Shown: positions 1 to 64,000 of the stretch, piece after piece
Layout of the letters: every line of letters begins with the position of its first letter
Position numbering within the stretch: position 1 is the first letter of the stretch
Source of the DNA: Apostichopus japonicus
Lineage: Eukaryota > Echinodermata > Holothuroidea > Aspidochirotida > Stichopodidae
DNA length: 64,000 nt
NCBI RefSeq assembly: GCF_037975245.1
Contig: NC_092579.1
Coordinates: forward strand, 7,711,001-7,775,000
Direction: 5' to 3'
Made by a program: the position numbers and the translations under genes
Notes under the pieces: model-generated
What the model saw: the letters and a program-made list of their open reading frames with translations, nothing else
What the model was told of the DNA's origin: nothing
Database searches by the model: none

Positions 1-848
1 AACTGCTAGGAAGAGAACTTTCTCGAGACTTGGCAAAGTGCCAGGAAACATATCGCTCATAGATCCTTGGCAAACTGCCAGAAAAAAAAAAAAAGGTACA
101 ACGTGGCACATTTGTTAAGAGAGGAGGGGGGGGGGGGGCCAAGCAGCCACCTGGCTTGACACGTGTAAGCTCAACTTTTACCGCAACGAGCTATCGACTA
201 CGTGAGCGATCCTATGGAATAAGCCTTTCTTGCTATTTCTTTGGTGAATACCAAGACAAACGCTTTAGTAAGTTGAAAAAGGGGTAGGATACAACCCCAG
301 CAAGTTACAAGCGCTAACACGCTCCGAACATACAGCATGCGCTTCATGAGCAATGTTCGATGTTCCGACATCTTAAGCAGAGTTGCATTTCGTAGCACCT
401 GATGGCCTAGTCTTGACTAGCCTAGGCGCTAGGTGGTTTCAATAGGAAGCTGGAAACCTTTACTGCACTACGAAATGGACACATCTCGACAGGAAGAGAT
501 TTGAGAAGTAACGGGTACGTTATCATAACATTCAATACGTGTTTATTACGTTAAATGTGGTGTTGATAAAACGTTGACATAAGATGTCTATGAGATATTA
601 CGTTATATTAATGTTATATTAATGTCTTAACGGAAATTGTTTTGAAATAATAGCCCCTAAAGGGTTTCGGTAACATATTTCTTACACCTCTAATAACGCT
701 ATCATAGCAAAAGACTAAACATTTAGTAACGCCTTTGTGTTTGCTGAGTAACTCCCTGGACTCCATTAAACAGCCAGGATTTATGAGGTGGAATTTCTAC
801 AAACCCACCCTACACATCCCCTGTTGGGAGTTTGTTCCTGGTGAGTAG
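1..848. other. Non-coding stretch, no gene seen
   Basis: No convincing coding exon was found. The stretch holds a G-homopolymer around 123-138, a short self-complementary TTGGCA/TGCCA motif near the start, and AT-rich sequence at 520-660 with repeated ACGTT and TTAATGTTATATTAATGT words that resemble the interior of the CAGCAAACAC-type MITE at 61,993, but without its ends. Confidence 0.5.
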
Positions 849-1085
849 GGCTGTAGCTTAGTTAGCTCAGTGGTTAAACCCGGTGCCTTCCAATCAAAAG
901 GTCCCCGGTTCAAGTCACCCCAAGATTAATGTATGTTGTCCAGTTACAGAGCTGTTGACAATTCATAGTCATGGACATTAAATATGAATGTACGAGACTG
1001 ACTTTGGTCAGCTTGCGGCTTTGATAAGCCAATGAGGCTTCTTCACAAGTTCCTACTTGCAGGATGATCTAAATTACATACACAA
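849..1085 (+). repeat. tRNA-derived SINE
   Basis: The 5' part reads like a tRNA gene. An A-box (TAGCTCAGTGG) near 868 is followed about 45 bases later by a B-box (GGTTCAAGTC) near 907, the spacing of an internal RNA polymerase III promoter. The 3' side of the tRNA cloverleaf does not close, and the sequence continues for about 150 bases into a non-tRNA body. That is the layout of a SINE rather than of a functional tRNA. Confidence 0.6.
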
Positions 1086-1189
1086 ATACATACATATACT
1101 GTAGTTGTAAAAGCCACATAGCAGCTGTAGCATTGATTAAGACTCTCATGAAGCAAACTATCCATTCAGTACTCAATTTTTGGAGAGAA

Positions 1190-1440
1190 CTGTGGTCAAG
1201 CGGTGTAGGCAGTGTACTGGTGATCTAAGGCTTGCAGGTTTTAGTCCTGGCCAGATCATTCTGTTGTTTCCTTGGGCAAGGCACTTTATATCCATTGCGT
1301 CTTTCCATCCAGGAGGGATTTCTCTCTGTTTAACAGGTTATTTTTGAGAAGGGTAATATTGCTAGCGCCTCTGGCTTCGTTATCGATAGATAGGCTGGCG
1401 CAGTTCAACCCTCAATATTATTATTAATATTATTTTTCAT
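1190..1440 (+). repeat. tRNA-like SINE, second family
   Basis: A tRNA-like head (TGGTCAAGCGG near 1194, degenerate B-box near 1238) is followed by the word CTTGGGCAAGGCACTTTA near 1271. Similar words are conserved in the bodies of several animal SINE families. It ends in an ATT-rich tail near 1425-1437. No cloverleaf is retained. The assignment is by resemblance only. Confidence 0.5.
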
Positions 1441-1599
1441 GGAAAGAACCTCCATGAAACCTCCCTACAGGGTACAGCTTAGGTCTACATCATCAAGGCA
1501 GTACTTTTCTTCAGAGGTTTTCTGATTGCAACTGGTTGATAACTAAAGGGGTCATCAGCAGTACTGTGGTACTGCAAGCAGTACTGCGAGTGCTGCTGT

Positions 1600-3080
1600 A
1601 TTGCAGGCGCTAACAAGGTCATCATACAGGCCACTGTCCTTGACTTCTTTAGCAGCTTATACAGAGAAACCACTTTCCTGCACCACAGTGGCGTCAGCAG
1701 GGCAAAGGATCGGCCCCAACACCCTATTTGCAAAGATAACCAGGTTTCATGTACTTCCGCCTCGCTCTCAGGACTGTGGGGTCGGGGCTCTCTGGAGTCT
1801 TCCCAAGCCCAAGTACAGGGCACTTTGATCACCATCCTCTCAGACAACACGATGGTGGTGGCATACTGTACAGTAGCTACATCAATAGACAGGGTGGCAC
1901 CAGGGCAGAGGGACTGTGCCGTCTGGCATGGGAGACCCTCACCACAGCTGCAGAATCTGGCACGGCCCTATGGGTCTCCCATATAGCCAGAAAGGAGAGT
2001 GTGAGGGCCGATGCTCTGCCCAGGGGACAACTCGACCCCGACGAGTGAACCCTTCGCAAGGAATATGCGGTAGGTTTTTCCACATGTTCGGCATACCTCT
2101 GATAGACCTGCTTACGACAAAGGGCAACAATGGGCTGCCCATCTTTTGTAACAGGCGGTCCCACCTGCAGCCTTCCACATAGCACCAGGTCCCTGCCGTG
2201 AGATGGACCAGAGGTTTAAATTCTTCCCCCCCTTTGGCATGATCAGCCAGATACTGAGGAAGATTCGCAGCTCCAAGGGTAAATTCATCCTAGTGGCTCC
2301 CTCCGGACCCCGGGTCCCAGGCCGCAGGTCCCACACGCAGGCCCCAGACGGGGACGTCTGGTTTTCCAGACGGCTCCACGCTGGGCATTAGCCCAGACAT
2401 TGACCAGCTCACCAAAGGCATGGCTAATCGCCGTCCACGAGTCAGACAGTTAGCCCCCTCTGCGGGGCTCTCAGCAGTGCTGCATGCCCTGGCAGGGCCG
2501 CTGTACGAATCAACGGGGAACGCTTCCCTGGCTGCTCTTTCAAAGAAAACACTCTTCGTCATTGCGGTAGCGTCAGCGTGAAGGAGTTACCTCCAAGCCC
2601 TAACAACCAAACAGAACCACATCAGATTTGAGGGCCATGGGGCGAGGACGGTTCCAGACCCGTCCCTTATTGCCAAGAACCGGGCCTTGACTTTCTTGCC
2701 CGGGGACATTTTCTTTCCGGAAATCAAAACCCTTTCATCAGTGGCTGAGGACAAGCGATGGTGCCCAGTCAGGGCACTGAAGTGGTACTTAAACAGGACA
2801 GAGAAGTTGAGACAAACAACCTCCCTTTTCATCCTGCCACGACCACCTTAAACAGCAGCCGCCAAGGATACCCTATCCCGATGGCTAGTAGAGATGATCC
2901 ACCCGTTCACGATGGGGGGATACCCGGCCAAGAGATCACAACATCAGTGGGGCCTCGGCTTCCACAGCTCTCTCTGCCGGTATCCCGATACAGGACATCC
3001 TCAAGGTGGCAGCGTGGAAAACACCAACTACGTTCGTCGCCTGTTACTTACCTGACACTCTAGACGCCGAGGCAGCTCTT
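1600..3080 (+). pseudogene. Decayed DIRS-like retrotransposon (RT/RNase H end and tyrosine recombinase)
   Basis: Several + strand frames together read like the pol region of a DIRS-type element. An RNase H-like segment lies at about 1,810-2,045, with LSDNTMVVAY, YINRQGGTRAEGLCRLAWET and VRADALPRG in shifted frames. A connection region with FGIPLIDLLTT follows near 2,090. A tyrosine recombinase-like segment at 2,530-3,070 contains VIAVASA, ALKWYLNRTEKLRQTTSLF, WGLGFHSSL and a C-terminal ILKVAAWKTPTTFVACYL. That last segment carries the expected Tyr and is followed by a DTLDAEAALGSS tail. At least four frame changes and several stops break the reading, so it is a relic. The RT catalytic region upstream is missing or unreadable. 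The DIRS assignment rests on recognising the RNase H plus recombinase order. Confidence 0.75.
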
Positions 3081-3880
3081 GGTAGCTCGGCGATGTGAGG
3101 TCCGGTTGGTACTTGGTCCCACCCCTCGGGCCTCCCACCATCGGGCAGTGCCACTCGGTGCTAAGGTTGTGAGGAGACAGGTAAGCGAGGAGCGAAGTAA
3201 ATATTCCAAAACTTACTGGTTTGGATATTTACGAGTGACGAGCTTACCTGTCTCCATTCCCGCCTCCCTCCCCCGAGGGGGTGGGACACAGCCGGACGGG
3301 GGAGCAGTCGTTCGACTAGGCTCACGACTCCAAGCACAACACCAGATAGACAGAGCCAACAACTACTAAGAGTCACCGGCCAGGTCTATCGGTGAGGGTA
3401 ACTTTGCACCCTGTGTTTTTCATATGCGTACTCACCTAAGTTGTCTTAGGGTTAGCAAGTGTTGGGCCTTTACAGGATGAGGCTCCTTGTTAGGAAAAAG
3501 GGGTAGTTTCGCCTGCAGGGCTCAGGAGAGTGTCCCCCCTCCTTACCCGCTGCGGCGGGGAGGATTACACTCTCCCTGCTAGGAAGGCATCAGTGCCTTT
3601 TGTCAAGGGCTCACCTTTGAGAAGTTTAGTCGACGGGAGTCCTTGGGGGGTGGCCAGAGGATTCTGGCCACCCCTATTTCGGTGACCGTGAGGCCACTTT
3701 TAAGGAGTGGTCTCATGAGTAGTGAGGAGTGACCGAGGGGGGGGTTCGGTCATAGAGGGCGCACAGTGTTATTATTTTACCAGGACTTTATAGGCACGGT
3801 AGAATGAGGTGCTAAGGTTGTGAGGAGACAGGTAAGCTCGTCACTCGTAAATATCCAAACCAGTAAGTTTTGGAATATAT
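3081..3880 (+). repeat. Terminal region of the DIRS-like element with exact inverted and direct repeats
   Basis: A 54-base segment at 3,202-3,255 recurs as an exact reverse complement at 3,824-3,877. A direct repeat of about 30 bases (starting GGTGCTAAGGTTGTGAGGAG) begins at 3,157 and again at 3,809. The first copy is itself a hairpin, because GGAGACAGGTAAGC near 3,173 pairs with GCTTACCTGTCTCC at 3,242-3,255. DIRS-type elements carry inverted terminal repeats and internal complementary repeats, so I read this as the element's right end. The exactness of the 54-mer contrasts with the decayed coding region. Confidence 0.6.
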
Positions 3881-4289
3881 ATGTACAGGGATTATGTTAA
3901 TTGTAGGTATAAACATCATACTGATTTTTTTAGCATTTAATGTAGCCAATTATAGAAATAAGCTGAGTTTCAAGACAGGTGTCGGTGGTATAGAGTTCAA
4001 GTTTAGTCTGGCTAAGATTCACCGGACAGTGATTAGTTTGCAACGTTCTGTTGCCTAGATTTGATGGCATGTGAAATAAATTTCATTGTTGAATATGTGC
4101 TGCATCTGCATGAAATCACCATCATCAGCCTCTAAAGAATGCTGCAGTGAATAATTTATCGGGTGTTGCATCACAAAATGCTATGCAGAATGGGAAAGTT
4201 GCTAAGAGTACAGTAAGTGCAGGGATGCATCTAGTGGTGTTTGTTCTATAGAAGAACCAGTGTGAGACATGTGTTATTACTTTATTAGT

Positions 4290-4680
4290 GTTTATCTGCG
4301 ATCAGCTACAGAATCCAGTATAAAATACTTCTTCTCACCTTCTGTGCTCATCATCTTGAACGGCCTGTGTACCTGTCACAACTTCTCTTGCCATATACTT
4401 CGTTCCTCCAACAAACTGTTTTTAACTGTTCCAAAACCACGATTGAAGAACTATGGTTACAGAAGCTTCCAATACTCTGGGTCTTATCTCTGGAACAAGT
4501 TACCAGATCACATTCGAACATGCTATAAACTTTCTACTTTCAAAAGTCTACTTAAGACCCATTTTTTCACTTGTTCTTTTGTAAATTAATTTACTTTCTT
4601 TGTAAAGCGCTTTGAGCAGTAACTTTTGTTTACTGATTTGGCGCTATATAAGTCTCATTTATTATTATTATTATTATAGG
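4290..4680 (+). repeat. LINE 3' end (CR1/L2-like)
   Basis: The frame at 4,269-4,589 ends with a typical carboxyl end of a non-LTR reverse transcriptase: LRSSNKLFLTVPKPRLKNYG, then RSFQYSGSYLWNKLPDHIR and FKSLLKTHFF. It is followed by a short 3' UTR containing the LINE-like words GTAAAGCGCTTTGAGCAG and GGCGCTATATAAG, and by an ATT microsatellite tail at 4,660-4,678. This is a 5'-truncated insertion; no catalytic RT motif is present. Confidence 0.75.
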
Positions 4681-6357
4681 GTTTCAAGTGAGCTGCTGTT
4701 GTCTTCATAGCTTTGGAAAATACTCACCTACAGTACTGTAGTAAGTACTATAAACTAATGCCAAACCGTCACACGTACAGTACTTAGTTTAAATTTTAAA
4801 ACTTCTCTTTGCCAAACCTGAGAATCCTGAAACATGTATAATATCTTTAATATTAAACATAAAGTGATAGTTTGAACCAAAGTAGAAAGCTAGCCTAACT
4901 TTGACTACAATGCAGAAGACCCTTTTAAGCAAAGTCATACTTAGTCTGGTATTAAACTTCTTTGGAGGAAACGTTGATATCTAAACATCCACATCCAGCT
5001 GTCATTTATATCTAATTTTACTCTCCTACTCATTACACATACTGTACTCTGTCAGTTCTTACAGAGAAGTTTTCACTTGCCTGAAAAAGTTCTGAGGCAT
5101 GTTCTATAGATCATGTTTAAGTGAACTTGATATCTAAATCAATAAGCAGGGTTTGAGACTTGTGTCCGATGTCATCATGACCTGGTTGTTAGCTAGTGAT
5201 GATGAATCTGTGTGACTTCTCTGCTGTACATACTGTAAAGGCACCACTCCATGTGTACAGTATTGTACCTGTATGTGAGTGTTATTGGCAATGTGACAAC
5301 AACTGTTGTGGTCAGAGCCTCAGAGGCCTACTGTACAGTAGGGTTCATTTTATATTTGGAGAGAATCCAAGCATCCTGTGGGAAAAAAATGTCCTTCCAG
5401 AACCTCTTTCTTTGAATTCAGTTGAATTCTAATTCAAGGTACAAACTTGACAAAATTGTGGAAAATGTTTGTCAAGTTTAACCCTACAAGTATACTGCAA
5501 ATAAATATTCATATGTAAAAGTTATATACAAAATTCTAACAGACAAACTTAAGAACTAAAGGAGAATGTAACTACCATACATTCCTAGCAGAAAAGTTGT
5601 TTAGAATATGAAAAAAACAAATCAATGTACCCTAAATCTTGCCTTTCCCCCCATCAGTGGGTGCACTCCATGCCATTAAAGGGTGTCCCCCCCACCTTCA
5701 CCATCATTGTTGGGTCCACCTCCCTTGTTCACATTGAGAATTAAAAGAAGATCTAATGCCAAAAGGACGATCAACTACGTAGAGTGAATGCGCATGTACA
5801 CATGAACAGACCCTGCAATTGTTATCTCCCTTTTAGGGAGGATCCTAAGACCCACAAGGGCAATCAAGATTGTAGTGTGAATATTCAGGGGATCAAACAA
5901 CCTGAGATCTCTGGTTTAATACTTGCCCCCTCCTCACCATATCCCTTCCGTTAAAGTGTGTACTTGAGTTCTCCTAGGTATAAAGTAGCTAATCGATTAT
6001 TAAGCAATCATTGTGACATTTTCGCTGATTTGTTATGCAGGTCCAACACACCCTTTTCAATATGAACAAGTCCAGTGTCAGTTTTGTTACCTCTCCAGGG
6101 GGGGGGGGGCGGGGGGAGATCCGGATTTCATTTCAAATGTGAACATGACTTTTGTGTATTGGCAAAGCAGCTAGTGAATGAGACAAAGCCAGCTGCATTA
6201 ATCACGGTGTTTCAAACTTTGTAAGCTGCTGCATTTTGAATTGAATAGTTAAATCCAGCTGCATTAGCGGAATAATGTTTAATATAGTATAAATTTGTGT
6301 ATTTTTTTATATTGAAGGTGAGAACTTTGGGCCATACTTGAGGAGAGGGGAGGAACG
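4681..6357. other. Intergenic, upstream of the MXRA7-like gene
   Basis: No coding region or recognised repeat was found. The short words TACAGTA and TACTGTA occur unusually often here. A G/C homopolymer block lies at 6,100-6,116. A promoter for the gene starting at 6,358 should lie in the last few hundred bases, but I see no TATA box I would defend. Confidence 0.4.
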
Positions 6358-9300
6358 ATGTCAGAACTTGTGCTTGAGACTGAATATTTGTTTTTCACCG
6401 TGGCCTCCGTTGCTACGCTACTGGTCGTCATCCTCAGCTGGAGGGTCTTACAATCTAAGAAAGATATACAGAGAGGATTAGACAAGAATCAGGTACAGTA
6501 TTACACCAGGCAGATAAACAGGCAGACAGACAGATAGACCAATCAGAAGAGGGATAAGTACAGTAACAAATTAATTTAGAGATACAAGAGTGGCAGTGAA
6601 ACTGACAACTGTATTAAGTGTTCATAACAGCTATGTATGCTTCCAAATGTATCACAATTCATGGATAAATCAGCAGGAAGATTACAGTACATTAGGAAAA
6701 TAAAGCCTTCAGAGAATTCTCTGCTGTGATGGGGCCGCACACAGAATGTGGTCAGTGCAAATTAGGGACAGGGGCGCCAGTGCGTGCCATATCGGCGTGG
6801 TCAAGGAGGGGGGCGGGGGACCCTGAAGTTTAACAAGTTTCATCATTTCACTTATATCAGCTTCATATCAAAAGAATATTGAAAAAATAAAAAAGTTGTG
6901 TATCTTTCTTCCCAAGGATTTTTCAACATACTGTAGCAAAGTTAATTGGTTCGGGGAGGGGAGCACCTAACAATTTGTTTGGGGACAAGTTCCCTCGCCA
7001 TGCCCCCCTTTTGGCAATGTCACTGATCTTGTAGAGGAAAGCATAGTACAGTAAAGTTGTGCTTTCAAACTGACACATAAAATATATATTTACTTCACTC
7101 TGCTTATATGTACAGTAAGACAATATCTTCAATGACAATTTGATGCAACTATGCCCCACTGTTTATGAACAATATTTATTGGTTTATTGATCATGCATAC
7201 TCTTTTGCAATGGATGAACCATAAGCTAGCATTAAGATCTGTTATTTCTCCCTCACAAATCACACTAGAAATTACTGAAATGTTAAGAACACCATAATAA
7301 CACGGTTGTGTGGCTTTCAGCATCTTTGTAAAATCTGATGAGATGGGATAATGGTTCTGCAATTCCTAACCTCTGATGGCCTCTGCTGGCATTTTGGAAC
7401 TAAATCACAACAAATTAAATTCCCTTTAGGAGTAAGGAAATGAATCGGAAATAAAAGAGAATTGTTTATCGTGAGTTGGGTCATTAGGCGCCGATGCGAT
7501 CTTCCTGGAGCAAAGTAAAATGTTGGATTTAGCTTGGGGGAGAATGGTCTCGCTTAATTTGCTTTTTTTCTTTGAACAAGATTTTGTTTTCTCGTCAAGC
7601 TTCAGTTTATCATCGGTTGGGTACATGATCTGTTGAATAAAGTTAAAATGGCCGACAGCAACGTTACATATTAGACAGTCATAGTAATGTATTGGATTAA
7701 TGGATAGTTGTGCGGTACTGGAGCTTTACTCAGTCAGTCTCCACACATTGGTACATTTTGGATGACGTCACTACGTCACTGTGTCACGAATCGTATCATC
7801 TCTATATTTTGGTTTCTCTGTTTGGTTTTGGCTTTGGTTCGATCAAATTTTTGCTACAGTAGAGAGTGCACAGCAGCATAGAGCAGCATTATAAACTAGT
7901 TACAGTGAGCATTCCTTATGAGAGTAGAAAAATAATCAGACTAATGATTTAATGTCACGTTTGATAATCGTGTTAACACTGTATTGTACGGATGACAACT
8001 GGGTGATGGATACATAGCTTTACACAATCTTCCTCATACTATTAGACAGTGTGTTAAAACTGTATGTACAGTAAGCATTGAAATCAGTGACAGGGGATCC
8101 TAATGGTATGTTGGAAGAAAATGACTGTGGAAGGTTCATATTCCCCTCCTTTTACCCATTATTGGCTGTAAGGAAATGCAAACACATAATTTGCCAATTT
8201 TAAACAATATTAATAGCCCTATCTGAGAGAAAAAGAAAAAAGAAAAAAAAAAGGGGTAGTATAGATATTTAAGGGTTATGTAGTATTTAATGGCCATCCT
8301 GTTTATGTGGTGATTAGTATTATTACATAAAGCCATCAACGCGGTCATTAGTATTGCCCACAGATACTGTATGCTCTTTAATTGTCAGATAATTGTCATA
8401 ATATAATTATTTGAATTTGTAGTTTGAGAGATTTACTGCTACCTTAACTTATCAGTTTCACTCATTGAGCCGTTTAATTTTTTAAACAATTAATCAATCT
8501 CAATGTCTGGGAATCAAACCCTCCAAGGAGAGTACAGTTAATATTTGGCTCGACGACGTCTGGGAATAATCCATCTGGGTTTATATCAGAACCTGCACGA
8601 GAGTAAAGTTTGAATATCGTCAGCGTCGTATGCAATATTATTGATGACCTTTAGGTAAAATACTGAAAATGTAAACTATAAATAATAGAATCGCCACGGA
8701 TGGGTTCATTTGTTTGACAGGGGTTTTTTCGTCTCTTTTTTTTTTATGAATCGTTCAGGGAGATGGCGATGATCAGGTGAAAGGAAAGCATTCAGAAGAT
8801 GAATTAGCAGATGTAGACAACTTACTTATAAAGAGTTCGGAATTGAAGATCCTTGATTCCAAAGATCTACAGAAGTTACAAGAAGGGGAAGACCAGGGCT
8901 CGCCCAGCAAATCCAGTGAGGACCCTAACGTGAAGCGTGTCAGAGCCAAAGAATTGGAGGAAGAATTAGTCAAAGAGATGACGGATAGCCAGCTAGATGA
9001 AGAAAGGAGGTAACGCCAGTAAACTCTTTTAACAATTGACCTTATCCATCTCAGGGGCATGGGGAACATTAGGGCAGGATGAGGGGGAGGTTCAACTGTG
9101 TCTCGTTAGAGGGAGAGTGAAGGGGGAGTGTAAAAGCTGTTTATAGAGGCTCATTCCTCCCCCTTTGCACGTGCAGGGTGACATCATTGTCTATCTCTGT
9201 GTATTTGTTTCGTTGTCCACACACTGCACACAAAGTGTTGTAGTTGATTGGGTAACGTGCTTACTTTGAATTACTGGGTTGCATCTATTGTAGTACATTT

Positions 9301-10644
9301 ATTCTTTAGCAATTTTTAATTTTTGTTTTAGTGAATCCCTCTCTATGGAAGTATTATACATATGATATGATTTAATTATTATTCTAGGCCTAATTATTAT
9401 TTTTTTACATCTTTAACCGATTTTTCAAAAGTATCGATCAAGAGATTTCAAATCATTTGAGTTGCGTTTATTAAATCATATTGTGTTGTTGCATTACTAG
9501 AACAGTTCATTTGGATTGTGAAAGGGTGTATGCTGTGTTTGTTGCGTGGTGTGCCCTCCTTCAACGGATTTCAACCCTCCGTGGTTGATAATCCATTGGA
9601 GACTTTGGAATTACCTAAGTGCAGGTTTTAAGCACATGTGCTGCATTGCAACATAAGTAGATTGATGATAGTTCAGTTAATATTTACTATCATTTTGGAT
9701 AGGAATAGCAGTTAGGTACATACTGTTCTTATGCCAGCGTGACATTTGTGCACTGCATGTTACCCGTGTTTAAATTTGAAGAAAGGAGGACAAGTTGTCC
9801 AGGCCTGAAAAATGTGTCTATAGTATGACTTTAAGGTTTCCTTTTCCTTTGTGGGATAACTTAATTTTTTTTAAAGGTTACCTGCTGTTCGTTGATATCA
9901 GTAGCAGTGACCAAAATCCAATTTGACAAAGGTGCAGTATTTGCCTTGTATGGTCAATATGAGAAATGTGTCTTCAGTATGACTTTAGAGTTTCCTTTTC
10001 CTTTGTGGGATAACTTAATTTTGTAAAGGTTACCTGCTGTTCGTTGATATCAGTAGCAGTGACCATAATCAAATTGGACAAAGGTGCAGTATTTGCCTTG
10101 TATAGTCAATATATGGTCGAAGGACTGTTACTATTGACAATTTGCCATTCTGAATATAAAAAACCTAAATCCTCTCAACGGATGCAAAATTGCAACATAC
10201 GCTATTTAAAAATGGTCACGTAGTGTCAAAAACCTTAAAGAAAGCTTTTAAGCAGTTATTGGCAATGTTGGTGTTCAGAATATTGGTTTGCAATTGTATT
10301 CATCATTTATTAACGTAATTTTTCTGTTTCCAAGTTGGCATAGTGCTATAAAACTGAGGGAGCCAGTCCTGACTGAACTTTGGTATTATCAAGCAAGCTG
10401 TTTTTTTTTGCTTTCCTTTTTAAGTTCTTTTTAATGAACGCATCTACTGTACTAAGGAAGTAATTTCTGTGTTCCAAGAATTGTCATATATATCGACCTG
10501 CCTAACATGTCTGTCGTTTCTCCTCTCTGTAGAGTTCGAGAAGAACAGTTAGCAGCCATCTTTAAACTGATGGAGGAAAACCAGGATAGGTTTGGTGTGG
10601 ATTCGGTGGAGGATGTGAAAAGCCAGTACAAACTGTATGCATGA
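6358..10644 (+). CDS. MXRA7-like: MXRA7-like single-pass membrane protein, three exons
   Basis: Exons are 6,358-6,492, 8,759-9,009 and 10,533-10,644. Splice sites are CAG|GTACAG, TTCAG|GGAG, GAG|GTAACG and TGTAG|AGTT, with phases 0 and 2. They give about 165 residues. The start is the first ATG of the open stretch. Residues about 11-30 form a hydrophobic segment (EYLFFTVASVATLLVVILSW), a signal anchor near the N terminus. The middle is acidic and charged, with ELEEELVKEM. The C terminus, VREEQLAAIFKLMEENQDRF followed by a SQYKLYA end, resembles the conserved tail of matrix-remodeling-associated protein 7. Human MXRA7 has the same order of N-terminal membrane helix, charged linker and conserved tail, at roughly 200 residues. 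The molecular function of that family is poorly known. The exon model is sound; the family name is from recognition of the tail only. Confidence 0.72.
9805..10115. repeat. Tandem duplication, period about 154 bases, in MXRA7-like intron 2
   Basis: The segment starting AATGTGTCTATAGTATGACT at 9,811 recurs 154 bases later with few changes. Both units contain ACCTGCTGTTCGTTGATATC and end in GCCTTGTAT. The two units lie directly next to each other and no coding potential is seen. Confidence 0.8.
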
Positions 10645-12436
10645 ACAATACGTAGCTGGTATTGCCAGATACAAAAAAAACAAAAAGTTCTGTCCATATG
10701 CCTTTGGGTCAGTGCAAAGACACAATGAAACACAGTTTCCTTCTGCCTGTCTAGATGTTTTACAATTCTTTTCCAACGTTTGAAACAGCTGGAACATATT
10801 GCCAACTTTGTCCCTCTCTGGAGAACACAAAGTATATTTTTGCCTTGTTACTATTTAACGTTGAATTTTGCGTTGTTTATTCACACATAACTGGATACCC
10901 CATTAGTCTAATGAAGAGGTCCACATGGTTAAATACTATTTCACTTCTCCCAGTTAATGAGTTATTATCAATTAAAAGAATAGTCCAGAGTTCTTTTCGT
11001 ACTAATGATAGATAACACCAAAAATGCTTAACAACATTTCACCAAAGCATACGTATGTGATTTGCAGATTGAGAGCATATGACGATTGATACTTCACTAC
11101 CAGAAGCCGCCTAAAAGTTTTAACAGTACGAACAGGGTTGTGACATCATAGATTCACTTTGTCCAGACAGCCCAGACAGTATTTCCTGGGGGAGGGGGGA
11201 GGGGAAGGGGGCCTCTAATGCTGGGTACTGCTTGAAAACACCCCTTCCTAGCCATTACAGTATAACAATATTTCAGACCTGGTTTAGTGTGTTTTATATG
11301 TGTAGTATTTTGATTACAACAGAGCATTAGAGAAGTCCAGCAAAGTATAATTAACTAAATGAAGAGAACTATGGGTGATAATAGCCAATCAGCTTTACTT
11401 CAAGTTATTTACTGCTAATCTGTAAGTCAAACGAAAATAATATACATCTATATGCTTTCCTGAAGTGTTGTTTTGTAATTTTCAGGTTATCTGTCATTAA
11501 CATGATAAACCTCTGGACTCTTCTTTTTAAGTCTAATGAAGAAAATTTTGTATCCCACAAATTTAATGTAATAATCCTGTTAAAAAACAAAAACCACTAC
11601 AAAGTTTTCTTGCTAATTTAACCATTTCTGATGCAATTTTGATAGACTCAATTAAACTGGTGATATTGTATAGTTTAGTAACTTTCTTTGACCGGGGTGA
11701 AGGTTTCCTCAAGATGGTGGCAAAATTAAGGGCAATTCCAGCTTCTATTTATATTTAAGGATGGTATTTTGTGGGTTTGTGTTAAAATTTGTTTATATTG
11801 TGCAATGTTAGGAGAGCATATTACAGTAATTAGGATATTGGTGCTTAGCAAACAAGAAAGCAATGCTTATTTGAATATACCATTTCATTTTTTTTGCATT
11901 TATCTATATATATATATATACTGTATATACAGTTTCAATTCAAATGAGTTTTACTCTGGTAAAATATGTACAGTAATTGAACAAGTGAAAACTGACTGGG
12001 AAATTAAAGACAAATTTGAAGAAAAAAATAAAGCAAAGCATCTTTGTGGAGATTTATTCTGTTCTCACAAAAGCCTGGCCATTCTAGTAGTTAGTGATAC
12101 ATCAGGAGAAAATTATAGTTTTTCATGTTACATAGGCCTGATGTGAGGGAAGGGGAGGGGGTCTTCGGGGCCTACGGTGTGGGACCAGGGTTTAATTAGA
12201 GGGCCTGGGAAATATGGAGGGAGCATGGGTAAAAATGCCACCACTGTTCTTTCTAATTGTAGTATGGTTATATCCTGTCATTGGGATAGGGAGAAGGGGT
12301 TTGTTGTGGGTCATCCATTTATCAATATATTTTCCACTTCATCGGCATTACTCTTCGTCTGTGTTGTGTAAATTGCTTGTGTTGGTGTTGGTGCCTTGCA
12401 GCATATTGATGACGGCAAAGATTCTCAGTTGAGCCG

Positions 12437-12565
12437 TCACAAAAGAAAACGCACTTCTGTGCGTGTTTTTGTCCCTTCTGTTACTGTTACTTGCCATTTA
12501 GCCTTTGAAGAAGATCCTGCTAGGATCGAAACGTCAGGCACTCTTACTTTTACACACACACAAAA
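12437..12565 (+). repeat. Copy of the GAAGAAGATCC...GATCGAAACGTC hairpin repeat
   Basis: From 12,492 the sequence GCCATTTAGCCTTTGAAGAA and the following GATCCTGCTAGGATC hairpin and GAAACGTC match the arms of the palindrome at 15,582-15,724. Here the downstream part diverges into an ACAC run at about 12,552. The hairpin followed by GAAAC loosely recalls the stem II/GAAA part of hammerhead motifs seen in Penelope-like elements, but the CTGATGA box is not preserved. Confidence 0.55.
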
Positions 12566-15089
12566 ATGAAGAAAAGAAAACACACATAACCAATTTCTGT
12601 TATGTTGTCTGTTTTGAGATGTTGTTTGCTTCGGATATCTTTTTCTAAAACCTTTCTCTTTCTGAATTGACTTCAACAGATTTGTAATGTACAACGAACT
12701 GCTAAACTGTATCACTTTATACAAGGTGATTCTAAATACCAGTGCATGCAAAATGTTAACCAGAGAGCCTTTCCTTCTTAAAAAACCACTGATTGCCAAG
12801 TAAATGTCTTTCTTTGATAATGATTAACTAATTTAGTAGTTCTCTTTACAAAGTATGGCTTTAGGAATTGACTACTTCTCAAAGGGACTATAGCTTTTGT
12901 TTTGTTGCTAACTATGCTGAAATGGTAACAATGCTTTGAAAACTACGATACACCTCAATCGATCTCTTTGTTCAATGGGTTGGGAGAGGAGCTTGTGTTA
13001 ACTATGTTACTACTGAATGGTGAGACTATTTGAGCAAGTAATGTCTCTCAATGAAGTTTGGTGCTATCATGTGCTGCTGTGCTTTGCAGTCCCTTTAATA
13101 CAACTGCAAAGAATAAGTAGGTGCTGTCAAATAAATCAGGGAGTTTAATGTAGTTACCAGCTAATGCAGGGACAATTACGGTTGGGATAGATTGTCATGT
13201 AGATAGTATATATAAAGAGTTATTAGAAAATGTTGTGAGAGGAAGATAAAAACATTATCGTGGCAGTTATATACCAATCGAAGGAAACTAAAGTGTTATA
13301 ATGAAGCCTCTTCCAAGATGAGTTGAAATGGAAACTCATTAAGGCAAGAAAAGGAGGTCAGTCAGAAATTGAAAAATATCAGACAAATTGCATTTTATCG
13401 ATTCAATCCCTTATGTGTGATTAGGTTCTGATGCTGATTGTGTTGCTCTTTCAGAGGTGGATCCAGGGTTTTTGAAGGGGATGACATAGTCCTGGGTTCT
13501 TTAAATTTATTCCTGTGCAAGGCAGGGGGGGGGTGGGTTGTTTGGGGTCTCTTCCTCCCCAAAACCAAATCTTAGACATCAAATTGTATATTCTGAGGCA
13601 TATTTAGATAATATATTGGCTCTCTAATAGGTATAAATAGAAGATTGTGCATATACGTTAAGTGTGAAGTTGAAAGGGTAGGGGGGGGGGCGGTGGCAGT
13701 CTTCTTACAGACAGAGATTTCATACCTGCCAATTCAAACAGCTTTTACGGTGAGGCTCCCAGTTTTATATCTCACTGCTAACCCTAAGTATAAGCAGATT
13801 TGCAAGGAGTTGTTTGAATATTTGAGTCTTAAAACTATGAGTTTAATATTCGACTATATATATATAATATAATAATCTATACAAATAAAAAATAATATAT
13901 CTCCAGGTTTTATGGCACTACTCTCCAGGGACATTTTATATATCTGCCGGGGGATTCTTTTATAGGGGGAGAGGGATGGGGGGAGGGGGGAAATGCACCT
14001 TTGGGTGATTGACAGCTCTGCATAATGATAAATTACTATAACTACCTGGTTAAATTGGATTTGTTTACAGCTTATCGCTAATTCATATCTAATATTTCAT
14101 GAAATTTCTCTTGCCAACATGTAATTTGCCTGCTTACCAAGACCATGGAAGTCAGATACCTAAACATGTTATATATATATAGTTACTTTGCTGTTTTATC
14201 CATTCAGATGATGAAACTTGCATATACATTGCACTGCAATGCCAAGGCAAACCACATGGTTAAACAATGGGATATTTCCATATCTCCAGTTACCCAGGTT
14301 TGTTACTCATATCACAATAACACATCACAAATAATTTTGTATGTGTGTGTGTGTGTGTTATTGGAGGGTAGGGAAAGGAAGGGTGGGGTAAGGGTGCAGT
14401 CAAAACAGGTAAAAACTGATGTTATTGGAATCATTGGCCTAATATGTTACTCCATTGTAAAACTTTCATTTGTTTCCATTTTACATTAAAAACGAAGGGA
14501 AAAAAAATAATTTTAAGTGTATTATCCTTCTTGTATTAGCAGCAATAGTGATCAAAATTTCAATGTCCATCAAATGGAATTTGTTTTTCTTGGAATGGAG
14601 TCAGAATTTGGAATGAAGCTATCAACATGTTGGTCTTTCATATGCTTTTATTCACAATTAACTGGTTAGTCTACAAATTTCATCCCCGCAATCGATGTAA
14701 TCTTTACTTTTTAGAGGCTGTTATTTCTGTGCTATTTTGTATTTTGGTGTATTATTTGTGATGCTCAGCTTTTTAGCGTTATATTTTCTCGTTGTTACCC
14801 AAAGGTGAACACAGAAAACGCATTTCCTTTGGAAAACTAATTAATATTTAAGATTGTGAGCAAATATTTAAGTTGATAACAATTTTAACTAAGCTCTGTT
14901 GTTAATATGTCATAAGTACATATAGTAGGAATGTCAACACACAGACTGGTAGCGGGACTTAAGTTTCTCGTTGGGATTTCTGTAACTAATGAAACATATT
15001 CAGGGTTATGTTTGGGATAACGTTTGTCAGTATAGCATATCCATTATTTCCAAACATATTTTAATTTGCCTTTGGTCGACTAATTTCTT

Positions 15090-15215
15090 TCCCTGTTGGA
15101 ATAATTGTGGTTTCACATATTCCCTTAACTTTTTTCTAATTTTGGAATAATTTTGGTTTCACATATTCCCTTAACTTTTTGCTAATTTTGGAATAATTTT
15201 GGTTTCACATATTCC
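15090..15215. repeat. Tandem repeat, about 54-base unit, 2.5 copies
   Basis: The phrase TTGGAATAATTTTGGTTTCA followed by CATATTCCC(TTAACTTTTT) occurs three times with a spacing of about 54 bases. There is no coding potential. Confidence 0.75.
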
Positions 15216-15581
15216 GGTAGAAGAGTTTTTAGGCATTGTTCCTTGATCCCTTCATGTTAAATTTCCCTTCTTCTGTATTTCAACAGAAGAGATATTTGTC
15301 GAGTTCATTATAATTTCAAGTCTTAGAGTTGATCTGTTAGATTGTTAACACCTTGAAATTTGTTGCAAAAATTATATTTGCCTGTGAATGTATTTGTTTC
15401 AGTTCTTGTATAAAATTGCAATTGTATGAAATATACAGAAAATAAAATGAATCTTGGACTTTTTCTCTCTTGATTTTCATTCGTTCTAATTCCCTTAAGC
15501 TTTTCAAAATCATTGCCCCATTTTTCTTCTGGCAGAACTAAATTGCTTTCCAAACAATCTTGTCTACCAATATTTTTAATT

Positions 15582-15724
15582 GTATAAAAGTAAGTTGGTC
15601 TGACGTTTCGATCCTAGCAGGATTTTCTTCAAAGGCTAAATGACAAGTCATTTAGTCACTTGTCATTTAGCCTTTGAAGAAGATCCTGCTAGGATCGAAA
15701 CGTCAGACCAACTTACTTTTATAC
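15582..15724. repeat. Near-perfect 143-base palindrome
   Basis: A 67-base arm at 15,582-15,648 is the reverse complement of 15,658-15,724 with one mismatch, separated by a 9-base spacer. Each arm contains the GATCCTGCTAGGATC hairpin and CGAAACGTCAG seen at 12,510-12,540, so two copies of the same repeat sit head to head. Confidence 0.9.
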
Positions 15725-17507
15725 ATTCTCCTACACGGGCTCTCTAGTGGATAAGCAGTTTTGCTAACAGTTTTATTTTATTTTAATATTTTTAATTCTA
15801 AACTGGGGCCTAAGTGCGTTGGTTCTAAATCAAAGGGGTTGCCACCAAAATTTGAGGTCGCATGGAAAGTCTGTAAGGTCATGAAATGTTTCTGCCTTCA
15901 AATTTTGACGTAGTATGAGTCAAGGCATCCCCTGCATGCCGTGACAAAGTAAGGATCAGCCCTGGGTGCCAACTATTCTAGCTACACCACTGGTTCTGTT
16001 TCTAAAAGCTAAGATTGCATCAGTTGTATCTAATATGGGAAATAATGCTGTTGAAAAGATATTTAATGCCAACATTAAATTTTTAAAAATTTAAAAATTC
16101 TGTCTTGAAATTGTACCAGATTTTCTTTCTGATATGTTCCAAAGAATCTCATTCACATGCAGCTCTTCAACCAATCATGTCTTACCCATATCACATTGCC
16201 AGCATCAAAAATATTTCTGAGTTTCCCTTGCTTGAAAATTTGAACTTGGTTTTATCTTGTTTTAAGTTCAGGTCGCTCTGAGATAAGCTTTCAAAAAGTG
16301 GGTGGTGATAGAAAAAGCCTTAGTATAAACTGAATCACAAAAAGATAACATGCATTTTAAAATTTGGTGAAATTCTATGAATATGGCATAACCTTCACAG
16401 ATGAGCTGCAAAAGTTTCTTTTCTGCCGTTAGAATAAACACAATTATTAATCTTTTATAGAAGAATGCCTTTTAATTTCATTACTTGTGCAAGCTCAAAG
16501 GATATGTCTTGTTTGCAAAAACATGCTAAGGTTGTAAGTAATACCATGTAAGAAAATCTGTGTGGAGTTTTAGATCATTTGCCCTGGTGGTGTTTGCTGT
16601 GACCATTTCCTCAGAGAAATTTATCTGTCAGAATATTCCATCGAACTGCAATATCTCAACAAAAGTCTTTTCCCATGCACCCTTAAAGGGATTGAAGACA
16701 CTCCCAAACCGCGTACGGCCATCTGAAAAAGTTAACATTCTGACGTACTTAGTGACGTTTTGTTTGTGTCGCTACAAAATGCAGACAGTAATGAAACGTG
16801 ATACCTTGTTATCTTTAGCTGGACCTGAGATGTCCATCGCTGAATCGCTTGTACACTGTGCTGTGGGTATTGACCTCAGGCTGAGGTCTTCAGCTGTATG
16901 TACTGACTGTGCACTAGCGTCTAATTACCGACGGTAGCAAGCTGTGTGTTTATTTTCTGGGATCGATGGTGGTGTCTAACACTTCTGTTACACCTCATTC
17001 GAAACTAGGTCAGATTACCGGCGTTAGACGTTTCTTTTTGCGCGAGTCTTCACACCCCTTAACATTTGTTCACCACCTCATCTATATGATGATGCAATTA
17101 AACAATTTCCTGATTGTTTGAAATGTTACCAACTTATATCGTTTGTGATACGAGATTGTAAAATTTTGCAGATTTTAAAGAAAACTTTTGTGGTCTATAA
17201 GATCAAACTCTAGAAAACAGAGAAAGAAGAAACTCAGCCTCTTTAAAACAAAATTACAATACTAGTATTTTGAAATACATTACTTATGTATTTCAGCATA
17301 GATTCTCTCAGACAGGCAATAAAAAACTCAAAATGCTATACACATGACTCACAATGATGAAAGCTTTACGGTAACACAGGCACAAAGCATAAACTATAGT
17401 ATGAGCAAACCAAGCAGGAGACTGAAATGGCAAACCAACGGCACATCGAGAGGATTGAGCTACTTGTATTTAAAGTGACCAGCTATAATGAACGATTGTA
17501 GTCATTG

Positions 17508-20500
17508 CTAAGATATTTCTTCATCTTGCTGTAGCAGGGCCTCTTCTACAGCTTGGGCAGCACCTGTGTTTACTTCATCAGCGTCTTTCTGTAAAGGGAA
17601 ATCAAAATTAAACAACAGCTGTGAAAAATAAGTACTAACTATTGTAAGAATTCTTGGAAACTGTCAAACAGAGTGGGTCACATTCATGGCTAAATGTGGA
17701 CAGAATAAAAGAAGAACTCTGCAAAGACAAAATAGAGAGAGAAAGAGAGACATGAGTTGATTATTCAATGAAATTTAATGATTTAGTAATCAAACTGTTT
17801 GCCAAAGGGGAGAAAAATAGGCAATCCTCTGATGTACATGATGTGAATATGTTCAGTGCTGATTAAGAATGCAGTTTATATGTATCTCTTAATAGGGTTC
17901 AAATCACTACAGCTCCATGGAGACACAAGATATTGATTTGGCCCAATGGCGTAGTAGCTAGCTGGGTTTCAGAGGAACCAGTTCAAGAGTGAGAGTGAGG
18001 CCCGTCACCCCTCAGATGTTCTTGATGAATGTAACGACCACAAAGTTCTGTTTGGTGGTCTTTACATTTGACTGGCAGTTACGATCCGTTGACTAACCAC
18101 ACCTTGGACATTTCGAGCCCCCCCTCCCCCAAAGACATGAGGGGCTCTGGTTCAATGACCTGTCTGAACTGCCTATTGCTATGCCTCAGATTCTGATGGG
18201 AAATGTATATAGCAAAATTCTGCCACATTTGTCCTGGAATTACTTTACTCCCTTCACCAATTAAAGGAAAAGAGACAATCTCTCAACACTCACCAAAAGT
18301 TCTAACACTAATAAATCACTCAGCCTTTTTACTTCCCTTGGTCGAGACATCAGTGAGTTTTCACGCCTGTGAAGAGGCAGAAATGACATCGTTTGATGAG
18401 GTAAAAATTGTTATTCCAAAATATAAATGTAGGTGTAATTACTGTAAAGATGATGAGGAAGCTATGTTGAAGGTCGGGATGGATAAATAATTATTTTGCC
18501 AAGAATTCAAGAGGAATTAAAGTAGACAACATGAGATCTTGGTCAGGGTCTTATTCACCACTGGGCCATTAAATGGGACCCAAATTACAGGGCAGAAAAA
18601 AGATGGGAAAAGTGACCTATTAGAAAATTATTTCCTTAACTTAACTTTATATATATATTATCTGTTTCGTTTGCCCTCGTCACACTAGTTTCCTAATAAA
18701 ATGGAATAGGAAATAACACACATCCATTGAATATTATTAAAAGAGAACTTTATCATGCATAAAATAAAATTAACTGCACGTCTGGATAAAATGTACACAT
18801 GATGCCCTGTGTAGGTTCTCTCATGGCAGATCGGGGGCCAAACCAAAACAATTTCTGACTCAGGGTGGCACGGAACAATTTATCTGTATTCCATCGCGAA
18901 TATGCTTTGCAAAATGGGTAAAACTGCAATACAAGTGTGACCATATATAGCTGTCGTTTGTACTACAGTAAGCATAGCATTTTATAAGAGACACAATTCA
19001 CAGCTTTCAACACTCCTTTAAAATATGAAATTTGAACACTAAATTAATCCCTGGGTCACCCCTCAAGAAGCCCCCGTAAATACAGCCCTGGTTTCACTAG
19101 CAGTTAAATGCTTTGAGGGAAGCAGTAAGCTCTTGTAGAGGGAACCTGAATCGGCGTTATCTAAATATCTAGCATCTCTGGGGGATATATGAATGACATA
19201 CGCGATATGCATTGTCACATTTGTTATGAGGCATATCATATTTGAGGGTAGCAGTAAATCATGTAGTGGGAACATGAGTCAGCGTTATCTATTCTTTGCG
19301 GGATACATGAATGACATAGTAATTTTTTTTAATGGGGCATATCAAGTTTAATTTTCCTGTTTGTTTTTCACTATTGTTGCTGGTCTTCTGTACAAGAGTT
19401 TACTTGTACAGCTTACAAGGTTTCTATCTTTATATTATTAACAAACAACACATCTTGCAACTCTTCAAATTCATACTGTAGCTTCCCAAAATTCACAAGA
19501 GTTTTCACAAGCTTAAAATGTAATAAAAAAAAATGAAAAATTAAATAAATTGCTGATAAGACGGCAACAACTATTTATTAAGTTTAACCTAGGTGGAGAG
19601 AAAGTAAGGTATTTTCTGACTTAAATAAAAAACAATAGTATAAAAAAAAGGAAAGCCTGTTTAAAATGTTATCTACTAAAACATCTTATAGTTGTACAAG
19701 TATGTATACAGATGATGTTTTATAACAACATCCCAGTTATCTAGAAAATTATTCATTTTAATAATGGCCAGTCTTCAGTGCACCACATCAGAATGTATTA
19801 TAAGCTAACTTACATTCATTCTAAGATCCATGAATTAGCTTCCATTTTCAAAGTCTTCCAATCTCTATCAGAATTCAAAACACCAAGAGTAGGCGTTCTG
19901 AATTAATTTTCTTTGAGGGCCAGCGAGAAACATTGGTCGGATACAGGATTAGAGAGAGAACTAAAACTCTCACATTTGGGACAATTGGGAAAAAGTACGC
20001 CAGTCGGATATTCTCAAGGCTACGGCCTTCAATTTCTTTTATTCCAGTATAAATTACAAAATTTATGAATAGGACACCTAATAATGATACATAAAAGATG
20101 TAAAAAAAAAAAAATTTACAATCATGAAAGCATGAACAAATAAGAAAAAAGATGGAGGATTAGAAGTTTGAAAGATTAAAAGGATTATAACAGAGATTCT
20201 AAGAACCCATTTTGAATATAAATGGCTGCTCTGTAGATAAATGAGTTCTCAAAAAGCATACTTCTAAAAGGTGGCAAAATAGAAGGATTTTGTAGATTGT
20301 ACTTGCTGGATCTATTGCACAGAGAGATCAACTCGGAGTGAAGTGGGTGATCTTTAGAACTAAGTATATTCTTAGCTAGTCTTATGAATTCATTTTTAGC
20401 AGCAGTGTTTACTTTACCAACCAGGCTTTCATAGTCAAAATTAAATATATTTGAGCAGTATTATGGGACTGCACACCCAGTCAGTTAAGGATTACAGAAA

Positions 20501-23500
20501 AGTGGGACTGAAATCTTTCCCGGACTGAATTCGGTCCACAGCTGGCCGCCTAATGAGAACCCTGACCTTGAGTTTATAGCTTAATTCTAGCTATATATTC
20601 TAGCTACCTTGAGTTTATAGCTTCTAGCTAAAGTGAAGGTATCCATAGTTCAGGGTTTTCACCAACATTGTGAAAGAAAATATTTAATATGGTGGGGAAC
20701 CTAATCTCCAACACTACCTAATATCCATAACGATAGTTGCCTTGCTGGAAGGATGAGCAAATTGTCAACCACTTAACAGACTTACCCCCTCAGTCACCTA
20801 ACTCCAGATTCTAGAATCTAATAAAGAAACATCAATTTTATAGTTTCAAGTTTTTCTAGGACATGTGGCAAGCCCCTTTAAATTGGAGTTTACTGTTCTG
20901 TGGACTTGGAAATACTTTCAGTGGTATTTTCACTAATGATGGGTAGAGAGCTATATGAACTTCAAAGAAGACATGTTTGTATTTTTAGTACATCCTCGTA
21001 CATTTCAATGTTCTGAGTGAGGTAATAAATGGTACATACTCTTAAATGTCACACCATGTAGCATTAACAGGCTATGCGATACCTCATCCTACCTCATGTG
21101 TTCCTTGAGCTGACGTTTCTGTTGCTTTATAAAGTGCGTGTGTTCTTTCAGTCCATCCTCAAACATCTTCTTGTAGCTCTCATCCAAATAACGAACAGAC
21201 TGGAATGAATCGTGTATGACATCTTGGTAAGTCTGCGAATCTGATGTAATTTATCCAGTCAAGGATTTCATCATTTGAGCAGAGAGAGAGAGAGGATCAA
21301 CCAGAGTAGAAGAAATATATATATCGTAAAAGTTTTCCTGATAAAATACGAGTATTACATTTTACAATGATTGTATATAAACATCAGATCTGCCTGCAGT
21401 TGTATTCAAGTTTCAACAAAACTTGAAACAAATGTTTTCATGATCACTGAGCATTTTAAATTTTTGACCTGCATGACAGACACTGGGTAGTGATGCAAAA
21501 TGAAACAGAAAATAGACCACAAGACAGTGCCTCGTAGTTAGTTTTCCATTTGAAAAAACAATGCCCCCTCCCACACACCCCCTCCCAAAAAAAAAAAAGA
21601 AAAAAAAAGAAAAAAAAAAAAAGGAAACTGGTGTTATTCTTCAGTTTAAGGAAAATATCCTTTGTAATTAGTTGCAATATAAAAGTCTGCTGTAAAAACC
21701 AAAAGTTAATTTCCAAAAACAGAAAAAAAAAACCCATAAAAAAAGAACAAAAATGAACAACTAAAGAAATGAACACACGAAGAATGATTGAACTAACTAT
21801 AGAATGAAGGAACGGATAAATAAATAGTGCAAAGGATATGGTGGCAGCTGATCAATTTCTGTTCTTTGTAAAAGTATCTCTGTTCCAGCTCTTTTTTGTA
21901 ATCCTTGCCTCTGCAGAAAGTGCTTGACCAATGGGCTCTGACCACTGCTGTTGAAAATACACTTAGCAAAGGTTGGCCCTTCTGAGACTGGGTGAGACTG
22001 TAAGCAGATTTGATGAAATATAGAAACAAAGAAGGAAAGGAAAAATACAGAAATGTAAAAATGTATTGTAGTTTCGATGATGGAAACTAGGTGCATCATG
22101 AAGGAATCAGACATCTTATAGGTTCCCTACTTGAGATAGTCATGTTTACAAGGATTTCAGACTTTCACCTCTGATGATCTCCACTAAAGAAACACTAGGG
22201 TTTAAATATTCAAAATGCAAAAAATGTGACTTCATCCAATGTTCCATTCTTGAGATACACAGGTCTACGTAGCTTTCACATTTTCAATTAATTGAAAGGT
22301 AACTGAAAGGTCTTTCACTTCCACCATAAATAATAGGTTTCTTGAACTCAAATGGAGGCATTTCAATTAAAATTAGATAAAATGTTTACAAGGGAAGGAT
22401 CACAGATGCACATATACATCCACACATATACATCCACACATAGACATCCGCATATAGACATCCGCACACAGTCATCCACACATAGACATCATAGCCAAAG
22501 ACATCCACACAAAGACATCCACACATACACACCCACACATAGACATCCACACATACACACCCACACCTAGACATCCACACATAGACATCCACACATACAC
22601 ACCCACACCTAGACATCCACACATAGACATCCACACATAGACATCCACACATAGACATCCACACATAGACACCCACACCTAGACATCCACACATACACAT
22701 CCACACATAGACATCCACACATAGACATCCACACATAGACATCCACACATAGACATCCACACATAGACACCCACACCTAGACATCCACATATACACATCC
22801 ACACATAGACATCCACACATAGACATCCACACATAGACATCCACACATAGACATCCACACATAGACATCCACACATAGACATCCACACATAGACATCCAC
22901 ACATAGACATCCACACATAGACATCCACACATAGACATCCACACATAGACATCCACACATAGACACCCACACCTAGACATCCACACATACACATCCACAC
23001 ATAGACATCCACACATAGACATCCACACATAGACATCCACACATAGACATCCACACATAGACACCCACACCTAGACATCCACACATACACATCCACACAT
23101 AGACATCCACACATAGACATCCACACATAGACATCCACACATAGACATCCACACATAGACACCCACACCTAGACATCCACACATACACATCCACACATAG
23201 ACATCCACACATACACATCCACACATAGACATCCACACATACACATCCACACATAGACATCCACACATTGACATCCACACATAGACATCCACACATATAC
23301 ACCTAGACATCCACACATAGACATCCACACATAGACATCCACACATAGACATCCACACATTGACATCCACACATACACATCCACACAAAGACATCCACAC
23401 ATAGACATCATAGCCAAAGACAGTGTACCTTAAAGCAGTCCAATGCATCTGTAGCATAATTACTCTCATCATCGAATGGGTTTGAAACAAAAGTATTTTA

Positions 23501-26500
23501 TCAGATTGCTGTCTTAATGCCAAGACAGATGGTTTACATCTTTGGAAAAGTCTGTTCCATTTTCAGAGCAAATTATTGATACTTAGGGTACATACCTAGC
23601 CTAGTCTTCTTTACACATAGGAATCGAGTCATCCAAAAAAAAAACACACACACACTAACACACACGCAAGAACAACAACGCAACGTTTATATATTTCAAA
23701 AAAGAACATCACATCATAGCTTTATTGATGAAGTGGAACATGGTTATGAGAGACATTCAGGGTACTTTGAAATACCAATCAGTTTGTGAAATGTCTGTTT
23801 AAGGCCGATCTGTTTTTATCCCTAGTTTGCCGAGACAAGCAATTGTTTGTATTCTAACACAATATGCTGAAAACTATTGTTTAATGATTTCCAAGAGTTA
23901 GGAAGCCAACAAAACTCAAAAAAGCTGCTCAAAAAAAAAGAATACTTCAATGTTATTGCTGTACATGACGCTGCAAACTAAAAGCCACGTACTGAAAAAA
24001 CAAAAACTAAGAAAAAACAAAGAATAAACCTTTCACCAAACCATTACTCTCAAAGTTTTCTTTGAAGATAAGTTTGAAAGCTTAGGCCGACAATTTTGAC
24101 AGGACGAATCAATGAAAGGTTCTTCTGACAAGTAATAGCCTACCTCTTTTGATTTTCGTAATCTGGAGACTTCAGCGAGACCGGAATGGGAGCTGGATTT
24201 CTTTGACGAATGCAGACTCCTATCTTCGCTGACTGACTTGTTGGGAGCCTTGGAAAGTACCCCTCCCTGTAGACTGTCACTTGGCTGCTTCACTACCTTT
24301 GACCCTTGACCTCTCTTCTTCCCACCCTTTGGGTTTCTGGATGAGGAAGAGCCATCACTGACCATTGAATCTTCATATTCCACTCTGTGTTCTTTGATCG
24401 GCTGCAACGGAGTGGATTTACTGAAAGGATGTTTCTCTGCGAACCGTTCCTTCGTTTGAGCCAGGGCTACCGCATCGATGGAATCACTCGTCTCATCTTT
24501 ATTTAATCCTCCTCCTCCTGCTCCTCCTCCTCCTCCTCCTAGGTGATCTCTCGTCATGGAAGACGAGATGCTACTATTGGATGGAGACATGACCCTCGCC
24601 TTCTTATCGGTCTTACTGCTTCTTAAGTCTTGTTCAGATAAAGCTAACGTTGAGTTTGTATCAACCCGGCTGATGTCATTTTCAGAAAAATCCAAGTTCA
24701 AGATGTTACCTGTTGAAATAAGGATTGGATTGGAGAGCATAGGAAGACAGGAGAAATTCTGTGCCCTTGAGGGTATAAATATTGACGTAGTAGATTAGAC
24801 AAACCTCAGCCTTAAATTTTTCTAGCACTCAAGTCACACAACACATATCGTTGAGTTGAGTTTGTATCAACCCGGCTGATGTCATTTTCAGAAAAATCCA
24901 AGTTCAAGATGTTACCTATTGATATAAGGATTGGATTGGAGAGCATAGGATGACAGGAGAAATTCTGTGCCCTTAAGGGTATAAATATTGACGTAGTAGA
25001 TTAGACAAACCTCAGCCTTAAAGTTTTCTAGTACTCACGTCACACAACACATATCTTGACCTCAGTGTCGTCAAGAATTGAGTGACTTAACTTCAAAGGT
25101 GTATAATGACTCAAACAGTTTCATGAACTGATGAACTCATTCCCCTTAGACATATTATACAAATGGCTCGAGAATCAACTGGAGTCTAGAAAAACACTGA
25201 CAGTGACTCCATTTGACTTTAAAAATGAAGTGAGTTGCTACAACTCATTTACACATTACATATGTTATCTGTTGAGCAGCTGTGTAAATGGAAGCATAAC
25301 ATGTGTTTGTAAGAGTGTACGCACACTACAAACAAGAAGTATTTTTGGCTTTGTAGAGCATCCACATCAAAGAAAAAAATACATCTTAAAAAAAAAGGAA
25401 CGAATGAAGTTGTTTTTAAAAGTTACTATCAATTCATGTAATTAAAGAATTAAAAATCTAAATTTAAACGAAATAAAAAGACTTAAAAACAATCAAAAGA
25501 AATGAAATAAAATATCCCACCTTTCTTAGAATCCTGCTTTAAGATTTCTTCTTTCCGAAGGTCTTTTGGCTCTAGTTTTTCAAAGTTCCAAGCACCCTTC
25601 CACGACTCTGGAGCAGGCTTGGTGCCGACTATCCACAAGCCTGTCAGGTCGCATATTCCACTGATGAAATCCCCCTGAAATTGGCGCCAGGAGTCTGGAA
25701 AGGCTGCACAGAATGCAGCATACATACCCTGAGCGAGCAAATCTGCATAACCCTGGAAACAGAAGAAGTTGAGAAGATGAAAGGATGTCAGAGACTTATG
25801 GGTTTGGACTTGTAACAACTTAAAAGACTTGTGACCCTGAAATTGTACAAAGAATGTATTTTAACTTAGGAAGTTTCATGTGTGTTGGCTCTTAACGTTG
25901 CATGATTACTGTTTTCTTGTATTGTTCTCTCTATTTACTAATGGGAGCGCTCTACTAGACAAGCCCTCTGGTGTTTTTTGGAGTGCTTCCTTTCACAATT
26001 TTCCCTGTTGTTGATATGTTTTGTCACGTAGTTAACTTCTCTGTATTTATATTGTGAAGAAACAAATAAATGAAATGAAATGATTCATGTCATGTGATAT
26101 TTTGGTCATTCAATGAATTCACTGTTTGAGTTGATTTTAAGTTTGGGTAAAAAAAACGTTGCCCTGGTAACAGGGTTCCATGGGTCACAGTTGAAAACCT
26201 CACCGACCAAATTTAGTGCATGCAACCTGCAAGCTGCACGTTGCCTAGCTGTGAGTTAATATACATTGCATAAAACAAAGAGTAATGATATGAAAATGAT
26301 TTACCTGGAAGAAGACATCTCTGTATTTAGGGTGGTTTGCTGATAAAAGCAGTTTCACATAGTTATGCGCTATCCTGTTGAAGAGTTTGGGTTGTACCAT
26401 TTTACTGGGATGATATCGGTTCAAGAAAAACCACCAAAATGAGTCCTGTAAGAAGAAAGAATGAAAGAAGTGTGACTGTCTACCAATATATACCTGTCCA

Positions 26501-29500
26501 AAAATGCAAATTTATTGTCAGAGAAAGACAGAGAGAGAGAGAGAGCATGGCATTTTGGTTTAAAGAAATCACTGACTTCCAAAGCAACGACTTGAAACAC
26601 TTCCAACCCGAACAACAAAGCAGCAGGAAGACAGCAAGAAGAAATGAACTTTTGTGAAACAAGTTGGTCTTGATGTCATTCATGGATACCCATTGAGCAA
26701 CTTAAATTTTTTTTACCCTAGAATAAATAGTCAACATTCAAGACAAGCTTAATCTTATGAGTTACAACAAACACATTGCAGAGTTGCACAAAGTCATGGC
26801 ATATCTTAAATTCAAGTAAATTCGACCCTGTCTGACTAGAGACAATCTCTTTGAAGTGGCACTGTGCATTAAATTTAAACAAAATATGGAAAAGTTAATG
26901 CCCATATGAAAAAGGAAAAATTAGGTTTAAATTACTAAGAGTATAACCATCTAGCTTGGTCCTTCTATTTGCAACAGAAACCAATTAGTAAGGCACACAC
27001 CTTGAAAGGTTTGCAATGCAGAGATATAACACAAACACTTAAATCTGTTGGACACACCATTTTTCTGTGGGCCCTATAGGATTTAAAAGTTAACATATGC
27101 AAACTCGGGGAAACCGAATGGTGGTAAGAACAAAGATCCCTTGGAATGAGAGTTGTCCTACAGTGTGTAAACTACATGAGCTGGTCCAAACAACATAATC
27201 TTACAATCCAATGCGATGCAAATCTTGTAAACAGGTGTACAATGGAGGATGTTAGCTGATACAACTCACTAGGTCTCAAGCATGCGGTACATTAATAGTT
27301 CCGTTTAGTCAGTGTTCCATGTTCATATACTCTTTTTTGAAATTTTTTTTTATACATAACCTCTCTTAAAAATCCCTTCCCTGCCAATTTTCTGGATTGT
27401 ATTGATTAAAATAAGGGGTGTGCTTTCATATTCTAAGGCATGCTAGGTACTGTGGCTCCTGACTGGGACTACTAGCAGAGAAATAGATAAATTGGGATCA
27501 CCACTACCTACTAGGGGCAGGATAGCTCAGAATAGATAAATAGGGATCACTGCCTACTAGGGGCGGGATAGCTCTGAAAATAGATAAATAGGGATCAACA
27601 CCTACTAGGGGCAGGATAGCTCAGAATAGATAAATAGGGATCACTGTCTACTAGGGGCAGGATAGCTTAGAATATCTAAATAGGGATCACCACCTACTAG
27701 GGGCAGGATAGCTCAGAATAGATAAATAGGGATCACTGCCTACTAGGGGTGGGATAGCTCTGAAAATAGATAAATAGGGATCACCACCTACTAGGGGCAG
27801 GATAGCTCAGAATAGATAATTAGGGATCACTGTCTACTAGGGGCAGGATGGCTCACAATAGATAAATAGGGATCACCACCTACCTGGGGCAGGATAGCTC
27901 ACAATAGATAAATAGGGATCAGCACCACCTACTAGGGGCAGGATAGTTCAGAATTGATATATAGGGATCACCACCTACTAGGGGCAGGATAGCTCAGAAT
28001 AGATAATTAGGGATCAGCACCACCTACTTGGGGCAGGATAGCTCAGAATAGATCAATAGGGATCACCACACCTAGGTGGTGCTGAATAGATAATTAGGGA
28101 TCACCGCCACCTACTTGGGGCAGGGTAGCCTAGTTGGTTCATGCACAGGACTTCATGTCACCCTGAGATCACAGGTAGGGGTTCCCTGTTCTAGCCAAAC
28201 TGTATTTTCCTCTTTAGAAGTTTCGGGTATAATGAAGAACAAAGTATCCTCTACATTAAACAATAGCAGAGTTGATACAAATGAAAAAAAAAACTTGAAA
28301 AAAAGAAAAGAAATGGGCAAGTGACTTACAATTAAGACAGCTTCAGACATTTTTGAATGAAATAGTCTCTTAAATTCCTCTTTGTAATGTGGTTTTTTAT
28401 CCAGACTTCTCTGGGCATCTGTGACTCGCATAAGGATGGTGATGGCTGAATCTAAGTCAGGCAGAGGTGTAAGTTTCTTGTTGTCAAATCCTCTAAACTG
28501 ATAGAGCTGAAGAAAAGAATCCGTGAAAAAAAAAACTCATCTTATCAAAAGTTAAAAAAAAAACAAATAATACCATACAAGTCAAACAGTTTTCGTATTA
28601 AATGTTCATTTCATTTGTAGGTTTCAGTTTTGACTGTCTCGCTAAGATGGCAAGCCTATTCATCAGTAGATGAGTAATACATTTTAAAAGATACGAGGGA
28701 GAATAGATGAAAAAATATTAGCTTTTCTTCTGGCCCACTAAATTATTTAACAAAGCATTCATGAAAATACAATTAATAAATAACAATAATAATAATAACA
28801 AAGATGTGTAATGCATCCACCCAGAAAAGGGCGCTCAGGGCACAAGAGCTTGAGGCATAGGGTGAGTTTTAAGCTTTTGGAAGGAGGAGACACTCTTAGC
28901 CATCTTGATTTCAAGTTGTAACATATTCCACAATCACGGTGTAGAGACTGAAAAAGATCTATCCCCTCCGAAAATGGTTGGATTTAGATTCCCTGAGAAG
29001 TAACTTGTCAATTTAACATAGATTTCGGGTCGGAATATATTCTTGAAGCATATGAGAGATGTATAAAGGTACCACATTGTGAAGAGACTTTTAGACAATC
29101 AACATTAGCTTGAAAACAGTTCTGTAAGTAACAGGAAGCCAATGCAGTTATATCAGGATCAGTGTTCCTTCTTTGTATAATGCTCCTCTAAGTAATGTTG
29201 ATGGTTTGAGACGTAGACGTCCCTCCTCATCTGATACCACCAGACTCATGATTCCACGCTCAAAGCGTTAAACTGGTGATAAATCTTTTCAAGTTATTGG
29301 TCCCCCGCCTCTAGAACCAGTTGCCTGTGGGGTATATGAGTGGCGGCTTCCATCTCGGTCTTTAAAGGTCTGATGAAAACATATTTATTTACTGCGGAGT
29401 AAATATTTGTTTTTCTTGCTTGTGTTTAGGCTTGGTGTTTGTTTTTTACTGTGTAGTTTACATTTTTTTCTTTATAGCTTTTCTTTTGTAAAGTTCTCTA

Positions 29501-30590
29501 ATATATATTCAAATCTACTGTTAAGACCTTACCTGACTAGCTGTGAAGTCATACATATTCAAATCTATCTATACATCATGTCATGTAGAATAGACACTTA
29601 CCTCCACAAGTTTTGGCTTTGTAGCTTTTGTTTCTTTCTGAAAAAAAAAGAAGAAAAAAGAGAAAAAAGAAAAGAAAAGAAAAAAAGGGGCATTAGAGAC
29701 TGTGCGAATAAAGAATGCAATGTAATGTTACAGTGGTGTAGCCTTCTATCAAAGAAAAAAGAACATCTCAAGCACAATTTAGTTTCAAAAGTTTACATAG
29801 TTGTATTATTTGCAGTTATACTTGTTAAGGATTTATTACGTGCGTTGAATCAGGATATGAAGGGAAGGAGGAGGAAACTGATGAGGATGGGCAGCTACAG
29901 AGAGGGGAAGAACAGGAGGGTAAGGTTGGTCCAGTCTACTTGTCAGCCCCTCTCCTACATCTACTCCAGCATCATGAGATTGACCTTTAACCCCCCCCAA
30001 AAAAAAAAAAAAAAAAAATAAATAAATAAAGACAACTACTGAATTTAGTGGGTGAGTGACAAGAGAAGGTAGTAACTGCTAACGTCACCAGTGAAAATGA
30101 AAAATTGTAGTAACATTACACATGTCATATCTCTGTTCATTTTCTATAAAGAACCTTATAATACCTTCTTCATCTTCGAAGTCTTGATCCGTTTAGCGAG
30201 GTACTTCCCTTTGTTTGTCTGATCAGCTGTTAGCGCTGTAAGTAGAAACAAATGAATTGATTCTAATATCAATTTAATTATAGTATACGTAAATTGTACG
30301 ATGCTTTTACATATCTCTATATATACATATATATATGTAACAAAGATTCAGATGTTCACTTCCTGTTGCAAAAGTGCTCAATACATAGAATTAGGGCTAC
30401 ATAATATAGTCTACCTATATGGCAACTTACAGCATGTTGTTACTCGAGTTTCACCCAACTAGACCGTGCTAGGAAAAATAACATATTAAAGTCACATGCA
30501 TACACGAATGTTTACGTCCAGTTGTCTGATGATCGCCACACAGGCGTGAAACTCGAGTAACAACATGCTATAAGTTACTGCATAGGTAGA

Positions 30591-30638
<48 letters not shown>

Positions 30639-31746
30639 TATATATATATATGTATATATTATTAGAGAAAACCAGAGAAATAAGAAATTACTCATAATTG
30701 ACAAAGAAGGAGTAAAGTTTTAGAAAATATATTTCAATGCCATGTGTTTGTTGTAACTCATAAGATTAAGATTGTTTTAAATGTTGACTATTTATTCTAG
30801 GGAATAAATTATTTAAGTAGCTCAATGGGTATCCATGAATGACATCAAGACAAAGTTATTTTCGGTCCCCCTGGGACCTTCGCCAGCTTTACTTGGCAGT
30901 CGAAGATTCGACTGCCAAGTATTGCAGTTTGTTTTCTGGTGGTTCCAGTTGAAAAAGACAATATACTTTTCTCATCCAATGACCCTATCTTTGTGAATAC
31001 ATAAATCTAAAGTTATCTTTCTTCAGAATGAATCAATTACATACTGGGACAGAATGAACATGCAACCTATGTTGTATTTATGGCATTGTAACTAATACTT
31101 TGCTTTGGGCTTGGCTATCATTTCTGAGACATGAGAAATGTAGTGATGTCAACAAAAGGCTGCAAATTACTTGTCCTTAAGAACATACATTTGTCATAGA
31201 CTGATATTATTGGATATTTTATGTCATAAATGAACAGTGATGAATGGGAAATATCTTCTTCATAAACCTGTTGAGTGAAACTCGATCAACATGGAATATA
31301 GACATCTGAAATAGGGGTTGGAGAAAAGGTCGATAAGCCTATTCTTCAGGTAGTATATTTTACTACCTGAATAAGGGCACATTAGGTGCTGAACATTGAA
31401 TTCCAGCGAGGTCTTTATCCAGTTTACTTATTCTGCAGATTTTCGACAGAAAGCTTCTTTTGACTGTTCCAAGAAGATTTTATTGTGTTCTTGGTCATTG
31501 CATTAATCCGAAAAGAGTGTTAACAATAGTTTGTTAGCAACCCCTCTTACACCTCCAAGAGGCCATTGAATCACCCAGGCGTGGTCTTGGCTCCACCCTA
31601 TTTGCACAAAGGAGCTTTAGTCATACTTTACTGACTTTATTGAATAAAGAAAAGATAAACACACGATGTTGGAAAACAGGGAGATTTGGCAATAGTCCCT
31701 AATTATATATGTGTGTATATTATTATATATATAAATATATATATAC

Positions 31747-31779
<33 letters not shown>

Positions 31780-32207
31780 TGTATATATATATATAAATGA
31801 AAATCGTAATGAGTTGGAAAATCAAGAACAGTGAAAAAACTTTCAGCCTCCACCGAGATTCGAACCCGGGCCTCCCGCTTTGTACGCGGATACGTATATA
31901 TATATATCTATATTTATATATGTTCAAAGTATCCGTTCAAAGTATCTCTTTCGAGATCGGTTTTAGGGATCACAAATAATTTCGAGTTGGTAAGCATCAT
32001 GTTTGATCTCTAGAGTAAGGCAAAAATGTCACCAAAACAGAACAAGTATTGTTGGATACAGGTGACAAAAGCCTACAATGGAATAACGTCCTTCCTTACC
32101 AGTTTCGAACCTATGCGTCCATCAGCCTAGTGGTTAGGGTGGCCCTAGTTCGAACCCGGTGGAGGCTGGAAGTTTTTTCACTGTTCTTGATTTTCCAACT
32201 TAGGTTT

Positions 32208-32252
<45 letters not shown>

Positions 32253-35200
32253 AATTTGTATTGAAATTGTAGTGAGTTGGTAAATCCAGAACTATGTTTT
32301 TATAGATATTAGCAATATTAATCTAGACTTGCCTTTAAAAAGAAAAGAACAACAAAGAAACAAACAGCAAAAGGTAATAAACAGGATGAATATATGCTTA
32401 CTTGATTTGACTGAGTAAATACCAGCAAATTGGTTAAGCTCTTTGACATCTCTTGCTGTTGATTAGAGAAAAAAATGGGAGAGCATGCAGGAAAGCAAGC
32501 AGTCTGGGTTTACTACATTAAAACAGACAATATATTATATGATATTCTATAGGACTTTAGGAATTAATATAAATAAGCAATAATAAAAGCAGTAATAAAA
32601 GCAATGGTTAGAGCAGCTGTTGCTTTGATTCCTCAAAACTCGCAGAATAATACCCGTACAACTGACACTCACTCCCTGAAAAATGGTAAAGTCTGACAGA
32701 GGCTTGGGTGGGCGGAGTCTGAAGAAGGCTTGAGTGGGCGGAGTCTGAAGGAGGCTTGAGTGGGCTGATTCTGAAGGAGGCTTGAGTGGGCTGAGTCTGA
32801 AGAAGGCTTGAGTGGGCGGAGTCTGAAGGAGGCTTGAGTGGGCTGATTCTGAAGGAGGCTTGAGTGGGCTGAGTCTGAAAAAGGCTTAAGTGGGCGGAGT
32901 CTGAAGCAGGCTTGAATTGGCTGAGTCTGAAGGAGGTTTTTGTGGGCGGAGTCTGAAGTAGGCTTGAGTGGGTGGAGTCTAAGAATTGGGATTGGGAGCA
33001 CAGTGTTACAATGTTACCCTGATTGTAGTGATTAGGTAGATGAGGAAACTGCGGAGAGGGTTAGAGAAGGAAGACTGGAGACAGGTAAGAGAGGAGTGAA
33101 GCAAATTCCCAAGTATTGTCATCAGTCTGAAATAAGAAATGTATTTTTCATCAACCTTACGACACCCTGAATTTTTCACGGCATGATGATAAAGAAAGGA
33201 AAACACACAGGTTGTAACAAATTTGTTGTGCATCACACTGTTTCATCTACAGTATTTGCATCCACAAAGCACCCCCCCTCCTCCCCACCCAAATAAGGAG
33301 GGCTGGGAAGACAAGGAGGTGTGGGGACTAATATTTGAGATAAAAAATTGTGTATTCTCACTGCATAAGATTCTTTTGGAAAAAAAGGATATGCAGGAGG
33401 GGCCAAGTCACATTATTGTCTTCTGGGCCTGACCTGACTTTTGTCGCCTGTAAGGTGATTGCATTAGTACTGTGGAAGATCTATTATTGAAGGCGGGGAT
33501 TGGATAAACCATTAATTATTGAGGGAGAGAATTGGATAAGCCATTTATTATTGAGGGAGACGATTGGATAAGCCATTTATTATTGAGGGAGAGGATTGGA
33601 TAAGCCATTTATTATTGAGGGAGACGATTGGATAAGCCATTTATTATTGAGGGAGAGGATTGGATAAGCCATTTGTTAGTGAGGGAGGGGATTGGATAAG
33701 CCATTTATTATTGAGGGAGAGGATTGGATAAGCCATTTGTTAGTGAGGGAGGGGATTGGATAAGCCATTTATTATTGAGGAAGGGGATTGGATAAGCCAT
33801 TTGTTAGTGAGGGAGGGGATTGGATAAGCCATTTATTATTGAGGGAGGGGATTGGATAAGCCATTTATTATTGAGGGAGGGGATTGGATAAGCCATTTGT
33901 TAGTGAGGGAGGGGATTGGATAAGCCATTTATTATTGAGGAAGGGGATTGGATAAGAAAGCTTACTAAGAAAGTATTATCTGAACCAAACGTTGTGAAAA
34001 CAACCAATTTACAGTCTTTGTATTTCAACTGAATGTACTGTTCAAATACAAGTTTGTCTTCCCCTTCGGCCTTTCCCACCCCCTCTCGCTGCAATTTGTA
34101 AGATCTGAGGTAGAAAAGGGTACCATGGACGAACTTCAAACACCAAGTAGACTACTTCTTGAGTAACCGTTTTTACCAGCCATGATTGTGGCACAGATGC
34201 ACATATACACCATCACCATTGTATCCATACCTTGGTTTTGTCTTCTGCAAGGAACCAAAATGCTCGTACGGTAGACTTTTTTTGAGACTGGGATTGGAGC
34301 AAGTACCTAGTTTACATATAAGACTTATGACCATGATAACATTAACATTAAAACAGAGGTTTATGGCAAATTTAATGTGGAAAGCAATAAACTATAGTGG
34401 CTGTATTAATTTATCATTTCAGTGGTTCTATTGAGAGAGACCAAACTTTGTTGACCCAAGATGAATGAAGATCTGCTGTCTATTATTATCATGCATCTAT
34501 TTGGCAGAGTTGTTTGCTTCCAGGCTGCTACAGCACACAAAGGTGAAAAGGTCATCATAGTAATAGAAGTCCAGTACAAACACTTCAAACCAATGGATTT
34601 TCCCAGTTATTTACAACTCACGCCCTTTGGATCCAGCAGATCTATACACTTATTTATATGCATGATTGTACATAATGACTGATAAAGTGAGTAGTGATGA
34701 AATGACTGTCAACAGTGGAGGCCAATTCCGGTACTTGTATAATTTATTTTGTGTGTGCATCATATAGGCAGTCACGGTCCACTGTTCAAAGGTCACAGAT
34801 ACAGAATGGCAATGTTAGGACTTGTCATATCTTGTCGAGAAGATAAGCACAGTTGGTCACCCAGACAGAGATTTCATCCACCGAAAAAAAATATTCAGGT
34901 GGCAGGCAATGTAATGCTTACAGGAAAGAGAAAAATATTTTACACTTTCAGTTGAAACACCACTTCAGAATCTAGTATTTAGATACATGGTTGTTTGAAT
35001 AAAGACTGTCTTTTTGGTTTACCAGATAAACCCTTCCTCGCTCCATGAAGTGGATCACAAGGGGCAGTCTGTGTTATCATCATAGTACTGTAGATGTTCT
35101 CAAAACCTTTTAATGACTTTCCTATCATGATATTGTTCTTGATTTGTCTTTGAAATGAAACACAATTTTGTATATATACTTGCTCAGTTTATATCAATGC

Positions 35201-38200
35201 TCTCTCTATTTAGAATTTCATCAATAAGTAACTTAATACTTATAAGAATATGATTTGCACCTTGGATATAAAATCATCTGAACATTAGAAAGGGACAGAA
35301 GGTTGCAAGCAACATTGTGAGAAAATGAATTTCAGCCAACAGAATATCCCTTTAATGGTTCAAACCTTAATAGACAGCTGACTTGGGTAATGATACTAGG
35401 AAAACTTTTACAGTCGACAACCTTAGTAATGCGATAGATAAATAATAATCATAACAATACGTATGCACAGAGCGTAAATGCCTTGCATCGAAATGGGAAA
35501 GTATACTTCACTGACTCTACTGGTTACTTCATACCAAAGACCTGTGTTTAATGTTACTGGTTACTTACCAAAACCTGTGTTTAATGTTACTGGTTACTTC
35601 ATACCAAAGACCTGTGTTTATTGTTCTTACCTTTCACAGGTCCATAGGTGTCCTGTGACGGGTAGAAGTAATCGTCGACATCAACATTTGAACCTTGACT
35701 TTCGATCACCAAAGAGGAAGCAAACATCTGTAGTTCTCTGTCCAAGTTTGCAATTCTTTTGTTAACTCTCTCGATACTGCCCACTAAAAATGCTGTACAG
35801 GAGCAGTTAAGGAAGGGAGGCTAGCCAATGGGAATGCATTGTGTAGTATATTGAGCAGAGTGACTATAAGCTTTTGTTGTTAAAGGTGATGCCAAGTCGG
35901 TAGTTCTGTTCTACAGTTCCTAGAAACGATTTTCTTCCCGAATCATTCATGCACATGTATAGGTCTTTGTTTTTAAATTAAGTTACTTTGCTATATATCT
36001 GTTGTTCACTTGCTCTAGTAGGCCTACAGTAAAGTTAAATAAATAAAAATACATACTTCAATTCTTGAGTTCTCTAATACTTTGTATCTTTTACTCAATT
36101 TATATAGATACTGTACGTAGCATTCAGCAGTATAATACAAATTGATATTTTTTAATGAATAAAGTTGCCAATGTTCAAACATTTTACATTTTCACTTGGG
36201 AATTTCTTGGTATCTTTACAAGATTAAACTAGAAAGATTTCTTTACATTCAAGGTGAAATTAAGAACATGGATTTTATTCAACCAGAGAATATATTTCTG
36301 ATGGTTACAGTGTTTGTGATGTTTTTATGTTATCTTTTGTTGAACCTACAATCACAATGCGGCCTATAAACCTAGGCCGACTACAGTAAGTCACAGGCCA
36401 ACCAACCCTAGCCCATACTTTGGAGCTTAAATTTCAGACTAACTTTACTTTCCTTAAGTACAGGGGAAATGCCATAAATATCAGAGCAATACCATCCATT
36501 TGAGTTCTCCAATATATGATTTAGCTAAAAGAAATTTGAACACAAAAATGAGAAATAGATGAATTTGTGTCAGTTTGTAACATGCACTTTAAACTGTCTT
36601 GCCGACCTCAATCCATATTACACAATCATTTAAATCGGCCTTGAAACAATATGTCTAAACATAGTTCATTATGTTAAGCAGCCACATGTGTGCATGTAAA
36701 GACTACAGTTTTAACTCACTTGATTCTTTTTACATATAAATTTACATAAATAAATTGAAGATGGAAACTATATATTTCTTCTGGATGCAAAAACACAACT
36801 TATTCTAGTTTGACCAGGATTGGGACCAAAAATGTCCCAGAAGCTAAGTTATATTATATATACTTCTAGGCTAGGTTTAGTTGCTACTACCTTTATCCAC
36901 TTGACTTCTAGCCTTGCACTCAATGTTAATAGGCAAGATTCACTAAAGTAACATCTACTAAACCACCCTTACAGTAACTTATCAGCAAAACAAACTTGTA
37001 TGGTCTTTCTTTTCATGCAGTATATGTCCAATTTGTCTACTTTGTTAACTTTCTGCGGCCAAAGCGGTCCTGGAAAATCCTTACACTACGTGTTTACTCT
37101 GGCTGATTAGTAAAGCACACTAGGCTGTCAAGTCTTCAGAAAGTCTTACATAACCTGTCAAAAAAATTGCTACTTCAACAAGTTCATAACCTATTAAACC
37201 ATACTGGAATTATTCCTTCTAAGTGACTTTCAATATTGGTACTGGAACACTTAAATAAAATTGAAGTTACCACACCAAATTTTAAGTTGTTAATGTAAGG
37301 AACCAGCCTAGGCCTAGTGTAGCTATTAGTAATAGAATTATACTCTCCCTGATCTGTTCTATGCCTTACTCACATGTTTACAGAAATAAATGGATTGTTT
37401 GTGTTTGCTATGTGTAAGTTGCATATCTTGTAGCCTGCTGTAGTGTAATATTTGTTCAGTATACGTTAGTCACGTTGGCCAAGTGCTACTGCCATTGCTA
37501 GCCTAAGTTAGGAATATAGGCTCTAGGATTAATAATTAGGGCCTAGTAGTATAGTCAGTATTGCGAAGTTCGGCATACTGCGAAGTTCGGACACCCTAAG
37601 AAATACACGATTTCACCATGAAAACCTACAGGAAGAGCCAAATTTCACCAAAAAGTACGAAGCTACAGTTATTTTCTCTCCAAAATGACCCGTGTGCAAG
37701 AAATTACTTACATATTTGTCAATAAAATGACGAAGATCTATGAAGTCTGTTACAATTACTGAAAGAGCAACTGCGCCACCAATTTTATCACCAGCGCCAC
37801 ACTGTGGGTTGCGTGTCCGAACTTCGCAATACTCTAGCAAAGAAATACCAGTTCCACAATCACGAAGAATCTTCTTGGAAAACAACTTGAAAACAGTTTG
37901 CAGGAAAGAAAGTTTGGCTGTGTATCGTAATATAACAAAATTCTCCCACCATATGAAGTATATTTTCAAATGATTTATACCAGAAGATTTACTTTTGGGG
38001 TGTTTTAAGTCTTAAGTATCCGAACTTCGAAGTCACCATGCTAGTACTTAGGCCTAATAATAGTAGCATGGTGGGCTCATAATTGACGCACTTAAGGATT
38101 TGATCAACGATATCTATCAAGGAAAAATCCAAATCACTCGACTGTATGTGTTTTTCTTATGTGTACTTCCTTAGAAATGTTATGATCTCAAAATATTTCA

Positions 38201-39557
38201 GGTTCTGTGCTTATGCACCGTACAATTGAGCAGAATTTGACCACAAAATGTCTGCCGTGTCAAGTTCTTTCATACCCCTAAATTGACACATTTGTTGAAA
38301 AGCTAACTGTAGTGTAGGCCTTAGTATACATCCATTGACTTTAGATGCTGTTTGTTATGCTCTGAGCCTCTAAGCTCAGACTGGTCAGGTTCCACAGAGC
38401 AGTGTTATCATATTGAGGTATTGTTGGTTATTTTTAGGGAGTAAGATTTCCAAATGACCAAAAAATGTGCAAAACTGGTGGGAGTGTGTTAAAAGCTTAA
38501 AAAATACCACAATTTGGTCAGCAAATAGCTGAAATGGATTCAAACTCATGAAATGTGTCATTCTGCTTGACTGCAAAAAGTTTAGGTGGCCTGCTGTATC
38601 GTTGCTTACTAATAATTGAAGGTGCGTCAATTACGGGGGTGCGTCAATTATGAAGCCTTTACTATATAGTCAGTATTGCGAAGTTCGCCATACTGCGAAG
38701 TTCGGGCACCCTAAGAAATACACGATTTTCACCATGAAAACCTACAGGAAGAGCCAAATTTCACCAAAAAGTACGAAGCTACAGTTATTTTCTCTCCAAA
38801 ATGACCCGTGTGCAAGAAATTACTTACATATTTGTCAATAAAATGACGAAGATCTATGAAGTCTGTTATAATTACTGAAAGAGCAACAGCGCCACCAATT
38901 TTTACCAGCGCCACACTGTAGGTTGCGTGGCCGAAATTCGCAATACTCTAGCAAGAAATACCAGTTCCACAATCACGAAGAATCTTCTTGGAAAACAACG
39001 TGAAAACAGTTTGCAGGAAAGAAAGTTTGGCCGTGTATCGTACTATAACAAAATTCTCCCACCATATGAAGTATATTTTCAAATGATTTATACCAGAAGA
39101 TTTAGTTTTGGGGTGTTTTAAGTCTTAAGTGGGCGAACTTCGAAGTCACCATCCTACTAATAGTAGGCCGAGATCTATGAGAGTCTTGCCATATCTATAA
39201 GAGGCCAAGACCTTGGCCTTAATAGTTATTGTGTAGCATTAATAACTTTCCCATAGCCTACAAACCAGAGTGAACGCCTAGTTTTACCGTTACTCTTACG
39301 TTAGTTCTACGTTTAAAAGCCCATTTTCTCTTCGGATTCGTGGAACTAGGCCAAGTGCTTATCTTAAGTCTATAGAGCATAGGCCTGGGGCCTAGGCAAT
39401 TTCCAAACGCTGAACGATTAATGTTGAAAAAGATACAAGGTTTCTGATTTTGTTCATCAATGATAGCTTCTTTGGCCTTGTCAAGCTCTTCTTTAGTTTC
39501 CAAATAGTCGTCCCGATACAAATTCATTGGAGAATTGGTTCGATTTATACCAGCCAT
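17508..39557 (-). CDS. FAM227-like: FAM227-family protein, about ten exons
   Basis: Minus-strand exons: 39,437-39,557 (tentative first), 35,631-35,783, 30,165-30,235, 29,602-29,637, 28,330-28,506, 26,305-26,445, 25,521-25,752, 24,048-24,709, 21,093-21,232 and 17,508-17,588. Together they encode about 600 residues, near the 500-570 of human FAM227A/B. Phases agree through exon 9. The FAM227 core is clear: LYQFRGFD then TPLPDLDSAITILMR (exon 5), FKRLFHSKMSEAVL, SFWWFFLNRY (exon 6), FFQGYADLLAQGMYAAFCAA and LWIVGTKPAPESWKGAW (exon 7). Exon 8 is a 220-residue serine/lysine-rich, low-complexity segment with a poly-Gly run. Exon 9 (TYQDVIHDSFQSVRYLDESY) looks conserved. The family has no defined biochemical role. 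Weak points: exon 1 uses a poor donor, T|GTATCT, supported only by matching phase. Exon 9 ends in phase 2, while the attractive reading of exon 10 (DADEVNTGAAQAVEEALLQQ then DEEIS and stop) needs phase 0, so an exon may be missing between them. Confidence 0.8.
19110..19345. repeat. Two diverged tandem copies, about 126-base unit
   Basis: TGAGGGAAGCAGTAAGCTC near 19,111 and TGAGGGTAGCAGTAAATC near 19,243 start parallel segments. They share GGGAAC.TGA.TC.GCGTTATCTA and GATA.ATGAATGACATA. No coding potential is seen. Confidence 0.7.
20230..20445 (-). repeat. LINE RT carboxyl-terminal fragment
   Basis: The minus strand reads DYESLVGKVNTAAKNEFIRL, then KDHPLHSELISL and NSFIYRAAI. This resembles the end of jockey/CR1-type reverse transcriptases, where HPL.SEF..LPSGRR and a KNSF.P.AI motif are common. 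It is short, lies within a FAM227 intron, and includes no catalytic motif. Confidence 0.55.
21585..21625. repeat. Poly-A/AG low-complexity tract
   Basis: Runs of 8-12 A separated by single G. It could be the tail of a minus- or plus-strand retroposon, but no element body was recognised next to it. Confidence 0.7.
22410..23425. repeat. 14-base minisatellite with 98-base higher-order period
   Basis: About 70 copies of the unit ACATCCACACATAG fill roughly 1 kb. Variant units (CACCCACACCTAG) recur at 98-base steps in the right half (for example near 22,967, 23,065 and 23,163), that is every seven units, which shows higher-order amplification. Both edges contain the same flank word CATAGACATCATAGCCAAAGAC (22,486 and 23,402). 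Because 14 is not a multiple of 3, all minus-strand frames stay open with a Cys/Val-rich 14-residue period; this is a by-product of the repeat, not a gene. It lies in the FAM227 intron between exons 8 and 9. Confidence 0.95.
24649..25054. repeat. 206-base tandem duplication covering a FAM227 splice acceptor
   Basis: The unit beginning at 24,649 is repeated at 24,855 with about 95% identity by eye. The first unit contains the first 61 coding bases of FAM227 exon 8, its acceptor (boundary at 24,709) and upstream intron. The second unit supplies a second acceptor with AG at the equivalent position (boundary at 24,915) and the same N-ILNLDFSENDISR reading. Confidence 0.9.
26648..26785. repeat. 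Dispersed repeat, inverted relative to 30,735-30,865
   Basis: This stretch (TCTTGATGTCATTCATGGAT, then CTCATTGAGC-like sequence, AATAAATAGTCAAC and CTTATGAGTTACAACAAAC) is the reverse complement of 30,735-30,865 with scattered changes. Both copies lie in FAM227 introns. The family is not recognised. Confidence 0.75.
26786..27479. other. FAM227 intron, no feature seen
   Basis: Unique-looking AT-rich intronic sequence between exons 6 and 5, ending at the minisatellite. No open frame or repeat was recognised. Confidence 0.4.
27480..28125. repeat. Minisatellite, 46-50-base unit, about 13 copies
   Basis: The phrase CTACTAGGGGCAGGATAGCT and the phrase GATAAATAGGGATCACC alternate through the block. 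Variation in CACC/CTGCC/CAGCACC spacers makes the units differ in length. It lies between FAM227 exons 6 and 5. Confidence 0.95.
28785..29165 (-). repeat. LINE 3' end, minus strand
   Basis: Read on the minus strand, a segment near 28,850-28,960 gives FSVSTP.LWNMLQLEIKMAK followed by a SFQKLKTH motif. This is the conserved end of a non-LTR reverse transcriptase (WN.LPLEI.....SFK..LKTHLF). A 3' UTR ending in a TTATT microsatellite follows (the ATAATAATAATAA run at 28,785-28,798). Confidence 0.6.
29175..29400 (+). repeat. LINE 3' end, plus strand, frameshifted
   Basis: The plus strand near 29,207-29,390 reads LRRRRPSSSDTTRLMIPRSK, then FQVIGPP.LEPVACGVYEWR and SRSLKV..KHIY. It resembles the end of a LINE reverse transcriptase (F...GP.LWN.LP......SL..FK..LKT.L) with stops and a frame shift. 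It lies tail to tail with the minus-strand LINE end just upstream. Confidence 0.5.
30401..30599. repeat. Inverted repeat with 54-base arms
   Basis: The arm 30,401-30,454 pairs with 30,546-30,599 with about five mismatches (ends ATAATATAGTCTACCTAT; core AGCATGTTGTTACTCGAGTT). The right arm plus part of the spacer forms the hammerhead fold described separately. The left arm, read on the minus strand, has the matching GAAAC/stem III/cleavage half but not the CTGATGA half. Confidence 0.9.
30521..30564 (+). ncRNA. Hammerhead ribozyme motif (type I), intronic
   Basis: All core boxes are present in order. GTTGT (30,521-525) pairs perfectly with ACAAC (30,560-564) as stem I. CTGATGA is at 30,526-532. 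CGCC/GGCG (534-537/543-546) closes stem II around an ACACA loop. GAAA is at 548-551. ACU.CG.AGU (551-558) is a very short stem III. The predicted cut is after GUA at 559. Short stem III is typical of the hammerheads in Penelope-like elements and animal retrozymes. One weakness is a U·U apposition (533/547) at the first stem II pair, where G-C is usual. It is on the strand opposite to FAM227. Confidence 0.7.
30600..30655. repeat. TA dinucleotide microsatellite
   Basis: Almost uninterrupted (TA)n next to the inverted repeat with the hammerhead motif. Other TA runs in this intron are at 31,709-31,797 and 32,210-32,250. Confidence 0.95.
30735..30865. repeat. Dispersed repeat, inverted copy of 26,648-26,785
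   Basis: It is the reverse-complement partner of the stretch in the exon 7-6/6-5 region. It is followed at 30,892-30,922 by a separate short palindrome, ACTTGGCAGTCGAA...TTCGACTGCCAAGT. Confidence 0.75.
30930..31796. other. FAM227 intron, no gene seen
   Basis: AT-rich intronic sequence between exons 3 and 2. Near 31,350-31,375 there is a small palindrome (CAGGTAGTATATTTTACTAC CTG). From 31,709 it becomes a TA-rich microsatellite. Nothing else was recognised. Confidence 0.4.
31797..31905 (-). repeat. tRNA-derived SINE copy, minus strand
   Basis: On the minus strand a B-box (GGTTCGAATCTC) is followed by GGTGGAGGCTGAAAGT and TTTTTTCACTGTTCTTGATT. A 42-base part (31,813-31,854) is the near-exact reverse complement of 32,158-32,199. 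Confidence 0.65.
32105..32205 (+). repeat. tRNA-derived SINE copy, plus strand
   Basis: An A-box-like GCCTAGTGGTTAGGGT near 32,125 and the B-box AGTTCGAACCC near 32,147 precede the same body as the 31,797 copy. It ends in a (TA)n run at 32,210. The two copies face each other and could pair in the FAM227 pre-mRNA. Confidence 0.7.
32260..32690. other. FAM227 intron, no feature seen
   Basis: AT-rich intronic sequence between the SINE pair and the GC-richer minisatellite. No exon or repeat was recognised. Confidence 0.4.
32699..32985. repeat. 26-base minisatellite, about 11 copies
   Basis: The unit GGCTTGAGTGGGCGGAGTCT + GAAGGA is repeated with GGCGGAGT and GGCTGA(G/T)T variants alternating, giving partial 52- and 104-base higher-order steps. 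The minus-strand open frame through it (SDSAH.SLLQ..PTQASFRLR) is a by-product of the repeat. Confidence 0.95.
33000..33500. other. FAM227 intron between two minisatellites
   Basis: No exon or repeat was recognised in this stretch. A C-rich block lies at 33,272-33,285. Confidence 0.4.
33503..33958. repeat. 32-33-base minisatellite, about 14 copies
   Basis: The unit GATTGGATAAGCCATTTATT + ATTGAGGGAGGG is repeated. Two sub-types (TTATTATTGAGG and TTGTTAGTGAGG) recur in a regular order, so blocks of several units appear to have been copied together. Confidence 0.95.
33960..35630. other. FAM227 intron, no gene seen
   Basis: Unique-looking AT-rich sequence. At 35,515-35,620, directly beside the exon 2 donor, GTTACTGGTTACTTCATACC and CCTGTGTTTAATG are repeated about three times with a period near 36 bases. 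Confidence 0.4.
35784..37548. other. FAM227 first intron, no feature seen
   Basis: AT-rich, no exon recognised. The AATAAA-like words and GCCTAGGCC-type words are frequent but not organised. Confidence 0.4.
37549..38045. repeat. Foldback-type element A, copy 1
   Basis: About 495 bases containing AGTATTGCGAAGTTCGG at the left end, its exact reverse complement CCGAACTTCGCAATACT near 37,819, and a final CCGAACTTCGAAGTCACCAT. It is about 95% identical by eye to 38,663-39,155. The family is not recognised. There is no transposase. Confidence 0.8.
38078..38652. mobile_element. MITE with CATAATTGACGCAC terminal inverted repeats
   Basis: CATAATTGACGCAC at 38,078-38,091 is the exact reverse complement of GTGCGTCAATTATG at 38,639-38,652. 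A second, inner copy of the right repeat lies at 38,622. The 575-base interior has no transposase. It sits exactly between the two copies of element A. Confidence 0.75.
38663..39155. repeat. Foldback-type element A, copy 2
   Basis: Direct copy of 37,549-38,045, with small deletions (for example in the CCAGCGCCAC region near 38,905). Same orientation. Confidence 0.8.
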
Positions 39558-39805
39558 TTTCAACCTTTGATGAAGATTTTGTGCTTTAATGGTTGCTAAG
39601 AGAGGCGCTTGTGATAGGGCATATGGAACATTTACAAAACCTATGGGCCTTATTCTGTCGTGGGTTGTTCGCAATCATATATCGTAGCAGTGTGGAATGG
39701 GGAGGGGGTGGGGAGGGGGGTAGGGATTGTTTGTGAGCAAAAAGGAATCAATTAAACACTCTTCTTCAGGATATCTGGCCTATATAGAAACTGAAACAAA
39801 ATATT

Positions 39806-39887
39806 TGTAATAATATTCACGTTTTGTGGTTACATGAATACTGATGAGTATTCATGTACCCTCAAAACGTGAATAGGCTATTATTAC
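39806..39887. repeat. Palindrome, about 82 bases
   Basis: TAATAATATTCACGTTTTG.GG at the left pairs with CCTCAAAACGTGAATA...TTATTA at the right around the self-complementary centre ATGAATACTGATGAGTATTCAT. It is adjacent to the 3' end of the minus-strand LINE. Confidence 0.75.
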
Positions 39888-42075
39888 AAGCGCTACAGAA
39901 ATGCCATTATTATTATTTAGTCCTCTTCAAAATGTAGTGCTATATTTTCTATGCATAGAAAATATTGCACTACTTTTATAGAAGCTATATGCAGTGGCGC
40001 TTTAAAAATAAAAACCCGACCACACCCAAAACAGTACTTGTGAAATGCAACCTGGAACAGATGTGTTTTAAGTTTGTTCCTTAAACTTTTGAAGCAACAA
40101 CAAGACTGAATTTCAGTTGGTAAGCTGTTCCACTCCCTTGGACCTGCGACAGAAAAATGCGATCACCAAACATCCTCTTCCTAGTTCTCGGAACAACGTA
40201 ATTAGTTCCAGACCTAAAACAATTAACCAAATGTTTGGGAGCTTGGCTATTGATACATTTATATGACAATCTGATCAGGGGCGGACTTGGTCTTAAAACC
40301 GACCCGGGCATTTTCCACCTAGACCGGCTCATTATTCATTAATATGCTACTTACATAGTGATCGCCGTCCTGGGGGAGGGGTCTAAGGGGAGGGGATGTC
40401 CCCCTCGCCATTGAGATATTTTTAAAGTTAAGGAATGCCCAGATGCAAAATGGTGCTTTATTTCTCAATTTTGTAGGTTACAATAATCCTTTAAAAATGA
40501 CCCCAAAATAATTTTCCGAAAGCAACACTTGATTAAAATGAGGAAAATTCAAAACGTTAACAAAAATAGTACTAAAATATATGTTTAGACTGGATTTTGT
40601 TTAGTTTATCAAGCATTTTGTGACAACAAGCTTTAAAAAAAAAATGAAAAAAAAACCTAAATAAATCCATTAGCACGGACGGGTTGTTACGAACTAATCG
40701 ACTAACTAACATGGTGATTTCATGAGCTTATTCCAACAGTTAAAAATAAATTTCTACACAGCCCGTCAATGTATTCTATTAACTATTGTGAAAATGGGCT
40801 GTAATTTTTTCCAGGCTCCCCAGCCCAACCGGCCCACCAGGGCACCGGCCCACTGGGCATTGCCAAAATGCCTGTGTGGCCAGTCCGCAACTGTAGGACA
40901 TGCATAATAGTCTGAAAAGTATCAGAAGCTCTTTCAGACACTCAGTAGCACTATCAAATTTGTTCTTGTTAAGGATCAGCTCGGCGGCATATTTTTCACT
41001 CTTTGCAATTTGCAAAGGGCTGAATTAAGTAAACCATAAAGTAAAATGCAATAATAGTCCAGTTGGGATAAACCAAGGAAAGTATCACCTGTTCAAGAGA
41101 ATTTCTGAGATGGCTGCGTAACTGAGACTCTTATGCGATGCAATTAAACATAGCAGTTTTGCATTTCTCTGTCATGTGCGTGACAATAGACATTAAATTT
41201 CACTCTCCAGATAAACCCCATGCAAGATATACTATAGCTGTAGTTTCATTGACAGATGTTTAAATAATGTCAACTCCATCAATGGCTTACTTCCGAAGTT
41301 GCGTTGAGGTGCCGAATTTAATATACTCAGTTTTGCTACAATTCAATTTCTATCTGTTCACATGCATCCAATCATTGACAAATTTTGCACAGCCTCTCAA
41401 GCACTCCAATACGGTAACCCTCTTCTTCTGTACTTGATGCTTTAAAGGAACTGTAGTAGGAGCGATCATCTACGTAATACTCAATTCGAGATAACACCCG
41501 CCCTCTTTTTTAGGTTGTCAGTAACATAGTCTTGCGACGTACTTGGATACAAATTATATAACACGGGCCCGCGCAGCTCCCATGCGGAACAGAATAAAAG
41601 GAAGCTCCATTTCCTTAGAAAACGATTGTCCCAACATCACTTTTATTTTCCTCCCTTTAAAGTAGTTGCGAAGCCAGTCTAAAGCCATCACCTTTATTCC
41701 AAACTGGTTCTCAAGAACACGTAAGAGAACTGTATGGTCAACAGTGTCGAAGGCTGCTGAGAGGTAGAGGGATATACCACAGGCGTAACCATTTGCGTAT
41801 CCATGTTAAGCAATACGTCATATTCACCAGCTTTATCCGTACTGTTTCAGCATTGTATAATTCCCGATGATCACTAATGTAGTCAGGTAACACATTTTCA
41901 TTCATTATGTGCCCATTCAGGAGTGACAACATTCCCTTTTCTACAATTTTGGACATAAACTGTAAATTATTCACGGGCCTTTATATTTCCCGACAACCGT
42001 ATCAAGATCGGGTTTCTTTAAGAGGGGACAGACAGTAGCTGCTTTCCATAAAGGAGAAAAGGATCCAATAAAAGG
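39885..42075 (-). repeat. LINE reverse transcriptase relic (CR1/L2-like), split by a MITE
   Basis: Reading the minus strand from 42,075 down, several frames give LINE RT landmarks: WKAATVCPLLKKPDLDT, FMSKIVEK and HRELYNAETVRIKLVN. LSAAFDTVDHTVLL follows near 41,750, then VLENQFGIKVMALDWLRNYF and VPQGSCAGPVLYNLY near 41,580. Then come QIAKSEKYAAELILNKNKFD and, after an inserted MITE (40,270-40,893), YKCINSQAPKHL. The 3' end reads FRNKLKTHLFQVAFHK. Frame shifts and stops make it inactive. The 5' half (endonuclease) is absent. Confidence 0.8.
40270..40893. mobile_element. hAT-like MITE inserted in the LINE
   Basis: The left end CAGGGGCGGACTTGG (40,276) is inversely repeated at the right end as CCAGTCCGCAACTG (to 40,893). 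Deeper matches include GGGCATTTT and its complement. Ends starting CAG followed by a GCGGACT word occur in hAT-type MITEs. Flanks TATGACAA (40,262-269) and TAGGACAT (40,894-901) look like a diverged 8-base target duplication; removing one copy rejoins the LINE reading to FRLLCMSYKCIN. Confidence 0.75.
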
Positions 42076-42365
42076 GTCTAAATAGTTCGATCTGCACAAT
42101 TTACATTACAAGGTATTTTCATAGGGATTTTACAGAGGACTATTCTTGACACGTTTCAGGGGCAATACAAGCATAAACTTTGTTGAGAACTTGTTTACGA
42201 CACTAACAAGAATTCCACAAAGAATACCGTCTTGATTTACATTGTGCTTAAATCTCGCCACGGTTGAATTCATTAATTGATTGCATGCCCAGTTTTTACG
42301 CCGAGAATGCAATGCACCGTTGAGCCCGAATATGATAACTTTGCAACTTATTACTAACTCAATAG
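42076..42365. repeat. Direct repeat of 43,905-44,195, copy 1
   Basis: GGTCTAAATAGTTCGATCTG to TTGCAACTTATTACTAACT is repeated 1.83 kb away with about 90% identity by eye. This copy directly abuts the 5' truncation point of the minus-strand LINE. No coding. Confidence 0.85.
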
Positions 42366-43904
42366 TTCAAGTAAAGGTCGATAGTGCTAAATATTCCATA
42401 ATAGACATTCACAGGTTCCGCATCAGTTTACACCAAACACAAGTATACATTGGCACGTTATGTTAACCGACTGCACGTTGAATATAAAAAATTGACAATT
42501 CGTGTGCAGGCTACGGCCGATGACCGACCCAATACGGATGATCGAGTCGTAATCCTTTTCGTGCATGTGACCGCACCCCCCCCCCTGAGTCCCTCCCGCA
42601 TGCCTAGTTATACCGCTAGCTTCTTGTTTGATTTTGTAACGTTGGACCTCTGATTATGGCAGCGGGTCATCAGTGACACATGTAACATCACACGTACAAG
42701 GCAAAAACCCACCCAGTAAATATCGATACTAAGCAAACTTTGCATCCCAGCCCCCATTTGCCGAAAAAAGACCCAGCTGACATTACAAAAAAGCATAAGT
42801 TTTCTAGTATTATTATCACATTGCATAAGCCTTAGCTTCCAGTTTTAAAGATAATAAATGAATTGATGGTATGAAGCCCGATAAATCGAAATACACGCAC
42901 TTTGACTAGTTGTATAAAGTTTTAAAAAAAATCTTTATTATATTTTAATTGGCATTTTAAAGAAATCATTTTAAAGATAGCGCGAAGTTTTTGTTTGTTT
43001 TACATGATTGATTTTATACCTAGTAAAGTGTCATTTTCTTTCCATGACTTAAAACTTAGCTATATATATATATTTAACTTGGAAACTGTTAATGCCTATA
43101 CTCGCCATCAGAAAGAAATAAACAAAAACAATATAATCAAAACAACAAATTAATTCTCAAGAATGCTTCTGTATTTCTCTGTGTATGATGCAAAATCGGT
43201 ATTAACAAATTGGTGAGACAATTACCCGCCTGCCTCGTTACTCTCTGAGCAATAATCGAAAATAGAGGGCTTGGTATCCGATGTTCATCCTACATCATCA
43301 CATGGATATAGTTTCAAATGAGCTGAGTTTGGCTTCCTAACCACTAGGCATAATCTTTCGTTCGAACAATATCGAAAGAAAACTTACATTTTTATATTTA
43401 AGCGCCACATCTCGTACCGTGGTAAACAAAATTAAGACATCGGGTACATTGATAGCTCGTTAAAGTGGTACTTTACGGATCTCGTGATAGGCTAACACCT
43501 TAGGATAGTAGAGATATTTTGTACGGCCTCAAGACACCGCAAAAGATGATTAGAAACAGTATTTGGCCGTGACGTTTTGGGTCAGTTAATTATTGGGCGG
43601 ATCACGTAAATAGGACCTTCTATTGATCTTTTTAATTGCCGGCTGTAATTAGCCCAGTAACAAAACATTTCTAAGTTCAATTTCATACAGGTAAAATATA
43701 TACAGTCGGTAGCAATAGCAATAGTAATTTACGATAGTAATTAGTAGATATAACGGTTCGTACAGGAGTTGACAACATACTTAACGCTGAATGTCATTGA
43801 AAAGAAATATGCGTGCCTTAATTGGCAAACAACAAAAAAACAAGGGAAAATAAAATAAAAGAAGAAAAGGTAAAGAAAGACGAAGAAAACAACACCAAAA
43901 CAGG
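42366..43904. other. Intergenic, no gene seen
   Basis: No exon was recognised. A segment near 43,698-43,760 (ATATACAGTCGGTAGCAATAG) recurs at 44,206-44,300. A C homopolymer lies at 42,576-42,584. Confidence 0.4.
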
Positions 43905-44195
43905 TCTAAATATAGTTCGATCTGCGCAATTTACATCACGAAAGGTATTTTCATAGGGATTTTACGGAGGAATATTCTCGACACGTTCCCAGGGGCAATA
44001 AAAGCATAACCTTTGTTGAGAACATGTTTACGACACTAACAATAATCCCACAAAGAATACCGTCTCGATTTACATTGTGCTTAAATCTCGCCACGGTTGA
44101 ATTCATTTATTGATTACATGCCCAATTTTTACGCCGAGAATGCAATGCACCGTTGAGCCCGAATTTTGATAATTTTGCAACTTATTACTAACTGA
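43905..44195. repeat. Direct repeat of 42,076-42,365, copy 2
   Basis: It matches copy 1 along nearly 290 bases, and is followed by the GTCGGTTGCAATAGCAATAG repeat shared with 43,698. Confidence 0.85.
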
Positions 44196-44560
44196 ATAGT
44201 ATATATACAGTCGGTTGCAATAGCAATAGTAATTTAGCAATATTTAACATTACTAGCAATATGAATATCTAGCTGTTATTAGTAGATACAACGGTTCGGA
44301 ACTGTACATGGTTGTGAGTGTTTCGAAGCACAACACTAGATGACAATATACAGTAGTATTTGGGCTAAGTCACCAATCTGCAGCTTCTGGTATTGTTCGG
44401 AATAAGGTTACAACTGTTCAATAAGATACCTTCCATAGTTTGGTCAGCACATGACCACAAGGATTGTCATATGAATATAGCAACAAGTGGGCAGTGCTGC
44501 TAAAGATGTCGATCCATCAGCCACCAGCCTTCCATCATTCCCTTACATGGGTAAAGTGGT

Positions 44561-45124
44561 AATTGGTGACATTTTGTGTGTTTGTCCCCGATCAATCCAA
44601 TTTTAGATGTAATAAACCAATTTGATCTCCTACACTAGCCCTAAACCTATACCTCTACAATTACATGTATAAACTATGTAAGCTGTTCCACTGAAAGGTG
44701 TTATGTACACAACTAGAAAATCTGTTTTATTAATAATATCGTCATTAAATTTATCTTTCTAATATTTACTTTTTAAGCCCGTCAAAATTTCGAAAATTTC
44801 CAGCACAACCACCAAAAACAAGAAAAGTATATTTTCTTAAAAAATAATTGGTGACATTTTGTGTGTTTGTCCCCGATCAATCCAATTTTGGATGTAATAA
44901 ACCAATTTGATCTCCTACACTAGCCCTAAACCTACCTCTACAATTACATGCATAAACTATGTAAGCTGTTCCACTGAAAGGTGTTATGTACACAACTAGA
45001 AAATCTGTTCTATCAATAATATCGTCTTTAAATTTATCTTTCTTATATTTATTTTTTAAGCCCGTCAAAATCTCGAAAATTTCCAGCACAACCACCAAAA
45101 ACAACAAAAGTCTATTTTCTTGAG
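44561..45124. repeat. 285-base tandem duplication downstream of the IgGFc/VWD gene
   Basis: AATTGGTGACATTTTGTGTG at 44,561 recurs at 44,846, and the two units match over about 280 bases up to AAAAGT(C/A)TATTTTCTT. The second unit ends 35 bases beyond the stop codon of the minus-strand gene, so both units probably lie in its 3' UTR or immediate downstream flank. Confidence 0.9.
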
Positions 45125-45158
45125 AAGTAATTGCAGGACTTGAATACGCATCTGTCAG

Positions 45159-48100
45159 TTAAACAACTTGATCTTTCTTTCCATATTGCTTGTGAATGAA
45201 ACAACCAATAACGACAATACACACTAAGCCACATATCACTGAGATCGTTGCTATTAATGCAACTATCAGACCACTGCTAGAGTTTTTGACACATGTTGGT
45301 AGGATTTCCGACCAAGATGTACTAGCAAGGCATGTAAGACTAGGTTGCCCCATCAGAGTAAACCCATTATTACAAGTAATGCTTATACTAAAACCAACGT
45401 CATACACATTTCCTTCGATAACACCATTTTCAACTGAACCAGGGGAACCACAACTCATGGCAACACACTTTGGTAGTTGTTGAGACCAGGTGCCATTAGA
45501 GTGACAAGTTACTTCACGATTTCCTTCTATATAGAAACCCCCATTGCAGGAGGCAACTACTGTGTAGCCCACAAGAAAAACACTACCGTTAATTCCCCCA
45601 TTCTCAATCTTCCCTGGATGACCACAACTGACAATTTTGACCAACTTCTCTTTAACTTCGTTGAATGATTTGATATCTCGAAGCGATGCATTCGCAAACG
45701 CGATGCTGTTTGTAGTGACAGCATCATACAAACACGTTACCGAGTCACCACAAATGAGTTTGACTTCCTCGCTGACGGAGTCAACATCCGGAAATGCCAG
45801 ATTAGGAAGAAATTCTGGATTAAAGAAGGTCGAGAAGTCAGATGGAGGTAAATAAGTGAATTTAGAAGTGTTTGTGTCAAGGATCCATTCAAGTCCAAAG
45901 TCAAAATGGGTTGCTTCCAATGTTGAGTTAGGCCGCAGTGAAGACCCGTTTGGTAAAATAAAGTCATCATCTGCGAGGTCATTAAAATTGCCTAGTAGTC
46001 CCTCTGTCTGTCCCTTAAAACCATCCGGTAATTGTAAAATAAATGACATCATTTCTGTGGTGATCCTAATCAATGCTGTTGCTCCAATATGAAGGCGTAT
46101 TGTGATTTCAGACACGTCAGGGTTAACTGTTAACCTCAGTCCACGGAAGTCTTGCTTTCGGATCAGATATCCATCGAAATATAGATCAACTTGTTCACCG
46201 TTCAAGAGAATGAGTGTCCCATTTAAAGGTGACCTTTGAACTTGAATTGTATCAGACATGTCAGAAGAAAGTACAAAGGCTGTGTAGACGCTTGCATCAG
46301 TACCAGCTAAAACCTCCATTCTGGCTTGAAATGTAAAGTTATGTAAAGAAGATTTGACCAAAACAAATTCACCGGCACCATTAAAAGTGAATTCTTTCCC
46401 GTCCAGACTGATGAAATGAGGATCTCCTGTGCCAATAGTTGGTCGTGGTGGCTGATAACCCGAACAATCATCTGATGGACGAAATTCATAGTAAGTTTCA
46501 CACTGACTTATCAATTTGCAGCAGGCTAGAAATGGAAGGACATCGAACCAAAAATGCTTTACGGTGCCGCAAAAGCCTCCAGGAGCAAAAGCATCAACCG
46601 TCCCACCTCCGGGAGGTCCAACGAGTATATTACCATCGGATCCATAACAGCACTGTTGTCCACTTCCTCCTGATCCTGAACGGTAACACGACGAGGCACC
46701 CGGGTGGAAATATCCAAGAGATGGATTTGCGTCAGTTTCAAAGTTTCCATCAGCTGCTGCCTGTTGATCGGTGCACGGACATGCTGGTAGATCGCCAACG
46801 CTAGCAGATTGCAACCAAGACGAGCAGATTGATCTACCAATCATTTTCAAAATAGCGCTGGATAGCACTTGAAACAAAGACTTTCCATTTGCTTTCAAGG
46901 TAATCACTGACAACGATAAACCAAACGAACTTAGTCCATTCAAACTTTCCGTTGGTATTTCCGATGGCATGAAACGAAATGTACCTACGTTTTCAACACT
47001 GCTTGCAATTTTAATATCGTTTGACCAAACAAATCCCTCATCTTGATCAAGTTCTCTACTGGCGACTTGAATTGAAATATCGATATATTCCACTGCAAAC
47101 AGTTTGGTTGGATCCCACTCAAGGATAATTTCTTTTTCTTTTGTAAAATCAATGTTACCTTCAATTTCATCTGATTGCAACACATTGAGTGTAGCAGGAA
47201 GGACATCTTGGGGAAGAATGTAAACATTTCCCCTGAAAGGAAAAGTTTCTTTGCCGTCAACGGTTACGTCCACAGTAACATACGATAGTTGTTGAAACCG
47301 CGGAGTAGTGCAGAAAATGGTGTAAACATCAAAAACATGACCAGGGACGTCAATCACTTTGTTATCTTGATTGAATCGACAAAACACATTTTCAGTATGT
47401 ACTTCATTACTTTCAAGACATGGAAGCGTGACAGTGAGTTGTTCTCCGCCAACCTCTCGCAAAAAGAAGGGTTCGATGTTTAGGAGGCGTTCGTCATTTG
47501 GAAGGAAGAGTCCAGCTGAATAGCCATACGTCTCGTCACGTTCATATCCATAAACAATTACAGAAAATGGGGACGCATCGATGTACGAGCTTTGTTCTAC
47601 GAAGAAGACCCCTTCTCCCTTTGGAACCTCTACCGTATATACATCATATGGTGTACCGGCTATGCTATGATGGCTATGACTGCTATCTTGTAAAATAGGT
47701 TCACCGTTCACAAGAATGGTCTCCGACTCATTTGATTTGACTATAATGTTGAGAAAATTAAAGAATCCTTCACTGTCTCCGCCAGATTTTGGAGGAGTAG
47801 AAAATCCAAAGATGTAGCTGAATTGTTCTTCAGAGGGAACCTGAATTATAGAAGGGTCAACAATGTTTTGGTTAATTGTTCTTAAAAGCTGCAAGACAGA
47901 AATGGGCTGATTTGAGGTGATGACCCCACTCCCTTGAAGCTCGCCTTGCCAAAATTCTCCGAGTTGCAATGTCACCGGTTCGATACCTGGAATGGTTACT
48001 TCTGAATTTTCGTAATAGGTGTGAATTACATACACTGATCGGTCATCAGCGGATCCTGTGGCCGTGTAAATATATGAACTGCTCCAGCTTTCTACTGGTA

Positions 48101-48899
48101 CCAACTGCTCCGAAAGCGTATCGCAAAAAGAACCCGGCGTTGATGCACATAAGCGACCCGTAAAAAAGGCAACTGGCTTGTTGGTTTCAATAACACTGCC
48201 CCCAATATATCCGGCGTTAGTATCGCTTACTAGTTGTACCACTTCATGTCTGTGAATCGTCAGTTGAATCGTATCGCCACTCAGGTAAGAGGTGCCATCG
48301 ATAGTGACTCCTGCGGTAAGGACGATCCTTACGGCAGTTTCATCCTCCACGCCTACAATAGCAAAGAGACTCGGCAGGTTATTGCTTCTATCATAGCTCA
48401 TTGCTACGTAAGATAGTCCAAGATTGTTCACTGGAATAGCCAAGAAAGCATCAGTTGTAAAAGGCGCGTAGTTAAGACCGTAAACAGATACATCGCTGGT
48501 TGCAATCACTTCAATGACCTTGTCACTATGTTCTGAGGTTGTACCTAGTAGTAATTCGGTCGGAACATTGATTCGCTTCGAGCTTCTCGCATCCAGAACA
48601 AACGTTGTTAGGTACGGCCCATCAATGCCAGAATACTTGCTGCTTATCGTGACTGATGTTGATTGATCGCTAAATGCAACAACGATCAATGAGAGTTCAG
48701 TCGTTAAGAGGTTAGAAAATTGATTGCCCGTAAATGCTATCACAAAATTACGCCCTCGGGTAATACCCGAACAAGTGTCTGCGTTCCCATCTACTCGAAA
48801 TAGTAAAGAAACCAAGACGTAGAGAGTAACCACAAACCTGCACGCCATTCCTATTGGTAGAGAATGTATAAACATGATTAGCCATCCTTTCTGAAACAT
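45159..48899 (-). CDS. IgGFc-binding/AMOP/VWD/sushi type-I membrane protein, single exon
   Basis: A 1246-codon frame without introns. An in-frame TGA directly precedes the first ATG. Met18 (48,848) is a likely true start because MACRFVVTLYVLVSLLF then forms a signal peptide. Residues about 35-480 resemble the IgGFc-binding N-terminal domain (VYGLNYAPFTTDAFLAIPVN, YGYERDETYGYSAGL). About 490-660 resembles the IPT-like region of mesh-type proteins. AMOP spans about 690-820 (YFHPGASSCYRS, QQCCY, FRPSDDCSGYQPPRP). A VWD domain follows from 825 (GDPHFISLDGKEFTFNGAGE; EGLLGNFNDLADDDF). Two sushi domains lie at about 1092-1145 and 1150-1203, each with four Cys. A transmembrane helix is at about 1211-1235, then an 11-residue cytoplasmic tail. 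AMOP-VWD-sushi-TM is the order in SUSD2 and mesh, which act in cell adhesion; an adhesive or mucosal role here is inference. Confidence 0.9.
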   Translation of the reverse strand: MFQKGWLIMFIHSLPIGMACRFVVTLYVLVSLLFRVDGNADTCSGITRGRNFVIAFTGNQFSNLLTTELSLIVVAFSDQSTSVTISSKYSGIDGPYLTTFVLDARSSKRINVPTELLLGTTSEHSDKVIEVIATSDVSVYGLNYAPFTTDAFLAIPVNNLGLSYVAMSYDRSNNLPSLFAIVGVEDETAVRIVLTAGVTIDGTSYLSGDTIQLTIHRHEVVQLVSDTNAGYIGGSVIETNKPVAFFTGRLCASTPGSFCDTLSEQLVPVESWSSSYIYTATGSADDRSVYVIHTYYENSEVTIPGIEPVTLQLGEFWQGELQGSGVITSNQPISVLQLLRTINQNIVDPSIIQVPSEEQFSYIFGFSTPPKSGGDSEGFFNFLNIIVKSNESETILVNGEPILQDSSHSHHSIAGTPYDVYTVEVPKGEGVFFVEQSSYIDASPFSVIVYGYERDETYGYSAGLFLPNDERLLNIEPFFLREVGGEQLTVTLPCLESNEVHTENVFCRFNQDNKVIDVPGHVFDVYTIFCTTPRFQQLSYVTVDVTVDGKETFPFRGNVYILPQDVLPATLNVLQSDEIEGNIDFTKEKEIILEWDPTKLFAVEYIDISIQVASRELDQDEGFVWSNDIKIASSVENVGTFRFMPSEIPTESLNGLSSFGLSLSVITLKANGKSLFQVLSSAILKMIGRSICSSWLQSASVGDLPACPCTDQQAAADGNFETDANPSLGYFHPGASSCYRSGSGGSGQQCCYGSDGNILVGPPGGGTVDAFAPGGFCGTVKHFWFDVLPFLACCKLISQCETYYEFRPSDDCSGYQPPRPTIGTGDPHFISLDGKEFTFNGAGEFVLVKSSLHNFTFQARMEVLAGTDASVYTAFVLSSDMSDTIQVQRSPLNGTLILLNGEQVDLYFDGYLIRKQDFRGLRLTVNPDVSEITIRLHIGATALIRITTEMMSFILQLPDGFKGQTEGLLGNFNDLADDDFILPNGSSLRPNSTLEATHFDFGLEWILDTNTSKFTYLPPSDFSTFFNPEFLPNLAFPDVDSVSEEVKLICGDSVTCLYDAVTTNSIAFANASLRDIKSFNEVKEKLVKIVSCGHPGKIENGGINGSVFLVGYTVVASCNGGFYIEGNREVTCHSNGTWSQQLPKCVAMSCGSPGSVENGVIEGNVYDVGFSISITCNNGFTLMGQPSLTCLASTSWSEILPTCVKNSSSGLIVALIATISVICGLVCIVVIGCFIHKQYGKKDQVV

Positions 48900-49450
<551 letters not shown>

Positions 49451-49522
49451 GTGTGTGCGTTGGTAAATGGTGGAAATCGAGGTAATTCGTCCGTTTACAC
49501 ACCTTCCAATCGAGGTATCACC
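49451..49522 (+). repeat. Left terminal inverted repeat of the SET-carrying element
   Basis: It pairs with the complement of 54,855-54,919 in four collinear blocks separated by small gaps (for example the extra AAATGGT after TTGGT). Confidence 0.7.
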
Positions 49523-49800
49523 GACAATCGAGGAATACCTCGATTAGAAAAGTACTGGCGTGGCGCTATTTGTGATCCTTTAAATGCTAGGAAAGTGATT
49601 TTGGTTCAATTTGAAGTAGTACCTCGTTTGGCATCATGCCACCTTGTTTATATACATCTTTGTGTATACATGACTACGGCGCGATTTCACACAAAAATGT
49701 CAGTACCTCGATTACACGATGGACTGACGGCTGCGAGTCACTACATCGAATGGCAGGATCCCGCATGATTTCCTCGGTTTTGCGGTGGAAAACTGTCCCG
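49523..49800. repeat. Left subterminal CCTCG/CGAGG repeats
   Basis: Short words built on TACCTCGATT, TACCTCGTTTGG and AATCGAGGAA recur in both orientations (near 49,527, 49,537, 49,620, 49,704 and 49,770). The same words fill the right side of the element. Confidence 0.65.
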
Positions 49801-50304
49801 TCGCAATACGGTGGTAAATATAAAATCACTTTTTTATTTAGTCAAAAATGTAATATGATCCTAATGTACCCGCTTGAATTCACTAATCGAAAAGCCATAG
49901 GGCCTAAGACTAGAGTTATGATTCGTGTTGACCATAGTCTAGGACTAAATGCCTAGGCCTATATATGTTGCTAGGCTATATATTTTAACAGCCATAACAT
50001 AAGGTTAGGCTCTGCAATAACATGCAGTACTATTTTGATAAGAGATAACAAGTGATCTCATCAGTGGTAGCCTATGAACTAATGCATGTGGGCCTAAGTT
50101 TGTATGGTCCTTAAAACCTGTGTTGAAATAATTTAGCCCTTTCATTTTTTTTTTGCGCCTACGAGATTATTGTTAGTTTGTTATTTATGCATTTACTTAA
50201 CTTGCATTTAGGGGAATGCATTCAGCCAAATTTCTTTCTTTCTTTCAATATAACTTAACTTAATTGTTAACATTGTCTCTGTGACATTGTTTTGTTCTTG
50301 ATAG

Positions 50305-52475
50305 ATGGGGCGCAGAAAATAACCTGATTATGCTGTAGCAGCTAGAGAATGGATAAATTCACATAATGAAGACCCACCTGGCTTTTACATTAAAGAAGTG
50401 TCACCCACGATTGGTGAGCATTACATGCATACATTTGTTAACCACAATGACATTAATTTAAGAGAATATGTATCTAGTTTGTAATATCTATTGTCCTTTA
50501 ACTGCCTACTGTCTAAACGTTTCTTTTTTATAAGTGTTTGTAGAAAAGTACACTGGGTCTACAATTGTATTACCCAGATAAAGAAGAACTATATGGACAT
50601 AGGTGGAAGATGCATGTTGTATATTTACTTGTTCTACTTACTACAGGTAAAGGGCTGTTTGCAGACAAAAGCTTCTCAAGAGGCGAATTTTTGGTGGAAT
50701 ACAAGGGGAAGTTGGAAGCAGCATCTAACTATGAAAATGTTGATGACCTGACATATGTTTACTATTTTGTTGATGGGAGGAAGGAGTTGTGGTAAGTAGG
50801 TCAAATGTCTTGTAATACCTCTTCTCATTCCACAGCAGCTTCTACTTGAATTGGATATGGTGTGTACTAAGCAGCATAAAAATGTGTTATAGTATCAGGA
50901 CCAAAGTAAATTTCCTTTCATATTATTAAATAAATGTTGTAGTTCTTTGAATAAACTCAGTTTGTGTAGCATTCCCTTCCTCATACCACATCATCTTATC
51001 ACCCAGTGCTGTAGGAATCAAGTCCTTTTGTTGTGGACTAGGACTCAGACCTGGGATGTCTTGCAGTCAGACTTGTCTCGGACTTCAGATCCCCTGGACT
51101 AGGTCTCAAGTCTGAGTCCAGATGTATTCCACATTCTGTATGTCAGTATAGTAGGAGTTAACACATTTGGCCACATAGTGGACCTTCACTAATTGATTGT
51201 ATTATCATAAGTGAAGAACTATGTAAACGATTGTGGTGCCAACTGAAGTTGTAGGTTTCATCAGTAGATGATTGCAAACAAATAATTTGACTTATTATTA
51301 CCAGTGCATTCACAACATTTACTTTCTTTCAGTGTTGATGCAACTTTGAACCATTGCTTAGGTAGATATGTTGGATTAAGAATATTTTTTATCATGAAGC
51401 GATTATGTGTGGCATTGCGAGATCAGGTCTGATATCACTAATCAGTTGGTCATGTACTGATGGCAATGCACATTTCTATTCAGTTTGAACGTTTGGTAAA
51501 ATCTAATTTGATGAAGCTGTATAGAATTGTATTTACAGTGACCAATCTCATAATGACTATGTGTTTTGTGAATTTATAGAAGTTGTAGAGGACCCTGGTG
51601 ATGCTGATAGTAATGATGAATGTTCAGATGCAGATGTTGAGGATAATGCTGCAGCACAGGAACTACAGGCACCAGAAGCAATGCTAGAAGAAACTGGTGA
51701 GTGTTTCTATTTTATACAACACCTAATTATATTCCGGCCATTTGATTGGTCAATTGCTCGTCGATTGCATGCAAAATCCGCTCTATTGCACTCTATGAAA
51801 TAGAACCATGGGTTATACTTTTTTGATAGCACTTTTTTCAATGGTAAGAGAGCAGAGAAACCCGTCTTTCCAAAACAATATGTTGCATGAGTGCATTTTA
51901 CATCCAATTATATCCAAATTTGAAGGTGTTGTATAAAACAAATAATGCATGGTTTCCATTCGTGCAATAGTGCAAATATTTCATTCGTTGAAAGATGTAA
52001 TTTGTTGCATTCAACTCGGCTGCGCCTCGTTGAATGGAACATTCCATCTTTCAACTCATGAAATATTTGCACTATTGCACTCATAACCATTCATTATTTG
52101 TATAACAATGAATGCAGGTAAAGTCAATCTCATAACAAAGCAATATTCACATATATAGTGTAGTAGGAATATGTAGTGGGAATGAAATGTTGTTTAAAGC
52201 AAGGTGATTACTTCCCCTTGTTTCCAATTAATCAAATCATTTACACTTCTGATGGTTAGTATGTTAAAAATATTAATTTTAGAGATATATTTGTGATTAC
52301 AGATGATAATGCATCCAAGGTTCGCAGTACTACAAGCTCTTCAAATGTGCCACAAAAGACTACAAAGAGGAAAGCCTGGAGCACGGATGAAAGGGACGCC
52401 ATAATGAAGCATTTTTCAGGGCTGATCTTACGGAACAAGCTTCCTGGCAAAACTGAGATTGAGATCATTGTGTAG
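50305..52475 (+). pseudogene. KMT5A-like: KMT5A/SET8-like lysine methyltransferase gene, broken
   Basis: Exons: 50,305-50,413, 50,647-50,791, 51,333-51,361, 51,580-51,696 and 52,303-52,475, all with GT/AG ends and matching phases 1, 2, 1, 1. They encode a short N-terminal part (PDYAVAAREWINSHNEDPPG), then the first half of a SET domain (KGLFADKSFSRGEFLVEYKG, YVYYFVDGRKEL, CVDATLNHCL). An acidic linker follows, then KRKAWSTDERDAIMKHFSGL with RNKLPGK. The same WS.xE...I..HF motif follows KMT5A-like SET domains in multi-copy invertebrate and fish genes that I recall. Defects: codon 6 after ATG is TAA (50,320-322); the catalytic SET half with NHS and YDYG is missing after VDATLN; and the C terminus stops early at 52,475. 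If translation began downstream it would still lack the active-site half. Confidence 0.75.
51711..52110. repeat. Hairpin MITE-like inverted repeats in SET intron 4
   Basis: The segment 51,928-52,018 is the reverse complement, with mismatches, of 52,024-52,110 (ends TGTTGTATAAAACAAATAATG / CATTATTTGTATAACAATG; core GTGCAATAGTGCAAATATTT). A further partial inverted copy (TATTTTATACAACACCTAATTAT at 51,711) pairs with 51,905-51,936. No coding. Confidence 0.8.
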
Positions 52476-53150
52476 CGTATAGCATATGTTTGTCAGTTTC
52501 AAGGACTTAAACTTCTTTCTGGATCTATTTTGTGCATTATTCATGCAGGCTCAGTTATAACAGTGTTCATTCCTATTTACTTCACATGTTGTCATTTGTT
52601 ACATAAGTGGTGTATTTTAGCCTTCAAAAATGAAGTATGAAGTATGAAGTTTTTGTATAGATTGTAAAAGTATTAAGGAAGGTATATTTGATTTTGAGGA
52701 AACGTACAAGATTATCAGTAAGTATAAAGGGGCTTCTCAGTGACCAAGACCTGCCCTCCCATGAAATATGTACTTTACTTGTCTGATAAAACAGATTCTT
52801 TTAGTCACAATGTTCTACAAAGTTTGATATAAAGGGCTCCTTTTTCATCACCAAAACATAGCTAAAACTGGCAAGAAGGTATGGAACAGACTTGAAGAAG
52901 AAATGTTAGTGTTTATTCTAACCTACCTCTCATCACTTAATCTACTCTTTAATTAGTCTCCTTTTTATATTTTAACACGTTATACCACTTGTTTTATTGT
53001 TCATTTTAGAGAAAACATGTTTGTGTTGGAGTCACCTTTATGTTCGATCTTCTTTCTTGTCTATCGTAGTAAACACTAAAGCAAACTTCAAGGTTCAGTG
53101 GAGTACAACCAATACTTGTCTGTCCCTCCCAAACATAATATATGGCAATA
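52476..53150. other. Interior of the TIR element, no gene seen
   Basis: No exon was recognised between the SET-like gene and the repeat-rich right side. GAAGTATGAAGTATGAAG is a small repeat near 52,631. Confidence 0.4.
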
Positions 53151-54900
53151 CAATGTTTCATGGTATAAGAAATGCCCTGATTCCTCGATTTGATGTTATG
53201 ATAGGCTCGATAGCTAGTCAAGTGTATATGCTATTCAATAGTCAGTACTTCCTTGGATGGTATATGGACTTCTGAAGTTTCATCAATGAAAAATATTCCA
53301 TGTTTCGGTTGTATTAGGAGTACATTGATTACTATATTCATGAACCCAAATGAAGAGTTTTTCTCGATTGTCGGGTGAATTTCTCAAGTTTACACACTGT
53401 TTAAATTATGACAGATACATATAGGTTAGCCGAAATAGTGTAAGCATTGAGTCGCATGTATATGGGTATATCTATTATATCATCCATTCGTGTATGCACC
53501 TCTGAACACAAATTGCTGTCCGACAAATTAGTCCCATGTCCGTTGACATAAGAAATACTCCTCGATGTGGCATTGTGACCTCTATTCAAACGCACAGCAT
53601 TGCCTCGATTGGTATGTGTACTTCTGAAGTTTACACATTTATGTTTACGTTAGATATGACAGAGGCATCATCAACTTGCCATCAGAGTGTAAAAGCCTAC
53701 CTTGACGTTCATTCGGTTGATTCTCAATATGCAGTTATATCGCGCCAATATAACACAATTATTGCCATAGAAGATATGCACTGATTCCTCGTTTTGATAT
53801 TATGACCGCTAATCGAGTGTATACTTTGACGTATAATCAGCATTACCTCGATTGGCATGTGGACTTCCGAAATAAACATTTAACATTTCTAGGTTATATC
53901 AGTAGCGTATTAATTGCTCGATTTGATAACATGACGGCTAATGAAATGCTTCGTTACTGTGTAGAAGAAATGCACTGATTCCTCGTTTTGATATTATGAC
54001 CGCTAATCGAGTGTATACTTTGACGTATAATCAGCATTACCTCGATTGGCATGTGGACTTCCGAAATAAACATTTAACATTTCTCGGTTATATCAGTAGC
54101 GTATTAATTGCTCGATTTGATATCATGACGGCTAATGAAATGCTTCGTTACTGTGTAGAAGAAATGCACTTATTCCTCGATTTGATATTATGACCGCTAA
54201 TCGAGTGTATACTTTGACGTATAATCAGCATTACCTCGATTGGCATGTGGACTTATGAATAAACATTTAACATTTCTCGGCCACATAGTAAATTAACTGC
54301 TCGATTTGATATCATATCAGTACTTGCGAACTTCTGAAGTATATACATGACTTTTTGACATCACGGATCAAATATTCTTAAGTTGTGTAATAACACAACA
54401 TAACCCAACCGTCGCTTACGTAAAAAATAAATCGATCCTGAAAACTCGTTATTCAGAGTTGTCTCAATTGGTGTGCGGAATTCTGACTGGTCATCCATGA
54501 ACAATATCCTTTATACAGGAAATGTGCACGATTCAGTAACCCCGATTGATATGTAGACTTCTAAAGTAACAATCTACAGCGGTTCCTCGATTTGGTAGTG
54601 AAATGGACAACCTAGTGTAACAATGTGTATCTTAGTATTTCCTCTATTGATATGTAGACTTATTATGAGGAGTAAATTACCTCGTTTTCCCGATTCTGGC
54701 TTCACGATAGGTGTGTATGTGTGTTAAATCATTACCTCGTTTTGTATGTACACATCTCATTGCCAAGATAAGTTCCAACGATCAACTTCGGCACATATGA
54801 TGCTCTCACAGGTAACCTACTACTACCACTCAAAAGGGTGGACCTCTCTGAAGGTTTTCTAGGGTTTCCTCGTTTGTAAGGTTCAGTACGGACTACCTCG
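53151..54900. repeat. Right subterminal repeat field of the SET-carrying element
   Basis: More than fifteen copies of TTCCTCGATTTGATATTATG-, TACCTCGATTGGCATGTGGA- and TACCTCGTTTTG-type words occur in one orientation at 50-100-base intervals, in progressively diverged context. The block ends at the right terminal repeat. This dense, oriented repeat field is unlike the surrounding sequence. Confidence 0.8.
53781..54320. repeat. 194-base tandem repeat, about 2.8 copies
   Basis: CTGATTCCTCGTTTTGATAT starts at 53,781 and 53,975, and a variant starts at 54,169; the units are nearly identical. Each unit contains three CCTCG/CTCGA words, so it is a local amplification of the subterminal repeat. Confidence 0.92.
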
Positions 54901-54919
54901 TTTGCCACCAAGCACACGT
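54855..54919 (-). repeat. Right terminal inverted repeat of the SET-carrying element
   Basis: It contains GGTTTCCTCGTTTGTAAGGT, GTACGGACTACCTCG, TTTGCC and ACCAAGCACAC, which mirror the left end in order. Confidence 0.7.
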
Positions 54920-55333
54920 ATGTGTGCGTGTGTGTGTGTATGTGTACATGTATGATATGATATTAATCATATATGTACTACGACAGTCTCATAATACCTG
55001 AGATGTTTTTACATGTTCTTCAATTATATTAAAAAAAAATCAAACACTACAGGCGTTACACAATAATGCTAAAGCCTATACTGCAGCCCTATCGTTAAGC
55101 TTGACTTAAGGCAAGCTAAGTAACAAATATATTCATGAACAGAACAGGATATCCTGAAAGGGTCCACACATAATGATTGCCTGACCGCGCGACCCCACTC
55201 ACCCATAAGCTAAATTCGGCCCTGGTGATAGAATTCAGCTTTCTACTTCTAAGATACAAAATATCGTTCAGTTTTTCGTTCTTTTAGAGACTGTCCTTAA
55301 AAAGCATTTCTTAATTGGGCTGCGTTCAACTTA

Positions 55334-56120
55334 GAATAAATTTCCTTTGATCTAATTTTTTTATTCAAAATGAAATGAAAATAACATTTGTTACAAATAT
55401 ATCAATTTTATTTGTCTCAACTCTTTTGGCTTTTGTATTTACAACTTATATACTTTAAGCTATATTTAATATCATCGGATAAATCCCTTCCTTTGCTAAA
55501 AATAGTTTAAAGAATGCTATTGCAATATCTTGAGAGAAGTTCAATCACAAAATTTCACATACGCGGTAATATAATCCTGAAGATTTTGCATTCAGATAAC
55601 GATGAATGTGAAACATCAGAAGTTTATATATTGTATACTTAACTAATTTTTCGATTGCAATCTTACTTGGAATGGGAACTCTACGGAATTGGTAGACAGT
55701 TGTTCACCTACGTTGTATCTTCGACAAACTGATGTGCGTGATAGCTTGAGTCAGTTCAAATATAAATTCAATGGACAGTTGGGCGCCATAAAGAAACGTC
55801 TTATATTTACACAGTACTCCTGAGGGTAGAACAATCAGTTCATTTTTTTCACAGTCGAACTATTTGAACACCACACCTCATATGTTTATTTCGCTGTTGG
55901 GAAAGACTGGTAGGGTTTCCCCCTACTTCTTCCCAATGATGTCAGTTGTTGGACGGGAACCAACAATTCAAGCAGGGCCACAATACCCTTGTCCAGAGAC
56001 GTAGCTAAGGCCTGATGATGGGGGGGGGGGGGGCTGTAGTGTCTGAAATTCCAACTGGATGGGTTTTGAAGCCAGAAAATTCCGACTGCTGCTTTGTACC
56101 CCCTCCCCCACCCACCCGGC
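55334..56120. repeat. Dispersed repeat block A, copy 1
   Basis: From TAGAATAAATTTCCTTTGAT to the CCCCCACCCACCCGGCG word, this block is about 85-90% identical by eye to 56,617-57,330. A run of 13 or more G is at 56,020-56,033. No coding. Confidence 0.8.
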
Positions 56121-56124
56121 GATG

Positions 56125-56590
56125 GTTATTTGTATAAACCTCATACCTTTTTTATGGTCATTACTTCTGAGGAAGATAATTGTCTACTCCTAAGCTTTAC
56201 ATAATTATGTGGGCCCGATTCCACGAACAAAAATAACAACTGAACTATTTAAAAAAAATATATTCTAGTCTAAGTTTGGCCAAAATAGTTTTACATCTAT
56301 CTTCTACAACTGTATAAGATGTAATTGTCTGAAATATAAAATACGAACTGCCACTGACTAGCATTGAGTGTTTTAATTGTTTACAATAGAGACAATATAT
56401 ATAAAGCGACGTAGCCAGGAATTTGCAAGGGGGTGGGATCACATTTTGCGATTGATATGGGGGAGGGTTTAAGGGGAGGGGGTGTCCCCCTCCCCTTTGA
56501 AGAATTTTTGAACAATTGAAGGTCCTTAGATACGATCTGGTGCAATGTTTTGCCAGTTTTATCATGATCATATGATATCATATTATGTTA
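56125..56590. repeat. Dispersed repeat block B, copy 1
   Basis: GTTATTTGTATAAACCTCAT to TCATATGATATCATATTAT is repeated at 58,325-58,805. It contains GCGACGTAGCCAGGAATTTG and a short TCCCCCTCCCC palindrome. No coding. Confidence 0.85.
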
Positions 56591-56616
56591 TAGTTATATG
56601 TTAAGTTATATTTAAG

Positions 56617-57330
56617 TAGAATCAATTTCCTTTGATATAATTGTTTTATTCAAAATGAAATAAAAATAACATTTGCTACAGATATATCAGTTTTATTTGT
56701 CATCATAACTCTTTTGGCTTTTGTATTTACAACTTATATACTTTAAGCTATACTTAATATCATCGGATAAATCCCTTCCTTTGCTAAAAATAGTTTATAG
56801 AATTGCTATTGCAATATCTTGAGAGAAGTTCAATCACAAAATTTCACATACGCGGTAACATATTCCTGAAGATTTTGCATTCAGATAACGATGAATGTGA
56901 AACATCAGAAGAAGGTTATATAATGTATACTAAATAATATTTCGATTGCAATCTTACCTGAAATGTGAACTCTACGGAATTGTTAGACAGTTTTACACCT
57001 ATGTTGTATCTTCGACAAACTGATGTGCGTGATAGCTTGAGTCAGTTCAAATATAAATTCAATAGACAGTTGGGCGCAATAGAGAAAGGACTGATATTTA
57101 CACACAGTACGCCTGAGTGTGTAACAATCATTTTTCACAGTCGAACTATTTTGTCTCGCTGTTGGGAAAGACTGGTAGGGTTTCCCCCTAGTTCTTCCCA
57201 ATGATATCAATTGTTGGACGGGGGGGGGGGGGGGGGTGTAGTGTCTGAAATTCCAACTAGATTGGTTTTGAAGCCAGACATTTCCGACTGCTGCTTTGTA
57301 ACCCTCCTCCCCCACCCACCCGGCGCTACG
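56617..57330. repeat. Dispersed repeat block A, copy 2
   Basis: Direct copy of 55,334-56,120, shorter by about 75 bases around the DNA corresponding to 55,960-56,030, where this copy has an 18-base G run (57,220-57,237). Confidence 0.8.
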
Positions 57331-57344
57331 TCAACGATACGGTC

Positions 57345-58320
57345 TATGTCAGTCAGAAACCCTATCTTTCTCGACTGCACTTTTGTTCCGAACTTTTTGT
57401 CGATTCATTTGTACCCACTGGCCCTCACTTCACAAACTCATTAATCACTCTGGTTAAGCAAGTAAGCGACTGAGTATAAGTTATATATGCTTGAAGGCTA
57501 CAAAGACCACTAACTACAAAATCTATGTTAATGTAACAAAGGGGTAGGCCCTAAACTTTTTTCAACAAATTATATTCGACGACATAATGAATTACCATAA
57601 ACACTGTGCTTTTACATAGCGCGCTTAATATTATTATTTTTTTTGGGGGGGGGGCTGGGGTGGGGAGGGCGGGCATATTTATCATTCACATAAACAATCT
57701 GCCTATCATCTTCGTCATGGACCAATAGAGTTCTTAGAAATAAGTATAAAAACATACTGTAAAAACATACAGTTTTCAGTGGTTGCGGTTCTCACCTAGG
57801 CCTTTATATAAATTCGATATGAACAAATTCGGTGACGATATACGCTAACCCGTATAAACTAATAACCTGATAGTTACCTCTGCTCTAAGATGAATGGAAA
57901 AAGTTTGCATCTACAACCGTGACTAAAACTAGTAGTGTTTTGGAGGCAGCCATATGCATATTAAATAGCTGTAAAGGGCGCTAATATTCAATTTAGTCAG
58001 TCTGACTATGCCAATGCGAAATCGTAGCCGGGAAATATCTGTAGGGCGGGGAGGATGCAATGGAGGAACAAACTAACTATCGCCCACATGTTACATACAC
58101 CAAACTATTTACCCAATAATTTAAAAATAAAGTGCAACACCTTCGATGGTGGTAAAATCGAGAGGTTTCTCAACATCATTGATTTCTCGGCCACTGCACA
58201 ATTGAGATGATCAGTTGTAACTATAGTTAAACAATATTTATAATTTGCACCACAAAAAATGAAGGAAATGACCAAGAAGTTAAATTTTAGGCCAATCCAC
58301 GAACACTGTTTTCACTGCTC
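57345..58320. other. Sequence between repeat blocks, no gene seen
   Basis: AT-rich with a T/G homopolymer (57,637-57,653). No exon was recognised. Confidence 0.4.
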
Positions 58321-58324
58321 AAAC

Positions 58325-58805
58325 CTTAGTTATTTGTATAAACCTCATACCTTTTTTATATTTTTATGGTCATTACTTCTGAGGAAGATAATTGTCTACT
58401 CCTAAGCTAAACATAATTATGTGGGCCCGATTCCGCGAACAAAATTAACAACTGAACTATTTTATAAAATATATTCTAGTGTAAATTTGGCCAAAATAGT
58501 CTTACATCTGTCTTTAACAACTGTATAAGATGTAATTGTCTGAAATATAAAATACGAATTACCACTAACAAGCATTGAGTGTTTTAATTGTTTACAATAG
58601 AGACAATATATATGCAGCGACGTAGCCAGGAATTTGCAAGGGGGTGGGATCACATTTTGCGATTGATATGGGGAAAGGGTCTAAGGGGATGGGTTGTTCC
58701 CCTCCCCTTTAAGAAATTTTTGAACAATTGTAGGTCCTTAGATGCAAATTGGTGCATTGTTTTGCCAGTTTCATCATTATCATATGATATCATATTATCA
58801 GCAGA
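58325..58805. repeat. Dispersed repeat block B, copy 2
   Basis: Direct copy of 56,125-56,590 with about 93% identity by eye. Confidence 0.85.
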
Positions 58806-59369
58806 TTTTGTTTCCGGTTTGAATTATTCTGTTACATGTTCTTTTACATATTATATCAGAAAGACAAACGTAGTGCTCTTTTACAAGTTTTCCAGTAGGA
58901 TGATTCTTGTTTGTTGTCCAATGTCTGGACTTTAATACATTTGACGAACTTAACTGATGGACAATATAAACTTCCATATTTAGCAGTGTAATAATTATTT
59001 ATAGGAAGCGCGTGTCACGCACGATTGCTAGCTTAGCTTCATAACATGCTGTTCGTCGAGTGTTCGTGCAACAACTTATGACGAATCATAGAAAGGATGA
59101 GAACGCACGTTGTCGTCGTCGTTGTGCATCCGGTTCGTGACTCTCCATCGAGTGCGGTTAGGTAGGATATATGTATTTTATTACACAGTGGCCATCTGTA
59201 GGCTTGTAATAGGCTATAGGCCAAAGTTAGCTTTTGCATCTGCCAAACTAAGTAGCTGAATCAGTAGGCCTGAATGTTACTACGATTATAATCGAGTTAA
59301 CGGAGCTGACGAGTATTCAAGATCAACAGAGCACTGACAAAATACCATGCAAAAAACACAAAAAAACAC

Positions 59370-59460
59370 AGTTTCTACACTGAAAGGGGTGGGGGGGGGG
59401 GTGGGGCGAGCAGTTGCTCCCACTGCTCCCCCTGGCTACGTCCCTGATATATACTGAACT
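59370..59460. repeat. MITE end with CTGGCTACGTCCCTG
   Basis: A G-run is followed by CCCCCTGGCTACGTCCCTG at 59,428-59,446. Read on the other strand this is CAGGGACGTAGCCAGG, the same word that occurs inside block B (56,406 and 58,619). It suggests all belong to one CAG-ended MITE family. Confidence 0.45.
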
Positions 59461-59699
59461 TACTTGAAGCTAGCGAACAGGGTCAACCCACCCAATAGCA
59501 AAATTAGTACATAAATAAACCGAATTGAAGCTGGCGAACGTTGTACGGTAGTTCTATTAGGCTTTTTTTTTTTTAGAGTATTCAAAATCATACGAAGTGT
59601 GGAGTATAAGGATCGTGAGATGCAATTTTTCAAAGTGGCAAGGAAAACGTGGTAAATATGACTGATTAAAGGTCAATTTTGACCAAAATTTTTCAATTT

Positions 59700-59874
59700 T
59701 TAGGTCATTCACAATCACAGAGTATATGCGTATATGCCTAGGTAAATTAGAGTGCGACAGTCGGAAATTCAGACTGTCGCACTCCAATTTTCCAACTATC
59801 GTCAGTTTTACCAAGTTTGGGGGGGGGGGAGAGACCCCCCTACACCCCTCTAGAGACGCCCCTGCGCTTGTCCT
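59700..59874. repeat. MITE fragment with internal hairpin
   Basis: GAGTGCGACAGTC (59,750-762) and GACTGTCGCACTC (59,772-784) form a perfect 13-base-pair hairpin. The stretch ends in a G-run and CTAGAGACGCCCCTG, whose complement begins CAGGGGCGTCTCTAG, a common end of hAT-type MITEs. Confidence 0.55.
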
Positions 59875-60597
59875 GTAACGTGTATCCCAATTGAGATACA
59901 CAAAACCCTGAGTATGTAAAACGATATTCGCGCAGTGATCCACTCTCATTCTTAGCCTCTTACGAATTGGAACTGTGATTATTTGATCATGACGATGGTG
60001 CATAGACATACATGGGACATAATATATGTCATATGCTTGCTGGCATAGGTGTATAAAGTTCAAAGTTCATACAGGCTATTCTATCATATCAAACCCCGGG
60101 GTGAATGCGCCGAACCGACTACATGTGACGAGAACTGCAAATAACAAGGACAACAAAGTGGCAGATAATTGAAAAATTCGCTGTGACGAAAGCAATTTTG
60201 CTGGACCTTATTACTCGCACTTAGATTCATGCTATTTTCAACTTCAAGTTTGCGAACGTCGTCGTGTTCATGCTAAGTGTGCAAGATAACCTCTAAGACT
60301 TGGACAAGCCCAAACGAGCACTGATGGTTGTAAGAGGCAAACGCAACCAGTTGAGAAATTTGTTTATGAACGTACTGCGGAGTATATTATTTGAGTTGAT
60401 TAATCGTCAGTAGAGTATTAAAGTTTAATCCTTTCATCCTTTGTCTTTGTATTAGAAACTGCCCCTTGTTAGATCAAATTAAATTTGATGTACCATAATC
60501 ATGCAAAGAGAACGAAGAACGAATGAATTAAGTGGTATATTAGTATTACTTGTGTTGAGTTTTTTCGCCTTTTCTAGTAGTGCAAATTTTGTTTCAA

Positions 60598-61089
60598 TTA
60601 TGATATCGTTCGAACCTTCTGCAGTGAGTTTATGCCATTCTTTCTCATTCGCGACCATGCAGTTGCCAGATCACATTTAAAGGTACTAGACTGCATGAAC
60701 AGTGTGAAGGCTCGAAAATATTCTTTATTTATGTCCAGTACGGTTGTTGTGATTATCGACTTGAAAGTAATTTGATAATAGCATTCCAAATTGGCTAGAC
60801 GATTGATGTAAATAAACACATTTCTTTGCGTGTTATGGAACAACTCACATGATGATAGTGAATAAAGTACTTGCATGCTAATGCAAGTACACAATGCAAG
60901 TAAACATGCTAATGGGAATTGAAGTATGTTGTGGCGAAGTAAGAGTATATGAAATATCACAGGCGCATGTTCTCTAACGTTGAGTAAATTCAAGACTAGA
61001 ACTGCTTGTTGACGTGGGACCGTTTTCAAGTGATCTCGATATTCCCACTTGTAGTCAAACATTAACTCATTTTCGTCAGTGTTTACCAT
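60598..61089 (-). CDS. Unrecognised 163-codon open frame
   Basis: A 163-codon frame starting at an ATG, long for such AT-rich sequence. It has a hydrophobic middle (APVIFHILLLRHNILQFPLA, CLLALCTCISMQVLYSL) and basic ends. I recognise no domain. No splice partner was found. It could be chance, a relic, or a lineage-specific gene. Confidence 0.2.
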   Translation of the reverse strand: MVNTDENELMFDYKWEYRDHLKTVPRQQAVLVLNLLNVREHAPVIFHILLLRHNILQFPLACLLALCTCISMQVLYSLSSCELFHNTQRNVFIYINRLANLECYYQITFKSIITTTVLDINKEYFRAFTLFMQSSTFKCDLATAWSRMRKNGINSLQKVRTIS

Positions 61090-61990
61090 GTGGCACAGAT
61101 ATAAAAAAGAGACTTAGTGACAGAATTTAGTCTTGTTATGCCATAAAACAAGAACGAAATCATTGAGCGTCAGTGATGTATCTATAATTATTTCGGTTCT
61201 TTAAGGTATAATTTAGCTTTCAAATATGCTTGATGTATGGAAATCTCTCTTTTCCTTAAGAACGACAGTCCTAAATGTTGATGTTAATCCATTGTTTTAA
61301 AAACCTCTTATAAAGGACCTCTTTTGTTTTCATAGAGTACCCTTGTATGAAAATCGAATTTGTCTATGGAAGTGTTATATATATATTATACACATGTTCT
61401 TTGAGAACATAAAAGTCGTACGTTTTCTTATTGACTTTTGCGATGCATCTGCATAATTGACCTTATGATCTCCGCGTTCGATTAAGCAGTCCAGCCACTC
61501 AATTGATTAGCATTAGATGTGTTAAGGGACATTACTTATAACAAGAAATAGATATACAAATACAACCTGGACTGACCAAATTGGCTTTTAAATGGTATAC
61601 AATATATCAAGACCATAGAGGTATTCAACTTTGTCTGGGTTGTCATGCCAAATGAAATCAAAGATAATGTACTCAACTTCTTTAATGAAACTTTTTAGCG
61701 GATTTGAAAGAATTAAGAACAAATATACTAGTTGAGATAGCGCGAGGCTTGTAACAGTTGTATTCCTTCCAACTGGGGTTACATCTCTAGTGGACCAGAA
61801 ACATCAACAATGATTAAGTCTTGAGAGTTTAGGAATGAAATTCAAACGAAATAGATCGTCGCTGTTGTTATAAGAAATGTACTGGATCTTGAGTAAGTTT
61901 AATGCCGCACTCATTAATGAGCACTGGAATACGATGAATAAACGGACCCAACGGAAACAGGTAAGACTTGCTAAAGTTCACAGCAAGACC
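61090..61990. other. Intergenic, no feature seen
   Basis: AT-rich sequence without recognised exon or repeat. Confidence 0.4.
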
Positions 61991-61992
61991 AG

Positions 61993-62257
61993 CCCAGCAA
62001 ACACAAACACGTTTTTGAAACGTTATTAAGACGTTTCGTCTTTTGTTTTGATAACATTATTTGTGGTGTAATAAATATGTCACGAAAACGTTTTCAGGTT
62101 ATTATTTCGAACCATTTTTTCGTAAAAACATTAATATAACATTAATATCTAATGAAAACGTTATGCCGACGTTTTTATAACACGACATTTAACGTTATAA
62201 AAATATATTTTAGAGGCTCTTTTAAACATGTTATGATAACGTTTTGTGTTTGCTGGG
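61993..62257. mobile_element. 265-base MITE with CCCAGCAAACACAAA ends
   Basis: The left end CCCAGCAAACACAAACACG and the right end CGTTTTGTGTTTGCTGGG are inverted repeats. The interior is full of AACGTT words. Flanks AGACCAG (left) and AGACGAG (right) match at 6 of 7 positions and look like a target duplication. Confidence 0.85.
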
Positions 62258-62406
62258 AGACGAGATCTTGACGTTTTTAAAAACACGAAGAGTTTCCTCA
62301 AGATGCTCTGTTATGACCACTAATAAAGACAGTATCATATTACGCGTATTGAGGCAACCTTGTTTCATTTCCGGCAATATTAATACCCCTTAGAATGTTA
62401 TTCCTA

Positions 62407-63010
62407 TTAATTTTCAAAGCTTAAATTTCTGCATAGAATGAAAATGTAAGGGCTTAGATGGCAGCCCTGCCTAACACCTCTCTTAATTGAAAAGAAAATT
62501 GTAGTACAACTATTGTTGCAAATAAAAACATTACTGTTGTTATAGAGATCATGAACCAACTTTTCGAAGCTATTTCCTAAGCAGACCTTCACAGTCTGGC
62601 TCTTTGTCATTAACCATCCAGAAAAAAGGCTTGTTTACGATCATTTAGAACAATTTTGTGAAGCAAGATAGCAGTAATAATGTATCTACCGCCCTGATGT
62701 CTTTCTTTCTTGATAACAGTAAAAAGTCTGGCTTGAATAAAATAGTCACCCCAACCCCCGAATACAAGTAAAAAGATGAAAGATATGCTTCCGCCCCATC
62801 CATTGCACCAATACCTTTCATCACCCAAACAGCTGTGGGTCTCTTGAATGAAAGATATATCACACTTACGTCTATGTATTCATTACAGAAAACAAAGCTG
62901 CCTTCGTTTCTTTACTTGTCCAATACCTCTGGAATTATTTATAAAAACAATGGTTAAATCAGCCGCCATTTGTAGACCTTTAAAGGCACTGAAGGGTTTG
63001 AAAAAGACAG
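62407..63010 (-). repeat. Tx1/L1-like LINE relic (endonuclease and RT pieces)
   Basis: On the minus strand, 63,000-62,610 reads like the start of an apurinic-like endonuclease in shifted frames: ADLTIVFINNSRGIGQVKKR, then ETH-like RPTAVWVMKG, W.GWGG and FKPDF. It is followed directly by an RT piece at 62,610-62,407: FEKLVHDLYNNSNVFICNN, then SIKRGVRQGCHLSPYIFILC. The sequence between the endonuclease and RT motif 4/5 is deleted. L1/Tx1-type elements have this order. Confidence 0.7.
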
Positions 63011-63029
63011 CATACATTAACAGTAAATA

Positions 63030-64000
63030 GAGTTGTGAGAAATTTTTAAAGTGACATGGAGGAGTAAGTAATATAAAACACAGAAAAAGACGATCAAACC
63101 TAACGGATGCAAAAAAGTGTCCGTCAGACAAAACGTCTTCATATTGGGTAACAAAGCAGAAATAGAAACTTCCATATTATAACTACGAAGCCGAAGAGAA
63201 GAAGTTAATGTTAGAAAAGTATCCAGGATCTGCCTTGTAATAGTATGGCTTTTTCTTAAAGTCTCCAATCCTTCCATGAATTCCCCTACATGCCCGCTAA
63301 CGAAACGAAGTGTGATACCTCCCTTAAACAACTCTTGAACTATCCACGAAATTATAATCTTTGTAACTTTTATGGAAGATTTGGATATTTAAAAGGATTG
63401 TCTGGTAGCCCTAAGAAGTTATCTTAAAAAACGATAAATAATTTTCCAAACATGTTGTCAAAGTATGAGAACGCTAATGTTGCGTTTGACAGTTAGATAT
63501 GTTTTCAAAAACTCCTTAAGCCTCCATATATGCAGTAGATCAGTGGTTTCGTGGTCTTTGTGTAACTCCAAGATAAGTTTTAACAGCAGGCTCTTCGTTG
63601 TTTATATATCGCGCTGTCCAGCTGAACGCGAAGAATGTTCACATGTAGGCTACTTCAGCGATTTCGAAGAACTGTTAATGAACTGTGGTTTGAGTGTGTA
63701 TGACATGCAACGCTATGTACGTATACAACTGGGCATGATAGGCTGCATAAGTTTGCGATATGTACGCTATATATGTCATTATTTGATACTGGGTTACTAA
63801 AGTGTGACATGCATGTTCAAAAATGAATTACACAAAGGTATCTATTTGAGTGCTGATTCTGGTTCTCCGGTGAATGTCGAACACAATTAGTAATGTTAAA
63901 AGATAATACAGTATTAAGAAAGGTGGATTTGAGGCAAATAAAAAGGACAAGTGATGATGTTAACGTATGTGTAAGGGTTTTAGCCACTGAAAATAATTAT
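63030..64000. other. Upstream part of the LINE or unique sequence, no gene seen
   Basis: Open frames of about 100 codons exist on both strands (63,017-63,331 minus; 63,465-63,800 plus) without recognised domains. The minus-strand one could be a further degraded part of the LINE. Confidence 0.35.

Follow-up and report, generated by a model that had tools for sequence, protein, structure and literature searches.

The stretch of DNA analyzed here (the window; 64,000 nt of Apostichopus japonicus NC_092579.1, positions 7,711,001-7,775,000) contains an internally deleted copy, W, of a DNA transposon family that is probably moved by a tyrosine recombinase (YR), and whose long copies are predicted to encode a protein with the order SET, low-complexity linker, zinc-finger-like motif, YR and Myb-like part. 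We assign this reading, which draws on sequence comparison, a probability of about 0.82. It is the best explanation of the common ends, the empty site, the GT-rich sites, the gene order, the joint SET-YR frames, the invariant YR residues and the dispersed copies, all from searches of a genome of 671.6 Mb in 35 contigs. An earlier, sequence-only reading had placed the element at 49451-54919; this was close, and the ends common to the copies give 49456-54922. In window coordinates, the element, its ends and the flanking tracts are:

49456..54922, plus strand: complete span of copy W (5467 bp, internally deleted); boundaries common to five other left and four other right ends
49468..49516, plus strand: left imperfect inverted repeat, starting 12 nt in from the end (local alignment against the reverse complement of the right end)
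54868..54910, minus strand: right imperfect inverted repeat, starting 12 nt in from the end (same alignment with the left end)
49421..49455, plus strand: left flanking GT-rich tract, target side
54923..54945, plus strand: right flanking GT-rich tract, target side
49478..49776, no strand: left subterminal motifs, CGAGG (3) and CCTCG (4)
53183..54900, plus strand: right subterminal CCTCG motifs (14)
53768-54349: tandem 194-bp units within the right subterminal region of W, the third unit only 65% alike

The local alignment between the two ends scored 32, a value reached by 0 of 3000 dinucleotide shuffles (maximum 26) and by 2 of 2000 random window pairs. The earlier description of imperfect inverted repeats at both ends, arranged in collinear blocks, is thus confirmed, and a chance inverted repeat is rejected. 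The right 1.77 kb of W contains 14 CCTCG motifs in a single orientation (shuffle mean 0.69, maximum 4 in 500 shuffles), and the left 345 bp contains three CGAGG and four CCTCG (shuffle mean 0.43, maximum 3). The left side mixes the two motifs and is therefore not purely oriented; of the oriented subterminal repeats claimed for both sides, the enrichment and its presence on both sides stand, whereas the single orientation holds on the right and fails on the left.

Copy W is a shortened, non-autonomous copy from which the mobility enzyme and one half of SET have been deleted. Set against the six-exon gene of a long copy, D7, exon 4 is absent from W, and the remaining exons and the deletion junctions are:

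50305..50413, plus strand: exon 1, which opens the SET protein with its start codon and in W contains an in-frame TAA
50647..50791, plus strand: exon 2, whole, N-terminal half of the SET domain (weak Pfam SET match, 16 bits, in D7)
51333..51370, plus strand: what the internal deletion leaves of exon 3, 38 of 199 bp
51370..51371, no strand: junction of the internal deletion of about 4.0 kb; the rest of the SET domain and the recombinase exon are gone
51580..51696, plus strand: exon 5, whole, acidic stretch
52303..52464, plus strand: exon 6, partial (162 of 263 bp), encoding a Myb-like tail
52464..52465, no strand: second deletion junction in W, 0.67 kb; the stretch is present in A17m, B11, C17p and D7

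The five-exon SET-like gene of the sequence-only reading is, therefore, a remnant of a six-exon gene, with a stop in exon 1 and partial exons 3 and 6. In three long copies (A17m, C17p and D7), about 4.0 kb of sequence lies where W passes directly from window position 51370 to 51371, and this missing sequence comprises the C-terminal half of SET together with an exon of approximately 1070 residues with YR motifs. This recombinase-like exon rules out SET as the sole cargo, which is what the methyltransferase gene had been taken to be; the prediction of longer relatives, by contrast, was correct, and it is these long copies that hold the exon. The first deletion junction of W is identical in sequence in B11, on another contig, suggesting that the deleted form itself has moved. 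The intron separating exons 5 and 6 of W also contains a 40-nt inverted repeat, 93% complementary (window 51962-52080).

The window copy is a genuine mobile element, internally deleted. Its left 150 bases match six loci, including the window, at 99-100% identity; exon 2, the first SET exon, matches the same six loci at 96-100%; and the right 160 bases match five of the six at 97-100%. The right end of the sixth copy (on contig C9) was looked for and not found. From end to end, the five complete copies measure 5467 (W), 6764, 9774, 10263 and 10939 bp, the long copies being those of 9.8-10.9 kb, so that the fixed distance between ends that had been expected does not hold. Flanking sequence was tested for W and B11, and in neither case does it match another copy. 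The right flank opens with GT-type repeats in all five copies, and the left flank closes in GT-rich sequence in four of six (W, A17m, B11 and C17p, not D7 or E9m). The empty-site search used the joined flanks of A17m (240 bases) as the query, and 40 of 1861 candidates were scored; at least 35 among the 41 matches listed run unbroken across the junction (bases 41-240) at 85-98% identity, and in two empty-site matches aligned letter by letter, the gaps are confined to the GT tract. The A17m flank is a dispersed repeat, which provides an empty (GT)n site for that one copy. No target duplication was resolvable at the copy ends, inside the GT-rich target. Common ends, differing flanks (two copies) and an empty site (one copy) are the features of mobility found here, and the further insertions with both ends, together with the A17m empty site, bear out the earlier claim that this is a mobile element enclosing a KMT5A-like gene.

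It should be mentioned that B11, C17p and E9m contain three differing inserts of 0.6-0.7 kb, at separate places matching window positions of about 49641-50115; those in B11 and C17p carry inverted ends, and the inserts are probably nested non-autonomous elements. Outside W, a 1246-residue open frame on the minus strand (window 45162-48899) contains IgGFc_binding, AMOP, VWD, C8-3 and two Sushi stretches, and is probably a host gene for a secreted or surface protein adjoining the element. The peptide LLQYLERSSITKFHIRGNI occurs in two nearby frames, from window positions 55511 and 56794 onwards, as a repeat duplicated locally.

The D7 gene consists of six exons and five GT-AG introns that keep the phase, and its translation of 1348 residues contains, in order, a KMT5A-like SET domain, a linker, a zinc-finger-like motif, the YR and a Myb-like tail. 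The splice dinucleotides agree in all three copies having all six exons, and two of these three have frameshifts. The long copies thus appear to encode a single predicted SET-recombinase protein with the SET domain at the N-terminus. For the SET part (151 N-terminal residues), the best 14 of 36 solved-structure matches are KMT5A/SETD8 (E 9.7e-16 to 3.2e-14), and the exon 3 frame exceeds the Pfam SET cut-off (25.1 bits vs 22.4). At the NH motif of SET, D7 and a second locus, L058, read ND, and a third, L046, reads NH; YDYG is retained in all three. Within the subfamily, the numbers of synonymous and nonsynonymous changes in the zinc finger-YR region are 5/5, 5/5 and 10/8, corresponding to a dN/dS of 0.23-0.28 from few changes; those in SET (2/0, 1/2 and 1/2) are too few to judge. 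Exon 4 of D7 repeats within itself, and in L058 482-4270, the SET-to-YR linker holds several near-identical tandem protein repeats.

The YR region spans 426 residues in D7 and was aligned with those of ten other loci (11 in total, including three near-duplicate pairs). R228, K275, R350, H376 and Y385 are invariant in all 11. A pattern search recovered the first-arginine block in 31 of 31 loci, the R-GHD-YYR block in 29 and a narrowly written K block in 22. In the HxxR box, a motif of tyrosine recombinases, the first residue is T in all 11 aligned sequences. Pfam Phage_integrase matched one of the 11 (E 7.2e-5), with 23.1 bits, below the cut-off of 27.1, and of the 32 Phage_integrase matches in the whole genome, one overlaps a YR row (E 0.06). 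The Pfam scan of the large D7 exon gave no family near significance; a profile search of the YR against solved structures returned a single unrelated match (E 0.2); and searches with phmmer and against PHROGs gave no useful match. In hhalign comparisons with seven lambda-type integrases, whole and by the catalytic part, the YR scored 15.8, a value exceeded by at least 10 of 100 controls with shuffled columns (16.7-24.7). Matches to the YR pattern in viral contigs (nine) and in prokaryote genomes (14) yielded zero confirmed cases. Based on the motifs and weak Pfam support, we interpret the large-exon domain as a putative YR.

A YR query (592 residues of D7) produced at least 76 match rows in the genome, a few of which are pieces of one copy; rows outside the window's own subfamily are 31-47% identical to the D7 YR. 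The SET query (exon 3, 79 residues) produced at least 134 rows at E up to 0.05. In a 40-kb search around each YR row, the closest SET lies upstream and on the strand of the YR for 58 of the 76, in 29 cases within 6 kb, compared to a chance expectation of 0.004 per YR; for the remaining 18, it is downstream (2), on the opposite strand (1) or absent (15). The supposition that KMT5A-like copies elsewhere are tied to the element is thus supported, as many adjoin a recombinase-like exon. The tail query (69 residues) gave at least 80 rows, and of the 76 YR rows, 41 have their nearest tail (15-kb limit) downstream in the same orientation, one has it placed otherwise and 34 have none. In some pairs, the SET-to-YR gap reaches 10-31 kb, so that SET-YR pairs need not all be single genes. 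At eight places, neighbouring SET and YR rows report equal open-frame length; of these frames, L058 (contig C6, 1263 residues) and L046 (contig C3, 951 residues), from subfamilies other than that of W, were read, and each contains both SET and YR motifs. Thirty YR loci form nine sets with members 96.0-99.8% identical over 2.8-4.75 kb, and such near-identical dispersed sets indicate recent dispersal.

SET rows without an assigned YR row number 76 of 134, and include rows on contigs C4, C14, C19 and C20. At one locus, L071 (G000:C14:12477000-12483000), SET frames lie in two units about 3.2 kb apart with no YR row near; rows of this type may represent a separate SET expansion or other elements. 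On contig C16, in frames of 983 residues, two Phage_integrase matches (G000:C16:31849029-31849298 and C16:32048229-32048498), from a group of seven with equal scores, sit between SET and YR rows on the opposite strand; perhaps these frames belong to another YR element that lies nested within the first.

Three other explanations were weighed. One is compatible with a YR-moved family, namely, that this is a catalogued Crypton subgroup, such as Repbase CryptonV, that carries a SET domain and exists as a database record only. CryptonV appears by name, without description, in the Repbase classification lists that form part of PMC5753468 and PMC4455052, and the layout of the element is Crypton-like; conversely, the main text of the 2011 Crypton paper by Kojima and Jurka (PMC3212892) does not contain the word 'methyltransferase' and uses 'set' twice, each time in its everyday sense. 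We consider this identity unlikely; it is the main risk to novelty. No SET-YR transposon was found described in the literature searched, Repbase Reports and Dfam lying outside that search.

Under the second explanation, which is improbable, the family is a cut-and-paste transposon with terminal inverted repeats, the exon of approximately 1070 residues encodes a divergent DDE protein, and SET is a passenger. The inverted repeats and subterminal motifs at the ends agree with it, as does an exon without a strong Pfam match; however, the invariant R-K-R-H-Y, the R...GHD...YYR layout and the one sub-threshold Phage_integrase match point to a recombinase, the inverted arms begin 12 nt inside the ends, and a target duplication was not resolved. 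A DDE family was absent from the Pfam scans of four D7 frames, two window frames and the 11 YRs. Finally, a host KMT5A-like multigene family interrupted or captured by unrelated elements, with a pseudogene in the window, would account for the 76 SET rows without an assigned YR and the YR-less place with two SET units, but is highly improbable given the SET exon beside the common left end at 6 of 6 loci, the upstream position of SET at 58 of 76 YR rows, and one open frame shared by SET and YR at eight places.

If the family is moved by its YR, the anatomy suggests the following pathway. The YR would bind the inverted arms lying 12 nt inside each end and excise the element as a circle; because the arms begin 12 nt inside both ends, they would face each other across a 24-nt centre. 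Strand exchange would then put the circle back at TG-rich sites. W and B11 would have been moved in trans. The subterminal CCTCG motifs may serve as binding sites for the zinc-finger-like or Myb-like parts. The SET domain may methylate a chromatin protein at the donor or target, H4K20 being a first guess from KMT5A, and such methylation would tie movement to chromatin or replication state.

A broader proposal, to which we give less than even odds, is that the family represents a distinct, old and recently active animal YR superfamily with a built-in histone methyltransferase domain, which marks chromatin as a step of movement and spreads KMT5A-like genes across genomes. Mobile elements are usually the targets of host chromatin marking. 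A family in which a KMT5A-like domain accompanies the recombinase, across subfamilies with YRs 31-47% identical to that of D7, would offer a directly testable example of a transposon writing its own chromatin marks, and multi-copy KMT5A-like genes would be explained as element genes rather than host genes, which bears on gene annotation.

Among known systems, the family resembles Cryptons in being a YR DNA transposon with internally deleted non-autonomous derivatives, as passages of PMC3212892 describe for CryptonA and CryptonI. The animal Cryptons of those passages differ from this element, which has a SET domain, a C-terminal tail and inverted end arms; a C-terminal domain and terminal repeats are both reported there as absent from animal Cryptons (PMC3212892). 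The same passages report DUF3504 matches for the YRs of CryptonA-1_OL, Crypton-1_SP and CryptonA-1_SK, and very low identity among YRs (PMC3212892). DUF3504 (PF12012) was not among the families matching any of the 11 YRs at E up to 1, and the YRs showed no significant similarity to three DUF3504 loci in the same genome; DUF3504-type copies occur separately in A. japonicus. Membership in CryptonA is rejected, given the lack of a DUF3504 match, the inverted arms at both ends and the C-terminal tail (D7 exon 6). For typical tyrosine recombinases, according to a passage of PMC3212892, a pair of inverted arms, each 11-13 bp long, flanks 6-8 bp, whereas the arm spacing here is longer (24 nt in the circle).

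With lambda-type integrases (R212, K235, H333 and Y342), the element YR shares the R, K, H, Y order and the 9-residue H-to-Y spacing; however, no overall similarity was detectable by hhalign, and the HxxR box of the element starts with T. SETMAR likewise joins a SET domain to a mobile-element enzyme, but it is a single host gene derived from a mariner transposase, with a DDE enzyme instead of a YR, and not a mobile family. Among solved structures, the closest likeness of the SET domain itself is to KMT5A/SETD8 (PDB 4ij8, 5w1y and others), with about 108 residues aligned at E about 1e-15 and YDYG kept, the difference being that the SET domain of the element sits in a mobile-element protein and that NH has become ND in D7.
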